Shown here one piece after another: positions 1-64,000 of a DNA stretch of 64,000 nt. The notes under the pieces are model-generated. The model saw only the letters and a list, made by a program, of their open reading frames with translations. It ran no database searches and had not been told where the DNA came from. How positions within the stretch are numbered: the first letter of the stretch is position 1; the number at the start of each line of letters is the position of its first letter. Position numbers and translations under genes: made by a program. This stretch comes from Anaerolineae bacterium (GTDB lineage Bacteria; Chloroflexota; Anaerolineae; Aggregatilineales; Phototrophicaceae): the NCBI GenBank assembly GCA_022826865.1, contig JAJDUC010000028.1, positions 124,001 through 188,000 on the forward strand, read 5' to 3'.

Positions 1-489
1 GACATCTTCAGCGCCGGCCTCGGCCGCTTCCATAAAAAGATCGTCGAAGTCAATTTCGCCTCTTATGGTGATGTAGCCTTTGCGATCGAATTGCCAGAGC
101 ACAGCGCCGTTTGTCGCGAGGCTGCCTTCGTGTTTGCTGAAGGCGTGCTTGATCTCGGCCAATGCGCGATTTTTATTGTCGGTCAAAATCTCCACGATAT
201 AGGCGACGCCTTCGGGACCATAACCCTCGTAAAGCATTTCAACAACATCCCCGCCTTCAATTTCCCCCGTGCCTTTTTTGATTGCGCGTTCGATGTTGTC
301 TTTGGGCATATTGGCGGCGCGAGCTTTCGCGATTGCCAACTTCAGCTTGGGATTCGCATTCTCGTCGCCACCGCCATCGCGCGCCGCAACAACAATGTCG
401 CGCCCCAAACGCGTGAAGATCTTGGCGCGCTTGGCATCTTCGGCGCCTTTCTTGCGTTTGATAGTCGACCACTTGCTGTGACCGGACAT
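1..489 (-). CDS. yebC: YebC/TACO1-family protein (3' end off the window)
   Basis: The first 163 codons of a YebC/PmpR-type protein are visible; the family is normally about 240-250 residues, so the C-terminal third lies beyond the left edge. The N-terminus SGHSKWSTIKRKK, followed by an ...RAKIFTRLGRDI stretch, is the family hallmark. Members bind DNA or assist the ribosome at proline-rich stretches; which role applies here cannot be told from sequence. The ATG at 489 is preceded by GAGAGG eight bases upstream, which supports this start. It is transcribed divergently from the membrane-protein gene at 627, and both have TATAAT boxes in the shared 137-bp intergenic region. Confidence 0.93.
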   Translation of the reverse strand, partial: MSGHSKWSTIKRKKGAEDAKRAKIFTRLGRDIVVAARDGGGDENANPKLKLAIAKARAANMPKDNIERAIKKGTGEIEGGDVVEMLYEGYGPEGVAYIVEILTDNKNRALAEIKHAFSKHEGSLATNGAVLWQFDRKGYITIRGEIDFDDLFMEAAEAGAEDV

Positions 490-534
490 TTCCGCGGCCT
501 CTCAATCGTCATTTTGGCATGTTCAATTGTCCGG

Positions 535-540
535 ATTATA
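535..540 (-). promoter_or_regulatory. -10 box of yebC
   Basis: A perfect TATAAT on the minus strand lies about 45 bases upstream of the yebC start. No good -35 hexamer is visible at 16-18 bases (the nearest TTGTCG is at 14), so this is a partial promoter call. Confidence 0.35.
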
Positions 541-553
541 CCGCAATATCGCT

Positions 554-582
554 GCGACAAAATAGCAGGCGAATGTTATAAT
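554..582 (+). promoter_or_regulatory. Promoter of the membrane-protein gene at 627
   Basis: GCGACA (four of six matches to TTGACA) at 554-559 and a perfect TATAAT at 577-582 are separated by 17 bases. The predicted transcript start is near 589, about 38 bases before the GTG start at 627. Together with the TATAAT at 535-540 on the other strand this makes a divergent promoter region. Confidence 0.5.
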
Positions 583-626
583 GAGCGGCGATGCTTGCGC
601 GCCAGTCATTCTGAGGGTTGTGCTCA

Positions 627-2030
627 GTGGACATAACGGAACAAGCTGAGCAGGTCATTGCAGAGGCCTCTTACAGTGATCCGGAGCTTGAATATAGCGG
701 GACGGTCTCGCCGGAGCGCGCCGCATGGATCGTGCTGCTGGGGTCATTTGCGCTATTCTGCACCGTGACGCTGTCCACGATTCTGGGCGTTTACCATTTT
801 CTGTTCCAATCCACAGTCGCCATGCCCGCTATGTTGCACGTGGCCAAGGGAACGGTTGGCATTACCGGCAGCGACCTGATCGAAACAGTTGAACGTCAGA
901 ACGAAGAACTTACCAATGCGCTGACGAGCATCAGCACCGATTCCCTGTCCCAGGCGACCATTCAATTCCGGGATGTGAGCGAAGCCAACGACGCGTCGGG
1001 CCCGCTGCTGGCGGCGGTCACGCTGCAAGGCAATACCTTCGTCACCTTCAATTTCGCCAACCGCCCACGATTTGAGTGGAGCCGCCAGAATCCGCTGCGC
1101 CTGCAGTTTTCACGCTTGAAAGGCGAGTTGGACATTCTTGTCACGGGCGTGGCTGAACATCCCTTTGTAATGGACATCTACACCGAGGATTTAAATAGCG
1201 ACAAGGGTTTGCACGTGCAGATCCTGAACAATGGCCGGTATCGTCTCAGTGTGTCTGAAGATGATATCCGTCTATTGAACCTCGTCGGCGTCGCCCGCGC
1301 CTTCTTCCGCGACGACCCCGAACGACCCGATCTCGTGCGCAGCGGACAGGAACTTGTGGTGCGGGTTGGGGCCCGCAGCAGCTCCATCCGTCAATCCACA
1401 ACCAATGCGCTGACCAATGCGACCTTTAGTTTGCAGGACACAAATGTCGCCGGAACCCAGCTGGAGAGCTCGTTGCCGAACTGGCATTGCAGCATCAGCC
1501 AGGAGCAGCCGCCGGAAGGCAGTTTCGCCCTTGTGGAGCATGACGGCCGTGTGGGTATCCGCTTGCGCCGGCTGAACAATGCGGCTACTCACGGCGTCGT
1601 CAGATGCCTGCAAGAATTCGAAGGCGATGGTCTGGATGTGACCGAGTTTGATTCTCTGCGCGTCTTGGCGACCTTCAGCGCCAATTATCAGTCGCTCAGT
1701 TTGTGCGGCAAAGCAGCGAGCGAGTGCCCCTTGATGTTGCGGATCGACTACGACAGTCGCGGTCATTGGCTCCGCGGTTTCTTCTATGAAGACCTGGACT
1801 CGGAGGAGGCGCGGCAGCGCTGCGATAGCTGCATTCAGGATCATGTCAACACGAATCAGGCGGTATGGTATACCTTTGATTCGGACAACTTGCTCAACTC
1901 GATTGCCGAGGACGATTGGCCCGCTCGCATCCGTTCGATTGAGTTTTATGCCTCAGGGCATCAGTTTGATACCGTTGTCAGCGAGGTGGCCTTGCTTTTG
2001 GGGCGCAATTCCGGCAACGGCGGCAGCTAG
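627..2030 (+). CDS. Membrane-anchored protein of unknown function
   Basis: I do not recognise the family. About 30 mostly polar residues are followed by one strong transmembrane segment (roughly residues 34-60). The remaining about 400 residues look extracytoplasmic: beta-rich, with several cysteines (for example LCGKAASECP and CDSCIQDH) that could form disulfides. The topology suggests a type II membrane protein with a large outer domain. I chose the GTG at 627 because GAGGG lies nine bases upstream; a TTG three codons earlier (618) is also open. The next gene, a membrane zinc-ribbon protein, starts 53 bases after the stop and is probably co-transcribed. Confidence 0.7.
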   Translation: MDITEQAEQVIAEASYSDPELEYSGTVSPERAAWIVLLGSFALFCTVTLSTILGVYHFLFQSTVAMPAMLHVAKGTVGITGSDLIETVERQNEELTNALTSISTDSLSQATIQFRDVSEANDASGPLLAAVTLQGNTFVTFNFANRPRFEWSRQNPLRLQFSRLKGELDILVTGVAEHPFVMDIYTEDLNSDKGLHVQILNNGRYRLSVSEDDIRLLNLVGVARAFFRDDPERPDLVRSGQELVVRVGARSSSIRQSTTNALTNATFSLQDTNVAGTQLESSLPNWHCSISQEQPPEGSFALVEHDGRVGIRLRRLNNAATHGVVRCLQEFEGDGLDVTEFDSLRVLATFSANYQSLSLCGKAASECPLMLRIDYDSRGHWLRGFFYEDLDSEEARQRCDSCIQDHVNTNQAVWYTFDSDNLLNSIAEDDWPARIRSIEFYASGHQFDTVVSEVALLLGRNSGNGGS

Positions 2031-2083
2031 CGGCGGCGGCGCCGAAGATGCGGTACTGGCGCTGCGCTGCAGGAGAATGAAGC

Positions 2084-2605
2084 ATGCCCGAGAGTCTCAA
2101 CGACATTATTCTGATCGCCACCATCATCGTTGTTGTCATTGTCGCGTCATTTTGGCTGGCGATCGTCATGTGGGCATACCGCGATATGCGCTCCCGCTCG
2201 CGCGATCCGCTGGCGCAAATGCTGGTTGCGATTCTTGTCTTCTTGCTAAACGTCCCCGGCCTGTTCATCTATATTCTTCTCCGTCCGCGCGAAACACTCA
2301 CGGAAGTCTACGAACGTTCGCTGGAAGAAGAAGCCTTGCTGCAAGAAATTGAGGAGCGCCCAAGTTGTCCCGGCTGTGGCCAGCGTGTGCAGGAGGACTG
2401 GCAAGCCTGCCCCCATTGTTATCATCGGCTCAAGAAGGCCTGCGTGGAGTGTGAATACCTGCTGGAACTGCCCTGGAATATCTGCCCGCGCTGTACAACC
2501 AGCCAAGTCAATTACACATCGGACGGCACAATCGCGACAAGCTCACGCCATGTTCAACCCTCGGAGCCGGCGCCGATTGATGCGCCCTGGGTGGCGTCGC
2601 AGTAA
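2084..2605 (+). CDS. Membrane protein with double zinc ribbon
   Basis: 173 residues. Two hydrophobic segments (about residues 8-30 and 45-65) are joined by a basic loop, RDMRSRSRDP. A cytoplasmic-looking C-terminal half follows with two treble CxxC units: CPGCG...CPHC at about 93-113 and CVECE...CPRC at about 118-137, a typical double zinc ribbon (DZR-type). The last 35 residues are polar and low in structure. No enzymatic motif is visible; it may be a regulator or adaptor at the membrane. It probably forms an operon with the upstream membrane protein. Confidence 0.75.
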   Translation: MPESLNDIILIATIIVVVIVASFWLAIVMWAYRDMRSRSRDPLAQMLVAILVFLLNVPGLFIYILLRPRETLTEVYERSLEEEALLQEIEERPSCPGCGQRVQEDWQACPHCYHRLKKACVECEYLLELPWNICPRCTTSQVNYTSDGTIATSSRHVQPSEPAPIDAPWVASQ

Positions 2606-2673
2606 CTGAATTCATCATCGGAGCAGCTGGTTGGGGAGTTGGACGCGGTCGCCTATTTCAAAGGCCGGGGGCT

Positions 2674-4143
2674 TTAGATTTCGCCTTCTTCACCGACGGT
2701 ATGGATCTTAATCAAGTTGGTCTGCCTGTCGATTCCGAAGGGCACGCCGGCGATGATGACGAGGCGATCGCCTCGCGCGACCAAGCCGCGGTCGTGGGCG
2801 GCGCGAATGATGATGCTTAGCATCTCGTCAATCGTGGCAAACTCCTGAATCTGCAAGGGCGTGACGCCCCAAACCAGCGCCATGCGCCTCTGCGTGGTTG
2901 TATTGGGCGTCATACAAAGAATCGCCGTCTTCGGTCTCTCTTTTGCGACTCGCCGCGTTGTATAGCCGGACATGCTGGTAGTGACGATAGCCCGCGGGCT
3001 GATCATGTCGGAGATATCGGTTGTCGCCTTGCTGATCGCATCCGAAATGTCTTCCCGTTTCTCGCGCATCTGCGCCTCGTCCTCCGCGAGACCGACGCCG
3101 GGACTGTGAAATGAATACAGGTCTCGTTCGGCGATGGAAGCGATCTCGCTCATCACCTGGACGCTGCGAACGGGATAGCTGCCGCTTGCGCTTTCGGCGC
3201 TTAACATGATGGCGTCTGTGCCATCCAGGATGGCATTGTATACGTCACTGGCTTCAGCCCGCGTTGGACGCGGATTCTCGGTCATGGATTCCAGCATTTG
3301 CGTCGCTGTGATGACCGGTTTAGCCGCGGCGTTGCATAGATTGATGATGCGTTTTTGGTGATATGGCACCTCTTCCGCCGGCGTTTCTATGCCGAGGTCG
3401 CCGCGGGCTACCATGATGCCGTCACAGACAGCGATGATCTCCTCGATATTATCCAGCGCTTCACCCATTTCGATCTTGGCGATTACGGCGGCGCTCTTCC
3501 CCAGGCGCGTCATCAGTTGCTTCAATTCATGAATGTCTTTGGCGGAGCGGACAAATGACATCGCCAAATAATCACAATCTTTGGACAGGGCAAAGTCGAT
3601 ATCTTCGCGGTCTTTGTCGGTAATGGCGGACAATGTCAGCCGCGCGTTTGGCGCGGAGACGCCTTTGCGCGATTTCAGCGCGCCGCCAACAACGACATTG
3701 CAGACCAGCGTCCTGCCATCGGCTTCCTTCACGCTGAATTGCAGGTTGCCGTCATCAAGCAGCAGCGTCGTACCCGCCTGAATATCCCGAACGAACTCGG
3801 GGTGCGGCAGGGACACCAGCCCGTTCGCGCCGATCACGTCGTCCAGGGTCAGCCTGATTTTGTCGCCGATGCTGAGCATCATGGGATCGGGCTGCAAATT
3901 GCCAATACGAATCTTGGGACCCTGGATGTCGCAGAGAATAGCGACCACCGTATTCTCTTCGTCCGCGATGCGGCGGATATGGTCGATTGTCGCGCCATGC
4001 GTCTGATGATCGCCATGCGAGAAATTGATGCGCGCGACATTCATGCCGGCGCGAATCATCGCGCGCAAGGTCTCCGGCGCATGGGACGCGGGTCCAATCG
4101 TGGCAACTATCTTGGTATGCTTGCTGTCCAGGCTTAGTCGCAC
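2674..4143 (-). CDS. pyk: Pyruvate kinase
   Basis: Converts phosphoenolpyruvate and ADP to pyruvate and ATP in the cytosol, the last step of glycolysis. It has the N-terminal KIVATIGPAS, the catalytic region AVIAKIEMGEAL followed by the MVARGDLGIE signature, and the C-terminal allosteric domain ending in TNLIKIHTVG. The 489 residues match the ordinary single-domain-set form with no added PEP-utiliser domain. The GTG at 4143 is chosen because AAGGGA precedes it and the family N-terminus begins just after it; the upstream extension to 4218 is unlike pyruvate kinase. It lies 71 bases downstream of enolase on the same strand, so the last two glycolytic steps are probably one operon. Confidence 0.97.
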   Translation of the reverse strand: MRLSLDSKHTKIVATIGPASHAPETLRAMIRAGMNVARINFSHGDHQTHGATIDHIRRIADEENTVVAILCDIQGPKIRIGNLQPDPMMLSIGDKIRLTLDDVIGANGLVSLPHPEFVRDIQAGTTLLLDDGNLQFSVKEADGRTLVCNVVVGGALKSRKGVSAPNARLTLSAITDKDREDIDFALSKDCDYLAMSFVRSAKDIHELKQLMTRLGKSAAVIAKIEMGEALDNIEEIIAVCDGIMVARGDLGIETPAEEVPYHQKRIINLCNAAAKPVITATQMLESMTENPRPTRAEASDVYNAILDGTDAIMLSAESASGSYPVRSVQVMSEIASIAERDLYSFHSPGVGLAEDEAQMREKREDISDAISKATTDISDMISPRAIVTTSMSGYTTRRVAKERPKTAILCMTPNTTTQRRMALVWGVTPLQIQEFATIDEMLSIIIRAAHDRGLVARGDRLVIIAGVPFGIDRQTNLIKIHTVGEEGEI

Positions 4144-4214
4144 AGGCGTTCCCTTTTGTTCCCGATTGCGCCGGTACGCAGTTTTCCGGCGCAACGGCGC
4201 TCGAGCTCCGGCGC

Positions 4215-5732
<1,518 letters not shown>

Positions 5733-5739
5733 TTAGAAG

Positions 5740-6918
5740 ATGAAAGATCGGCCTGAGGCATACCTCGACTACTCGGCGTCGACGCCAGTGGATCCGCGTG
5801 TTCTAGCGGCGATGATGCCCTACTTCAGTGAAGTCTTTGCGAATCCATCTTCGACGCATCGCTTTGGCCGCCAAGCCGAGCGAGCGATCGAAGACGCGCG
5901 CGCTACGGTGGCGGCCGTGCTGAATTGCCGCCCGTCGGAAATTGTTTTCACCGGCGGTGGATCGGAGAGCGACAACCTGGCTTTGCGCGGCGCCGCCTGG
6001 CGCGCGCGCGCGAGCGGCCTGCCTTCGCGACTGATTACCTCCCCGGTGGAACACAGCGCCGTAACCGAGACAGTCGCGCAGTTAGATCAATTGATGGGCT
6101 TCAAGAGCGAGATTGTAGCGGTGGATCGTTATGGCTTGGTCAAGGCCGAAGCCTTTGCAGAAGCTTGCCGGCGCGGCGGCGCTATGGCGAGCGTCATCTA
6201 CGCCAACAACGAGCTGGGCAGCATCAATGACTTGCCGAAGCTCGCGGCCATTGCCCGCGACAGCGGTATTTTGTTCCATACCGACGCGGTTCAGGCGGGC
6301 GGCCAACTGTCCCTCGATGTCGAGCGGCTTGGCGTCGATCTGCTTAGCTTGTCGGCCCACAAGTTTTATGGCCCCAAGGGCGTCGGCATTCTTTATGTCA
6401 AGCAGGGAATCGACTTGGCGAGCGCCTTAACCGGCGGTGGTCATGAAGCCGGGCGCCGCGCCGGAACGCATAACACCCCATTCATCGTCGGTCTGGCCCG
6501 GGCGCTGGAATTGGCCTATCAGGAACGGGACGAGCGGCTGGCGCATTTTCAAAAGCTGCGCGACCGCTTGATCCGCGGTGTGCTGGAGCGCGTCGACCCC
6601 GCGGAGTTGAGCGGTCATCCGGAGCATCGGCTGCCGTCTCATGCCAGCTTTGTCTTGCACGGCATTGACGCCAACGCGCTTTTGATGCACCTGGATATGA
6701 AAGGCGTCGCCGCGAGTAGCGGATCCGCCTGTAAAACTGGCAATCCCGAACCCGCGGCGACACTGCTTGCGGCCGGTTATTCGGCGGAGTCGGCGAAAAG
6801 CGGATTGCGCCTGTCTGTCGGCCGAAATACGACGATTGCCGAAGTTGACTACGCTATCGAAGCGCTGGCGGAAGCGGTTGAAAAGCTGGGCAAAGTGCAA
6901 CGCGAATGGGCGTCATGA
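5740..6918 (+). CDS. iscS: Cysteine desulfurase (NifS/IscS type)
   Basis: PLP enzyme that removes sulfur from L-cysteine and passes it as a persulfide to acceptors. Visible are the N-terminal YLDYSASTPVDPRV, the PLP lysine in SAHKFYGPKG, the HTDAVQAGG motif and the active-site cysteine loop SSGSACKTGNPEP at about residue 327. The 392 residues are the normal length. It overlaps the downstream mnmA by 13 bases. That coupling strongly suggests it supplies sulfur for tRNA thiolation, as known for dedicated desulfurases next to mnmA in other bacteria. No IscU/SufU scaffold is nearby. Confidence 0.95.
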   Translation: MKDRPEAYLDYSASTPVDPRVLAAMMPYFSEVFANPSSTHRFGRQAERAIEDARATVAAVLNCRPSEIVFTGGGSESDNLALRGAAWRARASGLPSRLITSPVEHSAVTETVAQLDQLMGFKSEIVAVDRYGLVKAEAFAEACRRGGAMASVIYANNELGSINDLPKLAAIARDSGILFHTDAVQAGGQLSLDVERLGVDLLSLSAHKFYGPKGVGILYVKQGIDLASALTGGGHEAGRRAGTHNTPFIVGLARALELAYQERDERLAHFQKLRDRLIRGVLERVDPAELSGHPEHRLPSHASFVLHGIDANALLMHLDMKGVAASSGSACKTGNPEPAATLLAAGYSAESAKSGLRLSVGRNTTIAEVDYAIEALAEAVEKLGKVQREWAS

Positions 6919-8024
6919 CTACGAAGAAGGCGCGTGTAGTGGTAGCAATGAGCGGCGGCGTTGACAGTTCGGTCGCGGCAGCATTGCTCCTGCGCGAGGG
7001 TTATGATGTCGTCGGCATGATGATGCGCCTCTGGTCCGATGAAGCGCTGGGCGGGGCGCAGCATAACCGCTGCTGCACGCCTGACCAGATGAGCGACGCC
7101 CGACGCATCGCCGACCAATTGGGCATTCCCTTTTATGTGCTGGATAGCAAAGACATCTTTAGGAATACGATTGTCAACTATTTTATCGAAGGGCACCGTA
7201 ATGGTTACACGCCGAACCCTTGCCTCGAGTGCAATCGACATATTCGCTTCGACTGGCTGCTGAACAATGCCTTGGCGCTGGATGCGGATTACCTGGCGAC
7301 CGGCCACTACGCGCGCGTCAGCGGCGATGTGGATTCTGGCTGGGCGCTGCGGCGGGGCGTGGATGTAAATAAAGATCAGAGTTACGTATTGAGCGTATTG
7401 GGCCAGGAGCAACTCAGGCGCGCCCTGTTTCCGGTCGGGGAATACCCCAAGAGCGAAGTGCGCCGGCTGGCGGAGGAATTGGATTTTGATGTCGCCAGCA
7501 AAAAGGATAGCCAGGATCTATGTTTCCTGGGCAACAACGATTATCGCGACTTTCTGAGCTTGCATGCGCCCGATGTCATGTCTCCGGGCCCCATCGTTAC
7601 GACAGATGGTCTGGTGTTGGGCGAACACCAGGGGCTGGCGAACTATACGATCGGTCAGCGCAAGGGACTGGGCATTTCATATTCTGCGCCACTTTATGTA
7701 CTGGCGATGAATCCCTTTAAGAATGCGCTTGTTGTCGGACTGAGGGAACAATTGGGTCGGGACGAATTGATCGCCGAACAGGTGAATTGGCTGAGAGGGG
7801 AAGCGCCCGCCGCTCCCTTCCGCGCCGATGTCAAGATACGTTACAAGGCGACGCCTCAGAGCGCGTCAGTCATCATCGGGCAGGACGGGCGCGCGCAGGT
7901 CGCCTTTGATGAACCACAACGCGATATCACACCGGGGCAGGCGGCGGTCTTTTATGACGGCGATATCTGTTTGGGCGGAGGCGTCATCGCCAAGTTTGAT
8001 TCTGAGCTGAGCGCCGTAGTCTGA
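6906..8024 (+). CDS. mnmA: tRNA 2-thiouridylase MnmA
   Basis: Installs the 2-thio group on U34 of Lys, Glu and Gln tRNAs, using ATP to adenylate the base and persulfide sulfur from a desulfurase. The PP-loop SGGVDSS is at residues 15-21. The two catalytic cysteines are in TPNPCLECN and in SQDLCFLGNNDYRDF, and the C-terminal beta-barrel domain with RYKATPQSA is complete. The 372 residues are full length. The reading starts inside the cysteine desulfurase gene; an ATG three codons later (6915) is an equally likely start. The coupling to the desulfurase explains its sulfur source. Confidence 0.97.
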   Translation: MGVMTTKKARVVVAMSGGVDSSVAAALLLREGYDVVGMMMRLWSDEALGGAQHNRCCTPDQMSDARRIADQLGIPFYVLDSKDIFRNTIVNYFIEGHRNGYTPNPCLECNRHIRFDWLLNNALALDADYLATGHYARVSGDVDSGWALRRGVDVNKDQSYVLSVLGQEQLRRALFPVGEYPKSEVRRLAEELDFDVASKKDSQDLCFLGNNDYRDFLSLHAPDVMSPGPIVTTDGLVLGEHQGLANYTIGQRKGLGISYSAPLYVLAMNPFKNALVVGLREQLGRDELIAEQVNWLRGEAPAAPFRADVKIRYKATPQSASVIIGQDGRAQVAFDEPQRDITPGQAAVFYDGDICLGGGVIAKFDSELSAVV

Positions 8025-8069
8025 CGCGGCCGGCTTTCTGCGCCAGCCCCTGGCGCCATTATCCGCCGC

Positions 8070-8921
8070 TTAGAATCGAAGCCGCGAGATCTCGTCCCCG
8101 AAGAAGAGCATGACATAGGTGGCGGTCAGGATCGCAGGACCATAAGCTATGACGCTGAAGCGTTGAACCTGCTTCGTTTTCAGGCGCAGAAACGCCAGGT
8201 GGAGCAGGCCGCCGCCGCCGCCGAGCAGGACCGCCATAAGCATCGTCGGAAAAACTGCCGGAGCGCCAACGATCATTCCGCAGACTGCCATCAGGTAGAC
8301 ATCGCCTGAGCCGAAGGCGATGGCGCGCTCCGCTAGATCCGTCTGCTTGCTCGCGGCCTTCACGTAGAGTCGTCCGCCAAGATGGACCAACGCGAAGACG
8401 CAGCCAGCGCATAGCGCGCCTATAAGCGCGGACTCTATCGCAGGCGGGGCTTTCGGAAATACGGCGGCGTCAATCAGCGCAAGCATGGCGACGCCGGCCA
8501 GCGGAAGAGACAAGATGACCTTGCGCTCCAGATCGGCCAGGGCAATCAAGACGAAGGCGACGGCGTAGCATTGCCAAATCAGGTACTGCCCGCTGCCCGC
8601 GCCGGGGCTGCCAAGGCAAAAAAGATGCGTTAGCGTCATCAGCGCGGCGAGCGCCAGTTCCGTCAGGGGATAGCGCCAAGAAAGACCGCCGCCGCCCGCG
8701 AATTCGCAGGAGGCGCTATTGTCAATGCGATTCTCCCTCGACGGCGGCTGACGCCGCTGAAGCAGAAAAGCGCTGACGCCAAGCCAAGCGAGCAAGGGAC
8801 GGCGGCTGCCGTCCGGATAGCGCGGCAGCCCGATTCTGCGCCCGCGGGGCAGATCGTCAGCCAACAGATTGACGCCGCCGCCGAGCGCAAGCCCGATAAG
8901 GGCGACAATCAGGGCATCCAC
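8070..8921 (-). CDS. Type IV prepilin peptidase-like (A24) membrane protein
   Basis: Polytopic membrane protein with the two aspartates of the aspartic prepilin peptidases. The first is in LIALADLERKVI (about residue 130 from this start) and the second is in FGSGDVYLM (about 207), the GxGD motif. A late YGPAIL segment also fits the family. The CxxC zinc motif of the N-terminal methylase domain is not seen; a partial cytoplasmic loop PRYPDGSRRP is present. The GTG at 8921 is preferred because it lies ten bases after the JAMM gene stop; an ATG at 8987 would overlap that gene. No pilin or secretion ATPase gene is in the window, so its substrates are unknown. Confidence 0.8.
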   Translation of the reverse strand: MDALIVALIGLALGGGVNLLADDLPRGRRIGLPRYPDGSRRPLLAWLGVSAFLLQRRQPPSRENRIDNSASCEFAGGGGLSWRYPLTELALAALMTLTHLFCLGSPGAGSGQYLIWQCYAVAFVLIALADLERKVILSLPLAGVAMLALIDAAVFPKAPPAIESALIGALCAGCVFALVHLGGRLYVKAASKQTDLAERAIAFGSGDVYLMAVCGMIVGAPAVFPTMLMAVLLGGGGGLLHLAFLRLKTKQVQRFSVIAYGPAILTATYVMLFFGDEISRLRF

Positions 8922-8931
8922 GGCGCTTGGG

Positions 8932-9477
8932 CTAGGGCAACGCTGAAAGATCGGGCGCGGGCGGGAGCAAAGCAAGGGCAAGCGCAAGCAAGATGAACAG
9001 GCTGGCCAGGCCGGCTATGACGACAGCCAACTCCTGAAAGCGCGATAGCGCGTGGTCGTCGACGAGGGCGGACTGGTCCTCGAAAATCAGCTCAACCGGC
9101 GTCACCCGACCGTCGCCGATCCGCCAAATCTTGAGCCGCGGCGCGCTTCTGTCGAGCGACAGGATCAACTGCAATAGCCCGTCGTCGACCGCGCCGGCGA
9201 TGTCTTCACCGGACGGTATCGGCGGCGCGTCCGGGTGCGAATGGTAGGCGCCAAGCAGTTCGAGTCCGCGTTTGTCGATTGCTTTTAGAGCGATGAGCTC
9301 TTCCCGCGGATCCAGTTCAAATTGCGCTTCCGGCCTTGGCGCTAAATTGCGGACCGGCAGGCTATGGCTGATGTGGCCGCTTCGGCCTGCCAGCAAGCCA
9401 CAGGCCTCTTTCGGCGCTTCCCTGGCGGCGTGCTCGGCAATCTCCCGCGCGGCCGTATAAGCAATGCGCGCCGGCAT
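8932..9477 (-). CDS. JAMM/MPN (M67) metallopeptidase with C-terminal membrane anchor
   Basis: The zinc site of a JAMM isopeptidase/peptidase is complete: Glu24 in KEACGLLAG, then GAYHSHP (His79, His81) and the downstream PSGEDI (Ser89, Asp92). A hydrophobic segment near residues 150-172 suggests a C-terminal membrane anchor, with the peptidase probably in the cytoplasm. Bacterial relatives include Mec, which releases cysteine from the sulfur carrier CysO, and proteins linked to ubiquitin-like systems. No ThiS/CysO-like protein with a GG tail and no E1/ThiF protein is nearby. The gene starts two bases after the stop of the upstream small unknown gene, so the two are translationally coupled. 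Confidence 0.85.
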   Translation of the reverse strand: MPARIAYTAAREIAEHAAREAPKEACGLLAGRSGHISHSLPVRNLAPRPEAQFELDPREELIALKAIDKRGLELLGAYHSHPDAPPIPSGEDIAGAVDDGLLQLILSLDRSAPRLKIWRIGDGRVTPVELIFEDQSALVDDHALSRFQELAVVIAGLASLFILLALALALLPPAPDLSALP

Positions 9478-9479
9478 GG

Positions 9480-9842
9480 CTAGCTTTCTTCGGCTGGGAT
9501 GTGAAATGAGATCTCGCGCTTGTCTTGCGGCGGATCCCGCAATTCATAGTACAGTTCCGCTGTCAAGGTAAAGTCTCCGCTGGGCTCGTCCAGACCGCGG
9601 ATATGCAGAGTATATTCGTTTTCAAAGTGCATGGTGGCGATGACGTCCAGGTCGCTGACCTGCAAGCCGTCTGAGCGGTGGGCAGTGATCACGAGATTCG
9701 GCCGTTCTTGAAAGGGCGTGAGCTTGAGATTGACCTTCACGCGGAATCTGTCTGCATAGGGCCGGGCGCGCATTGACTCGATCTTGATTTTGTGCCGGGG
9801 TTGGGGCGCCAGATTAGGATCATTGAAGAGATTGATTTCCAC
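9480..9842 (-). CDS. Small protein of unknown function in the JAMM operon
   Basis: 120 residues, not recognised. There is no signal peptide or membrane segment. Alternating hydrophobic strands (FRVKVNLKL, NLVITAHR, FTLTAELYYEL, ISFHI) predict a beta-sandwich or similar all-beta fold. It does not end in Gly-Gly, so it is not an obvious ubiquitin-like or CysO/ThiS sulfur carrier that the adjacent JAMM enzyme would trim. It is packed between the ACT-protein gene (6 bases upstream) and the JAMM gene (2 bases downstream), which implies a shared role. Confidence 0.7.
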   Translation of the reverse strand: MEINLFNDPNLAPQPRHKIKIESMRARPYADRFRVKVNLKLTPFQERPNLVITAHRSDGLQVSDLDVIATMHFENEYTLHIRGLDEPSGDFTLTAELYYELRDPPQDKREISFHIPAEES

Positions 9843-9848
9843 TTTATC

Positions 9849-10292
9849 TCACCCCAATGCCAGCCGTTCTTTTAATGCGCGCAGAGCGTCCATCGCTCGC
9901 TTGAAATCTTCCGCCGGCACAAAAACGTGATCGCGCGAATACGCGGCGAAGCTCAGAATGGGTATCCGCGCGGCGGCCAGCGCAGCGCTGACTTGCGCGA
10001 TGAAGCCCACCAGCGTCGGCTCAAGCTCGGCGTCAAACGTGATCAGCCGGTATGACTGCTCGCTGATCTGCGCGAAGCGCAGGCGCCGACTAAAAGCCTG
10101 ACAGGCCGCATCCGGCAGCATCAGCGTCAACTCGTCTTTGTCCGCGATCAAGGCGCTGAAGGGCAGATTCGCTTCCGCGACGATGCCTGCGCCCAAGGTG
10201 ATCGCGTTCGGCGGCAGCCGCAGAATCCGGTATTCCGCATCGTCGCTGTATAGCGCGGTAGCGCTCAGTATATTTTTCGCGCTTTGCGTCAT
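9849..10292 (-). CDS. ACT-domain protein (CASTOR-like pair)
   Basis: 147 residues that look like two ACT-type halves. The second is clearer, with LVGFIAQVSAALAAARIPILSFAAYSRDHVFV followed by a helix, the usual beta-alpha-beta-beta-alpha-beta pattern of amino-acid sensing ACT domains. No catalytic domain is attached, so it should be a stand-alone sensor or regulator. The neighbouring SbnI/SerK-like gene ends 18 bases upstream and the small beta protein starts 6 bases downstream. An effector amino acid such as serine, threonine or cysteine is an inference from that context only. Confidence 0.7.
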   Translation of the reverse strand: MTQSAKNILSATALYSDDAEYRILRLPPNAITLGAGIVAEANLPFSALIADKDELTLMLPDAACQAFSRRLRFAQISEQSYRLITFDAELEPTLVGFIAQVSAALAAARIPILSFAAYSRDHVFVPAEDFKRAMDALRALKERLALG

Positions 10293-10294
10293 CT

Positions 10295-10318
10295 CAATCT
10301 ATTCATCAATCTATTCAT
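10295..10318. repeat. 12-bp perfect tandem duplication
   Basis: CAATCTATTCAT occurs twice without a gap (10295-10306 and 10307-10318). On the minus strand each unit carries GATGAATAG, so the duplication copies the last codons and stop of the SbnI-like gene and forms its junction with the ACT gene. The ACT gene has no good ribosome binding site here, so coupling to the upstream stop is likely. Confidence 0.85.
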
Positions 10319-11129
10319 CAAATTGATAAGTCGCTTCGGCATAAAAGCGAACGCTGCGCTCGGCATACTGCCGCTGCAGCCAGGCTTGCAACTGCGCATT
10401 CTTTGTCTGGAGCGAGGATTCTTCCCGCAGGAATTTCATCGGATAGTTGAGATTCAGGGCGCGTCCATGAATTATATGCCGGCTGACGCCCGGGGGCAGG
10501 AAAGCGCGCTGCAGCGCCGCCTCGACAATGTCCGGCGGTTGATACAAAGGAAACATGACCAGGGCGAATCCAGTGGGAAAGAGGGACCAGATCTGCGCCG
10601 GGTCAACCAAAGGTGTACGATACAGCGTCGCGTTTTGATGGTAAATTGAGACGACTTGACGAAGCATTCTGTTGCGCTCCGGCAATGAATCCGCCGCCGC
10701 GTGAATAGCGTAGACGGGTCCATCGCGAAGCAAGATCTGCGCCACCGCGCTTGCGTCCCAGCCAGCTCGCATCTCAATTTGATCGATCTGCTTCAGTTCG
10801 TAGAGAAGTTGCTGCGAATCCCAATCGGAGACGATATGCTGCCATACACCCAATTCGACAAATTCGCTTTCGTAATCCGCAACTTGGACCAGGATATGTC
10901 TGAAACCCAGCGACTTCATGGAGATATGGCGGTTCGATCCATCCATAAGCACATACTTGCCGCCGGCCACCGCCGCAACCATTGGCGGGTTCTTATAGAG
11001 TTCGGCGTCTTTCAAACGCTCGATTAGCGGCTGCGAACGCTGGATATCGCTCTTTTCGTGTGGCAAGACTTCGTCAATTTCCACGACCCTAAGATCCGGC
11101 GGCGGAGCGCTTATCGGATTCGAAATCAT
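10311..11129 (-). CDS. SbnI/SerK-type ParB/sulfiredoxin-fold protein, candidate free serine kinase
   Basis: 272 residues. The N-terminal ParB/Srx core has LPHE (Glu25) and YVLMDGSNRHISMKSLG (Asp63 to His68), the nucleotide-binding pattern of SbnI and SerK, which phosphorylate free L-serine to O-phosphoserine. From memory the match to staphylococcal SbnI runs the full length, including a VWQH motif, a GRALNLN motif and an aromatic C-terminus (VRFYAEATYQ). It has no helix-turn-helix, so chromosome partitioning is unlikely. The ATG at 11129 is chosen by that homology; a reading open to 11369 has no similarity. It heads the operon with the ACT, beta, JAMM and prepilin-peptidase genes. Serine-kinase activity is inferred, not shown. 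Confidence 0.75.
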   Translation of the reverse strand: MISNPISAPPPDLRVVEIDEVLPHEKSDIQRSQPLIERLKDAELYKNPPMVAAVAGGKYVLMDGSNRHISMKSLGFRHILVQVADYESEFVELGVWQHIVSDWDSQQLLYELKQIDQIEMRAGWDASAVAQILLRDGPVYAIHAAADSLPERNRMLRQVVSIYHQNATLYRTPLVDPAQIWSLFPTGFALVMFPLYQPPDIVEAALQRAFLPPGVSRHIIHGRALNLNYPMKFLREESSLQTKNAQLQAWLQRQYAERSVRFYAEATYQFDE

Positions 11130-11276
11130 TGCCTTACCGTATAGAATAAGCCTAGTCAGGCGCATAGCGTAGCATGAACTGCGGCGCTGGGCAATTGTAC
11201 TGCGATGGCGGCACGATGGGAGCGATGGTTTATGGGAGCAAAGCAGCAAGGCGCTGAGGCGACGAAAGACCGATGG

Positions 11277-11750
11277 ATGACCATGCCGCGCACGCTTTCC
11301 TTTGTCATGAACGGTGATGACGTGCTGATGCTGAAACGCGCCGCGCACAGACGGGTTTTCCCCAATCAATACAACGGGCTAGGAGGTCATATCGAGCGCG
11401 ATGAGGACCCGGCGAGCGGAGCGCTGAGAGAAATCTTTGAGGAGAGCGGCCTACGCCCGCACAGCCTGCGCCTGCGCAGCATCCACAATATCGACGCCGG
11501 CGAAAAGTCCGGGATCATGCTCTTCGTCTATACAGCGATCAGCGACAGCCGGACAACCATAAGCGACGGCGGCGAAGGCGACCTGGAATGGATCCCGAAG
11601 AACCAATTGCTGTCCCTTGATCTGGTCGAAGATCTGCCACAGCTTTTGCCGCGCGTCCTTGATATGGCGGATAAAGAGGCGCTGCTGCACGCCCATGTCA
11701 GTTACGATGAGAACGACCACATCCAAATGCGTTTCCATGAAGGCGGCTGA
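11277..11750 (+). CDS. Nudix hydrolase
   Basis: A perfect Nudix box (Gx5Ex7REUxEExGU) reads GHIERDEDPASGALREIFEE and then SGL, the magnesium-binding catalytic motif that cleaves nucleoside diphosphate derivatives. The opening TLSFVMNGDDVLMLKRA is the usual first strand pair of MutT-like enzymes. A role in cleaning oxidised nucleotides is possible, but the substrate cannot be read from sequence. The start is uncertain: the ATG at 11277 gives 157 residues, a normal length, while upstream ATGs at 11205 and 11232 are in frame. It is divergent from the SbnI-like gene. Confidence 0.9.
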   Translation: MTMPRTLSFVMNGDDVLMLKRAAHRRVFPNQYNGLGGHIERDEDPASGALREIFEESGLRPHSLRLRSIHNIDAGEKSGIMLFVYTAISDSRTTISDGGEGDLEWIPKNQLLSLDLVEDLPQLLPRVLDMADKEALLHAHVSYDENDHIQMRFHEGG

Positions 11751-11947
11751 ATGGTGGCCCATAGGTCCGAAACAAGAGGGATATTGGATCGTTTGCGACG
11801 CCGTTCCCACACAATTCATCGCGGTCGAGCGCGCCGCCGCCGGCGGGCGCGCAGCAGGTATACTAAATTGCATGGACGAGGGCCGGACTTCGCAGCAACA
11901 TTCGGCGCACCGGCGCATATCCAGCCGAGGAATTGATCGGGCGCCAC

Positions 11948-12421
11948 ATGTCTGAATTGACGACCAATGCGTCGGAATCATCTGAAGATTTGGCAAGCGC
12001 GGCTCCCGAGGCGGCCGCCCGCCCGAAGCGCAGCCCGGCGCGACGCCTGGGTTGCGCGCTGTTGCTTGTCGCCTGGTTCGCCTTCCTGATGACGCCCTGC
12101 GCCTTATTCTACTTGGCGGCAAATGGCGAGATCCGCTTGGAGCACGCCGATATTCCGCAGGCGCATGCGCATCCGCGCCTGCTCATTGCCCTGTTGAGCG
12201 AGCCGGATGCGCGCGGTTTGCGTATCGAACGCGCGTCGATCGCGCAGGGCGCGCTCGACGAAACCCGAGTTTGCGTCGAAACGGCCGTTAACTTTTTACT
12301 TTGGCATGCGGGCGAGAGCAGCCAGGACGTGCGATACTGTGACTGTTATCAGCGGCGGGACAGCGCGGTGTCCTGGACATTCAGCGATACCTACAATCGC
12401 GGCTGCGCGACCGTCGATTGA
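11948..12421 (+). CDS. Single-pass membrane protein, unknown
   Basis: 157 residues, not recognised. A polar, acidic-then-basic N-terminus (about 40 residues ending in RPKRSPARR) precedes one strong membrane helix (LGCALLLVAWFAFLMTPCALFYLAA). An outer domain of about 90 residues follows with four cysteines near the end (VRYCDCYQRR and RGCATVD), plausibly disulfide-linked. The start is uncertain: a TTG at 11933 has GAGG too close, and this ATG has no strong ribosome binding site. The next small membrane-protein gene begins 28 bases after the stop. Confidence 0.6.
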   Translation: MSELTTNASESSEDLASAAPEAAARPKRSPARRLGCALLLVAWFAFLMTPCALFYLAANGEIRLEHADIPQAHAHPRLLIALLSEPDARGLRIERASIAQGALDETRVCVETAVNFLLWHAGESSQDVRYCDCYQRRDSAVSWTFSDTYNRGCATVD

Positions 12422-12449
12422 GCGCTTGACCGTCTAATCGTGGAACTCT

Positions 12450-12764
12450 ATGATAGAGATTCTAGGGAACATTGACCCGGCTCATCTGCCCTATATCGCC
12501 GTCGCTTGCGCTTTGCTCTGCGTCGCCCTCATCGTCATCGGCTTACTCCTTCAGGCTGTGAGCGGTATTTTCGAGGTTGTTTTCGGCTTGCTTGAAGCGC
12601 TGACCGGTATCTTGCAAGGGGGACCGGTGTCCTGGTGCGGCTGCGCCTTCATGATTCTCGGTCTGGCGCTTGCCGCCGGCGTCGCCGTCCTGCTGCTTAA
12701 TGCGCCGGCAAGCTGCGTTGACCATCCCACGAACTTCTGCCTTTGGCTGGGTTTCTTATCCTGA
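12450..12764 (+). CDS. Small hydrophobic membrane protein, unknown
   Basis: 104 residues with two or three membrane helices (about 12-36, 38-56 and 62-85). The middle carries a GGPVSWCGCAFMILG turn, and further cysteines lie near the end (SCVDHPTNFC). No family is recognised. It is probably co-transcribed with the preceding single-pass membrane protein; both have cysteine-rich outer tails. Confidence 0.6.
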   Translation: MIEILGNIDPAHLPYIAVACALLCVALIVIGLLLQAVSGIFEVVFGLLEALTGILQGGPVSWCGCAFMILGLALAAGVAVLLLNAPASCVDHPTNFCLWLGFLS

Positions 12765-12802
12765 TCGCAAGATGAGAATCTTTTCTTGGCATAAGATTTA
12801 CT

Positions 12803-12831
12803 TTGCCTTGCTAAGTAAATTCCAGTAAAAT
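12803..12831 (+). promoter_or_regulatory. Promoter of the histidine-rich membrane protein gene
   Basis: TTGCCT at 12803-12808 and TAAAAT at 12826-12831 are 17 bases apart in an AT-rich stretch that stands out from its surroundings. An AGGAG ribosome binding site follows just before the ATG at 12863. Confidence 0.55.
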
Positions 12832-12862
12832 AGTAGTAGCCATTTCACGCAGGAGACAGTTC

Positions 12863-14014
12863 ATGGCGACAAGCGCGGTCCCACTCGCGCCTTCTCATAT
12901 CTACGCCGCTGAAATAGACAAGGGAAGTCTGTGGCTGCGCAACAGGCGCTGGGATTTGTTCTTCATCACCCTCAGCGTCGTGGTGGTGCCGCTGCCCTAT
13001 CTGATGTACCTGCTGGGCGTGCGCCTGGGGATCGCGGACGACATCAGCCGTAATCTGGTCAATACCTTTGTGGCGGTGGCGATCGGCGGGCCGCACATGA
13101 TGTCTACATTTCTGCGCACCGGCCTGGACGAGCGCTTTAAAGAGCGCTACCCGACTCTGATCCGCTCTTCAATTATCATCCCGGTCTTGGTGATTTCGCT
13201 GGCCTTCCTGAATTTGAGCTTGATGCTGACGTTTTTCTTTTTCTGGGCGTCGCTTCATGTCTTGCATCAGGTGACTTATATTGTCGAATTGTACAATCAC
13301 AAGGAAGCGAAGTTCGTACGCAAGAGCGCTTTGAGCCCGGTTTCACGCTTGGTAGATTACGCCGTTGTGCTGACCAGTCTGTTTCCCGTCGCGATGTGGA
13401 AGATCAGTCAAGGCACCTTTGAAATCGGGCAAAATGACCTGGGCGAGGCGATTCCCGACCTGTTTCAGCAGCCGGACAATCCCTGGCTATTTGTTCTGTT
13501 CGCGTTGGTGTTCGGTTTGGCGCTGGTCTCTTATGTCGTCAAGAGCGCTTACGAGCATTACCACGGCATTCTTAACCTGCCGAAATTTGCCTTTGTTTCG
13601 TTGACAGTGCTGGTGGCTTTTTGCACGCCGATGTTGCCCAACCTCGATACCGCGTTTCAAGGGCTGAATACCTGGCATTCTTTCCAGTATCTCGCGATCA
13701 CGTTTTACATCATCAAGGTGCGGCAGATGGCGGGCGATCTGGATGATAGCGCGCCGCTGGTTGCGCGTTTCAGCCGTCGAACGGCCGATTCGCGCGCGCT
13801 TTACGGCTTTAGCGCGATGCTGCTGGTCGGTTCAGCGGTCATCTTCCTGCTGGTCTATGCGCTGGCCGGTATTGTCAGGCCGGGGATTGATGGCAACAGC
13901 CATTTTGATATCGCCTACTACACCGCGATCTTGTCATTCCTGTGGATCCATTACTACCACGACCATTTCTTATTCACCGACTTTGAAGCGCTCGATCGCG
14001 CCTTCGCGTCTTAG
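12863..14014 (+). CDS. Polytopic membrane protein with conserved-looking histidine clusters
   Basis: 383 residues with eight or nine membrane helices; the family is not named here. Histidines cluster at helix ends: GGPHMMSTFLRT (His78), SLHVLHQ (His132, His135), YEHYHG (His232, His234), NTWHSFQY (His272) and WIHYYHDHF (His363, His366, His368). Paired H-x2-H and H-x-H groups in a membrane bundle recall metal-dependent membrane oxidases and hydroxylases or haem-binding proteins, but no known signature fits fully. AGGAG before the ATG supports the start, and it has its own likely promoter. Confidence 0.75.
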   Translation: MATSAVPLAPSHIYAAEIDKGSLWLRNRRWDLFFITLSVVVVPLPYLMYLLGVRLGIADDISRNLVNTFVAVAIGGPHMMSTFLRTGLDERFKERYPTLIRSSIIIPVLVISLAFLNLSLMLTFFFFWASLHVLHQVTYIVELYNHKEAKFVRKSALSPVSRLVDYAVVLTSLFPVAMWKISQGTFEIGQNDLGEAIPDLFQQPDNPWLFVLFALVFGLALVSYVVKSAYEHYHGILNLPKFAFVSLTVLVAFCTPMLPNLDTAFQGLNTWHSFQYLAITFYIIKVRQMAGDLDDSAPLVARFSRRTADSRALYGFSAMLLVGSAVIFLLVYALAGIVRPGIDGNSHFDIAYYTAILSFLWIHYYHDHFLFTDFEALDRAFAS

Positions 14015-14124
14015 TCGGCCCTTTGAGGATTGTCTGGTACTGGGCGCTTGTCGCGTGATTCTGCCTCCCATGACTTCTTCATGCTTTCACATTACGTTGT
14101 TGGAAGAATTCAAGGAGCGGGCTC

Positions 14125-14334
14125 GGGAAAATCCAGGGCAATCGCATCAAAATCACAATGAGCCGTTCGCCACGAAAATTGTTCAAATGTAGGGGCGTCT
14201 CGTGAGACGCCTGTTGAAAATGGCCTGCAAATTGCGGGCGTTTCAGCGAAACGCCCCTACAGATTACGAAATGTGAGGCGAAATTGTCATTTGTCAGCGC
14301 AATTTCAATTTGATGCGATTGCCCTGGGGAAAAT
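14125..14334. mobile_element. MITE-like element with 19-bp perfect terminal inverted repeats and an inner hairpin core
   Basis: CCAGGGCAATCGCATCAAA (14133-14151) is repeated exactly in inverse at 14309-14327. The repeats are flanked by GGAAAAT/GGGAAAAT on both sides (14125-14132 and 14327-14334), a likely 7-8 bp target duplication. Inside lies a second inverted structure at 14188-14261, with perfect 11-bp ends TGTAGGGGCGT/ACGCCCCTACA. Each end folds into its own hairpin (GGCGTCTC-GT-GAGACGCC and GGGCGTTTC-AGC-GAAACGCCC). There is no open reading frame, so it would depend on a transposase elsewhere. It fills most of the 439-bp gene-free stretch at 14015-14453. Confidence 0.75.
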
Positions 14335-14453
14335 CGGGATTAGTTGTTAGCTTCTCTGGTCGTCGTTATCATTAGGCTAATTCCCCAGCCGCGCTGTGCA
14401 TCGACGCATACTTCGGGACGGCGGAAATACTGTTTGAGGCATGACGTCAATCC

Positions 14454-15197
14454 ATGGAAACGCCGCCAGTAGTTGAGACGAAGCGCCTGAGCCGGTATTT
14501 CAAAGGGGTGGTCGCCCTCAACGAGGTCAGTGTCTCGATATCATCCGGTGAAGTAGTCGGACTGGTTGGTGACAACGGCGCGGGCAAATCAACACTGGTC
14601 AAGATTCTCTCCGGCGATCTGGAGCCTTCCGCCGGTCACATGTTGATTGACGGCGAGGAAGTGCATTTCCGCCATCCGCGCGATGCCAAGAAAAGACAAA
14701 TTGAGACGATCTATCAGGATCTGGCGCTCTGTGAAAACCTGGACATTATGGAGAATGTCTTTCTAGGTCACGAATCGTACCGCAACCCGCTATTGCGCCT
14801 TCTGGATCGCCGGAGCATGTACCGCGAAACCAGCCAGCTTTTAGATGAGTTGGCCATTAGAGTGCCATCCACTCGTGAACTGGTGATGAACCTCTCCGGC
14901 GGGCAACGCCAGGCGACCGCGCTGGCGCGCGTCGCCAAAGCCGGCGCGCGGCTCATCATCCTCGACGAGCCCACTGCCGCGCTGGGCGTCAATGAAACGC
15001 GCAACTTGCTCGACCTGGTCATGCGCTTCAAGGCGCAGGGCAAGACGATCATTATCATCAGCCATGAAATGCGCGATGTTTTTGAAGTGACGGATCGCAT
15101 CATCGTGCTCAAGCGCGGCAAATTGGTGGCGGATAAACTCACATCGGAAACCGATCCGGATGAGATTGTCCGCTATATCATCCGCGGTCGCGATTAG
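14454..15197 (+). CDS. Sugar ABC transporter ATP-binding protein (CUT2 type, single domain)
   Basis: Complete ABC ATPase: Walker A GDNGAGKST, Q-loop YQDLAL, signature LSGGQRQATALARV, Walker B RLIILDEPTAALG and H-loop SHEM. It powers the permease encoded 12 bases downstream. CUT2 sugar importers of the RbsA/XylG kind usually carry two fused ATPase halves (about 500 residues); this one has a single half (247 residues), as in FrcA-like systems, so it should act as a homodimer. It is the first gene of an importer plus sugar-acid catabolic operon. Confidence 0.93.
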   Translation: METPPVVETKRLSRYFKGVVALNEVSVSISSGEVVGLVGDNGAGKSTLVKILSGDLEPSAGHMLIDGEEVHFRHPRDAKKRQIETIYQDLALCENLDIMENVFLGHESYRNPLLRLLDRRSMYRETSQLLDELAIRVPSTRELVMNLSGGQRQATALARVAKAGARLIILDEPTAALGVNETRNLLDLVMRFKAQGKTIIIISHEMRDVFEVTDRIIVLKRGKLVADKLTSETDPDEIVRYIIRGRD

Positions 15198-15209
15198 GGA
15201 CATATAGGA

Positions 15210-16214
15210 ATGACAGCGCAATCGCCCGCTGATGCTTCTGGTCTTGCAGTACGTTTGCCTGATCCGGTTGTCGCACTTCTGCGCAGGCGCGACTCGAACG
15301 TCTTCTTCTTGCTATTTGTACTCGTCGCCGCCATCGTCTACTTCACAGTCCAGTCGCCTTATTTCTTTGATGATCGCAATGCCTTCAACATCGGGCGCGC
15401 CGTTTCCATCACCGGCATTGCTGCCGCATTCGCCACCCTGTTGATGATCTCCGGCGGCCTGGATCTATCCATCGGCGCCATCATGAATGCCTCCGGACTG
15501 GCTGCGGCCGTAATCATGGCAGAATCCGACACAAGCATCGTGTTCGCCTTCGCCGTCGCCTTGGGCATCAGCGCATTCATTGGTTTCAGCAACGGCATCA
15601 TCGTCACTAAGATCGGCGTCAATCCCATCATCGCGACGATCGGCATGCAGTTCGTCGTCCGTGGGATAACGCTGGCGACCCGCTCCGGTTCAGCGCTCGT
15701 CCGCGACCGCGCCTTCCTGGAGATCGGCCAAGGCGAGCTGGTGATTGGCGCGCTGGAGATCCCCGTGCCTGTCATCCTCATGCTCACAACAATGCTGCTC
15801 TGCTACCTCGCGCTGCGGTTTACACAATTCGGCAAGTACATATACGCCATTGGCGACAATGCCTCGGCCTGCCGCCGCGCAGGCATTAATGTCACCGGCA
15901 TGCGAATCGCGCTTTATACACTAAGCGGTTTAGGCGCGGGCTTTGCCGGAATCGTACTTGCGGGATTGACTGGCGCTGGCATCCCGTATGCCGCCGGGAG
16001 CGAACTGAGTGTCATTTCGGCAGTCATCTTGGGGGGCGTCAGCTTGTCCGGCGGCGTCGGTGTTATACAGGGCACTTTGCTCGGCGTGCTGCTGGTGGGC
16101 GTCCTGAAAAACGGGATGACTCTGCTCAATATCAATGCCAACTGGCAGATGGTGGTCGAGGGCTCGGTGTTAATGATTGCGGTATCATTGGATCAGCTCA
16201 AGCAGCGGATATAG
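15210..16214 (+). CDS. Sugar ABC transporter permease (RbsC family)
   Basis: 334 residues with eight to ten membrane helices. It has the RbsC-family features GGLDLSIGAIMNASG, GFSNGIIVTKIGVNPIIATIGM and the late coupling-loop region GDNASACRRAGIN, followed by GGVSLSGGVGVIQGTLLGV. It forms the membrane channel of the importer together with the ATPase just upstream and the binding protein just downstream. Substrate choice is not readable from the permease. Confidence 0.93.
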   Translation: MTAQSPADASGLAVRLPDPVVALLRRRDSNVFFLLFVLVAAIVYFTVQSPYFFDDRNAFNIGRAVSITGIAAAFATLLMISGGLDLSIGAIMNASGLAAAVIMAESDTSIVFAFAVALGISAFIGFSNGIIVTKIGVNPIIATIGMQFVVRGITLATRSGSALVRDRAFLEIGQGELVIGALEIPVPVILMLTTMLLCYLALRFTQFGKYIYAIGDNASACRRAGINVTGMRIALYTLSGLGAGFAGIVLAGLTGAGIPYAAGSELSVISAVILGGVSLSGGVGVIQGTLLGVLLVGVLKNGMTLLNINANWQMVVEGSVLMIAVSLDQLKQRI

Positions 16215-16296
16215 GTAAAGGAGGGCCTAGACGATTCAATACCCGCTGGCAGCAACACACAATGCAAAGCAAATGGTTATTGGAGGAGACATTATC

Positions 16297-17451
16297 ATGT
16301 CGAAACTGTTTCGCGTTTTTGCAACTCTAGCTTGTATCGTGTCACTTGCATTACTGTTGGTAATGCCCGTTTTCGCTCAAGGCATGCCTGAAAACCCAAC
16401 GATGGATCAAGATCCGGGGGATCCCGATCAGTCCGCCTATTGGGTGCGTTACAACTTTGAGGCCGGGGCTTATGAGTTGGCTGAGGATGCCGAAGGCGAC
16501 GCCATGATGGACTGGGACGCCTCCATGGCGGCCGAAGCGATGGGCGATGTCACGATTTGCTTCACTCCGGAGAGCGAAGAATTCGATTTCGATCTCAAAG
16601 TGAACCCCAGCATGGCCAACGCCGCGGAAGCCGCCGGGGTCGAATTGCTCGTCTTCAACAACGCCTACCCCAGCACCACTCAACCGCTGGAGAACGCCGA
16701 TGCCTGCGTCACGCGTGAGCCTGATCTTGTCGTGTCCTTCAACGTCTTCGCGGAGCTGACCGAAGCGATCATGTCGAAATACAATGCGGAGAATATCCCC
16801 GTCATCGCGGTCGATGTCACTCACCCCGGCTCGGTATTTTGGGGCGCGGATAACTGCGCGACCGGGCGCTTCGCGGCGGAGTTCGCGGCTAATTGGGCGG
16901 AAGAGCACATGTGGCCAGAAGAAGAGATGGTCGTTTTGACCGGGCTTGATCCTGCGGTTGGCGGCGCGCCGGCTTGCCGTAATACGGCATTTACCGATTA
17001 CTTCAAGGAGAATTATCCGGGCATTCCAGACGAGAACTACTTTGATGTAGACATGCGCACGGCTGAGCTGGGACCGAACGCGGGCGCGCTAGCGGCCACG
17101 ACCGATTGGCTGACCGCCAATCCGGAAGCCAAATACATTGTGGCGACCAGCATCAACGATGACCGCGCTTTTGGCATCGCCAGCGCGATGTCGCAGGCGG
17201 ATCGCGGCGATCCCGCCGTGGATGGCGTCGTCATCGGCAAGAACGCTGACGCGATCGCCCTTGACGCGATTCGTGAAGGCAACTCGCCCTTGGTCGGGAC
17301 GGTTTCCTTCTTCCCGGAGCGCTATGGCGACTTCATCATTCCGCTCGCGCTGGATATTCTGGCTGGCAACGCGGTACCGAGCATCGTCCGCGTGCCGCAT
17401 GAAGTGATCAGCAGCGACAACATCGACACCTACTATCCTGAAGAAGAATAG
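16297..17451 (+). CDS. Sugar-binding protein of the ABC importer
   Basis: Secreted type I periplasmic-binding fold protein of the ribose/galactose group. The signal peptide is MSKLFRV then a hydrophobic stretch ending PVFAQG; no lipobox cysteine is seen. The mature part shows the open-and-shut binding-protein pattern with IPVIAVDVTHPGSVF and late DGVVIGKNADAIA. It is acidic, as many exported proteins are. The ATG at 16297 has GGAGG eight to ten bases upstream; the longer reading from 16273 would bury the signal peptide. A strong hairpin follows the stop (17469-17502), which could stabilise this message so the binding protein is made in excess. Confidence 0.9.
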   Translation: MSKLFRVFATLACIVSLALLLVMPVFAQGMPENPTMDQDPGDPDQSAYWVRYNFEAGAYELAEDAEGDAMMDWDASMAAEAMGDVTICFTPESEEFDFDLKVNPSMANAAEAAGVELLVFNNAYPSTTQPLENADACVTREPDLVVSFNVFAELTEAIMSKYNAENIPVIAVDVTHPGSVFWGADNCATGRFAAEFAANWAEEHMWPEEEMVVLTGLDPAVGGAPACRNTAFTDYFKENYPGIPDENYFDVDMRTAELGPNAGALAATTDWLTANPEAKYIVATSINDDRAFGIASAMSQADRGDPAVDGVVIGKNADAIALDAIREGNSPLVGTVSFFPERYGDFIIPLALDILAGNAVPSIVRVPHEVISSDNIDTYYPEEE

Positions 17452-17468
17452 CGCCTGAGGAAGGCGCG

Positions 17469-17502
17469 CAGGTTGAAGGGCGCATGGGCGCTCTTCAACC
17501 TG
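17469..17502 (+). promoter_or_regulatory. Intercistronic hairpin after the binding-protein gene
   Basis: A 15-bp stem (CAGGTTGAAGGGCGC pairing with GCGCTCTTCAACCTG, with one G-U pair) closes a four-base ATGG loop. It lies 18 bases after the stop. No T-run follows, so it is more likely an mRNA-stabilising or partial-attenuation structure than a full terminator. Confidence 0.65.
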
Positions 17503-17544
17503 TAACAGACTCTTCAACCCGCAACAAATAGAAAGTGTGCCGCG

Positions 17545-18708
17545 ATGGGACGATCAATCACGATTACTGACGTGCAGGCCTATCCCTTAATCTTCTCGGG
17601 CGACACGACAAACGAATATCCGGTTGCCTGTCCCATGTCTGTTTATCCCGCCTATCGCGCCAGCCGGCTGCTTTGGCGCGATGATTTTGGTCCGCTTATC
17701 GTCAAAATTGAAACGGACGCCGGCATTGAAGGCGTCGGCTATACCTCAATGGGCAGTGTATTGTGCGCGCTGAGCATTGAGCTGCACCTCAAACGCCTGC
17801 TCGTTGGGGAAGACCCGCGGCGCGTTGAGCGCTTGAATGACATCCTTATACGCTCGACCTATCATCAGGGACGAGACGGCTATCTCATGCATGCTATCAG
17901 CGCGCTTGACCTGGCGCTTTGGGATATTAAGGGCAAAGACGCCGGGCAAAGCGTCTGTCAATTACTGGGAGGCCCCATACAGGAAAGCATCCCCTGTTAT
18001 ATGACTGGCTACGATGATGAACGCGTAAAGCGGGAGCCATTCAGCGGCATCAAATGGCCTCTGAAGTATGGGCCGGCTAGTGGAAAATGGGGCATGGCGG
18101 AAAACATCAAGGATATCGCTCAATTGCGTGAGAGATTGGGGCCGGAGCCCGACATTATGCTCGATTGCTGGATGGGGCTGGATCTGCGTTATACATTAGC
18201 GCTGGACAAGTCATTGCGAGACTTCAACATCAAATGGATTGAGGAGCCTCTGGTTGCCGGCGATATTGATGGCTACCGCCATCTGCGGCGCGAATGGAAG
18301 AGCGGCACCTTAATCGCCTGTGGCGAACACGAGACGCTGGTTCGTGGCTTTGCGCCATTCGCCAAGGAGCGCTTGGTGGATGTCTGGCAGGCGGATGTCA
18401 CCTGGGCCGGCGGAATCACACAGATGCTGAAGATTGCTGCGCTTGCCCTTGATGCCGAAATCGCGATTATCCCACATTATGGTTATATCCCCTGGGCGGC
18501 ACAGTTCATCTTGGCCTGCGGGGCGAGTCCAATGATCGAATGGTACAACTTAGACATCGAGTTTCCAGGCGACGAGCCGCTATTTGATAGCGACATGGAT
18601 CTGCGCGAGGGACGCTTGTATCCCGGAACTGACCCAGGGTTCGGCATCACGATAAACTGGAAAGTTGTTGACCAAAACCTCGATCGCCGCGTTCAATTCC
18701 TGCGGTAA
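17545..18708 (+). CDS. Enolase-superfamily sugar-acid dehydratase, L-rhamnonate-dehydratase-like
   Basis: 387 residues of the mandelate-racemase/rhamnonate-dehydratase group. Metal and catalytic regions are in order: MLDCWMGLDLRYTLAL, KWIEEPL, ACGEHETLVRGF, VWQADVTWAGGIT and IIPHYGY. These match the layout of E. coli RhmD from memory, including the CWM, GEH and PGFG motifs. It should remove water from an aldonic acid to give a 2-keto-3-deoxy acid. L-rhamnonate is the closest guess; other six-carbon acids such as L-fuconate-type acids remain possible. It sits between the sugar importer and an SDR dehydrogenase that could make or use the acid. Confidence 0.85.
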   Translation: MGRSITITDVQAYPLIFSGDTTNEYPVACPMSVYPAYRASRLLWRDDFGPLIVKIETDAGIEGVGYTSMGSVLCALSIELHLKRLLVGEDPRRVERLNDILIRSTYHQGRDGYLMHAISALDLALWDIKGKDAGQSVCQLLGGPIQESIPCYMTGYDDERVKREPFSGIKWPLKYGPASGKWGMAENIKDIAQLRERLGPEPDIMLDCWMGLDLRYTLALDKSLRDFNIKWIEEPLVAGDIDGYRHLRREWKSGTLIACGEHETLVRGFAPFAKERLVDVWQADVTWAGGITQMLKIAALALDAEIAIIPHYGYIPWAAQFILACGASPMIEWYNLDIEFPGDEPLFDSDMDLREGRLYPGTDPGFGITINWKVVDQNLDRRVQFLR

Positions 18709-18722
18709 GGCGAGGCATTCGC

Positions 18723-19550
18723 ATGTTCTCCGACGTGACTTTTGACTTCGCCGGGCGAACGGCGATCGTAACCGGTGTTGGCAGTCCCAGGGGAATCGGA
18801 CGCGCTATTCTGAGCGGGTTCGCGGATGCGGGGGCGCATGTCGCTGGCTGTGACATTAACGATGACCAACTCGGCGAGGTTAAACGTGAACAGCCGGACG
18901 CATTTGTAAAGAATGTGGATGTTCGCGACAAACAGCAAGTCATCGACTTCGTTCAGCAGGTCGCAGCGCGTTACGGCAGCATTGATATATTGGTGAACAA
19001 TGCGGGCATCGCCCCTTTTTGCCCGATCATTGATCTGGACGAAGCTACTTGGAACAGGACCTTTGATACCAATGTGAAAGGCTACTTTCTCTTCGCTCAG
19101 ACCGTAGCGCAGCACATGATCGCCCAGGGGCAGGGCGGGAATATCGTCAATGTGACATCTGTGAGTGTGCATACATCCGGCGAGCACAAGGCGCATTATT
19201 GCGCTAGCAAGGCTGCGGGCGGCAGTCTGACCAAAGGTCTGGCGCTGGAATTGGCGCGTTACGGCATTCGCGTCAACGCTGTCGAGCCAGGGACGGTAGA
19301 TACGCTCATCATCAAGGACGCTTATCTGGCGGGCCTGATGGAAAGTTTGACGGAGAATCCGGGTACGCCCATCAACAGGCTGGCGAGGGGCGGCGACATG
19401 GTTGGCGCCGTCATGTTTCTGTGTAGCGAAGCGGCAAACTATATGACCGGCTCATCGCTTCTGGTTGACGGCGGCGGTTTTGCGGGCAGTCAAATGCCGC
19501 AGGATGCGCTGCGGGAATACGAGAAAGCCAAGGCTGATAGGACCAAGTAG
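18723..19550 (+). CDS. SDR-family NAD(P)-dependent dehydrogenase
   Basis: Classical short-chain dehydrogenase of 275 residues: cofactor loop TGVGSPRGIG, Asp after the second strand (GCDIND, suggesting NAD), NNAG, and the catalytic Ser...YCASK. It ends with GSSLLVDGGG. It begins 14 bases after the dehydratase stop and is the last gene of the operon. By context it may oxidise the imported sugar to its lactone or oxidise the keto-deoxy acid; the exact substrate is not visible. Confidence 0.9.
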   Translation: MFSDVTFDFAGRTAIVTGVGSPRGIGRAILSGFADAGAHVAGCDINDDQLGEVKREQPDAFVKNVDVRDKQQVIDFVQQVAARYGSIDILVNNAGIAPFCPIIDLDEATWNRTFDTNVKGYFLFAQTVAQHMIAQGQGGNIVNVTSVSVHTSGEHKAHYCASKAAGGSLTKGLALELARYGIRVNAVEPGTVDTLIIKDAYLAGLMESLTENPGTPINRLARGGDMVGAVMFLCSEAANYMTGSSLLVDGGGFAGSQMPQDALREYEKAKADRTK

Positions 19551-19708
19551 CCGTGAGTGCCGACACCTGCCGAATAGAAATCGTGGCAAGTTGGCAAAAT
19601 GGACGAGGTACCTGTATAGCCCCGTAGTGAGATGGTGCGGATGATTGTGAAAGTTGTCCTGGTTCTCCCGCCAGAGTTCCGCAGTTTGACATCGCTAGGG
19701 CGCGGTCC

Positions 19709-19877
19709 GAATTCCAGGTACTGTATCAAAGTCGGTTGAATTTCTTCAAATACCGACGATTTGGTAGGGGTGACTCGGTGAGTCGCCCAATTTCGATCCT
19801 GTTTTACCCATCGGGCGATCCGCCGGATCGCCCCTACCAGGCTATTTCAACCGAAATTGATTCACTACCGAATTCCA
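19709..19877. mobile_element. MITE copy 1 with 8-bp target duplications
   Basis: The element spans 19717-19869 (153 bp) and is flanked by GAATTCCA at 19709-19716 and 19870-19877. The left end GGTACTGTATCAAAGTCGGTTG is matched in inverse by the right end, with mismatches, as CAACCGAAATTGATTCACTACC. Inside are inverted TGGTAGGGGTGA (19762-19773) and TCGCCCCTACCA (19828-19839). It is about 90% alike to the copy at 28035-28211 outside a 22-bp insertion there. There is no coding capacity. It accounts for most of the 414-bp gene-free stretch 19551-19964; I see nothing clear in the remainder. Confidence 0.85.
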
Positions 19878-19964
19878 GGTGTCCAGTTTTTCGGGACCAC
19901 TACAGCGTGGAAAACGCAGTAGCGCAACCAGTAGCGGACAGCCTTTCAAATGCGCGGAAAATAG

Positions 19965-21473
19965 CTAGGGGAAGGTTTGCCGTACCCATTGCATGGGGTC
20001 GACATTGACGCCGTTCAGCCAGACTTCCCAATGCAAATGCGGCCCGGTGCTTCTTCCGGTTGAGCCGATCGTGCCGATTACCTGGCCTGTCTTCACCGCG
20101 TCTCCCAGTTGAACCAGGGTCTCGTTCTGATGGGCGTAGAGCGTGTATACGCCCCAACCGTGATCAATCAAGGTGGTATTGCCGCGAATGATCAGCCGGT
20201 CGGCCAAGATGACGGCGCCATCGGCCGCCGCCAGCACGGACGTGCCCGGCGCGCCGGCAAAATCAACACCGCGATGGTAGCGATCGAAGGGGCTGCCATT
20301 ATAGGAGCGGAGCGTGCCGAATACGGCATTCATCGGCGCAGCCGCGGGCAGGTCCAAGGAACTGCTCCAATGCCGCGTTTCGCTGAAATCTTTTGTCAGT
20401 CCGGCGAGCAGTGTGATTTCGGCGTCTTCGACCGCTGGCGCGACCAATTCATCGTCGCTTATGGTGATGGTTTGGCGCCAGTAGCCGCCCGACACAACCT
20501 GCAGGGTGGCGGTGATGGAGAACACTGTATCGGTTCCGTCACGCAATTCAAGCATGAGCGGATAAACAGCCATGTCGCTGAACATAGGGATGCCGACGAG
20601 GATGTTGTGGCGCCTTCCGCCATCGCGCGCGATCACACGCAGCTCTTGCCCGAGAAACTGACCGCTCAGCACAGCCGGCTCGCTCGTCAGCAATTCAATG
20701 CGGCCCGTGCGCCCTTCTTCGAAAACAAGCGGATCGATCGTAAAAGCGGAAACGATTTCCGGTAAATCGCTCGTCAGGCGTGGGAGTTGGATACCGGGAA
20801 TGGTCAAACGCTGACCAATGCGCAGCAGGCTCGGGTCCGTCAGATTGTTGGCGCTGGCCAGCGCTTCGACCGTCTGTTGGTAGCGAAGCGCGATTTGGGA
20901 GAGCGTGTCGCCCGACTTGACGGCATGCGCAAAGACAGCCGGCGCCGCGCCGACTCGCGCAAAGGCATGTCGGAATGGCGCCGGCGCTGTCGGCTGAGTA
21001 ATCGCTTCGTCATTTGCGTCGGAATCAGTTGCCTCTGTCGCGTTTGCTGTGGTTGACGCGCTGACAGATGGCGGGATCAGCAATTGCTGGCCGGCGAAAA
21101 TGGCGTCTGACAATGACAGATTGTTCAGCCGAAGCAGGGCGTCCAGCGTGATTTCATTGGCAGTGGCGATGCTGGCCAGTGTTTCGCCGGCCGCTACGAT
21201 GTGCGTCCGTCCCGACGGCGCGCTTTCGGCGGCGAGCGGAATGATCAGCCGTTGCCCGATACTTATGGCATCGACATCGCTGATGCCATTCGCCTCGGCG
21301 AGCTCATCCGCGAGCAGATTGTATTGCAGGGCGATCCTGAAAAGATTCTCGCCACGTTGAACGACATGCACGGCGAAAGATGAGTGAGTTTGCTCCTGCG
21401 CCAGCAGCGGGATACTGTTGGCCAGAATCAACATCACGAGCATGCAGCGGCGTACGTTGAATTGGAATCTCAA
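19965..21473 (-). CDS. LysM-repeat M23 (LytM-type) endopeptidase
   Basis: Exported peptidoglycan hydrolase. A signal peptide (about residues 1-25, ending PLLAQ) is followed by three LysM modules (about 35-80, 92-135 and 185-230, each with GQRLIIP- or GQQLLIP-like ends), a linking beta domain and a C-terminal M23 domain. The zinc motifs are intact: HRGVDFAG (HxxxD) and GPHLHWEVW (HxH). The active site predicts cleavage of peptide cross-links in the wall. It lies downstream of a second, non-catalytic LysM protein on the same strand, separated by a terminator. Confidence 0.93.
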   Translation of the reverse strand: MRFQFNVRRCMLVMLILANSIPLLAQEQTHSSFAVHVVQRGENLFRIALQYNLLADELAEANGISDVDAISIGQRLIIPLAAESAPSGRTHIVAAGETLASIATANEITLDALLRLNNLSLSDAIFAGQQLLIPPSVSASTTANATEATDSDANDEAITQPTAPAPFRHAFARVGAAPAVFAHAVKSGDTLSQIALRYQQTVEALASANNLTDPSLLRIGQRLTIPGIQLPRLTSDLPEIVSAFTIDPLVFEEGRTGRIELLTSEPAVLSGQFLGQELRVIARDGGRRHNILVGIPMFSDMAVYPLMLELRDGTDTVFSITATLQVVSGGYWRQTITISDDELVAPAVEDAEITLLAGLTKDFSETRHWSSSLDLPAAAPMNAVFGTLRSYNGSPFDRYHRGVDFAGAPGTSVLAAADGAVILADRLIIRGNTTLIDHGWGVYTLYAHQNETLVQLGDAVKTGQVIGTIGSTGRSTGPHLHWEVWLNGVNVDPMQWVRQTFP

Positions 21474-21697
21474 ATCACGGCCTTATCGAAACGCAGTTGG
21501 TCCCCGATTTGGCGCGCTCCCGGTAACATGGAAGCGCCTCCAAACGCATCTCCCGCGCCTCTGGCTGATGCGGATGCGTCCCGGTGTGTCCAGCCCGAAA
21601 AATTGCATGCGTTGAATACAGCCATTTGACTGCAATTTTACAGTCCTTTCCGAGTTAATAAATAGATGCCTCGATCCAATGGCCCGCCCGTCAACAG

Positions 21698-21748
21698 AAA
21701 AACGGCCTTCATGCTCGGCCAGAGCGGGCCGTGGATGAAGGCCGTTTT
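21698..21748 (-). terminator. Rho-independent terminator after the LysM protein gene
   Basis: A perfect 14-bp inverted repeat (AAAACGGCCTTCAT at 21699-21712 with ATGAAGGCCGTTTT at 21735-21748) ends in a run of five T on the minus strand. It is about 50 bases past the stop of the gene at 21797. Because both arms end in A/T runs it could also act on the plus strand. Apart from it I see nothing in the 323-bp gap 21474-21796. Confidence 0.8.
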
Positions 21749-21796
21749 GTTGCAAGAAATGGTTCCGCAGCGCATGGCAACTTAACCGGCCGGCGC

Positions 21797-23545
21797 TCAG
21801 CCAGGAATGGTTAATACTTGGCCTACGCTCAAGCGATCATAGTTGGTGATCTGGTTGATCTGCGCCAGTTCCACTGCGCTGACGCCGAAACGGGCCGCAA
21901 TCGCGAAAAGCGTATCGCCTGCCTGCACCGTGTATGTCACCGGCACGTTCGTCGGCTGGGGCGTCGGTGTCGGCAGCGGCGTGCTGGTGCTCCCCGGCTG
22001 GGCCGCGGTTGAACCATCGGCGGCCGGAATCTTCAACTCTTGCCCCGGGAAGATGCGACTGGGATTGGTGATGCCGTTCAACTGCGCAATGGCGGCGACG
22101 GTGGTATTGAATGTTGTGGCAATCTCGCTCAGAAAATCGCCGGCTTGTACGACGTAAATTGTATAGGAGCCTGTGGTTGAAGTGACGGGTGTCGCCGTTG
22201 GCAGCGGCGTCGCCGTCGGAATCGGCGTGGCTGTTGGCGGCGGTGTGGGAATCACCAGGACGACGCCGACGTCAATCTGGTGGACATTGGCGATATTGTT
22301 CTGCTGCGCCAGCGATTCCACCGTCGTGCCGAATGTATTGGCGATTGTCAGCAAGGTATCGCCTGGCTGGATCTGATACGTGACCGGCGTGGCAGTCGGC
22401 GAGGGTGTGATCGTCGGCGTCGCCGTTGCGGTTGGCGTCGCAGTCGCGGTCGCGGTTGGCGTTGCTGTTTCATCGCTCTCTTCGGGCAGTTCCGGCAAGT
22501 TAACCGGTATGATCAGGCGCTGGCCAATGACGATCAGATTCGCGTTATTCAAGCCGTTAGCGCGATTGATGGCCTCAACCGTACTGTCGTACTGCAGCGC
22601 CAGCGCGCTGACTGTATCATCCGCGACTACCACATGCACCACCGTATCGGGCAACTCGTCTGAGATTGGCGTCTCGCCGTCATCTTCAACAGCGTCTTCG
22701 ACTGTTGCGGTTGGAGTCGGTTCTTCGGTAGCAGTCGCCAGCGGAGGCTCTGTTGCTTCGGGCGGCTGACCTATAGCAGCCGTGGCCGTTGCGGTTGCAG
22801 TCGGGATCGGGGTGGCAGTTGGCGTCGCATCGCCCACTAGCGACTCGTTGGTTTCCGAGGTCGGCGTGCTATCGACCACGATGACCGACTCACTGGCCGC
22901 CTCCAAAACCGCATCGTCCAGATAGATATAATTGTTTGCGCGCGGTTGTCCCACGGTGGACTCGACGAAGACTGTAATCGTGGCGCTTGCCGCAGTCGCA
23001 ATCACCGCATACTGACGATAGGCGTCATAAAAGAAGGTCGCGGCGGTCGACCAAACGATGTTTGAACTGGTGCCATCGGTGCCGCCTGTGGGATCAATCC
23101 CCACGCGCAGAACCACATCACCCGGATCTTCGCTGAGACCGGTGTCTTCAAAGCTGGACGACCAGACGTGGGCATAGATGCTGAAACGATAGGTTGAGCC
23201 ATTGGTGACATCTTCAACGGATTGGTAAATGCCGCCTTGGTGCGTCGCGAACAGCGTAAAGTACTTCTGGGCTTTGCCCGCTTCATCCAGGCGGATTCTG
23301 TCCGTCTCCACATCATAATTGGGGTCGTGATTGGCGAAGGACGGGCTTGTATCCTCCGCAGGCACGTGCCATGGCGTCCAGCCCATGGCCACATTTCGCG
23401 GATCGGCGCCATCCAGTTCAACAAACTCGCCCTCGAAATCGCCATTCGACAGCAAGTTGGTGACGGTGTCATCCTGGCTGAAACTGACATAAAGCAACAG
23501 CGATAATATCAGGATGCCTACAATCGCCAATCGGTCTCTCATCAT
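21797..23545 (-). CDS. Surface protein: carbohydrate-binding-like domain plus four LysM repeats
   Basis: 582 residues. A short N-terminal signal or anchor (MMRDRLAIVGILILSLLLYVSF) is followed by a roughly 180-residue jelly-roll-like domain (NLLSNGDFEGEF... NYIYLDDAVLEA), typical of carbohydrate-binding or discoidin-like modules. Four LysM modules follow (about 310-350, 395-440, 460-505 and 535-582). They are joined by Thr/Pro/Ala linkers such as TATPTATATATPTA. No catalytic motif is seen, so it should bind wall glycans and link them to other material. The final LysM ends at the stop. Its own terminator follows at 21698-21748. Confidence 0.85.
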   Translation of the reverse strand: MMRDRLAIVGILILSLLLYVSFSQDDTVTNLLSNGDFEGEFVELDGADPRNVAMGWTPWHVPAEDTSPSFANHDPNYDVETDRIRLDEAGKAQKYFTLFATHQGGIYQSVEDVTNGSTYRFSIYAHVWSSSFEDTGLSEDPGDVVLRVGIDPTGGTDGTSSNIVWSTAATFFYDAYRQYAVIATAASATITVFVESTVGQPRANNYIYLDDAVLEAASESVIVVDSTPTSETNESLVGDATPTATPIPTATATATAAIGQPPEATEPPLATATEEPTPTATVEDAVEDDGETPISDELPDTVVHVVVADDTVSALALQYDSTVEAINRANGLNNANLIVIGQRLIIPVNLPELPEESDETATPTATATATPTATATPTITPSPTATPVTYQIQPGDTLLTIANTFGTTVESLAQQNNIANVHQIDVGVVLVIPTPPPTATPIPTATPLPTATPVTSTTGSYTIYVVQAGDFLSEIATTFNTTVAAIAQLNGITNPSRIFPGQELKIPAADGSTAAQPGSTSTPLPTPTPQPTNVPVTYTVQAGDTLFAIAARFGVSAVELAQINQITNYDRLSVGQVLTIPG

Positions 23546-23951
23546 AAGCTCCCGCCGAAATTCGCGTGGTCAAAACTTGAGTGCATCAGAACTAAGTCTA
23601 CTCAGAAACGCACAAGCGCACAAAGCAATACAAGCCGTATCCCGGCAGACGCAATTGTCACTTGAGATTATGCACCGTATGGCGTAATCTTGCTCGGCAG
23701 GCGGCGGCGAAACTTCACTGGCCGCGGGCCGAAAGGCAAACGTCTTGGCATTGCAAAACTCGGGCCGGCGCTGGCCTGTCAGTGTTCAAGACCTAAGGGC
23801 TGAGCCAATATGGTTTCAGCTTTTTCGTGGAAGACACTTATAGATATGGCGCGGGGCTTCAGCCGGCGCTGCCGCTACAATCAATATATGACAAACGGGC
23901 ATTCAATATCCGTAACTGACTGTCCTTTCAGGATTAGGGAGGGTAGAGCAT
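23546..23951. other. 406-bp gene-free region upstream of sucCD
   Basis: This region separates the divergent LysM-protein and sucC genes and should hold both promoters, although I found no convincing paired -35/-10. One near-perfect inverted repeat, GATTATGC (23666-23673) and GCGTAATC (23682-23689), could be an operator. GGGAGGG at about 23937-23943 is the sucC ribosome binding site. Confidence 0.4.
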
Positions 23952-25112
23952 TTGAAGCTGCATGAGTATCAGTCCAAGTTCTTGTTCCGCGACTATGGCA
24001 TTCCGATTCCGCAGGGCAAGGTGGCAACTACGGCGGAAGACGCTTTCGAGATTGCCAGCGAACTGGGCGGTTTAGTTGTGGTGAAAGCCCAAGTGCGCGT
24101 TGGGGGACGAGGCAAAGCCGGCGGCGTCAAAGTCGCGCGCGACGCGGAAGAAGCCCGGCGATATGCGGACCAGATCCTCGGCATGGAGATCAAAGGTTTG
24201 CGCGTCGAAAAAGTTCTTGTCGATCCCGGCGCGGATATCAAGCAAGAGATTTATCTGGCGATCACCAATGACCGCGGCGCGGGAATGCCGCTGATCATGG
24301 CGTCTATGGAAGGCGGCATGGACATCGAAGAGCTCAATCGCGAACGGCCCGGCGCGATCATCCGCGAACATGTCGAGCCCATCCTGGGCTTGCAGAATTA
24401 CCAAATGACCTATATCGCCAGCGCGATGGGTTTGCCGCGCGCGCGCTGGCGCGATTTTGGCACCGTCCTCGCTGGCCTTTATGAATGTTATCTCCAAAGC
24501 GACGCTGAACTGGCTGAGATCAATCCGCTTGTGATTACCGGCGAAGGCGCTTTGCTGGCTGTCGATGGCAAAGTCATTATCGATGATAACGCTCTGTTTC
24601 GTCAGCCGGCGCTAGTTGAAGATCATGACACCAGCGACGAGCAGGAATCCGAGCGGCTGGCCCGCGAGGCCGGCATCACCTATATCAAATTGGATGGCCA
24701 GATCGGCTGCATGGTGAATGGCGCCGGATTGGCGATGACCACCATGGACATGACCAAACTTTACGGCGACGACGATGGCATCGGGCCGGCGAATTTCCTC
24801 GATATCGGCGGCGGCGCGACGCCCGAGCAGGTTGCGGCCGCGCTGCGAATCATCCTCTCCGACGCCAACGTGAAATGCGTGCTCTTCAACATCTTTGGCG
24901 GCATTACCCGCTGTGACGAAGTGGCCGACGGCATCTTGACGGCCTACAACGAGGTCAAGCCGGCCGTTCCAATGATCATTCGCTTGCAAGGCACAAACGC
25001 CGCCGAAGGAAATCAAATCATTGACGCCGCGCAGATTCCCAATATAAGCAGCGCCGAGACCTTAACGGAAGCTGCTCAGCGGGCGGTGGCAGCGGTAAAG
25101 CAGGGGGCTTGA
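23952..25112 (+). CDS. sucC: Succinyl-CoA synthetase beta subunit
   Basis: ATP-grasp subunit of the TCA-cycle enzyme that makes ATP or GTP from succinyl-CoA. It opens with the family N-terminus [19 protein letters not shown], has [19 protein letters not shown] for nucleotide binding, and ends with [16 protein letters not shown] and [12 protein letters not shown]. The 386 residues are full length. Translation starts at a TTG (23952) with GGGAGGG nine bases before; no ATG is in frame at this end, and the family N-terminus fits. It is paired with sucD one base downstream. Confidence 0.97.
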
Positions 25113-25113
25113 G

Positions 25114-25971
25114 ATGTCCATATTGATCGATAGCGGGGCGAAGGTCCTGGTTCAAGGCATCACGGGTCGTCAAGGCGGTTTTCACACGAAACTGATGATG
25201 GAATACGGCACCGATGTGGCCGGTGGCGTGACGCCGGGGAAAGGCGGCGAGTGGTTCGAAGGCAAACCAGTTTTCGATACCATGCGCGCCGCGGTGGAGA
25301 CGACCAACGCCGATGTCAGCCTGGTGACCGTTCCCGCGCGCTTCGCCGCGGACGCTGTCATGGAAGCGGCCGATGCCGGTATACGGCTGATCATCTGTTT
25401 GACGGAGCATATCCCAGTCGCAGATATGATGAAGGTCTTGGCATTCTGCCGCCGGCGCGGCGCCCGTTTGATCGGCCCAAACTGCCCGGGGCTTATGACG
25501 CCCGGCCAAGCGAAAGTGGGCATCATCCCGGCGATGGTGGCGGAACCGGGCAACATTGGCGTCGTCTCCAAGAGCGGCACTTTGACGTATGAAGTCGGCT
25601 TCGCCATGAAGAACCAGGGCATCGGCATCTCGACAATTGTCGGCATTGGCGGAGACCCGGTCATCGGCACCACCTTCGTCGATGTGCTGGAAATGTTTGA
25701 GAACGATCCGGAGACCGAGAAGGTCGCGCTGCTGGGCGAGATTGGCGGAAGCGCTGAAATCGCCGCGGCGGATTTTATAAAGAACGCGATGACCAAGCCG
25801 GTTGCGGCTTTTGTCGCCGGCCGCAGCGCGCCGCCCGGCAAACGGATGGGCCATGCCGGCGCGATAGTTGATGGCGGGGAAGGCTCGGCGGAAGAAAAGA
25901 TCCAGGCCCTGGAAGCGGCCGGCGCGCGGGTCGCCGCCAACCCGGAGGAGATCCCCGGGCTCCTGGCCTAG
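25114..25971 (+). CDS. sucD: Succinyl-CoA synthetase alpha subunit
   Basis: CoA-binding subunit carrying the phosphohistidine. It shows [18 protein letters not shown], the [11 protein letters not shown] loop and the active-site histidine in [19 protein letters not shown]. The 285 residues are normal length. It begins one base after the sucC stop, the standard two-subunit operon, and forms the heterodimer or heterotetramer with SucC. Confidence 0.98.
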
Positions 25972-26025
25972 GCCTTTATCCATGCGCTGATCGCGGATGC
26001 GCAGGTCGCCCGCGCGGCGGCGCGC

Positions 26026-26610
26026 TTATGAGGTTTTGGCGGGCAGTACCTCGTGGTGCTGGCGGCAGCGCGCTTCGTAAGACTCTTGCGCGCCGACCAT
26101 GATGATGGGGTCGTCAACGGCGGCGGGCCGGCCATCGACGAGGCGCTGCGTACGGCTTGCGTTTTCTCCGCATACGACACAGATCGCGTGCAATTTGACC
26201 ACTTCCTCGGCGATGCTCAATAAACGGGGCATGGCGCCAAAGGGTTCGCCCCGAAAATCTGTATCGAGGCCGGCAATAATCACACGAATGTTATGCGCCT
26301 CCACCAAAGTCTGTACAATTTCCACGATGGCGCGGTCAAAGAATTGCGCTTCATCAATGGCGACAACCGTTGTCTCGTCGTTGGCCAATTCCAGAATTTC
26401 CCTTGAGGAATCAACCGCGACCGCCTCAACCGATTGCCCGGTGTGGCTGGTTATGCGCTGTATGCCATAGCGGTCGTCGATCTTCGGCTTGAAGACCTTG
26501 ACCTTTTGTCTGGCGATAATGGCGCGGCGGACGCGGCGGATCAATTCTTCGGTTTTGCCGCAGAACATGCTGCCGCAGATGACTTCGATGCGTCCGGCTT
26601 CGTGTTTCAT
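26026..26610 (-). CDS. tdk: Thymidine kinase
   Basis: Salvage enzyme phosphorylating thymidine with ATP. P-loop [14 protein letters not shown], Walker B-like [11 protein letters not shown], and the lasso/zinc region [13 protein letters not shown] are present. Later metal cysteines include [10 protein letters not shown]. The 194 residues are typical for the bacterial and human cytosolic type. It is the last gene of the minus-strand run rplU-rpmA-rpmE-tdk, 124 bases after the L31 gene. Confidence 0.96.
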
Positions 26611-26734
26611 TCGCCGTCACCTCAGCTGCAAGGCCCCTGAGAAGCTTGCTGCGCCGCCACACGACCGACGATATGCAAAGTCAAACAGCGGCCAACCTGA
26701 AAGCTTGACCGTAAGGCAAGGCACATAGTCATTC

Positions 26735-27193
26735 TTAATTGTTGAGTTGATAACCCTTGGCGCGCAGGCTCTTGCGCATGTCGCTCACGACCTTGCGTCC
26801 GATGCCCTGGATCGCCAAAATGCTATTGTCGTCGTCTTCATCGCCGAGCCGATCAAGCACGTCGCCGACGATGGCGATGCCATTGGCTTCCAGGATGTTG
26901 GTATAACGCGCGCCGATATCCAAATCCTTGATTGGCAGATCAAGCGGCGTACGGTCGGCCGCGACCTTGTCCAGTTGTGTGCGGATTTCGTCGCGCTGCT
27001 GCAAGCGCTTGATGAACTTGTCGACGCGGCCTTCGGTATCGACGATGCGCTGTTCGCCGGTATAGAAGGGGTGACAGTTAGAACAGATTTCAACCGTCAG
27101 CGTGTCGACTGTGGAGCCGGTCGTCCAGGTTGTGCCGCAGGTCATGCAGCGCACTGGCGTTTCATGCCATGCGGGATGGATTCCCTGTTTCAT
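26735..27193 (-). CDS. rpmE: Ribosomal protein L31 fused to an RNA polymerase alpha-CTD-like domain
   Basis: Residues 1-70 are a zinc-type L31 ([15 protein letters not shown], with Cys16/Cys19 and Cys37/Cys40 as two CxxC pairs), which binds the large ribosomal subunit. L31 is usually 66-90 residues; here 152 are encoded. Residues 85-150 align without gaps to the two helix-hairpin-helix blocks of the RNA polymerase alpha C-terminal domain. [11 protein letters not shown] matches the block containing E. coli Arg265 and Asn268 (Arg96 and Asn99 here). [11 protein letters not shown] matches the block with Gly296 and Lys298 (Gly132 and Lys134). A charged linker (70-84) joins them. The E. coli comparison is from memory. 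The function of the added domain is unknown. It is co-oriented with L27 and L21. Confidence 0.92.
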
Positions 27194-27251
27194 GTTTACC
27201 TCCGCGCATTTGCGGCTTTTTCAAGTGGCGCAAATGACTTCTGCTGCAAAA

Positions 27252-27539
27252 TTAGTTGAGGGCCTGCCCGGTCTTTTCATGCGCGTCGTAAACTGAAATG
27301 CGCTTCTGCCCTTTGCGTCCGCGCATCGTTTCGAAAGTCACGAAGCCGGCGCGCGTCGCATAGATGGTGTAATCTTTGCCCATGCCGACGCCTTCGCCCG
27401 GGTGGAATCTGCTGCCGCGCTGTCGCACAATGATGTTGCCTGGTATGACGAACTGCCCGCCATAATTCTTGACTCCCAGCCGCTTCGACTGGCTGTCGCG
27501 CCCGTTGCTCGACGAGCCGCCGCCTTTTTTGTGTGCCAT
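27252..27539 (-). CDS. rpmA: Ribosomal protein L27
   Basis: 95-residue L27 with the N-terminal [21 protein letters not shown] that reaches the peptidyl-transferase centre, then [13 protein letters not shown]. The start at 27539 is fixed by that N-terminus; the reading continues open to 27728 but is unlike L27. There is no extra N-terminal cleaved peptide of the Firmicutes kind. It lies 22 bases after rplU and 58 bases before the L31 fusion. Confidence 0.97.
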
Positions 27540-27561
27540 TGTCGTTTGCTCCTTCTCGCGC

Positions 27562-27873
27562 CTAGGTTTTGATGTCGTCGATGCGCAGCCGCGTATAATA
27601 CTGGCGATGTCCCTGCTTGCGGCGATAGTTTGTACGCTGCCGATATTTGTAGACGATGATCTTCTTGCCACGGAATTGCTCGACAACTGTCGCAGAAACC
27701 GACGCGCCTTCAACCCGAGGCCGGCCAATCATGGTGTCGCCTTCGTTCACAAGCAAAAGCACGTCAGATATCTCAATCGCGTCGCCGACGGCATTTGGCA
27801 GGCGGTCGACGTCAATTGTCGCGCCCACTTCAGCTCGATATTGTTTGCCGCCGCTTCGAATAATTGCGTACAT
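27562..27873 (-). CDS. rplU: Ribosomal protein L21
   Basis: 103-residue L21 starting [17 protein letters not shown] and ending with [17 protein letters not shown] and RLRIDDI, the usual 23S rRNA binding tail. The ATG at 27873 has GGAG nine bases upstream; the upstream open reading to 28020 is leader, not protein. A promoter at 27991-28020 and a structured leader precede it. It is first in the rplU-rpmA-rpmE-tdk run. Confidence 0.97.
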
Positions 27874-27990
27874 GCGTTTCTTCTCCAACCTTCGCTTGGG
27901 TTCACCGAGGCGAATGTCCGGCAGGACTCCGCTCACGGGGAAAATTGGCTTTACAGCAAAAGCCCCACTGTTTCCGGCAGGGCATCGCAT
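27874..27990 (-). promoter_or_regulatory. Structured 5' leader of rplU
   Basis: About 110 bases of untranslated leader contain two small hairpins on the minus strand: GGCTTT-TGCTGT-AAAGCC (27947-27964) and GTCC-TGCC-GGAC (27916-27927). L21 operons in some bacteria carry a leader RNA that binds L21; whether this is one cannot be told by eye. Confidence 0.35.
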
Positions 27991-28020
27991 ATTGTAGACG
28001 AGAGCGCCGCATGAGGTCAA
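27991..28020 (-). promoter_or_regulatory. Promoter of the rplU-rpmA-rpmE run
   Basis: On the minus strand TTGACC (28015-28020) and TACAAT (27991-27996) are 18 bases apart, each five of six matches to consensus. The MITE at 28035 ends its target duplication 6 bases upstream of the -35 box. Confidence 0.7.
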
Positions 28021-28026
28021 GCGTCA

Positions 28027-28219
28027 GTTTCTTCGGTACTGTATCAAAGTCGGTTGCATTTCTTCAAATACCGACGATTTGGTAGGGGCGACTGACGGGC
28101 TGTGTCCACGCGCCCCGGTGAGTCGCCCAATATCGATCCTGTTCGTACCCATTCGGGCGATCCACCGGATCGCCCCTACCAGACTATTTCAACCGAAATG
28201 GATACACTACCGTTTCTTC
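28027..28219. mobile_element. MITE copy 2 with 8-bp target duplications, next to the rplU promoter
   Basis: The element spans 28035-28211 (177 bp) and is flanked by GTTTCTTC at 28027-28034 and 28212-28219. The terminal repeats GGTACTGTATCAAAGTCGGTTG and CAACCGAAATGGATACACTACC match in inverse at 18 of 22 positions. A perfect inner pair TGGTAGGGGCGA/TCGCCCCTACCA lies at 28080-28091 and 28170-28181. Compared with copy 1 it has about 22 extra bases (near 28094-28116). It is non-coding. With the rplU leader and promoter it accounts for the 372-bp gap 27874-28245. Confidence 0.87.
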
Positions 28220-28245
28220 GCAAGCCGGGCGCATGCCAGGCGCAT

Positions 28246-29313
28246 TCAGACGATGAACATGGCGTCGCCGAAAGAATAAAAGCGGTAATCCAGCGCTTTC
28301 GCAGTTTCATAGGTCTTGAGGATTGACTCGCGCCCGGCGAAGGCGCTTATCATCAGCAGCAGCGTCGACCTTGGCAGGTGAAAATTTGTAATCATCGCGT
28401 CGACGGCGCGCCAGCGATAACCGGGATAGATGAACAGGCGTGTTTGCGCCGAAAATTCGGCGACATGGCGTCGCTGGCAAGCGCCGTTTTCCTGCGCCGG
28501 AGGCGCCGAGTCTGGGCTAGAGGTTCCCACCGCGGCGCTTTCAAGAGTTCGCGCCGAGGTCGTGCCAACAGCGATGATCCGCCCGCCCGCGCGCGCCGCC
28601 GTGTTGATGATTTCCGCGTTGTTCGCGTCCAGCCGGGCGTATTCGCTGTGCATCCGGTGATCTTGAACGCGCAGCGCGCGGACCGGCTGAAATGTATCCA
28701 AACCGATATGCAGGGTGCATGTGGCCAGCTTGACCTCTTTCCGAGTCAACCGGTCCAGCAATTCAGGCGTGAAATGCAAGCCGGCGGTTGGCGCCGCCGC
28801 CGATCCATCCACCGCGCTGTAGACAGTCTGATAGCGTTCGTCGTTGACCGGGCGTTCGCGGATGTAAGGCGGCAGCGGCATTTCGCCGATATCCGGCAGG
28901 AGCCCATCAATCGGGCGATCAAAGACGACGATGCGACGAGAAGACTCCAAGGTCTCCACGACCCTACAGGAGATTTCGCTATTCTCAATCGTCAGCCGCA
29001 TGCCCGCCCGGACATTGCGCCCCCCGACAAGGGCCTCCCAAGTCAGATCATTCAGTCGCTTCAGGAGCAGAATCTCGACCGCGCCGCCAGTCTCCGCCTT
29101 GCGCGCGCGCAAACGCGCCGGAATCACGCGTGTATTGTTCAGGACCAGGACATCGTTGGGCGCCAGCATATCCCCGATGTCGTGAAAACGATGGTGGGAT
29201 AGCGCGCCGCTCGCCCGGTCCAGACGCAGCAGTTTCGCCGAGTCCCGAGGCGTCGCCGGCGTCTGCGCGATGTAGCGCGCGGGCAATTCAAAATCGAAAT
29301 CGGCGAGTTTCAT
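28246..29313 (-). CDS. queA: S-adenosylmethionine:tRNA ribosyltransferase-isomerase (QueA)
   Basis: Makes epoxyqueuosine in tRNA by transferring the ribosyl part of SAM. It begins [19 protein letters not shown] and has [37 protein letters not shown] and the C-terminal [15 protein letters not shown]-like block. It carries a slightly enlarged, Ser/Pro/Glu-rich insertion after SARTLES (about residues 272-290). The start at 29313 overlaps the ruvB stop in an ATGA arrangement, so the two are translationally coupled; the longer reading to 29388 is not QueA-like. Confidence 0.96.
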
Positions 29314-30341
29314 AATAGGCGCTGCTGGGCCGTGTCCGAATCGTCGGGGTATTCGATGTTGAGATGACGATAGGCATGCGCTGTGCAAGTGCGCCCGCGC
29401 GGCGTGCGGTCAATGAAACCCAACTGAATCAGGTAGGGCTCATAAACATCCATGATGGTCGCGCTGTCTTCGCTAATGGCCGCGGCAATGGTGTCCAGGC
29501 CGACGGGACCGCCGCTGAACTTTTCAATTATCGTGCTCAGGATTCGTCGATCAACTTCGTCCAGGCCGAGTTCGTCAATCTCCAGCAGCGCCAGCGCGTC
29601 CTGTGTCACATTCAAGGTGATCACGCCGTCGGCCCGCGCTTCGGCATAATCGCGGACGCGGCGAAGCAGACGCAAGCCGACGCGAGGCGTGCCGCGCGCG
29701 CGCAGAGCGATCTCGGTTGCGCCCTCGGCGCTGATAACGACGTCCAGGAGTTTGGCGGCTCGCAGAACGATTTTTTCCATCGCCGCCTCGTCATAGAAGT
29801 CGAGACGAAAGCGCGCGCCGAAGCGATCGCGCAGGGGCGCGGCCAGAAGCGCGAGCCGAGTTGTCGCGCCGATAACGGTGAATCGCGGCAGGTTGAGCCG
29901 GAGCGTCTTGGCCGCCGGTCCTTTGCCGATGACGATATCGAGAACGAAATCCTCCATGGCCGGGTAGAGGATCTCTTCCACCGCCTTGCCCAGGCGATGC
30001 ACCTCATCAATAAACAAGATGTCGCCTTGCTTGAGATGCGTCAAGATTGAGGCCAGGTCGCCGGCGCGCTCAATCGCCGGTCCGGCGGTGATGCGGATGT
30101 TGGTCCCCACTTCATTGGAAATGACATAGGCTAGCGAGGTCTTGCCCAGGCCGGGCGGACCGTAGAAGAGGATATGGTCGATGGGTTCAGCGCGGGCGGC
30201 GGCGGCATCAATTATGATGCTTAGATTCTCCCGAACGCGGTCTTGCCCGACGATATCCGCCAATTGACGCGGTCTTAAGGCGATGTTGTCGCGTTCAGGG
30301 CGGCGTTCCTTGCCGCTGACAATGCGCTCTTCCCCGGCCAT
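29310..30341 (-). CDS. ruvB: Holliday junction DNA helicase RuvB
   Basis: AAA+ motor that drives branch migration with RuvA. It has [15 protein letters not shown], Walker [12 protein letters not shown], Walker [11 protein letters not shown], the sensor [18 protein letters not shown] and the C-terminal winged helix ending [14 protein letters not shown]. The 343 residues are full length. RuvA and RuvC are not in the window. It is followed by queA with an ATGA overlap, a common ruv-queA order. Confidence 0.98.
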
Positions 30342-30475
30342 CGGTCACCGCATTCGATTCTGCCCGATCGCCAATGAGTATAGACTAGCGGATTAGGGAA
30401 TCAATGCTTGCTTTACAGACCTGGGCGCAGCCCGTACACTTGGTACAGAAAGCATGCAGAAAGGACGCGGCCCCC

Positions 30476-31102
30476 ATGTCGTCGAATTTGCGCATCTCGT
30501 CTCATCCGCTGGTGAAACACAAACTGACGGTCTTGCGCGATATCGCGACCGATCATCGGAAGTTCCGCGAATTGGTGCGCGAGCTGGCGCTGCTTTTATG
30601 CTATGAAGCGACGCAGGATCTGAGATTGGCGCCGGCGACGGTGAATACGCCGATGGGGGAGGCCTCCGGCTGGGAAGCCAGCGAGGTCATCGGTCTTGTG
30701 CCGATTCTGCGGGCCGGCTTGGGCTTGGTTGACGGCATCCAGGAATTGCTGCCGACCGTGCAAGTCTGGCATATTGGTTTATATCGGGACGAGGAAACTC
30801 TGCGGCCGGTCGAGTATTACAACAAGCTGCCGGATGAACCCACGGTACAGGTTTGTCTCGTGCTCGATCCGATGCTCGCTACCGGCGGTTCCGCCATCGC
30901 CACCGTCAACATATTGAAGCGCTGGGGCGCGCGACGCATCAAGTATCTTGGCATTTTGGCGGCGCCCGAAGGCGTTGAGGCGCTTTCCGAGGCGCACCCG
31001 GATGTGCCGATCCACGTGGCGGAATTGGACGAGAGGCTCAACGATATCGGTTTCATTGTGCCGGGCCTTGGCGACGCCGGCGACCGCATGTTTGGCACCT
31101 GA
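30476..31102 (+). CDS. upp: Uracil phosphoribosyltransferase
   Basis: Salvages uracil to UMP using PRPP. It starts [22 protein letters not shown] and has [13 protein letters not shown], the PRPP loop [13 protein letters not shown], and the C-terminal uracil-binding [11 protein letters not shown]. The 208 residues match the family. The start at 30476 is favoured by homology and an AAAGGA upstream; the reading from 30404 adds no family sequence. Its stop shares a base with the next start (TGATG), coupling it to the WecA-like gene. Confidence 0.96.
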
Positions 31103-32193
31103 TGCTGCGCCTTTTCGCCTTTGTCATCGTCTTTAATACCGCGCTGGCGGCCGCCTTGGCGGTTATTCCGATTGCGCAATTCCTCAGCTTTCGCTTTGGC
31201 GTCATCTCCGTTCCCGGAGGGCGCCGGCAGGAACCCATTCCCATGCCGAAGCTGGGCGGGGTGGCCATTTTCATCGGCTTTGCCCTTGGCATCCTTGTAG
31301 CGCAGTTCGTTCCCATCGAGCGGAGCGACGAGCTCGAGATTCTTCGCCTCAGCGGGCTGATCCTCGGCGGCCTGGTTGTCTTCCTGCTCGGTGTCCTCGA
31401 CGATGTATTTGATCTCAATTATGTGCATATATTCATCGGACAGATTCTGACCTCGGCAATTGCTATTGCCTTTCAGATCTTCATCGAGTTCTTCAACAAC
31501 CCATTCACCGGCTTGCAGACCGATCCATGGTCGCCGGTTGTCACGGTGGCGCTGACCTTGTTCTGGCTCGTGCTCATGATGAATACGGTCAACTTGCTGG
31601 ATGGATCGGACGGTCTGGCTGGCGGCATCGCCTTGATCGCCGGGATTGTCCTGTTTCTGAACAGCGCCTTCCGGCAGCAGCCCCCCCAGACCAGCGTCAG
31701 CCTGCTGCCGCTGGCTCTGACCGGGTCGCTTCTCGGCTTTTTGATTCACAACTTTTATCCGGCTCGCGTCTACATGGGCGGAAGCGCCTGGTTCCTTGGA
31801 TATGCGCTGGGTACGCTCAGCATCATCGGCGGGGCCAAGATGGCGACCATTCTGCTGGTTATGGGATTGCCCCTGATGGACTTGGGCTGGCAACTGGTCA
31901 ACCGCCTGCGGCATGGCAGCAATCCCTTCCAGGGCGACCGCGGGCATCTGCATTTCCGACTGCTCGACACCGGCATTTTCACGCCGCGTCAGGTCGCCCT
32001 AGGTTATTATGCCATTTGCGCGCTTTTTGGCTTTCTGACCCTGGTGACAACCAGCCAAATGTTCAAGTTCATCGCCTTTGCCGTCATGCTCAGCTGCATC
32101 GCCATCGGCTTTGTCTTCATCGGCCGCCTTTCCGCCTTGAGAGAAGATTATACGAGATCTTCCCCCGATTCTTCATCGTCGGCCGCGCCCTAA
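31102..32193 (+). CDS. Polyprenyl-phosphate sugar-1-phosphate transferase (MraY/WecA/TagO family)
   Basis: Integral membrane enzyme with about ten helices that moves a sugar-1-phosphate (commonly GlcNAc-1-P) from UDP onto undecaprenyl phosphate. This starts surface polysaccharide or teichoic-acid-like polymers. Motifs are LGVLDDVFDL, NTVNLLDGSDGLAGG and the WecA/TagO-type HLHFRLLD; the last favours WecA/TagO over MraY. The C-terminus ends in a short Ser/Pro/acidic tail. It overlaps upp by one base and converges with the gene at 32190, sharing four bases. Confidence 0.92.
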   Translation: MLRLFAFVIVFNTALAAALAVIPIAQFLSFRFGVISVPGGRRQEPIPMPKLGGVAIFIGFALGILVAQFVPIERSDELEILRLSGLILGGLVVFLLGVLDDVFDLNYVHIFIGQILTSAIAIAFQIFIEFFNNPFTGLQTDPWSPVVTVALTLFWLVLMMNTVNLLDGSDGLAGGIALIAGIVLFLNSAFRQQPPQTSVSLLPLALTGSLLGFLIHNFYPARVYMGGSAWFLGYALGTLSIIGGAKMATILLVMGLPLMDLGWQLVNRLRHGSNPFQGDRGHLHFRLLDTGIFTPRQVALGYYAICALFGFLTLVTTSQMFKFIAFAVMLSCIAIGFVFIGRLSALREDYTRSSPDSSSSAAP

Positions 32194-33767
32194 TCGTCTT
32201 CCAGGTCTTCGTAGCGCAACTCTTCGTCCATAAGGTCCTTGTCTCGATCGTTGGCGGCCTTTTTCCGTTGGGATGGCTTGGGCGCGGGGCGCATGCGGCG
32301 GGCATGGCGAGGGCGACGCTCAGCTGCGACCGGCTCTTCCTCAGATTCCCCGGCCGCCGCAGCAGCGGCCGGACCTCGCCAGCTTGCTGCATCTCGCTCG
32401 CCGGCGGCGTCTTTGCCCCGGCTTGGAGATCCGGGCGCCGCGAAGGGTCTCGCGAAGGGTTCGTCTTGTGCCGTCTCGCGCGCAGCCGGCGACAGCTCCG
32501 CGGCTTCATCGGGCAGGTCTTCTTTGACAAAGGGACGCTGGAAGGGCGCGCGCGCTTCGAATGCGGCCTCGCCGTCCCCGGGATTTGGCTCTGGCGTCGT
32601 CTTGGAATCGCCAGTGGCCACTCGTTGCGGACGCGGTTCCGGTTCTTGAAGAATTGTCATCCCGGCCGATTCTATTCCGAGCTTTTGTTTCTCTTGCGGC
32701 GGCTTGGCTGGCGCGAGATGACGCTTCTCTGCCTCGGCAGCTATTGCCGCGGCCGCCGGATTTGCGGACGGCGCAGCAACAACCGCGGCTACAGTCCGGC
32801 TGATCGGCTCCCGGCCCGGTGGGCCGGGGATCGGCAGCTTCAAGTCGTATACGCTTTTGGGCGCTTTTGGATCTTTGGGCTGCGGCTCGTCCGCGCGCGC
32901 CTCCCGGCGCTCAGGTCTGGCGCTGCTCTTGAATTGCTGCGCTTCTCGCCGCGTCAGCGTAATCATCTTGCCATCAGTAAATGCGGCGCTTTTTCCCGTT
33001 AGCCGTTCAACCGCAGCTTCAAGACTGCCCAGCGCAAGCACAGCGACGAGATTGATCAGCGCAATCTGCAGAGTTACCAAACTGAGATTGCTGAGGACGC
33101 CTTCCATGGCGCCTGCGAATTCTGCGTTTGCCGCGCCGCCGATCAGCAAGATAAGCAAGAGGGAGACGACTGCGAGGCCGGTCTTCTTGCTCGCGCGAGC
33201 ATGACTTGACGGCGCTGGGTACATCGTGTTGGCAATTGTGAATGCCAGGTAAAACCAGAGCCAAAAATCGGCCGTTTTGGCAAGCGTCGAGATGGCGAGC
33301 AGCAGATCGTCCAGGTTGCCAGGCGCGGCAATGCTCACTAGCGATTGCCAGTTGAAAATGTAAGCGCCGATTGCCCAAAGCGCGGTCAGCCCCAGGGCCA
33401 GCGGCGTCGCGCCGATGATGAGGCGCTTTACGACGCCTGTCTCAGCTGCGATTCGGATGAAGTTGAGTCGCAATTCGCCGATATCTTGCGGTTCGGGAAA
33501 CTGTATGGCGCGCTCGGCCCAGACATTGAGCAGGCCAGCCGCCAGCCAGCGTGCAAGCTCGTGCAGCAGGATGCCGGGCAAGAACAAAATATAATAGAGA
33601 ATCGTGGTGGTCCGGTTATCCTGGGTCAGCAGCCAGCCGACTTTGAAAAGATGTTGATGCAGCCAGCGTTCAGTCCGGCGAAAGACATAGAGCAGCAGCC
33701 CCAGCAGAGCGACATGCGCCAGAAAACTCAGTTCAGCCAGTTCAATTGTCCTTCGCGTTTGAAGCAA
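32190..33767 (-). CDS. Membrane protein resembling M50 site-2 proteases, active site degenerate; long charged tail
   Basis: 525 residues. The N-terminal half has six or so membrane helices. LPGILLHELARWLAAGLLNV (around residues 62-82) is laid out like the HExxH helix of M50-like membrane proteins, but the second histidine is Arg (His69-Glu70-Leu-Ala-Arg73). The later LIIGATPLALGL matches the second conserved block. The C-terminal 250 residues are a disordered, Pro/Ala/Glu/Arg-rich tail with a very basic RKKAANDRDK stretch and an acidic end. A non-proteolytic membrane scaffold is one possibility. It overlaps the tpiA stop by 26 bases. Confidence 0.75.
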   Translation of the reverse strand: MLQTRRTIELAELSFLAHVALLGLLLYVFRRTERWLHQHLFKVGWLLTQDNRTTTILYYILFLPGILLHELARWLAAGLLNVWAERAIQFPEPQDIGELRLNFIRIAAETGVVKRLIIGATPLALGLTALWAIGAYIFNWQSLVSIAAPGNLDDLLLAISTLAKTADFWLWFYLAFTIANTMYPAPSSHARASKKTGLAVVSLLLILLIGGAANAEFAGAMEGVLSNLSLVTLQIALINLVAVLALGSLEAAVERLTGKSAAFTDGKMITLTRREAQQFKSSARPERREARADEPQPKDPKAPKSVYDLKLPIPGPPGREPISRTVAAVVAAPSANPAAAAIAAEAEKRHLAPAKPPQEKQKLGIESAGMTILQEPEPRPQRVATGDSKTTPEPNPGDGEAAFEARAPFQRPFVKEDLPDEAAELSPAARETAQDEPFARPFAAPGSPSRGKDAAGERDAASWRGPAAAAAAGESEEEPVAAERRPRHARRMRPAPKPSQRKKAANDRDKDLMDEELRYEDLEDD

Positions 33768-34515
33768 TTTCGATCAGCGCGCAGAAATCATCGACATCCA
33801 GGGATGCGCCCCCAACCAATGCGCCATCAATATTTGGCTGCGACATATACTCGGCCATGTTGCCGGGCTTCACGCTGCCGCCATACTGGATGCGCAGGCC
33901 GGCGGCAACGGCGGCGCCATACAAGTCGCCCACCGTATCACGCACGGCAGTCTTGATGATGTCGTCAGCGATAGCGCCGCTGGCGCTCTTGCCGGTGCCT
34001 ATGGCCCAGATAGGCTCATAGGCGACGACCACATCGGCCATGTCCTCCGGCGCGATACCGTCCAGCGCCGCGCTGACTTGCGAGCGCACAAATTCGACCG
34101 TTTCACCGGCTTCGTTCTGCGCCAGGCTTTCGCCCACAGCGATGATCGGCTTAAGCCCGTTGGCCAGGATGGCTTTGGCTTTCCGGTTGACGTTTTCGTC
34201 CGTCTCATTGAGATAGGCTCGGCATTCCGAGTGACCGATGATGACGTAATCGACGTAGTTTTGCAGCATAGCGGCGGAGACCTGTGAAGTAAACGCGCCG
34301 GAAGGTTCCCAGTGCGCGTCCTGGGCGGCGACTCCCAGCCCCGTGTCCGCGAGGGCGTCGGCGACAGCCGTCAGCGCCAGAAATGGCGGCGCAACGACTC
34401 TATCCACGTTGGCAAATTGCGCGGCCCGGGGCGCGAGCGCTTCGACAAAAGCGACCGCTTCGGCGGGTGTTTTGTTCATCTTCCAGTTGCCGGCGATGAT
34501 CGGCGTTCTCGCCAT
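33742..34515 (-). CDS. tpiA: Triosephosphate isomerase
   Basis: Interconverts dihydroxyacetone phosphate and glyceraldehyde 3-phosphate. IIAGNWKMNKT (catalytic Lys), YVIIGHSECR (His) and VVAYEPIWAIGTGKSA (Glu in loop 6) are intact, as is the late IQYGGSVKPGN. The 257 residues are normal. The ATG at 34515 follows GAGGAGCGAAAC. It lies 104 bases after pgk on the same strand, completing a gap-pgk-tpiA order. Confidence 0.98.
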   Translation of the reverse strand: MARTPIIAGNWKMNKTPAEAVAFVEALAPRAAQFANVDRVVAPPFLALTAVADALADTGLGVAAQDAHWEPSGAFTSQVSAAMLQNYVDYVIIGHSECRAYLNETDENVNRKAKAILANGLKPIIAVGESLAQNEAGETVEFVRSQVSAALDGIAPEDMADVVVAYEPIWAIGTGKSASGAIADDIIKTAVRDTVGDLYGAAVAAGLRIQYGGSVKPGNMAEYMSQPNIDGALVGGASLDVDDFCALIEIASNAKDN

Positions 34516-34619
34516 GTTTCGCTCCTCGTTTCTGCCAAATGTCAATTCATATTCTAGCAATGCTGTTTCGGCGCTTGCCAGCCGTTTGCGGGCTTCATCA
34601 TAGTCCGGGGGGCGGCGCC

Positions 34620-35807
34620 TCAGCGTTCCGCCAGGACCGCTATTCCCGGTAGCGCCTTGCCTTCGAGCAATTCGAGGCTGGCGCCGCCGCCGGTGGATAC
34701 ATGGGACATTTGGTCGGCGAGACCGGCTTGTTCGGCCGCCGCCGCCGAATCGCCGCCGCCGATGATCGTCGTCGCGCCATTCGCCGTTTCTGTGGCAAGC
34801 GCCTTCGCCAAGGCGAACGTTCCCTTGGCGAAGGCCGGCATTTCGAAGACGCCCATCGGACCATTCCACACGATGGTCCGCGCGCCTCTCAATGCCGCGC
34901 CATAAGCCTCGATGGTAGCGGGGCCGATATCCAGCGATTGCCAACCGGCCGGCACATCGTCAGCCGCGCCGATGACACGCTGATTGGCATTCGGTTCGAA
35001 GGCATCGGCAATGCGCTGATCAAGCGGCAGCCGAAGCTTGTCGCCGGCGCTAGCGAGGATGTCGCGCGCGATTTCCAAGGCTTCCGCTTCCACCAGCGAA
35101 TCGGCCATATCTCGGCCTTGCGCGGCAAAAAAGGTATTCGCCATCCCGCCGCCGATCAGCAAATGGTCGACTTTGCCGAGCAGCGCGCCGATCACTTCAA
35201 TCTTTCCGGATACCTTGGCCCCGCCGAGTATGGCGACAAATGGACGCTGCGGCTCTTCCAGCGCCGTCGCCAAATAGTCGATTTCCTTTTCCAAAAGCAA
35301 ACCGGCCACCGCCGTCAGTACATTCGCCACGCCGACATTGGAAGCGTGGGCGCGGTGCGCGGCGCCAAAGGCATCGTTAATGAAGATGTCGCCCAGCTCG
35401 GCCAGCCGCCGGGCAAAGGCGGGATCATTTTGGGTCTCGCCGCCGTGGAAGCGCGTGTTTTCCAGCAGGATGACGCCGCCCTCGGGCAAAGCCGCAATCG
35501 CCGCCCACGCTTCCTCGCCGATGCAGTTGGGCGCAAAGCGGACTTCCTCGCCAATCATAGCGCTGAGGGCCGGCGCCGCCGGCGCCAGCGACAACTCGGC
35601 TTTGCGTTCGCCTTTTGGGCGGCCCAGGTGAGACATCAAAATGACTGCTCTTGGCTGGCGGCTCAGAATATAGGCAATCGTTGGCGCGGCCGCGCGAATT
35701 CGCGTGTCATCGCTGATGGAAGCGCCGTCCAGGGGCACGTTGAAGTCGACGCGCACCAAGACCCGCCGTCCCTCGAGATCGACATCGCGCACGGTCATCT
35801 TGTTCAT
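34620..35807 (-). CDS. pgk: Phosphoglycerate kinase
   Basis: Makes ATP from 1,3-bisphosphoglycerate. [14 protein letters not shown], the substrate-binding [11 protein letters not shown], the [16 protein letters not shown] region and the C-terminal [13 protein letters not shown] nucleotide loop with [13 protein letters not shown] are all present. The 395 residues are full length. The ATG at 35807 has GAGG nine bases before. It sits between gap (upstream) and tpiA (downstream); a hairpin with T-rich tail lies between gap and pgk and may set their relative expression. Confidence 0.98.
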
Positions 35808-35824
35808 GTCGGGAAGCCTCTGAT

Positions 35825-35854
35825 AAAAGAAAAGAGCGAGGGACTCAGCCCCGC
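35825..35854 (-). terminator. Possible attenuator/terminator between gap and pgk
   Basis: On the minus strand GCGGGG (35849-35854) pairs with CCTCGC (35836-35841, one G-T pair) around a short loop, then TCTTTTCTTTT. It lies between the gap stop and the pgk start, so gap may be made in excess with partial read-through. Confidence 0.55.
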
Positions 35855-35880
35855 CCTTATTCTAGCGGATACCCAGGCGC

Positions 35881-36888
35881 CTAGAGGCGTTCGCCGACAA
35901 ACTTGGTCAAATCCGCCGTGCGGCAGGAATAGCCCCATTCATTGTCGTACCAGGTGATCACCTTCACCAAACCGCCCGCGACATCGCTCGCCAAGGCGTC
36001 GATGATGCTGGAATGCGGATTGCCGACATAGTCGCTGGAGACAAGCGGCTCATGTGACACATCGAGGTAACCGCGCATGGGTCCGGCCGCCGCTTCTTCA
36101 AAGGCGTCAATCAACTCGTCTTTGCTCGGCAGTTGTTCGACGGAGGCGACGAAATCAACCAGAGAGCCGGTCGGCGTCGGTACGCGGACGGCCATGCCAT
36201 CGAACTTGCCCTGCAATTCCGGAACGACTAGCGCGACCGCCTTGGCGGCGCCCGTGCTGGTCGGGATCATATTTACGGCGGCGGCGCGCGCCCGACGCAA
36301 GTCCTTGTGCGGCAGGTCCAGAATCTGCTGGTCATTGGTGTAACTGTGGATCGTGGTCATGAATCCCTGTTGGATGCCGAAAGAATCGTTGACGACTTTT
36401 GCGGCCGGCGCCAGGCAGTTGGTTGTGCAGGACGCGTTGGACAGCACGTGGTGATTGGCCGGGTCGTATTTGTCCTGGTTGACGCCGAGAACGATAGTGA
36501 TGTCCTCGCCTTTGGCCGGCGCCGAAATGATCACCTTCTTGGCGCCGGCAGTGATGTGCTTGGACGCGCTGGCTTTGTCGGTGAAGATGCCCGTGCTCTC
36601 GATGACGACATCCACGTCCATGTCACCCCAGGGCAACTGCGCCGGATCTCGCTCGGAGAGAGCTTTGATCTCAGTTCCGTCCACGATCAATGCGCCGTCC
36701 GCCACCTCTACTGTCCCGGGGAAAACGCCGTAATTGGAATCGTAACGGAAAAGATGCGCCATCGTGTCCAAGTCGCCCAGGTCATTAAAGGCGACCACTT
36801 CGATATCATCCGGGTAGTATTCAAGCATCGCTTTCAGCACCTGCCGGCCGATGCGCCCGAAACCGTTGATGCCCGCGCGAATCGTCAT
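35881..36888 (-). CDS. gap: Glyceraldehyde-3-phosphate dehydrogenase
   Basis: NAD-dependent type I enzyme of 335 residues: [15 protein letters not shown], the Asp of [14 protein letters not shown] that favours NAD, the catalytic [12 protein letters not shown] and the [11 protein letters not shown] end. It is first in the gap-pgk-tpiA order of three consecutive glycolytic steps. The ATG at 36888 is preceded by AAGGAG. The upstream deacetylase gene ends 104 bases before it. Confidence 0.98.
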
Positions 36889-36992
36889 GTGTCTAACTCC
36901 TTATTTCACCTGCGAAGCGTCAATTGACGTATGGCAAAAGCTTAGTACAGGGATAGACATATTAACATGCTCAAAAAAGGAGAGCCGGCGCC

Positions 36993-37895
36993 TTAGGCCG
37001 AGCCATAGCTGAGCAATTCGCTGAGCAGAATCGGCTGCAAGTTCCAGGCGCGCAGCAGGCTGTGCAGGCGTGGAATCGCCTCGAAAGAGCTTCGAATCAT
37101 GTGATTTAGCGCGATGGTGCCGGTGCGCAGGTAAGTCTCATAGTTAGACATGATGGCATCGACGCAGTGCGCCGCGCAATTCGCGTTTGAACATAAGGTC
37201 TCCGGCGTTTCCGGCCCGTAGAGATGAGAGTAGACCTCGGGAATGGTGCGATCTTCGCCTTCGCATTGATCCGCGCAAGCTCTCGCGCAAATGGCGTCGC
37301 GTGAATCCAGGCCCCAGAGTATCAGCGGCATTTCATACCTGTTTGAGAGTTCCCGCAATTCATCGGTGACGATTCCATAAGGTGGACGGATGCCCACCGG
37401 CCGGTAGCCTGGCCCAAGGGCTTGGCGCATGACCTGCAAGGCCGGCTCCAATTCCTCGTCGATGAGTTGCTGCACGCTGAATCCCGTAATATCCCGGTGC
37501 GTATGAAGGTGGCAGCCGAATTCATGTCCCATATCGCGCAGCCTGGGATAGAGGTTTTCGTAGCCCGCGTGCGGTCGCCTCAGGTTGTTCTGGACGGCAT
37601 AACCAATCGGAAAGAGCGTCAAGGCGATGCCGCGCTTGCGATATTCGCGGCCAATCTTCAGACTGTAAAATTCGCTCCAAAGATCGTCGTATGTCAGACA
37701 GACTTTGCGCGCGCTGGTTTGCACACGGCGGATGACACGCGCCTTTGGCGTCGTCGAAGATTGTTCGCGATCGCCCGAATGCGCGCTCGTCACGGGAACA
37801 CCGCCCAAAAGCGATCCGGCCGCTATACCCGCGCCCCAGCGCAAAAACTGACGCCGCGAAATGTCCGCCCGCAGGCTGCTGTCGTCTTGGGGCAT
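36993..37895 (-). CDS. Tat-exported polysaccharide deacetylase (NodB domain)
   Basis: A twin-arginine signal is clear: SRRQFLRWGAGIAAGSLLGG near residues 13-32, so the protein is exported folded. The NodB domain has all motifs: CLTYDDLWSE (Asp-Asp pair), FGCHLHTHRDI (H-x3-H), GIRPPYG and a late LNHM. It should remove N- or O-acetyl groups from a polysaccharide, possibly peptidoglycan or a surface glycan. Several cysteines around 220-255 (CARACADQCEGED) may be disulfide-bonded. The start at 37895 gives a proper Tat leader; the longer reading to 37946 would move it inward. Confidence 0.9.
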   Translation of the reverse strand: MPQDDSSLRADISRRQFLRWGAGIAAGSLLGGVPVTSAHSGDREQSSTTPKARVIRRVQTSARKVCLTYDDLWSEFYSLKIGREYRKRGIALTLFPIGYAVQNNLRRPHAGYENLYPRLRDMGHEFGCHLHTHRDITGFSVQQLIDEELEPALQVMRQALGPGYRPVGIRPPYGIVTDELRELSNRYEMPLILWGLDSRDAICARACADQCEGEDRTIPEVYSHLYGPETPETLCSNANCAAHCVDAIMSNYETYLRTGTIALNHMIRSSFEAIPRLHSLLRAWNLQPILLSELLSYGSA

Positions 37896-38089
37896 AATGT
37901 GTACCTGGTCCGTGGGCAAAATGCAGAATTCAAATTGTATCGGCATGGTTCAGGCGTCGCAACTGCTCGTTCGTGTTATGCGGGAGGGGCAGTTATCGCG
38001 CCGTATCCCGATTGCTACGCTCGTTGCATGGCGGCCAAGCCAGTTCCCTTGAAAGCCGGCAGCAATATAGTTGCGCCGCTGCGTGAGAA

Positions 38090-38803
38090 TCAGCGAACCG
38101 GCTCATCCAGCCGCGAGCGAAGAGCGAGAATCATAACCGCGTCCAGCAGACAGAATGCCCCGATTGACAGTGCCGCGTCCATGAATAGCTGTTCGGGATA
38201 GAGGCGAATCAAGGTGTCGGAATAAGGAAAGCGCCAGGTGCCCGCGGCGAAGAGCAGATCGTGAAAGAAATCGAAGGCGAAATTCCAGGAAGCGAGCGCG
38301 AGCGCGGCCAGCGTCAGAATGAGCGTGATTGTCAAATGAGCGCCCAGGCGAATGCCGGCTCTGATTTGGCGCTGACGTTCCGGCTTGCGCTTTGACACGA
38401 TCAAAAGCGCCAGAGCTGTCGCAAGGCAGGCCAGGGCGGATGCGAATAACGCCGTCGCAACAGACTTGACATCATCCATGTGTCGGAGTTCGCTGGCATT
38501 AAACATGGCGCAGCCGCGGGCCCGCGCAGCCGGCGGCCAGCACTTGTCAGGCGGCAAGCGCTCCACCGCCAGGAACTCGCTTCCCGCGTCATTGAATAGA
38601 TAGCGCAAAGCCAAGGGACCGTATTCGAGACGGTCGGCAGTTGTGAAGCCGAAGCCATCGGCTGGAAAGCCCGGCCGCTGATATTCCAGATGCAGGAATG
38701 CTTCAGTCAAAAGCAGGCGAACAGCGCCGGTCGCCAGCAGAAATGGGATGATCAAGGCGAAGTATGCGCGGATCGCGAGTTTAGGCAAGCGTCCGTCAAT
38801 CAT
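38090..38803 (-). CDS. DUF1461/Lit-like integral membrane protein
   Basis: 237 residues, about four or five membrane helices with an outer loop containing CWPP...GCAM. The C-terminal half has the DUF1461 pattern FDFFHDLLFAAGTWRFPYSD then LIRLYPEQLF. That family includes Lit, which moves an acyl chain on the N-terminal cysteine of lipoproteins to the amine; whether this protein does so is unknown. The ATG at 38803 overlaps the preceding stop by eight bases, suggesting coupling. Other ATGs at 38821 and 38875 are open. Confidence 0.75.
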   Translation of the reverse strand: MIDGRLPKLAIRAYFALIIPFLLATGAVRLLLTEAFLHLEYQRPGFPADGFGFTTADRLEYGPLALRYLFNDAGSEFLAVERLPPDKCWPPAARARGCAMFNASELRHMDDVKSVATALFASALACLATALALLIVSKRKPERQRQIRAGIRLGAHLTITLILTLAALALASWNFAFDFFHDLLFAAGTWRFPYSDTLIRLYPEQLFMDAALSIGAFCLLDAVMILALRSRLDEPVR

Positions 38804-40403
38804 GGTCCAGCCGAAATTCATCCGCCCGGCCCGACAAAAGAAAATCCAGCACGATGGAATCCACCAAGGTCTCAACCGGCGCCAGATCGTCAGTGAAGAT
38901 GATCTCGCTGCTGCCCAGCGGCACGAGCGCGTCCGCCGCCAGACTAAGGATCTCGTATAGCGCGGGATCGACGCCGGCGCTTCGATATTCTAGGTTTGCG
39001 CGCAGGTTGCGCGGATCGGTGGGCTGGGTCGTCGCCACGAGCAGGGAGTTAAATGAGCGCGGCACATCCAGCGCGTGGACGCTGGGAAAGACCTGCAACA
39101 ATGTGCTCGAAAGCGCATCCACCAGACGCCGGTCGGTATCCGTGCGCCCGACGTTAATGGCGACCACGCCGTCCGCCCTGAGACGCGCTTTGACCTCGCC
39201 GAAGAATTCGACCGTTGTTAGATGCCAGGGAATGTAAGGCGGCCGATAAGCGTCAATGGCGATGACCGCGAACTGTTCTTGGCTCCGGTTCAAGAGGTAA
39301 CGGCCGTCGCCGGCGACTGCGCGGAGATTCGGCATTGCCGTCGGGTTCATATCAAAAAACTCAGCGCCGACAGCAATGATCTCAGGGTCAAGCTCTATGC
39401 CATAAATCGGGATATCGCCATAGATGCTGATGTGCTGCCGTGGAATCGTGCCGGCTGCCAGGCCGATTAGCAGCAGGGATGTGACTTGCTCCGCCTGAAA
39501 CGGCGGGGCATTAAAATATGGCGCCGCCAGAAAATAATCCCAGGCGCCTTCGTAAAAGATTTCAGTCTCATGCCATTGGCTGTGGATGCCTTGCCCTTCA
39601 TTCAAATACAGATAGCGATAACCGTCGCTGTCCTCCTGCACCTGAATGTAGTTATAGGCGCTTTCGCCATCGTAGCGCAGTTGGGCAGCGGCGGCCGGCG
39701 GACGCAAGGGCCCGGAAAGAGCAGAAGCCGCCAGCAGCGCGACTATGGCGGGCATAAGGGCATAGACCAGCGCCCGTCGACCATCGAGCCAAAGGAGGGC
39801 CGGGAAGGCGACGGCAAATGACAATCCGGCGAAGAGCAGGAAGGTGCGCGTTGTGCCAATCTGTGGAATTGTCAATAGCACCGGCAGAAAGGCGCCTAAC
39901 AAGCTGCCCAGCGTGCTAATGGCGTAGACCTGGCCGGCGACCCGGCCGCTGCTCTCCAGGTCCGCCATCGCCAGCTTGATGACAAAGGGCGAAACCGTGC
40001 CGAGCAATGTGACGGGGACGGAAAAGAGTATCAGAATGACGATAAACGATCCAAGCGCCAGCGCCGCTTCAGCGCCGAAGACAGCCAGCGCCGCCCGGGT
40101 AATGATAGGACGCCCAAACAGCGGAATCAGAGCGCTGAGGAATGCCGCCCAAATGATGATCTTGAGAAGAAGCGCCGGGGAAGGAAAGCGGTCGGCAAGG
40201 CGACCGCCCAGAAAATAACCGACGGTCAAGTAGAGCAGCATCAGGCCTATGACATTCGCCCAAACCAGATTGCTGTTGCCGAAGACGCTGCCGAGCAAAC
40301 GCGACGCCGATAGCTCAATGGCGAGCGTGGTCATGCCGCTGAAAAAGGCGATAATGTACAGGTAGCGCTTGCTCAGTGCCGGCCGCTGGCCGCTGCTGTC
40401 CAA
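38796..40403 (-). CDS. Fused membrane transporter-like/spermidine-synthase-like protein
   Basis: 535 residues. The first about 230 residues form about seven to nine membrane helices, starting YLYIIAFFSGMTTLAIELSASRLLG, a typical opening of this fusion family. The last 300 residues are a spermidine-synthase fold: LLIGLAAGTIPRQ, IYGIELDPEII, VAGDGRYLLNRS and VIAIDAYRPPYIPWHLTTVEFF. The usual Asp of the active-site loop is kept, but the sequence differs from true SpeE, so polyamine synthesis is uncertain. It is followed by the Lit-like gene with an eight-base overlap. Confidence 0.88.
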   Translation of the reverse strand: MDSSGQRPALSKRYLYIIAFFSGMTTLAIELSASRLLGSVFGNSNLVWANVIGLMLLYLTVGYFLGGRLADRFPSPALLLKIIIWAAFLSALIPLFGRPIITRAALAVFGAEAALALGSFIVILILFSVPVTLLGTVSPFVIKLAMADLESSGRVAGQVYAISTLGSLLGAFLPVLLTIPQIGTTRTFLLFAGLSFAVAFPALLWLDGRRALVYALMPAIVALLAASALSGPLRPPAAAAQLRYDGESAYNYIQVQEDSDGYRYLYLNEGQGIHSQWHETEIFYEGAWDYFLAAPYFNAPPFQAEQVTSLLLIGLAAGTIPRQHISIYGDIPIYGIELDPEIIAVGAEFFDMNPTAMPNLRAVAGDGRYLLNRSQEQFAVIAIDAYRPPYIPWHLTTVEFFGEVKARLRADGVVAINVGRTDTDRRLVDALSSTLLQVFPSVHALDVPRSFNSLLVATTQPTDPRNLRANLEYRSAGVDPALYEILSLAADALVPLGSSEIIFTDDLAPVETLVDSIVLDFLLSGRADEFRLDHD

Positions 40404-40477
40404 ATTTCAACCTGATGTATACGAATGAAGCGGGCGATTTTGAACTCTGATTATCAAACGCTAGGCGGAAAAAATCA

Positions 40478-41158
40478 ATGACTGTACAAATCCGCCCGGC
40501 CACATGCGGCGATGGGCCCGCCATCGCCAGAATCAGTCGCCAGGCCTTTTGCGAAGCTATCGCGCAGGACAGCCCGCGCGTTCAAGGCATCTTGCGCGAA
40601 GAGCTTACATTCGTCGCGACAATTGCAAACGAAGTGCTGGGTTTCGTCGACAATTTTCTCACGCGCTCGGCCCAGGACGAAGCGCGCTTTGAGCTGGACC
40701 TCTTGGCAGTCGCGCCTGCGGCCCGCGGCCGCGGCATCGGCGGCCGACTGGTCAGTCACAGCCTGGCGCGGGCGCGCCAGTCCGCCGCGCGCGAGCTGCG
40801 AACCCTGGTCGCTGCCGACAACCTGACGATGCAGGGAATATGCAAGAAACATCATTTCACCCGTTCGGATGTGTCTTACCGATTGTACGTCGCCGAACCG
40901 AGGCCGCCCGGCGCGGAAGCGGGAGCCGACCACGGCGGGCATCTGGTTCAGGTCGATACACTCGCTTACAGCGGCATTTGGCTCGAAGGCGCCATTTCAC
41001 AGGCGGTCGTCGAGGCGGGCTTTGCGCGGGCCGCTCGCGCCGGGTCATCGCGCGTCGGCGCCGTGATTTCCAGGGCGGATAGGGAGACTGCCGCCCTGCT
41101 GCGCGCTTGCCGGTTTGAAGCCATCGGCGAATATCATTGGTGGACGATCAGCTTGTAA
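40478..41158 (+). CDS. GNAT-family acetyltransferase
   Basis: 226 residues. The N-terminal half is a GNAT fold: IRPATCGDGPAIARISRQAF, then LDLLAVAPAARGRGIGGRL carrying the acetyl-CoA loop (RGRGIGG), then VAADNLTMQGICKKHHF. The second half (about 150-226) looks like a weaker GNAT-like repeat with LLRACRFEAIGEYHWWTISL. The substrate is unknown. It overlaps the oppositely oriented oxidase by 11 bases at its end. Confidence 0.85.
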   Translation: MTVQIRPATCGDGPAIARISRQAFCEAIAQDSPRVQGILREELTFVATIANEVLGFVDNFLTRSAQDEARFELDLLAVAPAARGRGIGGRLVSHSLARARQSAARELRTLVAADNLTMQGICKKHHFTRSDVSYRLYVAEPRPPGAEAGADHGGHLVQVDTLAYSGIWLEGAISQAVVEAGFARAARAGSSRVGAVISRADRETAALLRACRFEAIGEYHWWTISL

Positions 41159-42293
41159 AACGACTGATCTTGAAGAGCCGGTCATTATGCGGGGTGCTGC
41201 CATCCAGCGCCAGATCGGTCAGCATCTTGCCGATGATTGTACTGAACTTGAAGCCATGCCCGCTGAAACCGGCGCCGATCACGACATGCTCATGTTCGGG
41301 ATGCGCGTCCACGATGAAGTGCTCATCCGGCGTCTGTGTGTAGAGGCAGATGCGGCTCTCCTGCACAGGCGCTTCGGCGATACCGGGAATGTGCGCGCGC
41401 ATGAAGGGACGCAGGGCGTCGACATTGCCGGCATCGGGCTGATAGTCGATCTCCGCCGGGCGCCCGACCGCCGGGCCGCCATGAAAGGCGATCTTGAAGC
41501 CGGAACCCAGATGCGAAGGAATACCGTATATCGACTCAGGATAGATCGAGCTCACATGCGCGATCCATATTGGGCAGTTCGTCGCCTCATGGATTGCCGC
41601 GTTGGCCGGTGTCATGAAGTTGAGCTGACAGCGCAGCGGCGTCATAGGCAGATCCAGCCCGGTTTGCTGGAGCATTGCGCGCGCCCAGGAACCGGCCGTG
41701 ATCAGGAGCTTGCCGGCGCTGTAGGCGCCTTGGTCAGTCAGGACCTTGACGCTGTCGCTCCCGATCTGGATCTCGGTAACGGCTGTTCTGTCCATGACGG
41801 CGGCGCCATGCCTGCGCGCCAGTTTGATATGCCCCAAAACGGCGCGTGATGGCCTGAGGAATCCGCTGTCTGGTTGGTAAAGCACCTTAAAATCGTCGCT
41901 GAATTTGAACTGCGGAAAGCGCGCATGCGCCTCGGCCGGCGCAAGCAATTCATAGTCGATGCCGCCCGCTTGCACGGCCTCTATCGTTGCCCGGAAGCTC
42001 TCATCTTCGGCCGGCCCGAAATCGATGCCGCCGGTCTGCGCGTACAAAGTTTCGCCCAGGTTTTCCTGCAAGGCAAACCATAAGGGATAGGTGTCCTTCG
42101 CCAGTTCAATGTATTCGGGGAAGCCGTAAGAATAACGGATGATGCGCGAGTGCCCGTAGGAGCTGCCCAAGCGATGATTCAGTTCGAATTGCTCAAGGAC
42201 CAGCACACGCTGTTTTCGCTTGCTGAGGTAGTAGGCGGCGGCGCTTCCCATAGCGCCTGCGCCAATGACAATGGCATCGTAGTCTGTATTCAT
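41148..42293 (-). CDS. Monomeric sarcosine oxidase/N-methyltryptophan oxidase family protein
   Basis: FAD amine oxidase of 381 residues: YDAIVIGAGAMGSAAAYYLSKR (dinucleotide fold), SSYGHSRIIRYSYG (flavin-site Arg region), PLRCQLNFM, and the covalent-FAD cysteine in SRICLYTQTPDEHFIVD. The GAGFSGHGFKF end matches the family. It should oxidise a secondary amine such as sarcosine or N-methyl amino acids, making hydrogen peroxide and an aldehyde; the substrate is unassigned. Confidence 0.9.
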   Translation of the reverse strand: MNTDYDAIVIGAGAMGSAAAYYLSKRKQRVLVLEQFELNHRLGSSYGHSRIIRYSYGFPEYIELAKDTYPLWFALQENLGETLYAQTGGIDFGPAEDESFRATIEAVQAGGIDYELLAPAEAHARFPQFKFSDDFKVLYQPDSGFLRPSRAVLGHIKLARRHGAAVMDRTAVTEIQIGSDSVKVLTDQGAYSAGKLLITAGSWARAMLQQTGLDLPMTPLRCQLNFMTPANAAIHEATNCPIWIAHVSSIYPESIYGIPSHLGSGFKIAFHGGPAVGRPAEIDYQPDAGNVDALRPFMRAHIPGIAEAPVQESRICLYTQTPDEHFIVDAHPEHEHVVIGAGFSGHGFKFSTIIGKMLTDLALDGSTPHNDRLFKISRFTS

Positions 42294-42316
42294 GGCTTCA
42301 CTTCCGGTGAATGCAT

Positions 42317-43570
42317 TTATAAGGGGCGCTGTTCCAGCGCGGCGGCGACATCGTCATCCCGACTGACCACCAAGGTGGGTATCTTGGCCAATTGTAGCAT
42401 GCCCAGCTGCGAGGCCGAGTCAAGCTGCGGATTGAAGGTTTGGGGATCGATAAATACGCAGACCGGGCGAACGCCGCGCCGTTGCAGCACCTGCGCTTCG
42501 TTGATCCAGTCTTGTTCCAGCGACGCTGTGATGATGAGCAGCGTCGTGCCGCGCGTGAACTGGTGCGTCTCCAGGGAGAGCATCTCACGCAGGGCATAAT
42601 TCGACTTGCTCCGCGCGATTGCCAAAGCCTGAAAGATGCGAGTCAGCTGACGATTGCCGCGATCGGGCTGGAATACTTGGCGGTAGGGCGTATAAGCGGC
42701 GAAACCGACGACGCGTTCGTCGTCGATAAAGTGTTTCGCGAGTGAAGCGGCTATGACGGCGCCGTATTCTTCGGTCGAGGGCGGGATGCGCTGCGCCCGT
42801 GGCGCGATGCGGATCAATCTCCCGACTCGCTGCAGGCTGCTGTGTTCGGCCAGCGAGTTGGCGGAGAAATCGCTGAAGAGCCAGATATCCACCAGGGGAT
42901 CGAGTTCAAATTCTTTGACCATGATGCTGCCGGTGCGCGCTGTCGAGCGCCAATGAATGCGATTCATGCTGTCGCCGGGCACATAATCGCGAATGCTGCT
43001 GGCGTTTGTGGTGACCTGGTGTGTCAGCTGGCGCTGCGCATCGCCGCCGGAAAGGAAACCCACCGGCAAGATCACGCGTTTCAACTCAACCGTCATCGGA
43101 TATACGATCAGCCTCTCGGTCGCGTACACCTGGCGCGGCGAGCGAAACAATCCAAACGGGTCTCCACTGACAACGGTCATCGGGCCCAGTTGAAACTCGC
43201 CGCGAATAGAACAGATGGTGTCGACTTCCCAGGTATACTCGCGGCGCCCGAAGAGTGTCGGGACGACGTGGCTTGCCCGGTGCCCGGGCAAAGTCGAGTG
43301 GTCGCGGATCTCCAGCCAGAGCTTGGGCAGGATGCCGCGTTTGCGAACGCTGAAAGATTCGCTGAAGACTCGGCCGACTTGCGACCGGCGCGTGCGTGTG
43401 CTGCGGCGCACTACGATCCCGCGCAGTGAAATCAAGGTCCAAACCAAGGACAAAAGCATAAGCGCAGCGATCAGGTAGGCGATGTTGAAGAGATCGGCTC
43501 GCCCAGTGAACAATCCGGTCAGCAGGCTGATAATCGTGAGAATGTAAAGCGCGTTGCGGCGTCCGGGCAT
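42317..43570 (-). CDS. DUF58 (vWA-like) protein partner of MoxR
   Basis: 417 residues with two N-terminal membrane helices (about 7-45) and a DUF58 core whose signature reads VPGDSMNRIHWRSTARTG, followed by MVKEFE. The second half is von-Willebrand-A-like (DIWLFSDFSAN...). It starts five bases after the MoxR ATPase gene stop, the standard MoxR-DUF58 pair thought to assemble or mature metal or membrane complexes; the target is unknown here. Confidence 0.92.
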   Translation of the reverse strand: MPGRRNALYILTIISLLTGLFTGRADLFNIAYLIAALMLLSLVWTLISLRGIVVRRSTRTRRSQVGRVFSESFSVRKRGILPKLWLEIRDHSTLPGHRASHVVPTLFGRREYTWEVDTICSIRGEFQLGPMTVVSGDPFGLFRSPRQVYATERLIVYPMTVELKRVILPVGFLSGGDAQRQLTHQVTTNASSIRDYVPGDSMNRIHWRSTARTGSIMVKEFELDPLVDIWLFSDFSANSLAEHSSLQRVGRLIRIAPRAQRIPPSTEEYGAVIAASLAKHFIDDERVVGFAAYTPYRQVFQPDRGNRQLTRIFQALAIARSKSNYALREMLSLETHQFTRGTTLLIITASLEQDWINEAQVLQRRGVRPVCVFIDPQTFNPQLDSASQLGMLQLAKIPTLVVSRDDDVAAALEQRPL

Positions 43571-43575
43571 GGCGG

Positions 43576-44574
43576 CTAACGCACTGAGGCGCCTGGCACC
43601 GGCGTGCTTTGCAGGATGTCCTGCACGACCGTGCGAGAAGTGATGTTCTTGATGCGCGCGGCCGGGCCGACAATGATGCGATGGGCCAGGGTCACTTCGG
43701 CCAGCGCCTTGACATCATCGGGAATCACAAAGTCGCGCCCGGTCATCGCGGCGCGCGCCTGCGCCGTCCGGAAGAGCGCGAGAGAACCACGCGGACTGCT
43801 GCCCAGATAGACATCCGCATGGCGGCGCGAGGCCGTGATAAGATTGATGATATACTGCTGCACTTCTTTGGCGACGTAGACATCTTTTATCAGTTGCTGC
43901 GCCGCCAGCAATTCTTGCAGGGTCGCGACTTGCTGCAGATTCTGCAGCGGATGCTGGTACTGCTGCGCGGCCAGGATCTTAAGTTCATCGTTCGGCTGCG
44001 GATAACCCATCTGAATGCGAATCAGAAAGCGATCCAGCTGCGCCTCGGGCAGGGGAAACGTGCCTTCATATTCAATCGGATTCTGCGTCGCCATGATCAA
44101 GAAAGGATTGCTCAGCCGATACGTGACGCCATCGACCGTCATCTGTCCCTCTTCCATCGCCTCCAGCAGCGCGGATTGCGTCTTGGGCGTCGCCCGGTTA
44201 ATCTCATCGGCAAGGACGATCTGCGCCATGATTGGCCCGGGGCGAAACTCAAACTCTCTCGTCTTGGGATTAAAAATGGAAACGCCGGTGATGTCTGATG
44301 GCAGCATGTCCGGCGTGAACTGTATGCGATTGAAGCTGCAGCCCACCGCCCGCGCCAGGGACTTCGCCATCATGGTCTTGCCGACGCCGGGGATGTCTTC
44401 CAGCAGAATATGGCCGCGGCAGAGCAGGCCAAGCGCGGTGAGCCGAATTTCGTTATTCTTGCCCATGATGACTTGCCCAACGCTGGAAACAATGCGCTCC
44501 GCGATCTCCTGCACCGTAACCGTCGCCTGCGGGACTTGCGCAGTGCGTTGGGTCGTTCTGTATTCTTCATTCAT
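43576..44574 (-). CDS. MoxR-family AAA+ ATPase
   Basis: 332 residues with Walker [17 protein letters not shown], Walker [22 protein letters not shown], the sensor [23 protein letters not shown] and a C-terminal lid with [12 protein letters not shown]. MoxR ATPases act as chaperones with a vWA partner, supplied here by the DUF58 protein five bases downstream. The start at 44574 sits at a conserved-looking distance before the first helix. Confidence 0.95.
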
Positions 44575-44867
44575 GTATTCAATTCCAGTTGCGCGAACCT
44601 TCTCACTAAAGTATATCTGAATACAGTTTGTCGGTGACCGCCGCCAAGCCTCCCTTCGGCGACTCGCGTCGCTTCAGCTTGCCGAAACTTGGTCCTCAAG
44701 TATAATAGATTGCGGCAGGATGCTTCATGGCAATCCTGAGTTTCCGAAATATGCAAACCGAAGTTTAGCATCCCACATGTGGCCATCAGATTGGATTATG
44801 GATATCTGAGGCGGTTCGTGTTTGATTTTGCGTTTGGACCGCTACACTGCAATTCCAGGGCGGTAGC

Positions 44868-45239
44868 GTGATCGGCTTGAAGAATGACCGCATAACCGAG
44901 CGCCTGGAGGCTTTGCGCGACATGACGCCCGAGCTTGAAGCGGCGGCCTTAATCGGCGTCGAAGGCCTGACCATCGCCGCGTCATCATCTGAGGAATCGG
45001 ATGACGAGCATTTAGCCGCGATGTCGGCCGCGATGTTAGCCTTGGGCGACCGCATCGCGTCCGAGCTCGGACGCGGAGAGTTGGAACAGCTCTATATCAA
45101 GGGGGACAAGGGCTACGTGCTATTGATGGGCGTAGACGAACGAGCGGTGCTGACGGCCCTGGCCAGCGCTGAGGCGAAACTGGGCCTGCTGTTCCTTGAA
45201 TTGCGCCGGGCTGTTGAGGCCGTCCGACTGCTATTGTAG
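44868..45239 (+). CDS. Roadblock/LC7-domain protein
   Basis: 123 residues forming one roadblock/LC7 domain: LEALRDMTPELEAAALIGVEGLTIA, a helix LAAMSAAMLALGDRIASELG and LYIKGDKGYVLLMGVDERAVL. In bacteria such proteins regulate small GTPases such as MglA. No GTPase gene is adjacent. Translation starts at the GTG (44868) with GGGCGG in front. It is 67 bases before pyrG on the same strand and may be co-transcribed. Confidence 0.9.
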   Translation: MIGLKNDRITERLEALRDMTPELEAAALIGVEGLTIAASSSEESDDEHLAAMSAAMLALGDRIASELGRGELEQLYIKGDKGYVLLMGVDERAVLTALASAEAKLGLLFLELRRAVEAVRLLL

Positions 45240-45306
45240 CGCTGTAACGGCCCGCAAACGAGCCCGTCTTCCGCTGTGTGATGACAATGGCAAGTAGATT
45301 GGATAG

Positions 45307-46965
45307 ATGGCAGTGAAACCCAAATACATCTTTTGCACCGGCGGTGTCGTCAGTTCGGTTGGCAAAGGGCTGACTGTCGCGGCTATCGGCCGCATTCTGA
45401 AGGCGCGCGGACTGAAGGTCGCCATACAGAAGTTGGACCCTTATCTGAATGTCGATCCCGGCACGATGAGCCCTTACCAGCATGGCGAGGTCTTCGTCAC
45501 CGCGGATGGCGCCGAAACTGACCTTGATCTGGGACATTATGAGCGCTTCACCGACGAAAATGTCAGCCGCCTCTCCAATGTGACCGCGGGCCAGGTCTAC
45601 CTCACAGTGATTGAGAAGGAACGCAAGGGCGATTATCTTGGCGGCACGATCCAGGTCGTCCCGCATATTACAAACGAAATCAAACGCTGCATCAAGCTGC
45701 TCGGTCAACAGACCTCCGCCGATGTGGTCCTCGTAGAAGTTGGCGGCACCGCGGGCGACATCGAAAGTTTGCCTTTCCTGGAGGCGCTGCGCCAATTGCG
45801 CACGGAACTCAAGCGGCGCGACACGCTGTCCGTCCATGTCACCTTTTTGCCGCATATTGGCGCGACAGACGAACTGAAGACCAAACCGACCCAGCACAGC
45901 GTTCGGGAGTTGCGTGGCATCGGCATTCAGCCGAATGTCATCATTGCCCGCAGCGATCACCCCGTCACTGAAGACATCATGAGCAAGATCGCGCTCTTCT
46001 GCGATGTCGATGAAGACGCCGTTATCCCCCTTGAGACGGTGAAAAATATCTACGCCGTGCCGCTTTCGATCGAAGAAACGGGCTTGGGAGATTTCATCCT
46101 CAATCATTTCCGGCTGGATGCCGATCCGCCCGATTTATCGGAATGGCAGGAGATTATCAGCAAGCGCCGCGAGGTCAGAGACCGGCTGCGCATCGGAATC
46201 GTCGGCAAATATGTTGAGTTGCGCGACGCTTATATGTCAGTGAAAGAATCCATTGCGCATGCCGCCATCCGGCAAAATCAGGATGTGGAGATACGTTGGA
46301 TCCATTCCGGCGAGTTGGAGAAAGGCAAACGCCTCGACGAGCTGCACGGTCTTGACGGCATCATTGTGCCCAGCGGATTTGGCTACCGCGGGATCGAAGG
46401 CAAGATCAAAGCGGCGCGCTACGCGCGTGAGAACAAGGTGCCTTATCTCGGCTTGTGCCTCGGCATGCAAGTCATGTGTATCGAATTTGCGCGCAACGTC
46501 TTGCAATTGGAGGACGCGAACAGCAGCGAATTTGACATGAGCACGCCGCATCCAGTGATTGATCTGATGGCGGAGCAACGGGCGATCACAGATATGGGCG
46601 GGACGATGCGTCTGGGCGAATATCCCTGCATTCTGCAGCCCAGGTCGCTGGCGGCGCAAGCCTACCAGGCCGATCGGATTATGGAACGACACCGGCATCG
46701 CTTCGAGTTCAATAATCACTATCGGGAGACTTTCAGCGCCAGCGGTCTCAGTTTCTCCGGATTGAGCCCGGATCGTGTGCTCGTGGAAATCGCGGAGTTG
46801 CAGGATCATCCCTTCATGCTGGGCTGCCAGTTCCATCCGGAGTTCTTGAGCCGGCCAAACCGGCCGCATCCGCTGTTTTCCGCTTTCATCGAAGCATCGA
46901 CGGAATACCGGGATGAAATCGGCAGAATCTCGGTGGAGTCGGCCTGGGGCAAAGACCAGGCTTAA
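45307..46965 (+). CDS. pyrG: CTP synthase
   Basis: Aminates UTP to CTP with ATP and glutamine. Synthase domain: KYIFCTGGVVSSVGKGLTVA (P-loop), QKLDPYLNVDPGTMSP and VEVGGTAGDIES. The glutaminase domain starts near residue 300 with RIGIVGKYVELRDAY and has the catalytic cysteine in LGLCLGMQVMC and the His/Glu pair in FHPEFLSRP. The 552 residues are full length. It is preceded by a roadblock gene and followed by an adenosine-deaminase-like gene. Confidence 0.98.
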   Translation: MAVKPKYIFCTGGVVSSVGKGLTVAAIGRILKARGLKVAIQKLDPYLNVDPGTMSPYQHGEVFVTADGAETDLDLGHYERFTDENVSRLSNVTAGQVYLTVIEKERKGDYLGGTIQVVPHITNEIKRCIKLLGQQTSADVVLVEVGGTAGDIESLPFLEALRQLRTELKRRDTLSVHVTFLPHIGATDELKTKPTQHSVRELRGIGIQPNVIIARSDHPVTEDIMSKIALFCDVDEDAVIPLETVKNIYAVPLSIEETGLGDFILNHFRLDADPPDLSEWQEIISKRREVRDRLRIGIVGKYVELRDAYMSVKESIAHAAIRQNQDVEIRWIHSGELEKGKRLDELHGLDGIIVPSGFGYRGIEGKIKAARYARENKVPYLGLCLGMQVMCIEFARNVLQLEDANSSEFDMSTPHPVIDLMAEQRAITDMGGTMRLGEYPCILQPRSLAAQAYQADRIMERHRHRFEFNNHYRETFSASGLSFSGLSPDRVLVEIAELQDHPFMLGCQFHPEFLSRPNRPHPLFSAFIEASTEYRDEIGRISVESAWGKDQA

Positions 46966-47040
46966 GCCCTCGCAGCGCCGCGGCCGGGTTAGCCGTTAGG
47001 CCTCCGAGGCCTCTAGGCGCCAAGTTAGAAGGAATCAGTT

Positions 47041-48084
47041 ATGTCCCTGAGCGAATTTGTCGCATCCCTGCCCAAAGTTGAACTCAACCTGCATCTAACC
47101 GGCGCCTTTCGCAAAGATAGCCTGCTGCTCCTGGCCGATCAAAATGCCGTGCCGTCAACTCAAGAAGACTTTCCGCACTGGCTGGGTTTGCTCGACGCGC
47201 CTGATTATGAGCAATTGGAAGAGATTGCGCGTATGGCGGGCAGTTGGGTGATGTATCCGGAAGATATCGCGCTCGTCGTTTACGATATCGGGGTCGCGCT
47301 TGCCAAGCAAAACGTGCGCTATGCGGAAATCGCGGTAGCGCCGTCGGACTTCATCGGCGCCGCTCAAATGAACTTCGATACCTTTATTGACGCGCTCAAC
47401 GATGGTCGCGACCGCGCCCTGCGCGGCTGGGGCGTAGACATGGCCTGGATTCTCTGCATCCCGCGCGACAACCCGCGCGCCGGCGACGATGTCGCGCGCT
47501 GGGCGACCGGGAGCGCCGCCGCCGCGCGCAACGTGGTCGCGATGGGTCTCACCGGGCGGGAAGACGCGCAGCCCATCGGGCAGTTCCGCCGCGCCTTCGC
47601 CACCGCGCAAAAGAAGCAAGTCCCCACTGTTGCCAATGCCGCCAGCGCCCTGGGCGCCGGCGGCATGGAGGAGGCCCTAAGCGAGCTGCAGCCGCAGCGC
47701 TTGGTCGATTCCTGGGGAATTGTGGAAGACAAGGGGCTTCTCAATCACATTGTCGAATCTGGCTTGCCGCTTGTCGTTTCGATGTCGCGGGCGCAGAGAT
47801 TGGGCATGATCAAGACGATGGGCGATTATCCGCTGAAGGCCCTGTACGAGGCGAATGTCCAGATCATGCTTTCCTCCGGCATGCCGTCGCTTTACGGGAC
47901 GACCCTGAACGATGAATATGTGGCGGCCGCGGAGGAATGCGGATTGCAAATCGATGATCTGATTTTGATCATGCGGCGCTCCATCGAAAACTCATTCCTG
48001 GATGCCGAGCGCAAAGCCGAGCTTCTGCAGCGCTTCGAATTCGATGCGAAGACCGCGCTCGCCACCTATATCGGCCGCAACTGA
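47041..48084 (+). CDS. Adenosine-deaminase-like protein lacking active-site residues
   Basis: 347 residues with clear adenosine-deaminase spacing but lost chemistry. At the start, the metal-binding HxH reads ELNLHLTG (Asn16, only His18 kept). The HAGE motif reads TVANAAS (Ala198 and Ala201 in place of metal His and catalytic Glu). The RLGHG motif reads RLVDSW (Asp223 for His). The TDDP motif reads SSGMP (Gly280 and Met281 for the two Asp). Non-catalytic landmarks such as YGTTLNDEY and SFL remain, and the frame is undamaged, so it looks like a selected pseudoenzyme. It follows pyrG by 75 bases with AAGGA before the ATG. A binding or regulatory role in nucleoside metabolism is inferred from context only. 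Confidence 0.85.
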   Translation: MSLSEFVASLPKVELNLHLTGAFRKDSLLLLADQNAVPSTQEDFPHWLGLLDAPDYEQLEEIARMAGSWVMYPEDIALVVYDIGVALAKQNVRYAEIAVAPSDFIGAAQMNFDTFIDALNDGRDRALRGWGVDMAWILCIPRDNPRAGDDVARWATGSAAAARNVVAMGLTGREDAQPIGQFRRAFATAQKKQVPTVANAASALGAGGMEEALSELQPQRLVDSWGIVEDKGLLNHIVESGLPLVVSMSRAQRLGMIKTMGDYPLKALYEANVQIMLSSGMPSLYGTTLNDEYVAAAEECGLQIDDLILIMRRSIENSFLDAERKAELLQRFEFDAKTALATYIGRN

Positions 48085-48122
48085 ATTCTATTGGGCCGTT
48101 CCCGCGCCCCGGCTGGAGAGGG

Positions 48123-48560
48123 CTATTCCACCGGCGTCACCTCAATATTGCCATAGATGCTGTCGTCGATTGGCAGAGTAATTATAAGGCGTCCGCCGCT
48201 ATCCACTTTGGCGCGCGCATCCTGACCTTTCACCGGGATCGTCAACTCGACCGCGCGCGTCACCGGGCCAAAACGCCGCTCCTGCAACAGATATCGGGCG
48301 GTGGTGGGCGTGGCCTCCGGCTCGGTGCGCGCGGCGATGGTCAAGACATTGGTCTCCAAACTGATTTCGATGCTGTCCTTTATCAAGCCGTCGATGGCCT
48401 CCGTACAAATGTAGAGGTTGCCATCGGCCTCGTACATATCCAGAAGCAGTTGCTCTGCGCTGCTGGTCACGGCGCGAATGCCCTTTTCAAACTGCTTGGT
48501 AATCTGCTCGCCAAGGTTTTGGACTTCTTTCAGCGGGTCAAAGCGCGGTTCGTTCGTCAT
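48123..48560 (-). CDS. Hsp20/alpha-crystallin-family small heat-shock protein
   Basis: 145 residues. A polar N-terminal arm of about 40 residues is followed by the alpha-crystallin domain: LDMYEADGNLYICTEA, SIEISLETNVLTIAART, YLLQERRFGPVTRAVELTIPV and the family end motif AKVDSGGRLIITLPI. The C-terminal extension is short and has no clear IxI motif. Acts as an ATP-independent holdase for unfolding proteins. Divergent from pheA. Confidence 0.88.
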   Translation of the reverse strand: MTNEPRFDPLKEVQNLGEQITKQFEKGIRAVTSSAEQLLLDMYEADGNLYICTEAIDGLIKDSIEISLETNVLTIAARTEPEATPTTARYLLQERRFGPVTRAVELTIPVKGQDARAKVDSGGRLIITLPIDDSIYGNIEVTPVE

Positions 48561-48742
48561 TTGAATTCCTCATGGTAGGGCTTGTTCACCATATTATACG
48601 AAGTTCAGCCGGTTTTGTCGCAAGCGCGGGCGCGCGTCGCCGGCATGCGACAGCCATGCTTTTCAAGCGGAACTAAAGTCTTTAATATTCCTCTCTTGTT
48701 GATTATCATGCGCCGAGCGCGAAACAAGAGAGCGAAAGCCAA

Positions 48743-49576
48743 ATGCCTAAAGTTGCCTACCAAGGAATACGGGGCGCCAATTCAGAAATCGCCCTGCGAC
48801 AACATTTTGGCGATGATTTCGAGGCGCATCCCTGCCCGGACTTCAATCATCTGTTTGACAGGCTGCATTCGCGGGAAGTGGACTACAGCTTGCTTCCCGT
48901 GGAAAACGCGGTGGCGGGCTCGATCAGCGGCGCTTATGAATTGCTGCTGGATCACGATGTGCGGATACAAGCCGAGCTGATTCTACATGTGCATCATGCG
49001 CTGCTGGCGAACCGCGGTACGACGCTGGACGAAATCAAAGAAGTGCGTTCTCATCCGCAGGCATTGCTCCAGTGCGAACGATACTTGAAACGGCACGGCA
49101 TCGAATCAATCGGCTGGTACGACACGGCCGGCGCCGCCCAAGATCTGGCGGAATCGCCGGCGCCTGGCGTCGGCGCGATCGCGTCTGCATTGGCTGGCGA
49201 GCTCTATGGCCTGGATTTGCTCGCGGCCGAAATCGAAGATGAGCCTTTCAATTTCACGCGCTTCCTCTTGATGGGCCATGGCGATCCCGCGCCATCCGAT
49301 TACAACAAGACCTCAATTGTCTTCGCGACGCGCAATCGACCGGCGGCGCTCTATGAATGCCTCGGGGAGTTTGCCAAGCGCGATCTAAACCTCACCAAGC
49401 TGGAATCTCGCCCGCGGCGGAACCGGCCTTGGGAGTCGCTCTTCTACCTCGATTTCGAAGGACATTGGCAGGAACCGCGCTGCCAGGAATTGCTGATGCA
49501 ACTGCTTCAGTTGACGTCCTTTGTCAAAATGCTGGGTTCTTATCCGGCCGTGCGTTCCGGCACAGTCGGCATGTAG
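48743..49576 (+). CDS. pheA: Prephenate dehydratase
   Basis: Converts prephenate to phenylpyruvate in phenylalanine synthesis. It has VAYQGIRGANSEIAL, VDYSLLPVENAVAGSI, the catalytic threonine motif FNFTRFLLMG and a C-terminal ACT domain with LTKLESRP, the phenylalanine-binding ESRP motif. It is a stand-alone enzyme with no chorismate mutase domain. It is immediately followed by asd, probably in one operon of amino-acid synthesis. Confidence 0.96.
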   Translation: MPKVAYQGIRGANSEIALRQHFGDDFEAHPCPDFNHLFDRLHSREVDYSLLPVENAVAGSISGAYELLLDHDVRIQAELILHVHHALLANRGTTLDEIKEVRSHPQALLQCERYLKRHGIESIGWYDTAGAAQDLAESPAPGVGAIASALAGELYGLDLLAAEIEDEPFNFTRFLLMGHGDPAPSDYNKTSIVFATRNRPAALYECLGEFAKRDLNLTKLESRPRRNRPWESLFYLDFEGHWQEPRCQELLMQLLQLTSFVKMLGSYPAVRSGTVGM

Positions 49577-49590
49577 GATAGGTGAACAAA

Positions 49591-50673
49591 ATGCAGAAAC
49601 TCGATGTGGCGATCCTGGGCGCCACCGGCGCAGTCGGGCAACGCTTCATTCAATTGCTGAACGACCATCCCTGGTTTCGCGTTGCGGAAGTTGTCGCTTC
49701 CAGCCGAAGCGCCAGCCGGCCTTACGGCGAGGCGGCGCGCTGGGTGCTGGATGGCAACCCGCCGGCCAACGTAGCCGACTTGACGGTGAAATCTCTCGAT
49801 GACAATTTCGATTCGCCTCTGGTGTTTTCGGCCCTGCCCAAGGAAGCGGCTCTCAGGCGTGAGCTTGAATTGGCGGCGGCCGGCCATGTCGTTTGCAGCA
49901 ACGCTTCGGCCAATCGCATGCTGCCCGATGTCCCGCTGCTGCTGCCGGAAGTCAATGGTGACCATATAGATCTCATCGAAACTCAGCGGCGGAAGCGCGG
50001 CTGGCGCAGCGGCGCCCTCGTCGCCAATTCCAATTGCACCGTGATGCCGGTGGTAATGGCGCTGAAGCCGCTGCTCAAATACGGCGTCAGACGGTTGCAT
50101 CTTGTGAGTGAACAAGCCGTCAGCGGCGCCGGTTACCCCGGCGTCCCGTCCCTGGATATCATTGACAATATCGTACCCTTTGTGCCGGGCGACGAAGGCA
50201 AAATGGAAACCGAATCGCGCAAGATATTGGGGAATTACGCTGGCGGCGTGATTGAAGAACTGGATATGGTCGTCAGCGCCACATGTACGCGCGTGCCCGT
50301 TTTGGATGGGCATTTGATCAACATTTCGCTAGACCTGGCGGAGAAGCCGCGCATTGCCGATATCATTGCTGATTGGGAAGGTTTTGTTGCGGATGAACCT
50401 GTTCCGAATTTGCCCAGCGCGCCCTCCGCGCCACTGCAATATCTCAATCAGATCGATCGTCCGCAGCCCCGCCGCGATCGCGATGCCGGCGCCGGCATGA
50501 TGACAAGCATCGGTCGCTTGCGCGAATGCCCGGTCTTGGGCTATAAGTTCGCGGCGCTGTCACACAATACGATTCGCGGCGCCGCCGGCTGCAGCATCTT
50601 GAATGCCGAATTGCTGGGGGTGAAGGGATATATTGAAGGTTTCCCGGCGTCGGAAGCGGCTTTGGCCGGCTAG
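49591..50673 (+). CDS. asd: Aspartate-semialdehyde dehydrogenase
   Basis: Reduces aspartyl phosphate to aspartate semialdehyde for lysine, threonine and methionine. It shows VAILGATGAVGQRFIQLL, the active-site NSNCTVMPVVMAL, and CTRVPVLDGHLINISLDL. The last pattern belongs to the archaeal/fungal-like branch rather than the E. coli one. 360 residues. AGGTG six bases before makes the ATG at 49591 more likely than the GTG at 49582. It lies 14 bases downstream of pheA. Confidence 0.95.
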   Translation: MQKLDVAILGATGAVGQRFIQLLNDHPWFRVAEVVASSRSASRPYGEAARWVLDGNPPANVADLTVKSLDDNFDSPLVFSALPKEAALRRELELAAAGHVVCSNASANRMLPDVPLLLPEVNGDHIDLIETQRRKRGWRSGALVANSNCTVMPVVMALKPLLKYGVRRLHLVSEQAVSGAGYPGVPSLDIIDNIVPFVPGDEGKMETESRKILGNYAGGVIEELDMVVSATCTRVPVLDGHLINISLDLAEKPRIADIIADWEGFVADEPVPNLPSAPSAPLQYLNQIDRPQPRRDRDAGAGMMTSIGRLRECPVLGYKFAALSHNTIRGAAGCSILNAELLGVKGYIEGFPASEAALAG

Positions 50674-50688
50674 GCGCGCCGAAGGGTC

Positions 50689-51720
50689 TCAGTCGTATTG
50701 GCCGCTGGAGTAGACGTAGACCGCCGGCCCGACATAGTCCTTGTTCTTATAGTCGTATTCGCTCTCTGACCATTGAAATAACCAGTGCGCATCCGTCACC
50801 GCCAGGTTTACGCAGCCATGGCTGCGACGGTAGCCGAATCCATCGTGCCAGTAGGCGCCATGCAAACCAATCTGATCATCGAAGTACATCGTCCAGGGCA
50901 CTTCCTGGAGGTAATAGAAGTCCTCTTGAAAATAACTGCCGCTCATCAGCGTACGCGTGAAGCGCACATAGACATGGAATATGCCTTCATTCGTCGGCCA
51001 ATCCTCTAGACCGGACGAGACCAGCGTCGCAAAGACGGGTGTATCGCCCTCATAGGCAATAGCCACTTGCTCATAGAGATCCACGCTGATCCACTTATAG
51101 GTGTCGATTTCAGGCGGCTTTTCAACCGGCAGGAGCTTGGCGACTTTGAATTGGTGCACCCACTGATTCGGGCCGATCTGGTACCAGCTATAACCATTGA
51201 CATCGGCTGTCGAATAAATATAGACCCGGGTGTAACGGTACAGGAATGGATTATCGCCCGCCTCGGGACCTCCCGGCGTCTTTGAGCCGCGCAAATGCGT
51301 CAAAGTCCAGGCGACGGTGAAAGGCAGACCCTCAGGCGTCGGCAGCAGGGCGCCGGTGAAGCGCGACGGCGTCATCGGCTCGCTCAGAATCTCGGAACGC
51401 ACCCATTCGTCATCGCCGATTCGCGCCCACATGCCATTAAACTCATGCACGGTCACAAAGGTGTATCCGTCGCCATAGACCTCTGTATCCGCGCTTTCCG
51501 GGGCCGAATAGATGGTGAATGGGCCGGCAATCTGGCGATAATCGCGATCATACAGGACGGCGTCGTCGATCGTTAAGGAACGCACATTCGGCCAACGATT
51601 CGCCTCTATGGCGCTGGCTGACAAACCGCAGTCGCCGGGCAAGCAGGTCGTTTGGGCAAATGTCGGCAAGCCCCCGGCCAGCAGCAGCAAAAGAAAAGTC
51701 CAAAACAGCGATGCGCGCAT
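50689..51720 (-). CDS. L,D-transpeptidase (YkuD domain) with N-terminal secretion signal
   Basis: Exported wall enzyme of 343 residues. The signal peptide MRASLFWTFLLLLLAGG... ends near TFAQ. A middle of two SH3-like or repeated beta segments (with WARIGDDEWV and YQIGPNQWVHQF) precedes the YkuD domain with LHGAYWHDGFGYRRSHGCVNL, containing the conserved His and catalytic Cys. It can form 3-3 cross-links or attach proteins to peptidoglycan. It converges with asd, sharing a 15-base gap. Confidence 0.93.
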   Translation of the reverse strand: MRASLFWTFLLLLLAGGLPTFAQTTCLPGDCGLSASAIEANRWPNVRSLTIDDAVLYDRDYRQIAGPFTIYSAPESADTEVYGDGYTFVTVHEFNGMWARIGDDEWVRSEILSEPMTPSRFTGALLPTPEGLPFTVAWTLTHLRGSKTPGGPEAGDNPFLYRYTRVYIYSTADVNGYSWYQIGPNQWVHQFKVAKLLPVEKPPEIDTYKWISVDLYEQVAIAYEGDTPVFATLVSSGLEDWPTNEGIFHVYVRFTRTLMSGSYFQEDFYYLQEVPWTMYFDDQIGLHGAYWHDGFGYRRSHGCVNLAVTDAHWLFQWSESEYDYKNKDYVGPAVYVYSSGQYD

Positions 51721-51907
51721 AACGCTCTTCTATCCTTCCTAATACAGTTCCAATTAAAGCCCAGAAGGGCGCGATGTTCAAGCCGTATGCTGGCGGCGTC
51801 GGCTGAGCGTCCGGATACCGACGGCTTCCATCAGCTTTGCCTGTGCAACGCCGCGGCGCCTGGCGCTATGGTAAAATGCAGCCAACAGAGACTAGGGGGC
51901 TGGGCGC

Positions 51908-52645
51908 ATGCAAATCCTGGGCATCGATATCGGCGGATCCGGTATCAAAGGCGCAATCGTCGATACCGAATCTGGCGCATTTGTGACGGAACGCCTGCGG
52001 ATCGCGACGCCGCGGCCGGCCAAACCGGCCGCGGTCGCCGAAGTCGTGGCCGATATCTCCGACCATTTCAAGTGGAGCGCGCCAATCGGTTGCACTGTGC
52101 CGGCGGTTGTCCAGCGCGGCGTGACCAAAACCGCCGCCAATGTGCACAAGAGCTGGATCGGCGCGGACGCGGCGAGCTTGCTGCAAGAGACGACCAGCAA
52201 TCCGGTGCTCCTTCTCAACGATGCTGACGCCGCCGGTATCGCCGAGATGAAGTACGGCGCGGGCCGCGGCCGCGACGGCCTGGTCGCGATTTTGACGCTC
52301 GGCACGGGGATCGGCAGTTCGCTGTTCATCGACGGTCGCCTGGCGCCGAATACGGAATTAGGTCATCTGATCATTCGAGGGAAAGACGCCGAATGCCGGG
52401 CGACTGACCGCGCCCGACAAAAAAAAGGTTACAGCTGGAAACAGTGGGGCAAGCGCGTGTCGGAATACCTGGAATACCTGGAATCGCTGATCTGGCCCGA
52501 TTTATTCATCATCGGCGGCGGCGTCAGCAAAAGATACGACCGGTTTTTCCCCTACATCCGCTGCCGAACCGAATTTGTCCCGGCGCAATTGCGCAATCGA
52601 GCCGGTATCGTCGGCGCCGCCGTCGCCGCGGAAAAGCTCGCCTAG
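51908..52645 (+). CDS. ppgK: Polyphosphate glucokinase (ROK family)
   Basis: Phosphorylates glucose using polyphosphate or [19 protein letters not shown] (phosphate loop), the catalytic Asp in [26 protein letters not shown] and the PPGK-type [12 protein letters not shown] mark it as the polyphosphate glucokinase branch rather than a general ROK repressor. There is no DNA-binding domain. 245 residues is the standard length. AGGGGG lies before the ATG. Confidence 0.92.
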
Positions 52646-52661
52646 GCGCGCGGACGCGCGT

Positions 52662-53165
52662 TTACTTCTCTTCAGTCGGCTGGAAGACGCCCCATTGACG
52701 GTTGTGATAAAGCAAAGGCAGTTTGTCGTCGGTCCAGCTCCCCTCGACGACTTCGCCGAGAAACATGGAATTCTCGCCCATATCTAGCGTCTTCCGGACC
52801 GTGCATGAGAGCCAGGCCATCGCATTGGGAATAATGGGATCGCCAAGCGCGGTTGTTTCGCAAGCCAGACCGTCGAAGCGATCTTCATAATTTTGATCAA
52901 AATAGCCAGCAAAGCGCTTGCCCAATTCCAACTGTTGATCGGAAAGGATGCTGACGGCAAAGTGTCCTTCCCGCGCCATATAGCTGCGCGTATCCAGTCG
53001 ATTGGCGATATTCAGGCAGATCAAAGGCGGCGCCATACTGACGCTGGCAAATGAATTGACGGTGATCGCCTGCCAATCATCGGCTGAGGATACGCTGACG
53101 ACGGTGATGCCCGCCGTCCAGCATGCGAGAATGTTCTTGAAGCTTTGACCGTCAATTTTGCTCAT
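52662..53165 (-). CDS. Flavin reductase-like FMN-binding protein
   Basis: 167 residues of the flavin-reductase split-barrel family: TAGITVVSVSSADDWQAITVNSFASVSMAPPLICLNI is the FMN-binding start, followed by HFAVSILSDQQ and a late WLSCTVRKTLDMGENSMFLGEVV. Such enzymes supply reduced flavin to a monooxygenase partner; none is adjacent. It faces ppgK, 16 bases from its stop. Confidence 0.9.
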   Translation of the reverse strand: MSKIDGQSFKNILACWTAGITVVSVSSADDWQAITVNSFASVSMAPPLICLNIANRLDTRSYMAREGHFAVSILSDQQLELGKRFAGYFDQNYEDRFDGLACETTALGDPIIPNAMAWLSCTVRKTLDMGENSMFLGEVVEGSWTDDKLPLLYHNRQWGVFQPTEEK

Positions 53166-53305
53166 GGCAGATTCCTTTCCGTCCGCGCTATTCTAGTGCC
53201 TTATGGGGTCAATTTCACCCGTGAAACGAAGGGGCGCGGCAAGGATTTTGCGCCGATGCGCTATAATGAGCCACAGCTTTTGGAGAGGTCCTCAGGTCAG
53301 TGCCG

Positions 53306-53638
53306 ATGCGTGACGAATTGCCCCAATTCCGGAAAGTCAAGCGCAGCCATGCCGCGTCATTCATTCACGCTGTGCTATCCAGCCCACGCGGTTCGGCGCT
53401 GCGCCAGCTAATTGAATACGATGACCATCATTACCGCGCCATCTTTTCCGCGGATTATTTCCAATTGACTGACGGGCGGCGCGAACCCAGCAAATCTCAA
53501 TGGAACACTCTGAAAAAAAAGATCAAGCGGCGCAATCGCTCGGCATTTATCTTTCGCCGGCATGGAGACGCCGATTGCCAGACCGCCCGCCCGGCGGAGA
53601 ACTGTCTCTATCTGGATTTCGGCTTCTTGCTGGATTGA
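53306..53638 (+). CDS. Small basic protein, unknown
   Basis: 110 residues, not recognised. There is no signal or membrane segment. It is rich in Arg and Lys, with a basic patch KSQWNTLKKKIKRRNRS in the middle, so nucleic-acid binding is possible but unproven. The ATG at 53306 has AGGTCA about seven bases before; a GTG at 53300 is also open. It converges with the response-regulator gene. Confidence 0.55.
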   Translation: MRDELPQFRKVKRSHAASFIHAVLSSPRGSALRQLIEYDDHHYRAIFSADYFQLTDGRREPSKSQWNTLKKKIKRRNRSAFIFRRHGDADCQTARPAENCLYLDFGFLLD

Positions 53639-53650
53639 GCTTTGGCCCGT

Positions 53651-54376
53651 TCAGCGGTCGAATTTGATGAAGCGATAGCCGACGCCGCGCTCGGTGATTA
53701 TGTATTGCGGATCTGAGGGGTCCTCTTCAATCTTTTCGCGCAGGTAGTTCACATAGAGTCGTACATAGTGCGCTTCGTCGCGGTATTCATAACCCCAGAC
53801 TTTCTGCAGCAATTGATCGTGCGGCACGGTCCAGCCGGCATTGCGGATCAAATGGTAAAGCAGGCGGTGTTCGGTCGGCCGCAGTTTGACCGCTTCGCCA
53901 TTGACGATAACTTCCCGCTGATTGAAATCGACGCTTAAGCGATCGTCTATGCGTAAGATCGCGTCCTCGGTCGTCGGCTTTTCCAGCCGGCGGAAAATCG
54001 CCTTGATGCGGCTCGATAGCTCGCGCGGGCCAAAAGGTTTGGTGATATAGTCGTCCGCCCCCAGTTCAAGCCCATGCACTTTGTCGTGCTCTTCGCCTTT
54101 TGCGGTCAACATGATAACCGGAATATCGCTGAATTCGCGCAGCATGCGCAAGGTTTCGAAGCCATCCAACTCCGGCATCATCACATCCAGCAGCACCAGA
54201 TCCGGCAATTGCTTGCGGATTTCGTCCAGGGCCTGCAAACCATTATGCGCTTCGACGACCAGATGGTCTTCCAGTTCCAGGTTCATCCGTATAAAGCCGA
54301 TCATGCGCGGCTCATCGTCAACGACGAGAATGGTCTTGCGCTTGCGCTTGGGATTGATCGCCTGGCTTGGCATCAT
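53651..54376 (-). CDS. OmpR/PhoB-family response regulator
   Basis: 241 residues. The receiver domain has ILVVDDEPR, the phospho-Asp in [13 protein letters not shown], the MLTAKG switch and the KPF lysine. A linker leads to a winged-helix output domain with [17 protein letters not shown] and [13 protein letters not shown] ending in GVGYRF. It should activate or repress genes after phosphorylation. No histidine kinase lies next to it, so it is an orphan. The PP2C gene is 78 bases upstream on the same strand. Confidence 0.95.
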
Positions 54377-54454
54377 GGCCGCCTCCGCATTGGGCTAATA
54401 GTCATCTGAGATTTGGCTCGCTCTTCGAGCCCGGGCGTATATCCGGGTCAAACG

Positions 54455-55609
54455 CTAATCGCCATTGCTGGGGATCTTGAGCAGGATAACCGAGACATTG
54501 TCCCCTCCGCCACGACCATTCGCTAACCTGACCAGATTGTCGCAGGCGGCCTGCGGCGTTTCCGCCTCCAAAGCGACCTGCATCATTGTGCGGTCGTCGA
54601 GCGCGTCCCAGAGGCCGTCGGTACAGATGAGGACCTGGGCGGCCGGCGGCAGCGCCCGAACAAGCCGCTCCATCCTGAGTTTTTCATTTTGGCCAATCGC
54701 GCGGTAAAGAACGTTCTTCTGAGGATAATTGTCGGCTTCTTCCGGCGTCAGTTCTTTCAAGTCCAAGAGCCGCTGCACCAAAGTATGATCGGTGGTTAAC
54801 TGCTCGATCTTGTCATCATGCATGAGATATGCGCGGCTATCGCCGACGTGAACCAGATAAGCCAGATTGCCGACGATGGCGACGGCCGAGAGGGTCGTGC
54901 CGCCACCCGGCACACCTTTAATCACCGCCAGATTCGCTTTTTCCGAGGCGTTGACCAGCGCTTCCAGGATTGTCGGGCTGTCGCCGGCGCCAAAGTTGCG
55001 GAGCAGAGGCACGTAGATCTTTTCCAGCATTTCCGATGCCAGCGTCTGCACGGCGATGCCCGCGGCTTTCTCTCCGTCCAGGTGCCCGCCCATCCCGTCG
55101 GCGACCACGAAGAATCCAAAATCGGGCCGGTTGTCCACAGTAATCGAATGCCATTGCATGCCGAAGCAGGCGTCCTCGTTGTTGTTGCGACCGGTGCCGA
55201 CATCGCTGGCGATGCCATAAGTCAGGGCGTTTCGCTGCCGCGTGAGAATCGGCTTGGGCGTGGGTGGCCGTTCTCGCTTGACCGGCTGCGGCGGGGGAGC
55301 TTGCTCGCGCTCCGGCGGCGATTCAGCTTCCGCGCCAGCCTCGGATGAGGACGGATCCGGCAGCGGTTCCGCCTTTTCCCGCTCTCCCAACTCAAAAAGA
55401 GGCGCTTGCGCCGGCCCCTTGCTGTGAATGGCCGAGCCGCTCGAACTGGCCTCAGACTCGGAATCCGCCGCGACCGAAGGCTGCGCTTCCCGAATTGGCG
55501 TTTCGACGGTCTGCTCGCGGCTGGGCGTCACATGTGATGCGCGGCGAGTGGCGCTGCCGCGCCCGGCGCCTTGGCTGGATTGCCCCAGTAGCTTACGAAT
55601 TAAGTTCAT
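54455..55609 (-). CDS. PP2C-type serine/threonine phosphatase with disordered N-terminus
   Basis: 384 residues. The first about 125 residues are Ser/Pro/Glu-rich and poorly structured. The rest is a full PP2C domain: GRNNNEDACFG, VADGMGGHLDGEKAAG, VGDSRAYLMHDDKI, TDHTLVQRLLD and LICTDGLWDALDD; the metal-binding aspartates are in place. It would dephosphorylate Ser/Thr targets of a kinase encoded elsewhere. AGG seven bases before ATG 55609 supports this start over the longer reading. It may be linked to the response regulator downstream. Confidence 0.93.
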   Translation of the reverse strand: MNLIRKLLGQSSQGAGRGSATRRASHVTPSREQTVETPIREAQPSVAADSESEASSSGSAIHSKGPAQAPLFELGEREKAEPLPDPSSSEAGAEAESPPEREQAPPPQPVKRERPPTPKPILTRQRNALTYGIASDVGTGRNNNEDACFGMQWHSITVDNRPDFGFFVVADGMGGHLDGEKAAGIAVQTLASEMLEKIYVPLLRNFGAGDSPTILEALVNASEKANLAVIKGVPGGGTTLSAVAIVGNLAYLVHVGDSRAYLMHDDKIEQLTTDHTLVQRLLDLKELTPEEADNYPQKNVLYRAIGQNEKLRMERLVRALPPAAQVLICTDGLWDALDDRTMMQVALEAETPQAACDNLVRLANGRGGGDNVSVILLKIPSNGD

Positions 55610-55784
55610 GCGACTGCCTGAAAGGCACAAGGCTTGGCGCGCGTTGCTGCGCGCTCGAATCCGCGAGAATCCCTCTGCACACCAGCGCCCGTAATCGACC
55701 TGCGTTCAACGAAATTGACTTGACAATTATATTTTAGCAATCACAATGGCGCAATTATCGGCTTGTATGGGCGCCTGCGCCATG

Positions 55785-56978
55785 GGCCTTTCCGATGCGC
55801 CGCTCTCCATCTATATACATATCCCGTTTTGCAGCGTTCGCTGCTCCTATTGCGCCTTCAATACTTATACGGACCTGAATCGCCTCATTCCGGATTATGT
55901 CGATGCCTTGTGCCGCGACCTCGTTTTCGCCGCTCGGCATAATCCGCACGAGACCGTGCATTCTGTGTATTTCGGCGGTGGAACGCCGTCTCTGTTGCCG
56001 GCCGAACAGTTTGGGCGTTTGCTCGATCAACTGCGATGCAGCTTTGCTTTACCTTCAGACTGCGAAATCTCGCTTGAAGCCAATCCCGACAATCTGACCG
56101 GCGGCTATCTCAAAGACCTGCGCCGCCTCGGCTTCAACCGTCTCAGCATTGGCATGCAGTCGGCGGACGCCGCAATCCTGCGGATGTTCGATCGACAGCA
56201 TGATCTGGCGGCTGTCGCGGCTGCCATGAATGCCGCGCGCCGGGCGGGTTTCGACAATGTCAATCTGGATGTCATCTTCGCTTCGCCCAATGAGACGCTC
56301 GCCGATTGGCGGCGAACGGTCGAAACGGTTTTGCAATTTGAGCCGGAGCATGTCTCCATGTACGGCCTTGAGTTGAAAGGCGGCACAGTCCTGCGGCAAC
56401 GCGTCGACGCCGGCGAATTGCCCAAGCCCGATGACGATCTCTTCGCTGACATGTATGAACTTGCGTCGGCATATCTGGAGGCCGGCGGCTACTGCCAATA
56501 CGAGATCAGCAACTGGCGCCGCCCGGGCAAAGAGTGCCGCCACAACTTGCAGTATTGGCGCAATCTGGCGTATATCGGCGTCGGCGCCGGCGCGCACGGT
56601 TTCGCCGGAGGCTATCGCTATTCGACGATTGCGGCGCCGGAAAGATATATCAGCGCTCTTGGCGGCGAGATGGCGAAACCAGCGCCGTTTCCCCTGACGC
56701 CGGCCGTCGCCAAATACTCACTGCTGGATGCGGCGGAGGAAATGTACGAGACGGTCATGATGGGCATGCGCCTGACGCGCGAGGGCATCGACTTGCCGCG
56801 CTTTATGGCGCGCTTTGGGCGGGATTTCCTTGATATTTTCGCGCCGTCGGTCGCCAGATTGGAAGCGCTTGGATTGATCGAGACCACCTCGGATCGCCTG
56901 CGCCTGAGCCGGGCCGGCAGGCTGCTCAGCAACGCGGTGATACGCGAGTTTGTAGAGAGCCTCAGTCAACCGGAATAA
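55785..56978 (+). CDS. hemW: HemW radical-SAM protein
   Basis: Radical SAM protein related to coproporphyrinogen III oxidase. The cluster motif is [11 protein letters not shown] within [11 protein letters not shown], followed by [11 protein letters not shown] and [11 protein letters not shown]. The C-terminal HemN-like domain includes ARFGRDFLD. HemW proteins are proposed to bind or deliver haem rather than act as oxidases; CSYCAF instead of the CDYCDF-type motif of HemN agrees. The start is unsure: ATGs at 55746 and 55767 are also open, none with a good ribosome site; 55785 is nearest the family N-terminus. It ends overlapping fni by 17 bases. Confidence 0.9.
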
Positions 56979-58005
56979 GTTCGGCGCGTCTCAAGGCCTC
57001 CAGGTCGCGCGAGGCGCTGCAAAGCATTGCGATGCGCAATTGCGCCTTCAACTCTCGGATTAATTCGTTCACCGCCTCGGCGGAATCGCTGGCGCTGCGC
57101 AGGAATGGGCTGGCCAAACCGGCCAGATCCGCGCCTAAGGCCAGGCATTTGGCGATGTCGATGCCGTCGCGCAAGCCGCCGCTGGCGAAAATGGGCAGCT
57201 TCGGGGCCGCGCCGCGCGCGATTTGAATGGCGTCGGCTGTTGGAATGCCCCAATCGGCGAAGCTGCGCGCCACACGCGCATGGAATGCCGTCGGCGCGCG
57301 ATGAAACTCAACTTCGCTCCAGGACGTGCCGCCCGAACCGGCCACATCAATCGCCGCCACGCCGGCATTCGCCAGAGACCTTACATTCGAATCCGAGAAG
57401 CCCCAGCCGACTTCTTTTGCAATGACTGGAACCGGCAGTTTTGCGCAGACGGCTTCCACTTTGTTCAACAGGCCGGAGAAATCAATATCGCCTTCCGCCT
57501 GGACTGCCTCTTGCAAGACGTTGAAGTGCAGAATCAGCGCGTCAGCGCCGGCGATGTCCACCGCCCGCTGACATTGCGCCAGCCCATAGCCGTAATTTAA
57601 CTGCACGGCGCCAACGTTGGCGAACAAGAGAATATCGGGCGCGACATCGCGAACGGCGTAGCTATGGCCCAGGGTTTCATCTTCAATAGCGGCGCGTTGA
57701 GATCCCAAGCCCAGGGCGATTTGATGCGCCTGCGCGCCGAGCGCAAGATTGCGGTTGATCGCGCGCGCAATGTCCGTTCCGCCTGTCATAGAAGAGATCA
57801 GAATGGGCGCGGCCAAGCGCTTCCCGAGAAGCTCAAGCGATGTATCGATCTCGGTCAGGCTCATTTCCGGCAGCGCCTGATGCATAAATCGAAACCGTTC
57901 CAGTCCGGTTTTCAAACGGGGGAACTGCACATCCTCTTCCAGATTGATGCGAATATGATCGACCTTGCGACTCTCGGTGCTGGGCTGCTCCGTGACTTTT
58001 GCCAT
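56962..58005 (-). CDS. fni: Type 2 isopentenyl-diphosphate isomerase
   Basis: FMN-dependent enzyme that interconverts isopentenyl and dimethylallyl diphosphate for isoprenoids. It has [43 protein letters not shown] (the HLNxxQE-type motif), [10 protein letters not shown] and the phosphate-binding VAGSGGTSW. 347 residues is full length. It converges with hemW with a 17-base overlap. Confidence 0.96.
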
Positions 58006-58206
58006 CGACTGGTGTTCCTTATGTAAGAGTGTCTTGAAAATGGTATCCTACAAACCGAGAGGGGGCGTGTCAATCACAGCCGCTCGGCGGCAGCGAGAAT
58101 GGCTACTGCGCTCACACAAAATATCAACGGTCTTCGGCTAACGCCAATTTCGGTTTGACAAATATGTGGACCGCGCAATCAGGCTAGCATGGTATCGGAA
58201 TATCAG

Positions 58207-58212
58207 TATAAT
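58207..58212 (+). promoter_or_regulatory. -10 box upstream of acpP
   Basis: A perfect TATAAT lies 50 bases before the acpP start. The hexamer 17 bases upstream (CTAGCA) is a poor -35. Confidence 0.4.
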
Positions 58213-58262
58213 TGGTTGGCGAGAAGTGAGAAGATTTATTTCAGTGTGGAGGTATGGCTGAA

Positions 58263-58499
58263 ATGGCATCGATTGAGGAACGCGTGAAAGGAATCGTGGT
58301 CGAGTTGCTTGGCGTTGAAGATGAGCGCGTCGTTGCCAGCGCCAGCTTCCGTGAGGATCTTGAAGCGGACTCGCTTGACCTCGTAGAATTAATCATGGCA
58401 TTTGAAGAAGAATTCGGCGGCGAAATCAGCGATGAGGACGCGCAAAGAATCGAGACTGTTGGGCAGGCGGTGGAGTACATTAAGTCCAATATGGAATGA
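58263..58499 (+). CDS. acpP: Acyl carrier protein
   Basis: 78-residue carrier whose serine in [11 protein letters not shown] accepts the 4'-phosphopantetheine arm for fatty-acid synthesis. The helix pattern and the acidic surface ([15 protein letters not shown]) are typical. The ATG at 58263 is chosen because GGAGG is ten bases before it; the ATG at 58254 would leave only one base after GGAGG. No other fab genes are nearby. A terminator follows at 58530-58554. Confidence 0.96.
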
Positions 58500-58529
58500 T
58501 CAGCGAGACATTCTTCATTTATAACTCTT

Positions 58530-58554
58530 AAGAGGTAGCGGACGCTGCCTCTTT
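58530..58554 (+). terminator. Terminator after acpP
   Basis: AAGAGGTAGC pairs with GCTGCCTCTT around a GGAC loop (one G-U pair), then TCGCTTTC. It is 30 bases after the acpP stop. Confidence 0.7.
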
Positions 58555-58561
58555 CGCTTTC

Positions 58562-58732
58562 ACGGCAGCGCTGTTGGATTCCGAAAGCCTGGTGCAGCCA
58601 ATCGCGGGCGGCCACAGCATCAACTGGCTGCTCGGGCATACCTTATCGGCCCGCAGTTCCCCGTTGCAGTATGTCGGCGCTAACCCGGTCTGGTCCGATG
58701 AAGCGGCGATGAGCGCGGCCGCCTGTCCCTAA
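58562..58732 (+). pseudogene. Remnant of a DinB-family gene
   Basis: A 56-codon open frame with no start codon reads ALLDSESLVQPIAGGHSINW followed by LLGHTLSARS and GANPVWSDEAAM, then a stop. This resembles the first histidine-bearing helix of DinB/YfiT-like proteins (the pattern GxxSIxWLLGH). Both ends of the domain are missing, and it overlaps the 3' end of the opposite-strand membrane protein gene, so it looks like a decayed fragment. The DinB match is by eye. Confidence 0.4.
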
Positions 58733-59312
58733 GCAGCGACGCGATAGCAATCACGATTATCCCGCTGTAGCTCAAACAGTTAATCCACAAACCGGCGCCG
58801 GCGCTTGCGCCTTGGTCCAGCAGCGCAAACAGATCCAAGGCCTGCGCAGCCCCGTGGAGCGCGCTGCCAATGCCCAGGATCGATATCACAATCAATACAT
58901 AAGGTCGCAGCAGCCGCAATTTGAAAGGTGTGGCAGCCGCGCCAGTTACCAGGCTTACAAGGGCAAGTGTGAATTGCTGGCTGTAATTTGTATTGCGAAT
59001 GTCGTAGAGAAATTCAAATGGGGGCAGTTGCGCCAGAGCAAGCAACAGTATGAGGATGAAACTAAGCCAGCGCCGGGTCCGGCCACCGGCCAGCAGTCCC
59101 AGGGCGACTGACAGGATGACCAGTTGCAAGCGCAATTCCAGCGGCGCCAAGAGCGCTGGAATCGTCTGACGCTGCAAGGGGTGTAGGCTTGCCCATTCGG
59201 AAAGGTCATAGGCATTGAGCGTCATAGGCGCCGACGGCGCGACCACCCAAGGCAACAAATACCCCAGGAGCGCCGCGGCCAGGAATAGGTAGAGAATCAG
59301 CGTCTGTCTCAT
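58680..59312 (-). CDS. Polytopic membrane protein, unknown
   Basis: 210 residues with five or six membrane helices and a 30-residue outer loop after the first (PSAPMTLNAYDLSEWASLHPL). It has a basic C-terminus (RDRRPRSSPLHRTRPG). There are no motifs I recognise. It is 91 bases downstream of the glycosyltransferase gene on the same strand and may belong to the polysaccharide cluster. Confidence 0.6.
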   Translation of the reverse strand: MRQTLILYLFLAAALLGYLLPWVVAPSAPMTLNAYDLSEWASLHPLQRQTIPALLAPLELRLQLVILSVALGLLAGGRTRRWLSFILILLLALAQLPPFEFLYDIRNTNYSQQFTLALVSLVTGAAATPFKLRLLRPYVLIVISILGIGSALHGAAQALDLFALLDQGASAGAGLWINCLSYSGIIVIAIASLLRDRRPRSSPLHRTRPG

Positions 59313-59403
59313 CTTCTACGCAATATCATACCGGGCGCAAGCGCGTATCAGAAGTGTCGCCAGAAGCACAGCCCATTCTGTCCATTCTGTCATTGTTAAT
59401 CGT

Positions 59404-60543
59404 TTAGCCGTTTAAGAGGCCCTGATATATCGCGCGCAACTGAGCTGCCGCCCGCGTCCATGTGAACTTGGTCGCCTGCTGGAAGCCAGCGCTTACAAGG
59501 CGCTTGCGCGTCTTGGCATCGCCTTCTATGGCGCGGATGGCGTCGCCAATTGCGGATACGTCGTATGGATTGACGAGCAGGGCGGCCTCGCCGGCGACCT
59601 CTGGCAGCGATGACAGATTGCTGGTGATGACCGGTGTTCCGCAGGCCATGGCCTCCAGCAGGGGCAAGCCGAAGCCCTCGTAAAGAGACGGCATCAGCAG
59701 CATGCGCGCGCCGCTATACAGAGCCGGCAGCTGCTTGTCTTCGGCGAAACCCAGAAGATGTACAAAGTCGGTCATATCGCTGCGCGCGATTGTGCGCTTC
59801 ATCTCCGCGTCAAGCCAGCCGCGGCCGCCGGCAATCGCATAATGCAGGTCCAGCCCTTGAGAACGCAGTTGGGCGAGGGCTTCAATAACGCGACTGTAAT
59901 TCTTGCGCGGCTGCACCGTGCCTACCGACAAAATATAGTTGATGCCGCCCAATCCGTGCTTGTGCAACGCTTTTTCAAGGGCTCCTCGATCTTCAACGGG
60001 ACGGAAGCGCAACCCAACTCCGCTGTATAAGACGGTGATTTTTTCGGCTGGCGTGTCATAGAGCGCCACCAGGTCGGCTTTTGTCGCCTCGGAATCCGCC
60101 AGCACATGGTCCGCCAGCGCGACGGAACGCGGCACCACGACATCCAGATAAGCCTTGAGCGGCGGGCTGGCGGCCGCCGGCACGCGCTCGAAAGACAGAT
60201 CGTGCACGGTGAGCAGACTTACTGTACCGGGCAAGGTCGGCGGCAGAACAAAATCCGTCGCATGAAACAGGTCAATGCGACCGGTGAAGAAATTGACCGG
60301 CAGCGGAATCCGAGCGCGCTGCCAGATTCTCGCCAGCCAGCGTGGTGTCAGCGGCGTCGGTTTCCAATGAAAGTTTGGGGCCGGCGCTTGCGGAAGCTGC
60401 GCGCGCCGGGCGCCGGCAACGAACAGGCGGTAATCGTAGCCCGCATCAAGCTCCCCCAGCGCGGCCGTCAATTCTCGCGCATAACGTCCGATACCGGCGG
60501 TTTGTTCATAAGCGGGCGTATAGTCGATCGCGATGCGGCGCAC
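59404..60543 (-). CDS. Glycosyltransferase family 4 enzyme
   Basis: 379 residues, GT-B fold. The N-terminal half has DYTPAYEQTAGIGRYARELTAA (acceptor side). The donor-side signature is MPSLYEGFGLPLLEAMACGT, with the E-x7-E pair, followed by VITSNLSSLPEVAG. It transfers a sugar from an activated donor, probably during surface polysaccharide assembly; the sugar is not predictable. It is in a minus-strand run with GtrA, two O-antigen-ligase-like genes and a UXS-like epimerase; the GtrA gene stops two bases before it. Confidence 0.93.
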   Translation of the reverse strand: MRRIAIDYTPAYEQTAGIGRYARELTAALGELDAGYDYRLFVAGARRAQLPQAPAPNFHWKPTPLTPRWLARIWQRARIPLPVNFFTGRIDLFHATDFVLPPTLPGTVSLLTVHDLSFERVPAAASPPLKAYLDVVVPRSVALADHVLADSEATKADLVALYDTPAEKITVLYSGVGLRFRPVEDRGALEKALHKHGLGGINYILSVGTVQPRKNYSRVIEALAQLRSQGLDLHYAIAGGRGWLDAEMKRTIARSDMTDFVHLLGFAEDKQLPALYSGARMLLMPSLYEGFGLPLLEAMACGTPVITSNLSSLPEVAGEAALLVNPYDVSAIGDAIRAIEGDAKTRKRLVSAGFQQATKFTWTRAAAQLRAIYQGLLNG

Positions 60544-60544
60544 T

Positions 60545-61150
60545 TTATTCGACGTCGTTGTAAGTCCAGTAGCGATTGGCGAGGAAATTCCAAATCATGA
60601 CCACGACAACCCCAATTATCAGCGCGATCATCGTGCCGAGCTTGTGCTGGTCCAGGAGTTCGGGCGCATATCCGAGGTGGAAGGCCTGGATGACGCTGGT
60701 CGACAAGTCTCCCAGCGGCGCATACATCTGGTCGATCAAGATCGTGCGGATCACCCAGCCGGTGAAACTGACAACGGCGAACTGCGTCAGTTGGAGCTGG
60801 GGGGAGCGCGAACGGGAATCGGGATAAGTCCAGAGCCGGTTCCAGACGAAATTGCTGCATACAGCCAAAATAAAGGCGGCGCTTTGGGCGGCGGCCACAT
60901 TAATCGGGAGCGCTTCGTTCACCGCGTCAACCGGCGGCAGCAGAGTATTCTGTAGAATGAGCACCGTGCCGGCGTCAATCATAAATCCCAGAACGCCGAC
61001 AAAACCAAACTTGATAAAGCGCTCGACTTCCCGTGCCCGCCGTCCGCCGATCCACAGCGAAAGCCGCCGGATAACTTTGTCCATCGGCGTGCGCAGCTTA
61101 TGATGCCTTCTGCCCGCGCGGCCCGCCTCCGATGTCACCACAACCCACAT
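60545..61150 (-). CDS. GtrA-like membrane protein
   Basis: 201 residues with four membrane helices of the GtrA family: FIKFGFVGVLGFMIDAGTVLIL, a second helix with NFVWNRLWTYPDSR, and the C-terminal NFLANRYWTYND that mirrors the second. GtrA proteins are thought to flip or present lipid-linked sugars. The start is uncertain; the ATG at 61150 sits four bases beyond the upstream stop, while an ATG at 61084 gives a shorter, family-typical N-terminus. It is between a glycosyltransferase and a ligase-like gene. Confidence 0.85.
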   Translation of the reverse strand: MWVVVTSEAGRAGRRHHKLRTPMDKVIRRLSLWIGGRRAREVERFIKFGFVGVLGFMIDAGTVLILQNTLLPPVDAVNEALPINVAAAQSAAFILAVCSNFVWNRLWTYPDSRSRSPQLQLTQFAVVSFTGWVIRTILIDQMYAPLGDLSTSVIQAFHLGYAPELLDQHKLGTMIALIIGVVVVMIWNFLANRYWTYNDVE

Positions 61151-61152
61151 GT

Positions 61153-62601
61153 TCAGTCCATCTCAAGCGAATGACTTGTCTGCCAGTATAACATTGCCAA
61201 TACGCTCAATAATACACCGATATGAAAAAAGAGGTTGTTGACAAAGAGGTTGTCAAAAAAACTGTGCGCCGCGATATAAGTCCAGCATCCCAGCAAACCG
61301 ATGGCGCAGGAGCGGGCGAAGAGATCCGGGTGGCCGCGACAGCGCCAGGTTATGGCGAAGACGACGAGCCAGAACGCCAGATAAGCCGACAAGCCGACGA
61401 TGCCGGCTTCCGCAAGTGTGTTCAGGTATAGATTATGGGCATGGCCCAGCGGGAGCTCCCAATTGACCAGTCTATAATCCGCGTAAACAATTTCGTAATT
61501 GCCCAGGCCGACCCCGAAAATCGGCTTGTCATGCGCCATTGCAACGGCGGCCTGCCAATGCGCCAGCCTTTCTATTACAGCGTAATTTGTTGGCGTGATG
61601 TTGACGCCGCGCACATCCGAGATTGTGAACAGGTCGGCGGCAGCCGTGGTCAAGCGGCTGACAATCGCATTTGGCAAAAGGCCGCCCATCCAGAGCCCAA
61701 CGCAGAACAGGGCGACTCCGATTGCGATGATGAGGCCGTGAACAAGCCTTCGCGGTGTGGCGACCAGCATGACAAACAGCGCAAAGGCGCTGCCCAGCCA
61801 GGCCCCGCGGCTCCAGGAGGCGATTAATGCGGCGGCGATGAGAATGGAAGCCAGGCAGTGCCCGCCCGCAGCGACGAGGCGCCATTTGCCAATCGGACAG
61901 CCGCCTCGGATTTGACGCGCGATCGTTAGGCCTTGGCTGTACAGGCCCATGATGGCGACGGGCAGGGCGATGCCCATAAAACCGCCAAAGGGATTGGGTT
62001 GGCCAAAGGTGCCAAAGGCGCGAAAGAAGCGACCTAGAATCAGCAGATGATCGGCGCCGCTGCCGCCGAAAAATGCGTAAAGCCCGACAAGAGCGTTTGC
62101 GGCGGCGCTTACCAGCACGGTAAAAATGAGCCAGCGCCAGTTATCGCCGTCGGCGAGTGAGAGATGCCAAATGAACAGCGCGATGAGAACCCACTTAAGC
62201 CATTCGTTCAACCAGCCGCTGAGCGATTCGCTGGTCCAGGCGCCGATGGCGAAGACAGCGCTTAAGCCGACTGCGGCGAACAAGACGGGATTGGCCGGGC
62301 AGACCAGGATCGGTTTTCGCGCTTGTATACGATGCAAAAGCCAGGCGCCCATATAAATCAGAAGCAGGAGTTGGCCAATCTGAATTGGCAAAACGCCGGG
62401 CGCTTCCGTCGCGATCAGAGAGCGCAGGGGAGACAACGTCAAGAGGACTGCCAGCATGACGAGCGGCGTGCTGGGCAAAAGCAGGGTGCAGAGCAGAATG
62501 AGCGCGCCCGGCAATAAGAGCGGAGGAGGCAAGGCGCTGTACAGCGCCGCCGCAATTGCGGCAACCAGCAATGCGCTGCGGCGGTTTACTCTGACGGCCA
62601 T
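61153..62601 (-). CDS. O-antigen ligase/polymerase-like (Wzy/WaaL) membrane protein
   Basis: 482 residues, ten to twelve membrane helices. The large outer loop holds GVGLGNYEIVYADYRLVN and then LGHAHNLYLNTLAEAGIVGL, the O-antigen ligase signature with its conserved His-Asn. It should polymerise or attach a lipid-linked glycan. It lies one base from the UXS-like gene, so the two are co-transcribed. Confidence 0.9.
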   Translation of the reverse strand: MAVRVNRRSALLVAAIAAALYSALPPPLLLPGALILLCTLLLPSTPLVMLAVLLTLSPLRSLIATEAPGVLPIQIGQLLLLIYMGAWLLHRIQARKPILVCPANPVLFAAVGLSAVFAIGAWTSESLSGWLNEWLKWVLIALFIWHLSLADGDNWRWLIFTVLVSAAANALVGLYAFFGGSGADHLLILGRFFRAFGTFGQPNPFGGFMGIALPVAIMGLYSQGLTIARQIRGGCPIGKWRLVAAGGHCLASILIAAALIASWSRGAWLGSAFALFVMLVATPRRLVHGLIIAIGVALFCVGLWMGGLLPNAIVSRLTTAAADLFTISDVRGVNITPTNYAVIERLAHWQAAVAMAHDKPIFGVGLGNYEIVYADYRLVNWELPLGHAHNLYLNTLAEAGIVGLSAYLAFWLVVFAITWRCRGHPDLFARSCAIGLLGCWTYIAAHSFFDNLFVNNLFFHIGVLLSVLAMLYWQTSHSLEMD

Positions 62602-62602
62602 G

Positions 62603-63550
62603 TCAGGCGGGTTCGGTCAAGACATCGCGGAAGTAACGAATCGTCAGTTGGAGGCCTTGCTCCAGTTCAACTTGCGGCTGCCAATTCAAGACCGCATGCG
62701 CGCGGGAGGTATCGGGCTTGCGCGTCTGCGGGTCGCCTTCGGTCCTGGCGCCGACCGCGAACACGCTGCCGGCGGCGTTATTGGCTATCCCGTTCACAAT
62801 TTTGGCGAATTCCAGTACGCTGATCTCCCGGGTTGTGCCAATGTTGACCGGATCGACAAAGTCGCTTTGCAGCAGCCTGACGACGCCTTCAACCAGGTCG
62901 TCAATATATTGGAAACAGCGTGTCTGCGAGCCATCTCCGTAGATGGTCAAGGCTTCGCCGCGTATGGCCTGCCCGATGAAGTTTGGCACGACGCGCCCGT
63001 CGTCAAGGCGCATGCGCGGGCCATAGGTATTGAAGATCCGTACGATCCTCGTTTCCATGCCATGCTGACGGTGGTAGGCCATCACCAGCGCTTCCGCATA
63101 GCGTTTCGCCTCGTCGTAGACGCCGCGCGGGCCGACCAGGTCAACATTGCCGGCATAAGATTCGCTTTGTGGATGCACCAGCGGATCGCCATAGACCTCA
63201 GATGTCGAGGCGAGCAAGAAGCGCGCGTTTTTCGCCCGCGCCAGACCCAGAGCATTGTGCGTTCCGAGGGCGCCGACTTTCAGCGTCTGGATGGGATACT
63301 TCAGGTAGTCCATCGGGCTGGCTGGCGAGGCAAAGTGCAAGATGGCGTCGATTGGGCCGGGCACGTGGATGAAGTTGCTGACGTCATGATAAATAAATTC
63401 GAAGGCGCGATTGCCAGCCAGATGGGCGATATTGTCCTGAGTCCCGGTGATGAGATTGTCCATGGCGACGACGCGGGAGCCATCGGCCAGGAAGCGATCA
63501 CACAAATGCGAGCCGATGAAACCCGCGCCACCTGTGATTAAGACGCGCAA
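62603..63550 (-). CDS. NAD-dependent sugar-nucleotide epimerase/dehydratase, UDP-xylose-synthase-like
   Basis: 315 residues: NAD loop [11 protein letters not shown], catalytic [14 protein letters not shown], and [16 protein letters not shown] with the YxxxK pair. The last motif, plus [15 protein letters not shown] and [17 protein letters not shown], matches UDP-glucuronate decarboxylases, which make UDP-xylose, better than dTDP-glucose dehydratases. It provides an activated sugar for the surrounding glycan genes. It sits between two O-antigen-ligase-like genes. Confidence 0.9.
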
Positions 63551-63645
63551 TCCGTTTTGCCTTCGTCAGCCATTTTCGCGGTCAGTGTACCACAGCTGCC
63601 GGGCGGCGGGTACGCGGAGAATCTGCCACCCAATCGCGCGCCAGG

Positions 63646-64000
63646 CTAGGCCTCTTTGCCGGCCAGTTCATGCAGGCGCAGCGCGGCCGCCAACTGAAAC
63701 ATGAATATGTAGGCGAGGTCAATCACAAAGACGCTGTTGTCGATCAAGCCATGCGCCAACAGGGCCGCCATACTGCCCATCAGCCCAAGCGCCAATGGAT
63801 ACAAGCGCGAATTGTTCTGCCGCGCCTGATTCAGAACGGAGCTGGTGACGCGCCAAAAGCGCCACTGCGTCAAGAGCAATGTGAGCAGACCGAACAGGCT
63901 CAGCCGCGTCCAGAAATCCAGCACGATATTATGCGGGTGGGACAGATCGCTGTCCCATATAGCGTCGGGCCGCAGGTATTCTCCTCCAAACTGATACAGA
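63646..64000 (-). CDS. O-antigen ligase-like protein, C-terminal part (5' end off the window)
   Basis: 118 codons are visible, reading in from the right edge. SHPHNIVLDFWTRLSLFGLL is the conserved His-Asn motif after the big outer loop of Wzy/WaaL-like proteins, followed by two or three membrane helices (LLAHGLIDNSVFVIDLAY). The start and about 350 residues lie beyond position 64000. It is a second ligase/polymerase in the cluster, 95 bases upstream of the UXS-like gene. Confidence 0.85.
   Translation of the reverse strand, partial: LYQFGGEYLRPDAIWDSDLSHPHNIVLDFWTRLSLFGLLTLLLTQWRFWRVTSSVLNQARQNNSRLYPLALGLMGSMAALLAHGLIDNSVFVIDLAYIFMFQLAAALRLHELAGKEA

Follow-up and report, generated by a model that had tools for sequence, protein, structure and literature searches.

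The window, a stretch of 64,000 nucleotides from an Anaerolineae bacterium (assembly GCA_022826865.1), contains a small repeat with perfect inverted ends around a hairpin-forming centre, and this raised the question whether it is one element or a mobile hairpin carried inside another. The repeat measures 193 bp (14134–14326), and its 18-bp perfect ends (CAGGGC...GCCCTG) are enclosed by an exact 9-bp target duplication (Table 1). The original prediction had taken the ends as 19 bp and the flanking repeat as GGAAAAT; the exactness of the inverted ends and the flank repeat were both confirmed, while the nineteenth base was found to belong to the target duplication, and GGAAAAT is part of GGGAAAATC read one base off. 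None of 100 shuffled sequences contained two such end sites at up to three mismatches, and the terminal arms continue imperfectly as far as 31 nt (84%). The 74-bp core with matching ends was recovered as predicted, with TGTAGGGGCG at both boundaries, one per strand; two such 10-mers occurred in 1 of 100 shuffles, and the boundary repeat by itself is statistically weaker than the 18-bp ends. Folding of the core into two hairpins, which had also been proposed, is possible as an alternative structure, but a single long hairpin has the lowest energy (−22.6 kcal/mol, z −5.1). The fold of the whole element gave z −7.2. The 193 bp are too short for a transposase gene, and the 149-aa frame at 13743–14192 enters them from outside. 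A search of Rfam with 13900–14500 (E ≤ 1) and a search of plasmids with the element in distant mode returned no match, and the one exact end match in viral contigs (L080) was located inside open frames of the contig and was taken as chance.

Table 1. Predicted features of the nested element and of the second MITE type, in coordinates of the window
Feature	Position	Strand	Basis or remark
Left target-site duplication GGGAAAATC	14125–14133		Exact 9-bp flank repeat
Left terminal inverted repeat CAGGGCAATCGCATCAAA	14134–14151	+	ISAs1-family insertion sequences share these ends
Left MITE arm	14152–14187	+	Aligned with genus copies and near-empty copies
REPIN core, two inverted GTAG-foot hairpins	14188–14261		Found without MITE ends in sister genomes
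REP hairpin 1, GTAG foot and GGGCGTCTC/GAGACGCC stem	14189–14211	+	Sequence
REP hairpin 2, GTAG foot and GGGCGTTTC/GAAACGCCC stem	14236–14260	−	Sequence
Right MITE arm	14262–14308	+	Alignment of genus copies
Right terminal inverted repeat	14309–14326	−	Exact inverted match to left end
Right target-site duplication GGGAAAATC	14327–14335		Exact 9-bp flank repeat
Second MITE type, ends GGTAGTGAATC.../...GATACAGTACC, REPIN inside	19717–19869	−	8-bp duplication TGGAATTC
Second MITE type with REPIN, 22-bp hairpin insert in one REP loop	28035–28211	−	8-bp duplication GAAGAAAC

The distribution of the element was monitored in the genome that contains the window (hereafter the own genome). A 210-bp query gave at least 46 matches, a lower bound because 40 of 278 candidates were scored, and the first 40 were 155–210 bp long with 90–100% identity. 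Most copies start at position 7–11 and end at position 199–206 of the query, which fits a 193-bp unit. The flanks of the many copies are independent of one another. The 18-bp end was found at 310 sites with up to three mismatches, and the reversed-pattern control gave none. At least 13 contigs have their start 139–141 bp into a copy, which is the pattern that a repeat interrupting the assembly should leave. The search for ends with and without the core, which had been suggested as a check, showed both REPs in 31 of 33 distinct two-ended copies (elements of 100–330 bp in the own-genome loci examined) and no intact empty version among them; the count leaves out one-ended and broken copies, some of which are cut within the core (e.g., L399 and L400). 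The two exceptions were a 149-bp copy with part of the core deleted and a 276-bp copy with an unrelated interior. In the genus genome G006, both REPs were read in the sequences of 23 of the 26 two-ended copies. The core is thus now a fixed part of one element, and a recent or variable insertion was not borne out. One locus (L015, 1342–1693) contains two copies separated by 10 bp, and the second seems to have used the first one's target repeat as its insertion site.

Target duplications were measured in the 30 own-genome elements for which both flanks were available. An exact flank repeat of 8–10 bp was present in 12 of the 30, against a mean of 0.46 when the right flanks were shuffled, and a 9–10-bp repeat with at most one mismatch in 18, against 0.67. 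Similar values were obtained in G006, where the exact repeat was seen in 8 of 24 elements (shuffled 0.33) and the 9–10-bp repeat with at most one mismatch in 16 of 24 (shuffled 0.68). In a mechanical test, 20 of 25 testable own-genome insertion sites were outside open frames of at least 200 codons and 5 were inside. This bias, the strong fold of the whole element and the location of the window copy in the gap that separates an open frame (end at 14014) from an ABC-transporter frame (start at 14454) would agree with co-option of the element for transcription termination or as a structure at mRNA ends, and with its retention in that role; any tolerated insertion, however, is expected to show an intergenic bias, and this explanation is considered unlikely.

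The matching transposase, which the original prediction had asked for, was sought through the ends. A scan of named genome contigs returned at least 108 stretches; among the 80 listed, 58 were titled as Chloroflexota or groups within it and 22 as other phyla, so the end type is widespread. Many of the end-bearing stretches were elements of 110–450 bp with 10-bp duplications and different interiors, and others were insertion sequences with a transposase of the ISAs1 family. One of these, from the same genus (L087 in G030), is 1245 bp long, has ends matching 18/18 on both sides and an exact 10-bp duplication, and encodes a 399-aa protein scoring 409.8 bits against NF033564 (ISAs1; cut-off 70). 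Others were found in Aromatoleum (L094; ends 18/18, 10-bp duplication, 387.0 bits), in Polaromonas (L115; one end with 1 mismatch, 10-bp duplication, 377.6 bits) and at L081 (ends with 2–3 mismatches, 9-bp duplication, 372.4 bits). A 1930-bp element with such ends (L172) gave no match in NCBIfam. PF13808 matched in 6 of 34 genus genomes and had no match in the own genome, the bin of which is 96.4% complete in 131 contigs; since the bin is incomplete and contigs start inside copies, a repeated insertion sequence could be missing from the assembly. Target duplications of ISAs1 elements range from 8 to 10 bp. Because complete insertion sequences with an ISAs1 transposase carry the same ends and 10-bp duplications, the outer unit is classified from its sequence as an ISAs1-type MITE. 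It resembles other MITEs of ISAs1-family insertion sequences in its 18-bp ends, which are identical to those of such insertion sequences, its 9–10-bp duplication, its high copy number and the lack of a transposase gene, and differs from them in that its centre is a REP pair and that the parent insertion sequence was not found in the own genome. The palindromes around GTAG and CGTC dimers are called targets in the relevant part of Di Nocera 2013 (PMC3733652), and by analogy the outer palindrome could be a mere target of REP insertion and no transposon at all; flank duplications of 8–10 bp far in excess of shuffled flanks, together with identical ends on transposase-bearing insertion sequences, strongly disfavour this and leave it highly improbable.

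The core consists of two inverted hairpins with a GTAG foot, that is, a REP pair (REPIN), and its occurrence apart from the MITE was examined among 101 relatives, the own genome included. Matches to the 193 bp were found in 33 of the 101, many of them spanning the core alone; in 12 genus genomes (G000, G002, G004, G005, G006, G008, G011, G015, G017, G019, G020 and G023) the match was nearly complete, covering 190 or more of the 193 positions. When 20 stretches around core-only matches in sister genomes were inspected, 14 contained no end-like site at up to 4 mismatches, and the flanks of these 14 differ from one another. The other six had such a site (L201, L205, L207, L210, L212 and L213), near enough in L201, L210, L212 and L213 to belong to a related MITE, and several further sister-genome copies retain one recognisable end. 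Exact GTAGGGGCG feet in both orientations were present in 13 of the 20 stretches, and some of the others hold single or same-direction hairpins (e.g., L218 and L220). A bare REPIN was seen by eye at what seems to be the same gene boundary in G017 and G013 (L204 and L206), which suggests long residence there.

With up to 2 mismatches allowed, the REP pattern with the TYTC stem was detected in 32 of the 34 genus genomes and in 37 of the 101 relatives. Counts of ends and REPs dissociate, being 30 and 266 in G010, 19 and 127 in G031 and 211 and 4 in G027. Near-palindromic hairpins may count on both strands, and the end counts contain some noise (up to 4 in the control). G027 was dropped as an example of a genome with MITEs and without REPs, since its MITEs carry another REP subtype. 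In the own genome, contigs C28 and C20 were covered in full (380 kb), both hairpins of the window copy being recovered on C28, and nearly all TYTC-stem hairpins were within the MITE; a core-only REPIN of this subtype, with an insert in its loop, was found at C20:39204. The independence of this subtype rests mainly on the sister genomes. Pairs with other stems do exist in the own genome without ISAs1 ends, and two of them (C28:5967 and C28:35976) have one flank in common and may belong to a further repeat.

A second MITE type was recognised as a palindrome, GGTAGTGTATC...GATACAGTACC, around a REPIN that belongs to a different stem subtype. The own-genome loci examined contain eight distinct copies, five of them with an exact 8-bp duplication, and two are in the window (Table 1). 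Two MITE types carrying REPINs were thus seen in the own genome. In one of the eight copies (L043), a copy of the first MITE was inserted into the REP, and two own-genome elements (L392 and L397) combine the left end of the second MITE with the right end of the first MITE, the REPIN being the point of junction; these chimeras point to recombination at the REPIN as their likely origin.

A gene for the enzyme that might move REPINs was searched with PF01797. In 5 of 34 genus genomes (G005, G010, G011, G026 and G028), a RAYT-like gene with a partial match has GTAGGGGCTTGCC hairpins on both sides. The hairpin before the gene is inside the stop-to-stop frame and presumably upstream of the true start. 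These flanking hairpins, GTAGGGGCTTGCCTTGGCAAGCCC, have the same foot and stem base (GTAGGGGC...GCCC frame) as the core, and the stem tip differs. The one protein scanned, from G028, scored 68.8 bits against NF047646 (cut-off 80) and 32.4 against PF01797 (cut-off 23). G033 contains other PF01797 matches without such a hairpin pair. The PF01797 search detected no RAYT in the own genome, where the sole match was a 654-aa protein with a Y1-like domain that was rejected as unlike a RAYT. Proteins of ~640–780 aa with a weak C-terminal Y1-transposase-like domain account for the match to PF01797 in 12 of the 34 genus genomes; such frames were seen at L049 (1–1836; 22.8 bits against a cut-off of 23) and similarly in L271, L279, L282, L283, L285 and L286. 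The frame directly after that of L049 is one we take to be polA-like, and the domain is possibly a domesticated one.

The pair resembles REPINs or BIMEs with a RAYT (REPtrons) in being an inverted pair of GTAG-foot hairpins dispersed in the genus, with a RAYT-like gene between GTAG hairpins in five sister genomes, and differs in that it is fixed within a MITE and multiplies along with it, and that a RAYT was not detected in the own genome. REPtrons and GTAG recognition are described in PMC6006769. Fixed hairpins in nearly all two-ended own-genome copies, the composite in 12 genus genomes and the ends kept beside some core-only matches would also be seen if a single palindromic MITE family had included the core from the start and the core-only copies were remnants lacking ends. 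Against this are the 14 end-free stretches with mutually different flanks, the REP pairs of other stems in the second MITE type, whose ends are different and whose duplications measure 8 bp, and the RAYT-like genes flanked by related hairpins; a common origin of core and ends is quite unlikely on these grounds. What stands of the original prediction is hence the origin as a nested composite built from a mobile hairpin, with the core family found outside MITE ends and a REPIN in another MITE.

The age of the nesting was approached through copies lacking the core. In a pattern search of 34 genus genomes, no short empty element bounded by exact 12-bp ends was found; an arm-only model then found near-empty copies in G012 and G006, whose altered ends had kept them from matching the exact pattern. 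The G012 copy (108 bp) has both arms and neither core nor target duplication; among 10,000 letter shuffles, its right-arm alignment score was reached by none and its left-arm score by 3, and it may be a deletion. A model built without this copy recovered it together with two near-empty G006 copies of 123 and 125 bp. The arm-model matches listed also included a G006 copy of 140 bp that retains one REP and a G011 copy of 153 bp that has one hairpin. The two near-empty G006 copies have TG..AG and TGTA..ACAG at the positions of the REPIN feet and flank repeats matching at 9/10 and 8/10 bases. In the arm tree, for which support values are not given, they cluster together among full G006 copies. They look like secondary losses of the core, which would have occurred either once, the empty form then moving, or twice. 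As the near-full-length composite is common to 12 genus genomes, the nesting of the REPIN in the MITE is probably older than these 12 species. A degenerate direct repeat of ~12 bp was seen by eye in the alignment, on both sides of the core; it is not claimed as a target duplication of the REPIN and could equally mediate deletion.

These findings together make it very probable that an ISAs1-type MITE gained a REPIN centrally long ago and that the 193-bp composite has been multiplying as a single unit ever since. Movement of the whole unit by its 18-bp ends would depend on an ISAs1 transposase acting in trans, and a RAYT (REP-associated tyrosine transposase) would originally have placed the REPIN in the MITE. 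In the own genome, the REPIN would spread as a passenger of the MITE, it could be lost by deletion close to its feet, and it may serve as the shared homology where the two MITE types recombine. Two kinds of genomic parasite, a MITE and a REPIN, would then travel as one unit in a Chloroflexota genome. REPINs are believed to rely on a RAYT resident in the same genome. Once fixed in a MITE, a REPIN would gain a second way to spread, which could explain high REP counts where a RAYT was not detected; it also provides a natural test of whether the hairpin passenger helps the MITE or merely burdens it, and the chimeras indicate a route by which unrelated MITE families may exchange ends.

That REP pairs occur inside longer palindromes is known already from the literature available. 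Di Nocera 2013 (PMC3733652) reported GTAG repeats in several phyla, the Chloroflexi included, and in three species (A. variabilis, T. roseum and H. neapolitanus) dimers of the GTAG or CGTC type that lie within palindromes of greater length. The likeness is that of a dimer nested in a conserved longer palindrome; in section 7 of that paper the palindrome is treated as a target and is tied to neither a transposase nor target duplications, whereas here the ISAs1-type MITE has a transposase link and duplications, and the second MITE type has duplications. An Anabaena ISAs1 insertion sequence and 147 MITEs are described in PMC3542288, the ends of the MITEs being, in the part concerned, without evident similarity to its insertion sequences. 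A search by title and start of abstract, with most subscription papers outside its coverage, found no paper on a REPIN inside an ISAs1-type MITE, and the tie of REPINs to two MITE types flanked by target duplications, with chimeras joined at the REPIN, was not met in the portions of the literature covered.

A wider reading is offered tentatively and as a whole: REPINs would be a shared passenger module in the genus, which MITEs of unrelated transposase families repeatedly acquire centrally; they would spread without a RAYT of their own, unrelated MITEs would form chimeras at the common core, and the hairpin loops would host a third unit, a self-inserting 22-bp hairpin with a covarying stem. 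This hairpin has a 4-bp stem and a conserved loop, GCGT[AG]GACACN, and was observed in the window (28035–28211) and in L022, L372, L387, L389, L399 and others. Its sites are REP loops, the space between CACCGAG repeats and the interior of other copies of the same hairpin. A literature search for the 10-base loop gave unrelated titles among those listed. The 4-bp stem is perfect in 46 of 53 distinct loop occurrences in the loci examined, mainly as GGTC/GACC, GGGC/GCCC or CCGC/GCGG. In an alignment of 26 rows, 19 of them picked for a perfect stem and the other 7 being the rest, the covariation score of the stem was 0.518; shuffling gave 0.120, with none of 500 shuffles reaching the observed score, and sliding gave no more than 0.203. 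The number of pairs with two-sided change was ordinary (291 of 500 shuffles). By eye, the insert looks precise against unfilled loops and without target duplication. At 44 distinct sites with units on both sides, the numbers of units were equal at 36 (one at 28, two at 7 and three at 1) and unequal at 8.

Follow-up and report, generated by a model that had tools for sequence, protein, structure and literature searches.

What becomes of an enzyme gene that stays in place behind the same neighbor after its catalytic motifs have changed? This question is raised by an open reading frame (ORF) downstream of the CTP synthase gene pyrG in an Anaerolineae genome. It lies in the window, i.e. the whole 64,000-nucleotide stretch of DNA analyzed here (contig JAJDUC010000028.1), and was described in an earlier sequence-only reading as an adenosine deaminase (ADA) homolog with nearly all catalytic residues replaced. 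The open-access literature searched yielded nothing relevant on ADA-family pseudoenzymes or on the function of a pyrG-ADA operon.

An ADA homolog with altered catalytic motifs

The ORF starts with ATG and encodes 347 aa. It matches the Pfam A_deaminase profile (PF00962, E 1.9e-47) over model positions 1-326 of 330, which bears out its description as an ADA homolog, while its score against the NCBIfam equivalog TIGR01430 is 159 bits, below the cut-off of 216.55. The AlphaFold model, for which the window protein was combined with 56 natural relatives, has a pLDDT of 95.3 and a pTM of 0.93. Among solved structures it comes nearest to ADA and related proteins (4gxw, Z 42.7), with mouse ADA (3km8) matching at Z 41.6 and an rmsd of 2.4 over 329 residues, and the mouse ADA mutants H238A, H238E, D295E and D296A are also found among its structural matches. 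The ADA fold is thus confidently predicted to be kept, and the full-length profile match and the same fold place the protein, by descent, in the ADA superfamily (PF00962).

The motifs were placed by aligning the window protein, residue by residue, with intact ADAs from its order, using mouse numbering:

47041..48084, + strand: putative adenosine deaminase pseudoenzyme, 347 aa (PF00962, AlphaFold model, 82 orthologs with catalytic residues lost)
47086..47094, + strand: HxH metal motif, here N-L-H (residues 16-18; alignment)
47635..47646, + strand: HAGE motif, here N-A-A-S (residues 199-202), metal ligand His214 and catalytic Glu217 lost (alignment)
47707..47709, + strand: position of catalytic His238, here Asp223, His in none of the 82 orthologs (alignment)
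47878..47883, + strand: positions of Asp295 (metal) and Asp296, here Gly280-Met281, Asp296 lost in all 82 orthologs (alignment)

In mouse ADA, His15, His17, His214 and Asp295 are the zinc ligands and Glu217, His238 and Asp296 are catalytic. Three of the four ligands are lost in the window copy (H15 to N16, H214 to N199 and D295 to G280), with only the equivalent of His17 remaining, as H18. The catalytic residues are replaced as well (E217 to S202, H238 to D223 and D296 to M281), and the protein consequently has neither the zinc site nor the catalytic residues of an active ADA. The alignment agrees with the sequence-only reading in the changes of HxH to NLH, RLGHG to RLVDS and DDP to GMP, and in the loss of the catalytic Glu. 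The HAGE motif is indeed altered, but the aligned residues are NAAS, one residue on from the ANAA given earlier, and the claim that all metal ligands are gone fails for His17.

A family-wide clade under purifying selection

Searches of related genomes identified 82 orthologs, hereafter pseudo-ADAs, from 82 species of the window's family. Both His238 and Asp296 are absent from all of them, Glu217 is kept in 14, and the full zinc set (His, His, His, Asp) is found in only four (L067, L082, L084 and L087). The catalytic-pocket positions vary widely: H15 is replaced by N, G, Y or F, H214 by Q, R, N or S, and H238 by D, G, N, E or S. The possibility that the window holds a single mutated copy among orthologs with intact motifs is thereby answered, the losses being shared. 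Nor have any ligands moved elsewhere in the protein: no His or Cys is conserved in half or more of the 82 orthologs, and migrated catalytic residues were rejected on this ground.

The pseudo-ADAs form one clade (SH-aLRT 100) whose stem measures about 0.94 substitutions per site, and in a smaller, more careful tree its support is 100/100. Their lengths fall between 337 and 361 aa (median 347) and all 82 are in frame, L099 being merely truncated by a contig end. One further observation concerns L163 (JAPUDW010000090.1), a metagenome-assembled genome that is labeled Bacteroidetes but has this Chloroflexota locus in typical form, and is probably mislabeled or contaminated.

Over 17 close pairs, dN/dS of the pseudo-ADAs is 0.07-0.16, generally higher than that of the adjoining pyrG but of the same order. 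This somewhat elevated ratio, together with clean losses in several lineages (see below), is what might be cited for mere decay, i.e. an outgoing pseudogene or a single mutated copy. Decay can, however, be considered effectively refuted and is given next to no credence here: all copies are in frame at near-constant length under purifying selection, new invariant residues have arisen, and the gene persists across many genera of the family. Since purifying selection and constant length are joined by a lasting linkage to pyrG, the earlier proposal of a selected pseudoenzyme instead of a decaying gene holds, and the comparisons support a selected, family-wide pseudoenzyme that is predicted to be non-catalytic. 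A different picture is given by a second ADA-like stretch in a related genome (G066:C1:126966-127851), which lies in several pieces with an internal stop and resembles a decaying ADA gene, unlike the in-frame pseudo-ADAs.

The strong selection, and the new residues that now form the majority where catalytic ones once stood, namely Met281 (58 of 82) and Asp223 (42 of 82), could also be read as signs of a repurposed enzyme performing different chemistry in the same barrel by means of other residues. Against this stand the variability of the old catalytic positions, the lack of any invariant new polar set at the barrel mouth, and the absence of a conserved His or Cys, making such an enzyme very unlikely.

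When the clade profile was run against 396 sampled genomes of the class, members scored about 400 bits or more and all other sequences 292 or less, the ten best outsiders all being intact. No convergent dead ADAs were thus seen elsewhere in the class among these genomes. The examined related-locus matches from other phyla included no dead ADAs either, all being intact.

Linkage to pyrG and origin of the pseudo-ADA

Two genes precede the pseudo-ADA on the same strand:

44868..45239, + strand: roadblock/LC7-domain protein (PF03259, E 2.4e-17), same order in most loci
45307..46965, + strand: pyrG, CTP synthase (PF06418, E 4.2e-121, and PF00117), directly upstream of the pseudo-ADA, adjacency conserved

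The placement right after pyrG noticed in the sequence-only reading (pyrG ends at 46965, the ORF starts at 47041) proved to be general: 80 of the 82 loci have pyrG immediately before the pseudo-ADA in the same orientation, and contig ends interrupt the remaining two. The roadblock gene is the probable first gene of a roadblock-pyrG-pseudoADA operon. This lone gene keeps its place before pyrG in most relatives, including several that have lost the pseudo-ADA. Directly downstream of the pseudo-ADA, and convergent to it, a divergent HSP20-like protein is encoded at 48123-48560 on the minus strand (PF00011, E 1.5e-4, just over the cut-off); its conservation extends from the genus to some other genera.

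Intact ADAs are also found directly behind pyrG in two sister families (f3 and f8), in 14 of 14 cases and with gaps of -11 to +11 nt, while none of the other ADA loci examined had pyrG beside them. In the window, the junction (46966-47040) is wider, at about 76 nt, and any translational coupling may therefore be loosened there. The pseudo-ADA clade groups with the intact pyrG-linked ADAs in the smaller tree (support 92/84), which taken alone is moderate support. In addition, Y81, G84, G122 and W136 are common to both and rare in other ADAs. Because place, tree and shared residues all link the intact sister-family ADAs to the pseudo-ADAs, the pyrG-ADA pair predates the family and its ADA apparently died once, at the family's base. 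The comparisons hence show that this predicted pseudoenzyme arose a single time, from an ancestral pyrG-linked ADA, at the root of a Chloroflexota (Anaerolineae) family, and inherited its place behind pyrG.

A newly conserved, putative outer surface

Conservation in the clade was contrasted with that in intact ADAs, giving 27 newly conserved positions, of which 20 fall within residues 56-192 (binomial P 3e-4). The clade-specific residues of helices 1-4 are:

47245..47616, + strand: clade-specific conserved residues within residues 69-192, helices 1-4 (conservation contrast)

The set, made up mainly of basic residues and tryptophan, comprises W69, K89, D121, R125, R128, W130, R146, D149, R153, R184, K191 and K192, with W69, K89, D121, R128, R146, R153, R184 and K191 near-invariant in the clade. 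For example, W69 occurs in 82 of 82 pseudo-ADAs versus 0 of 38 intact ADAs, and R146 in 80 of 82 versus 0 of 38. On helices 1-4, the charged new residues make an angle of 111-173 degrees with the hydrophobic side of the helix that bears them and so face away from it. Helix periodicity and TIM-barrel topology together suggest a charged patch on the outward face of these helices, and judging from the topology K89, R128, R153, K191 and K192 would sit near those helix ends that are turned to the bottom of the barrel, on the other side from the old active site.

Almost the whole new pattern is already present in the four lineages, early branches of the clade, that retain a complete zinc set. For this reason, the loss of His238 and Asp296 and the gain of the surface are placed on the stem, and zinc loss later; the zinc ligands were hence lost afterwards, repeatedly and in varied ways. 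Such an order of events is what would be expected if a new binding job replaced catalysis.

The surface also bears on the earlier suggestion of a nucleoside-binding job and on a reading akin to it, a metal-free nucleoside or nucleotide sensor whose old pocket would bind a purine or CTP-related ligand without turnover and signal to a neighbor such as CTP synthase. The modeled fold and barrel are intact, the gene is linked to pyrG, the equivalent of Gly184 is kept in 81 of 82 orthologs and the ribose-side Glu/Asp in 48 of 82, all of which would suit a sensor. Yet Gly184 may be structural, members of the window's genus have Thr in place of the ribose-side Glu, and the catalytic-pocket positions (H15, H214 and H238) vary widely, with the new conservation found on the outer helices instead. 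Since the pocket varies freely while the outer surface is conserved, the suggestion is weakened, and we regard a sensor as unlikely.

Gene losses and other ADAs in the genomes

In five genomes of the window's genus, as well as in G044, G042 and G060, and G049, pyrG has no ADA behind it and no remnant was detected. In loci L203-L208 and L211-L213 the pseudo-ADA is cleanly removed, pyrG being followed immediately by a convergent HSP20 or response-regulator gene. By taxonomy these look like about four separate losses, and a gene cleanly lost several times is evidently dispensable, not essential. We looked for residue patterns in PyrG that track loss of the pseudo-ADA and found nothing convincing: the changes are few and mostly conservative, and none is present in the genus-level losers.

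A profile search of the window's own genome found the pseudo-ADA to be its only PF00962 gene. Among carriers of the same genus, 27 of 29 lack any other ADA homolog, and canonical ADA appears to be absent altogether from most genomes of the genus. Purine salvage need not hang on ADA, since genes with PF01048 (purine nucleoside phosphorylase-type) and PF02578 (YfiH/LACC-type) were found in 12 of 12 genus members tested. Outside the genus, another ADA that scores at full strength against Pfam is present in 16 of 20 sampled carriers, as would suit a pseudoenzyme-enzyme pair in which the pseudo-ADA is a partner or stabilizer of an active paralog. In the window's genus the pseudo-ADA is usually the sole ADA homolog and is nevertheless under selection; the role of active-ADA subunit was consequently rejected there, and as a general explanation we consider it highly improbable.

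A proposed new role

The explanation that we favor, and hold to be reasonably probable, is that the pseudo-ADA is a repurposed non-catalytic TIM-barrel protein, orthologous to pyrG-linked ADAs, that would act by binding through its putative new surface. On the stem branch, where His238 and Asp296 were lost, a binding surface would have been gained on the outside of the barrel, chiefly at the end away from the old active site (the ends of helices 1-4), so that the protein may now serve as a scaffold or as a partner with a regulatory role. Decay of the zinc site would then have been piecemeal, proposedly because nothing depended on it.

Judging by gene order and the short or overlapping gene junctions, CTP synthase, or some other nucleotide-metabolism protein, is the likeliest partner. 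That CTP synthase itself is the partner is a tentative proposal, which co-variation in PyrG does not back: as PyrG shows no change that tracks loss, it is only gene order and short junctions that carry this link. Somewhat more doubtful is the specific version in which the pseudo-ADA is a dedicated regulatory or filament/scaffold subunit of CTP synthase, encoded in the same operon and bound via the outer face of helices 1-4. If true, a fold known from purine salvage would be tied to the regulation of CTP synthesis.

Whatever the partner, the locus offers a natural record of the passage from enzyme to non-enzyme, in which one gene, in the same place behind pyrG, has its catalytic residues in sister families and is apparently dead in every member of one family. 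Its intermediates point to an order in which the catalytic His and Asp disappeared as the surface was gained, and the metal site was lost bit by bit afterwards. For further study, the locus provides about 80 natural variants and several separate losses. A practical consequence is that "adenosine deaminase" is probably a wrong annotation for these genes.

Comparison with known systems

The bacterial adenosine/adenine deaminases and mouse ADA (PF00962; 4gxw, 3rys and 3km8) share with the pseudo-ADAs the full-length (beta/alpha)8 fold, length, motif order and conserved non-catalytic landmarks, at structural Z scores of about 41-43. Unlike these enzymes, the pseudo-ADA clade lacks His238 and Asp296 throughout (82 of 82), has Glu217 in only 14 members and a complete zinc set in only four, and has a newly conserved, putatively outer surface. 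Closer relatives are the intact pyrG-linked ADAs (L002, L003, L005, L006, L008, L014, L113-L116 and L118-L121), which have the same place behind pyrG, carry Y81, G84, G122 and W136 and are nearest in the tree. These differ in that their catalytic residues are present, that W69, R146, R184 and K191 are absent, and that K89 and D121 are nearly always absent.

Beyond the family, pseudoenzymes are known to act e.g. as scaffolds, by allosteric control or by competition (PMC10211241). Deaminases are absent from that review, which deals with other families of enzymes. The likeness of the pseudo-ADAs to the pseudokinases and pseudophosphatases which it covers lies in an enzyme fold that appears to have been selected after loss of its catalytic motifs, with a likely scaffold or regulatory role.
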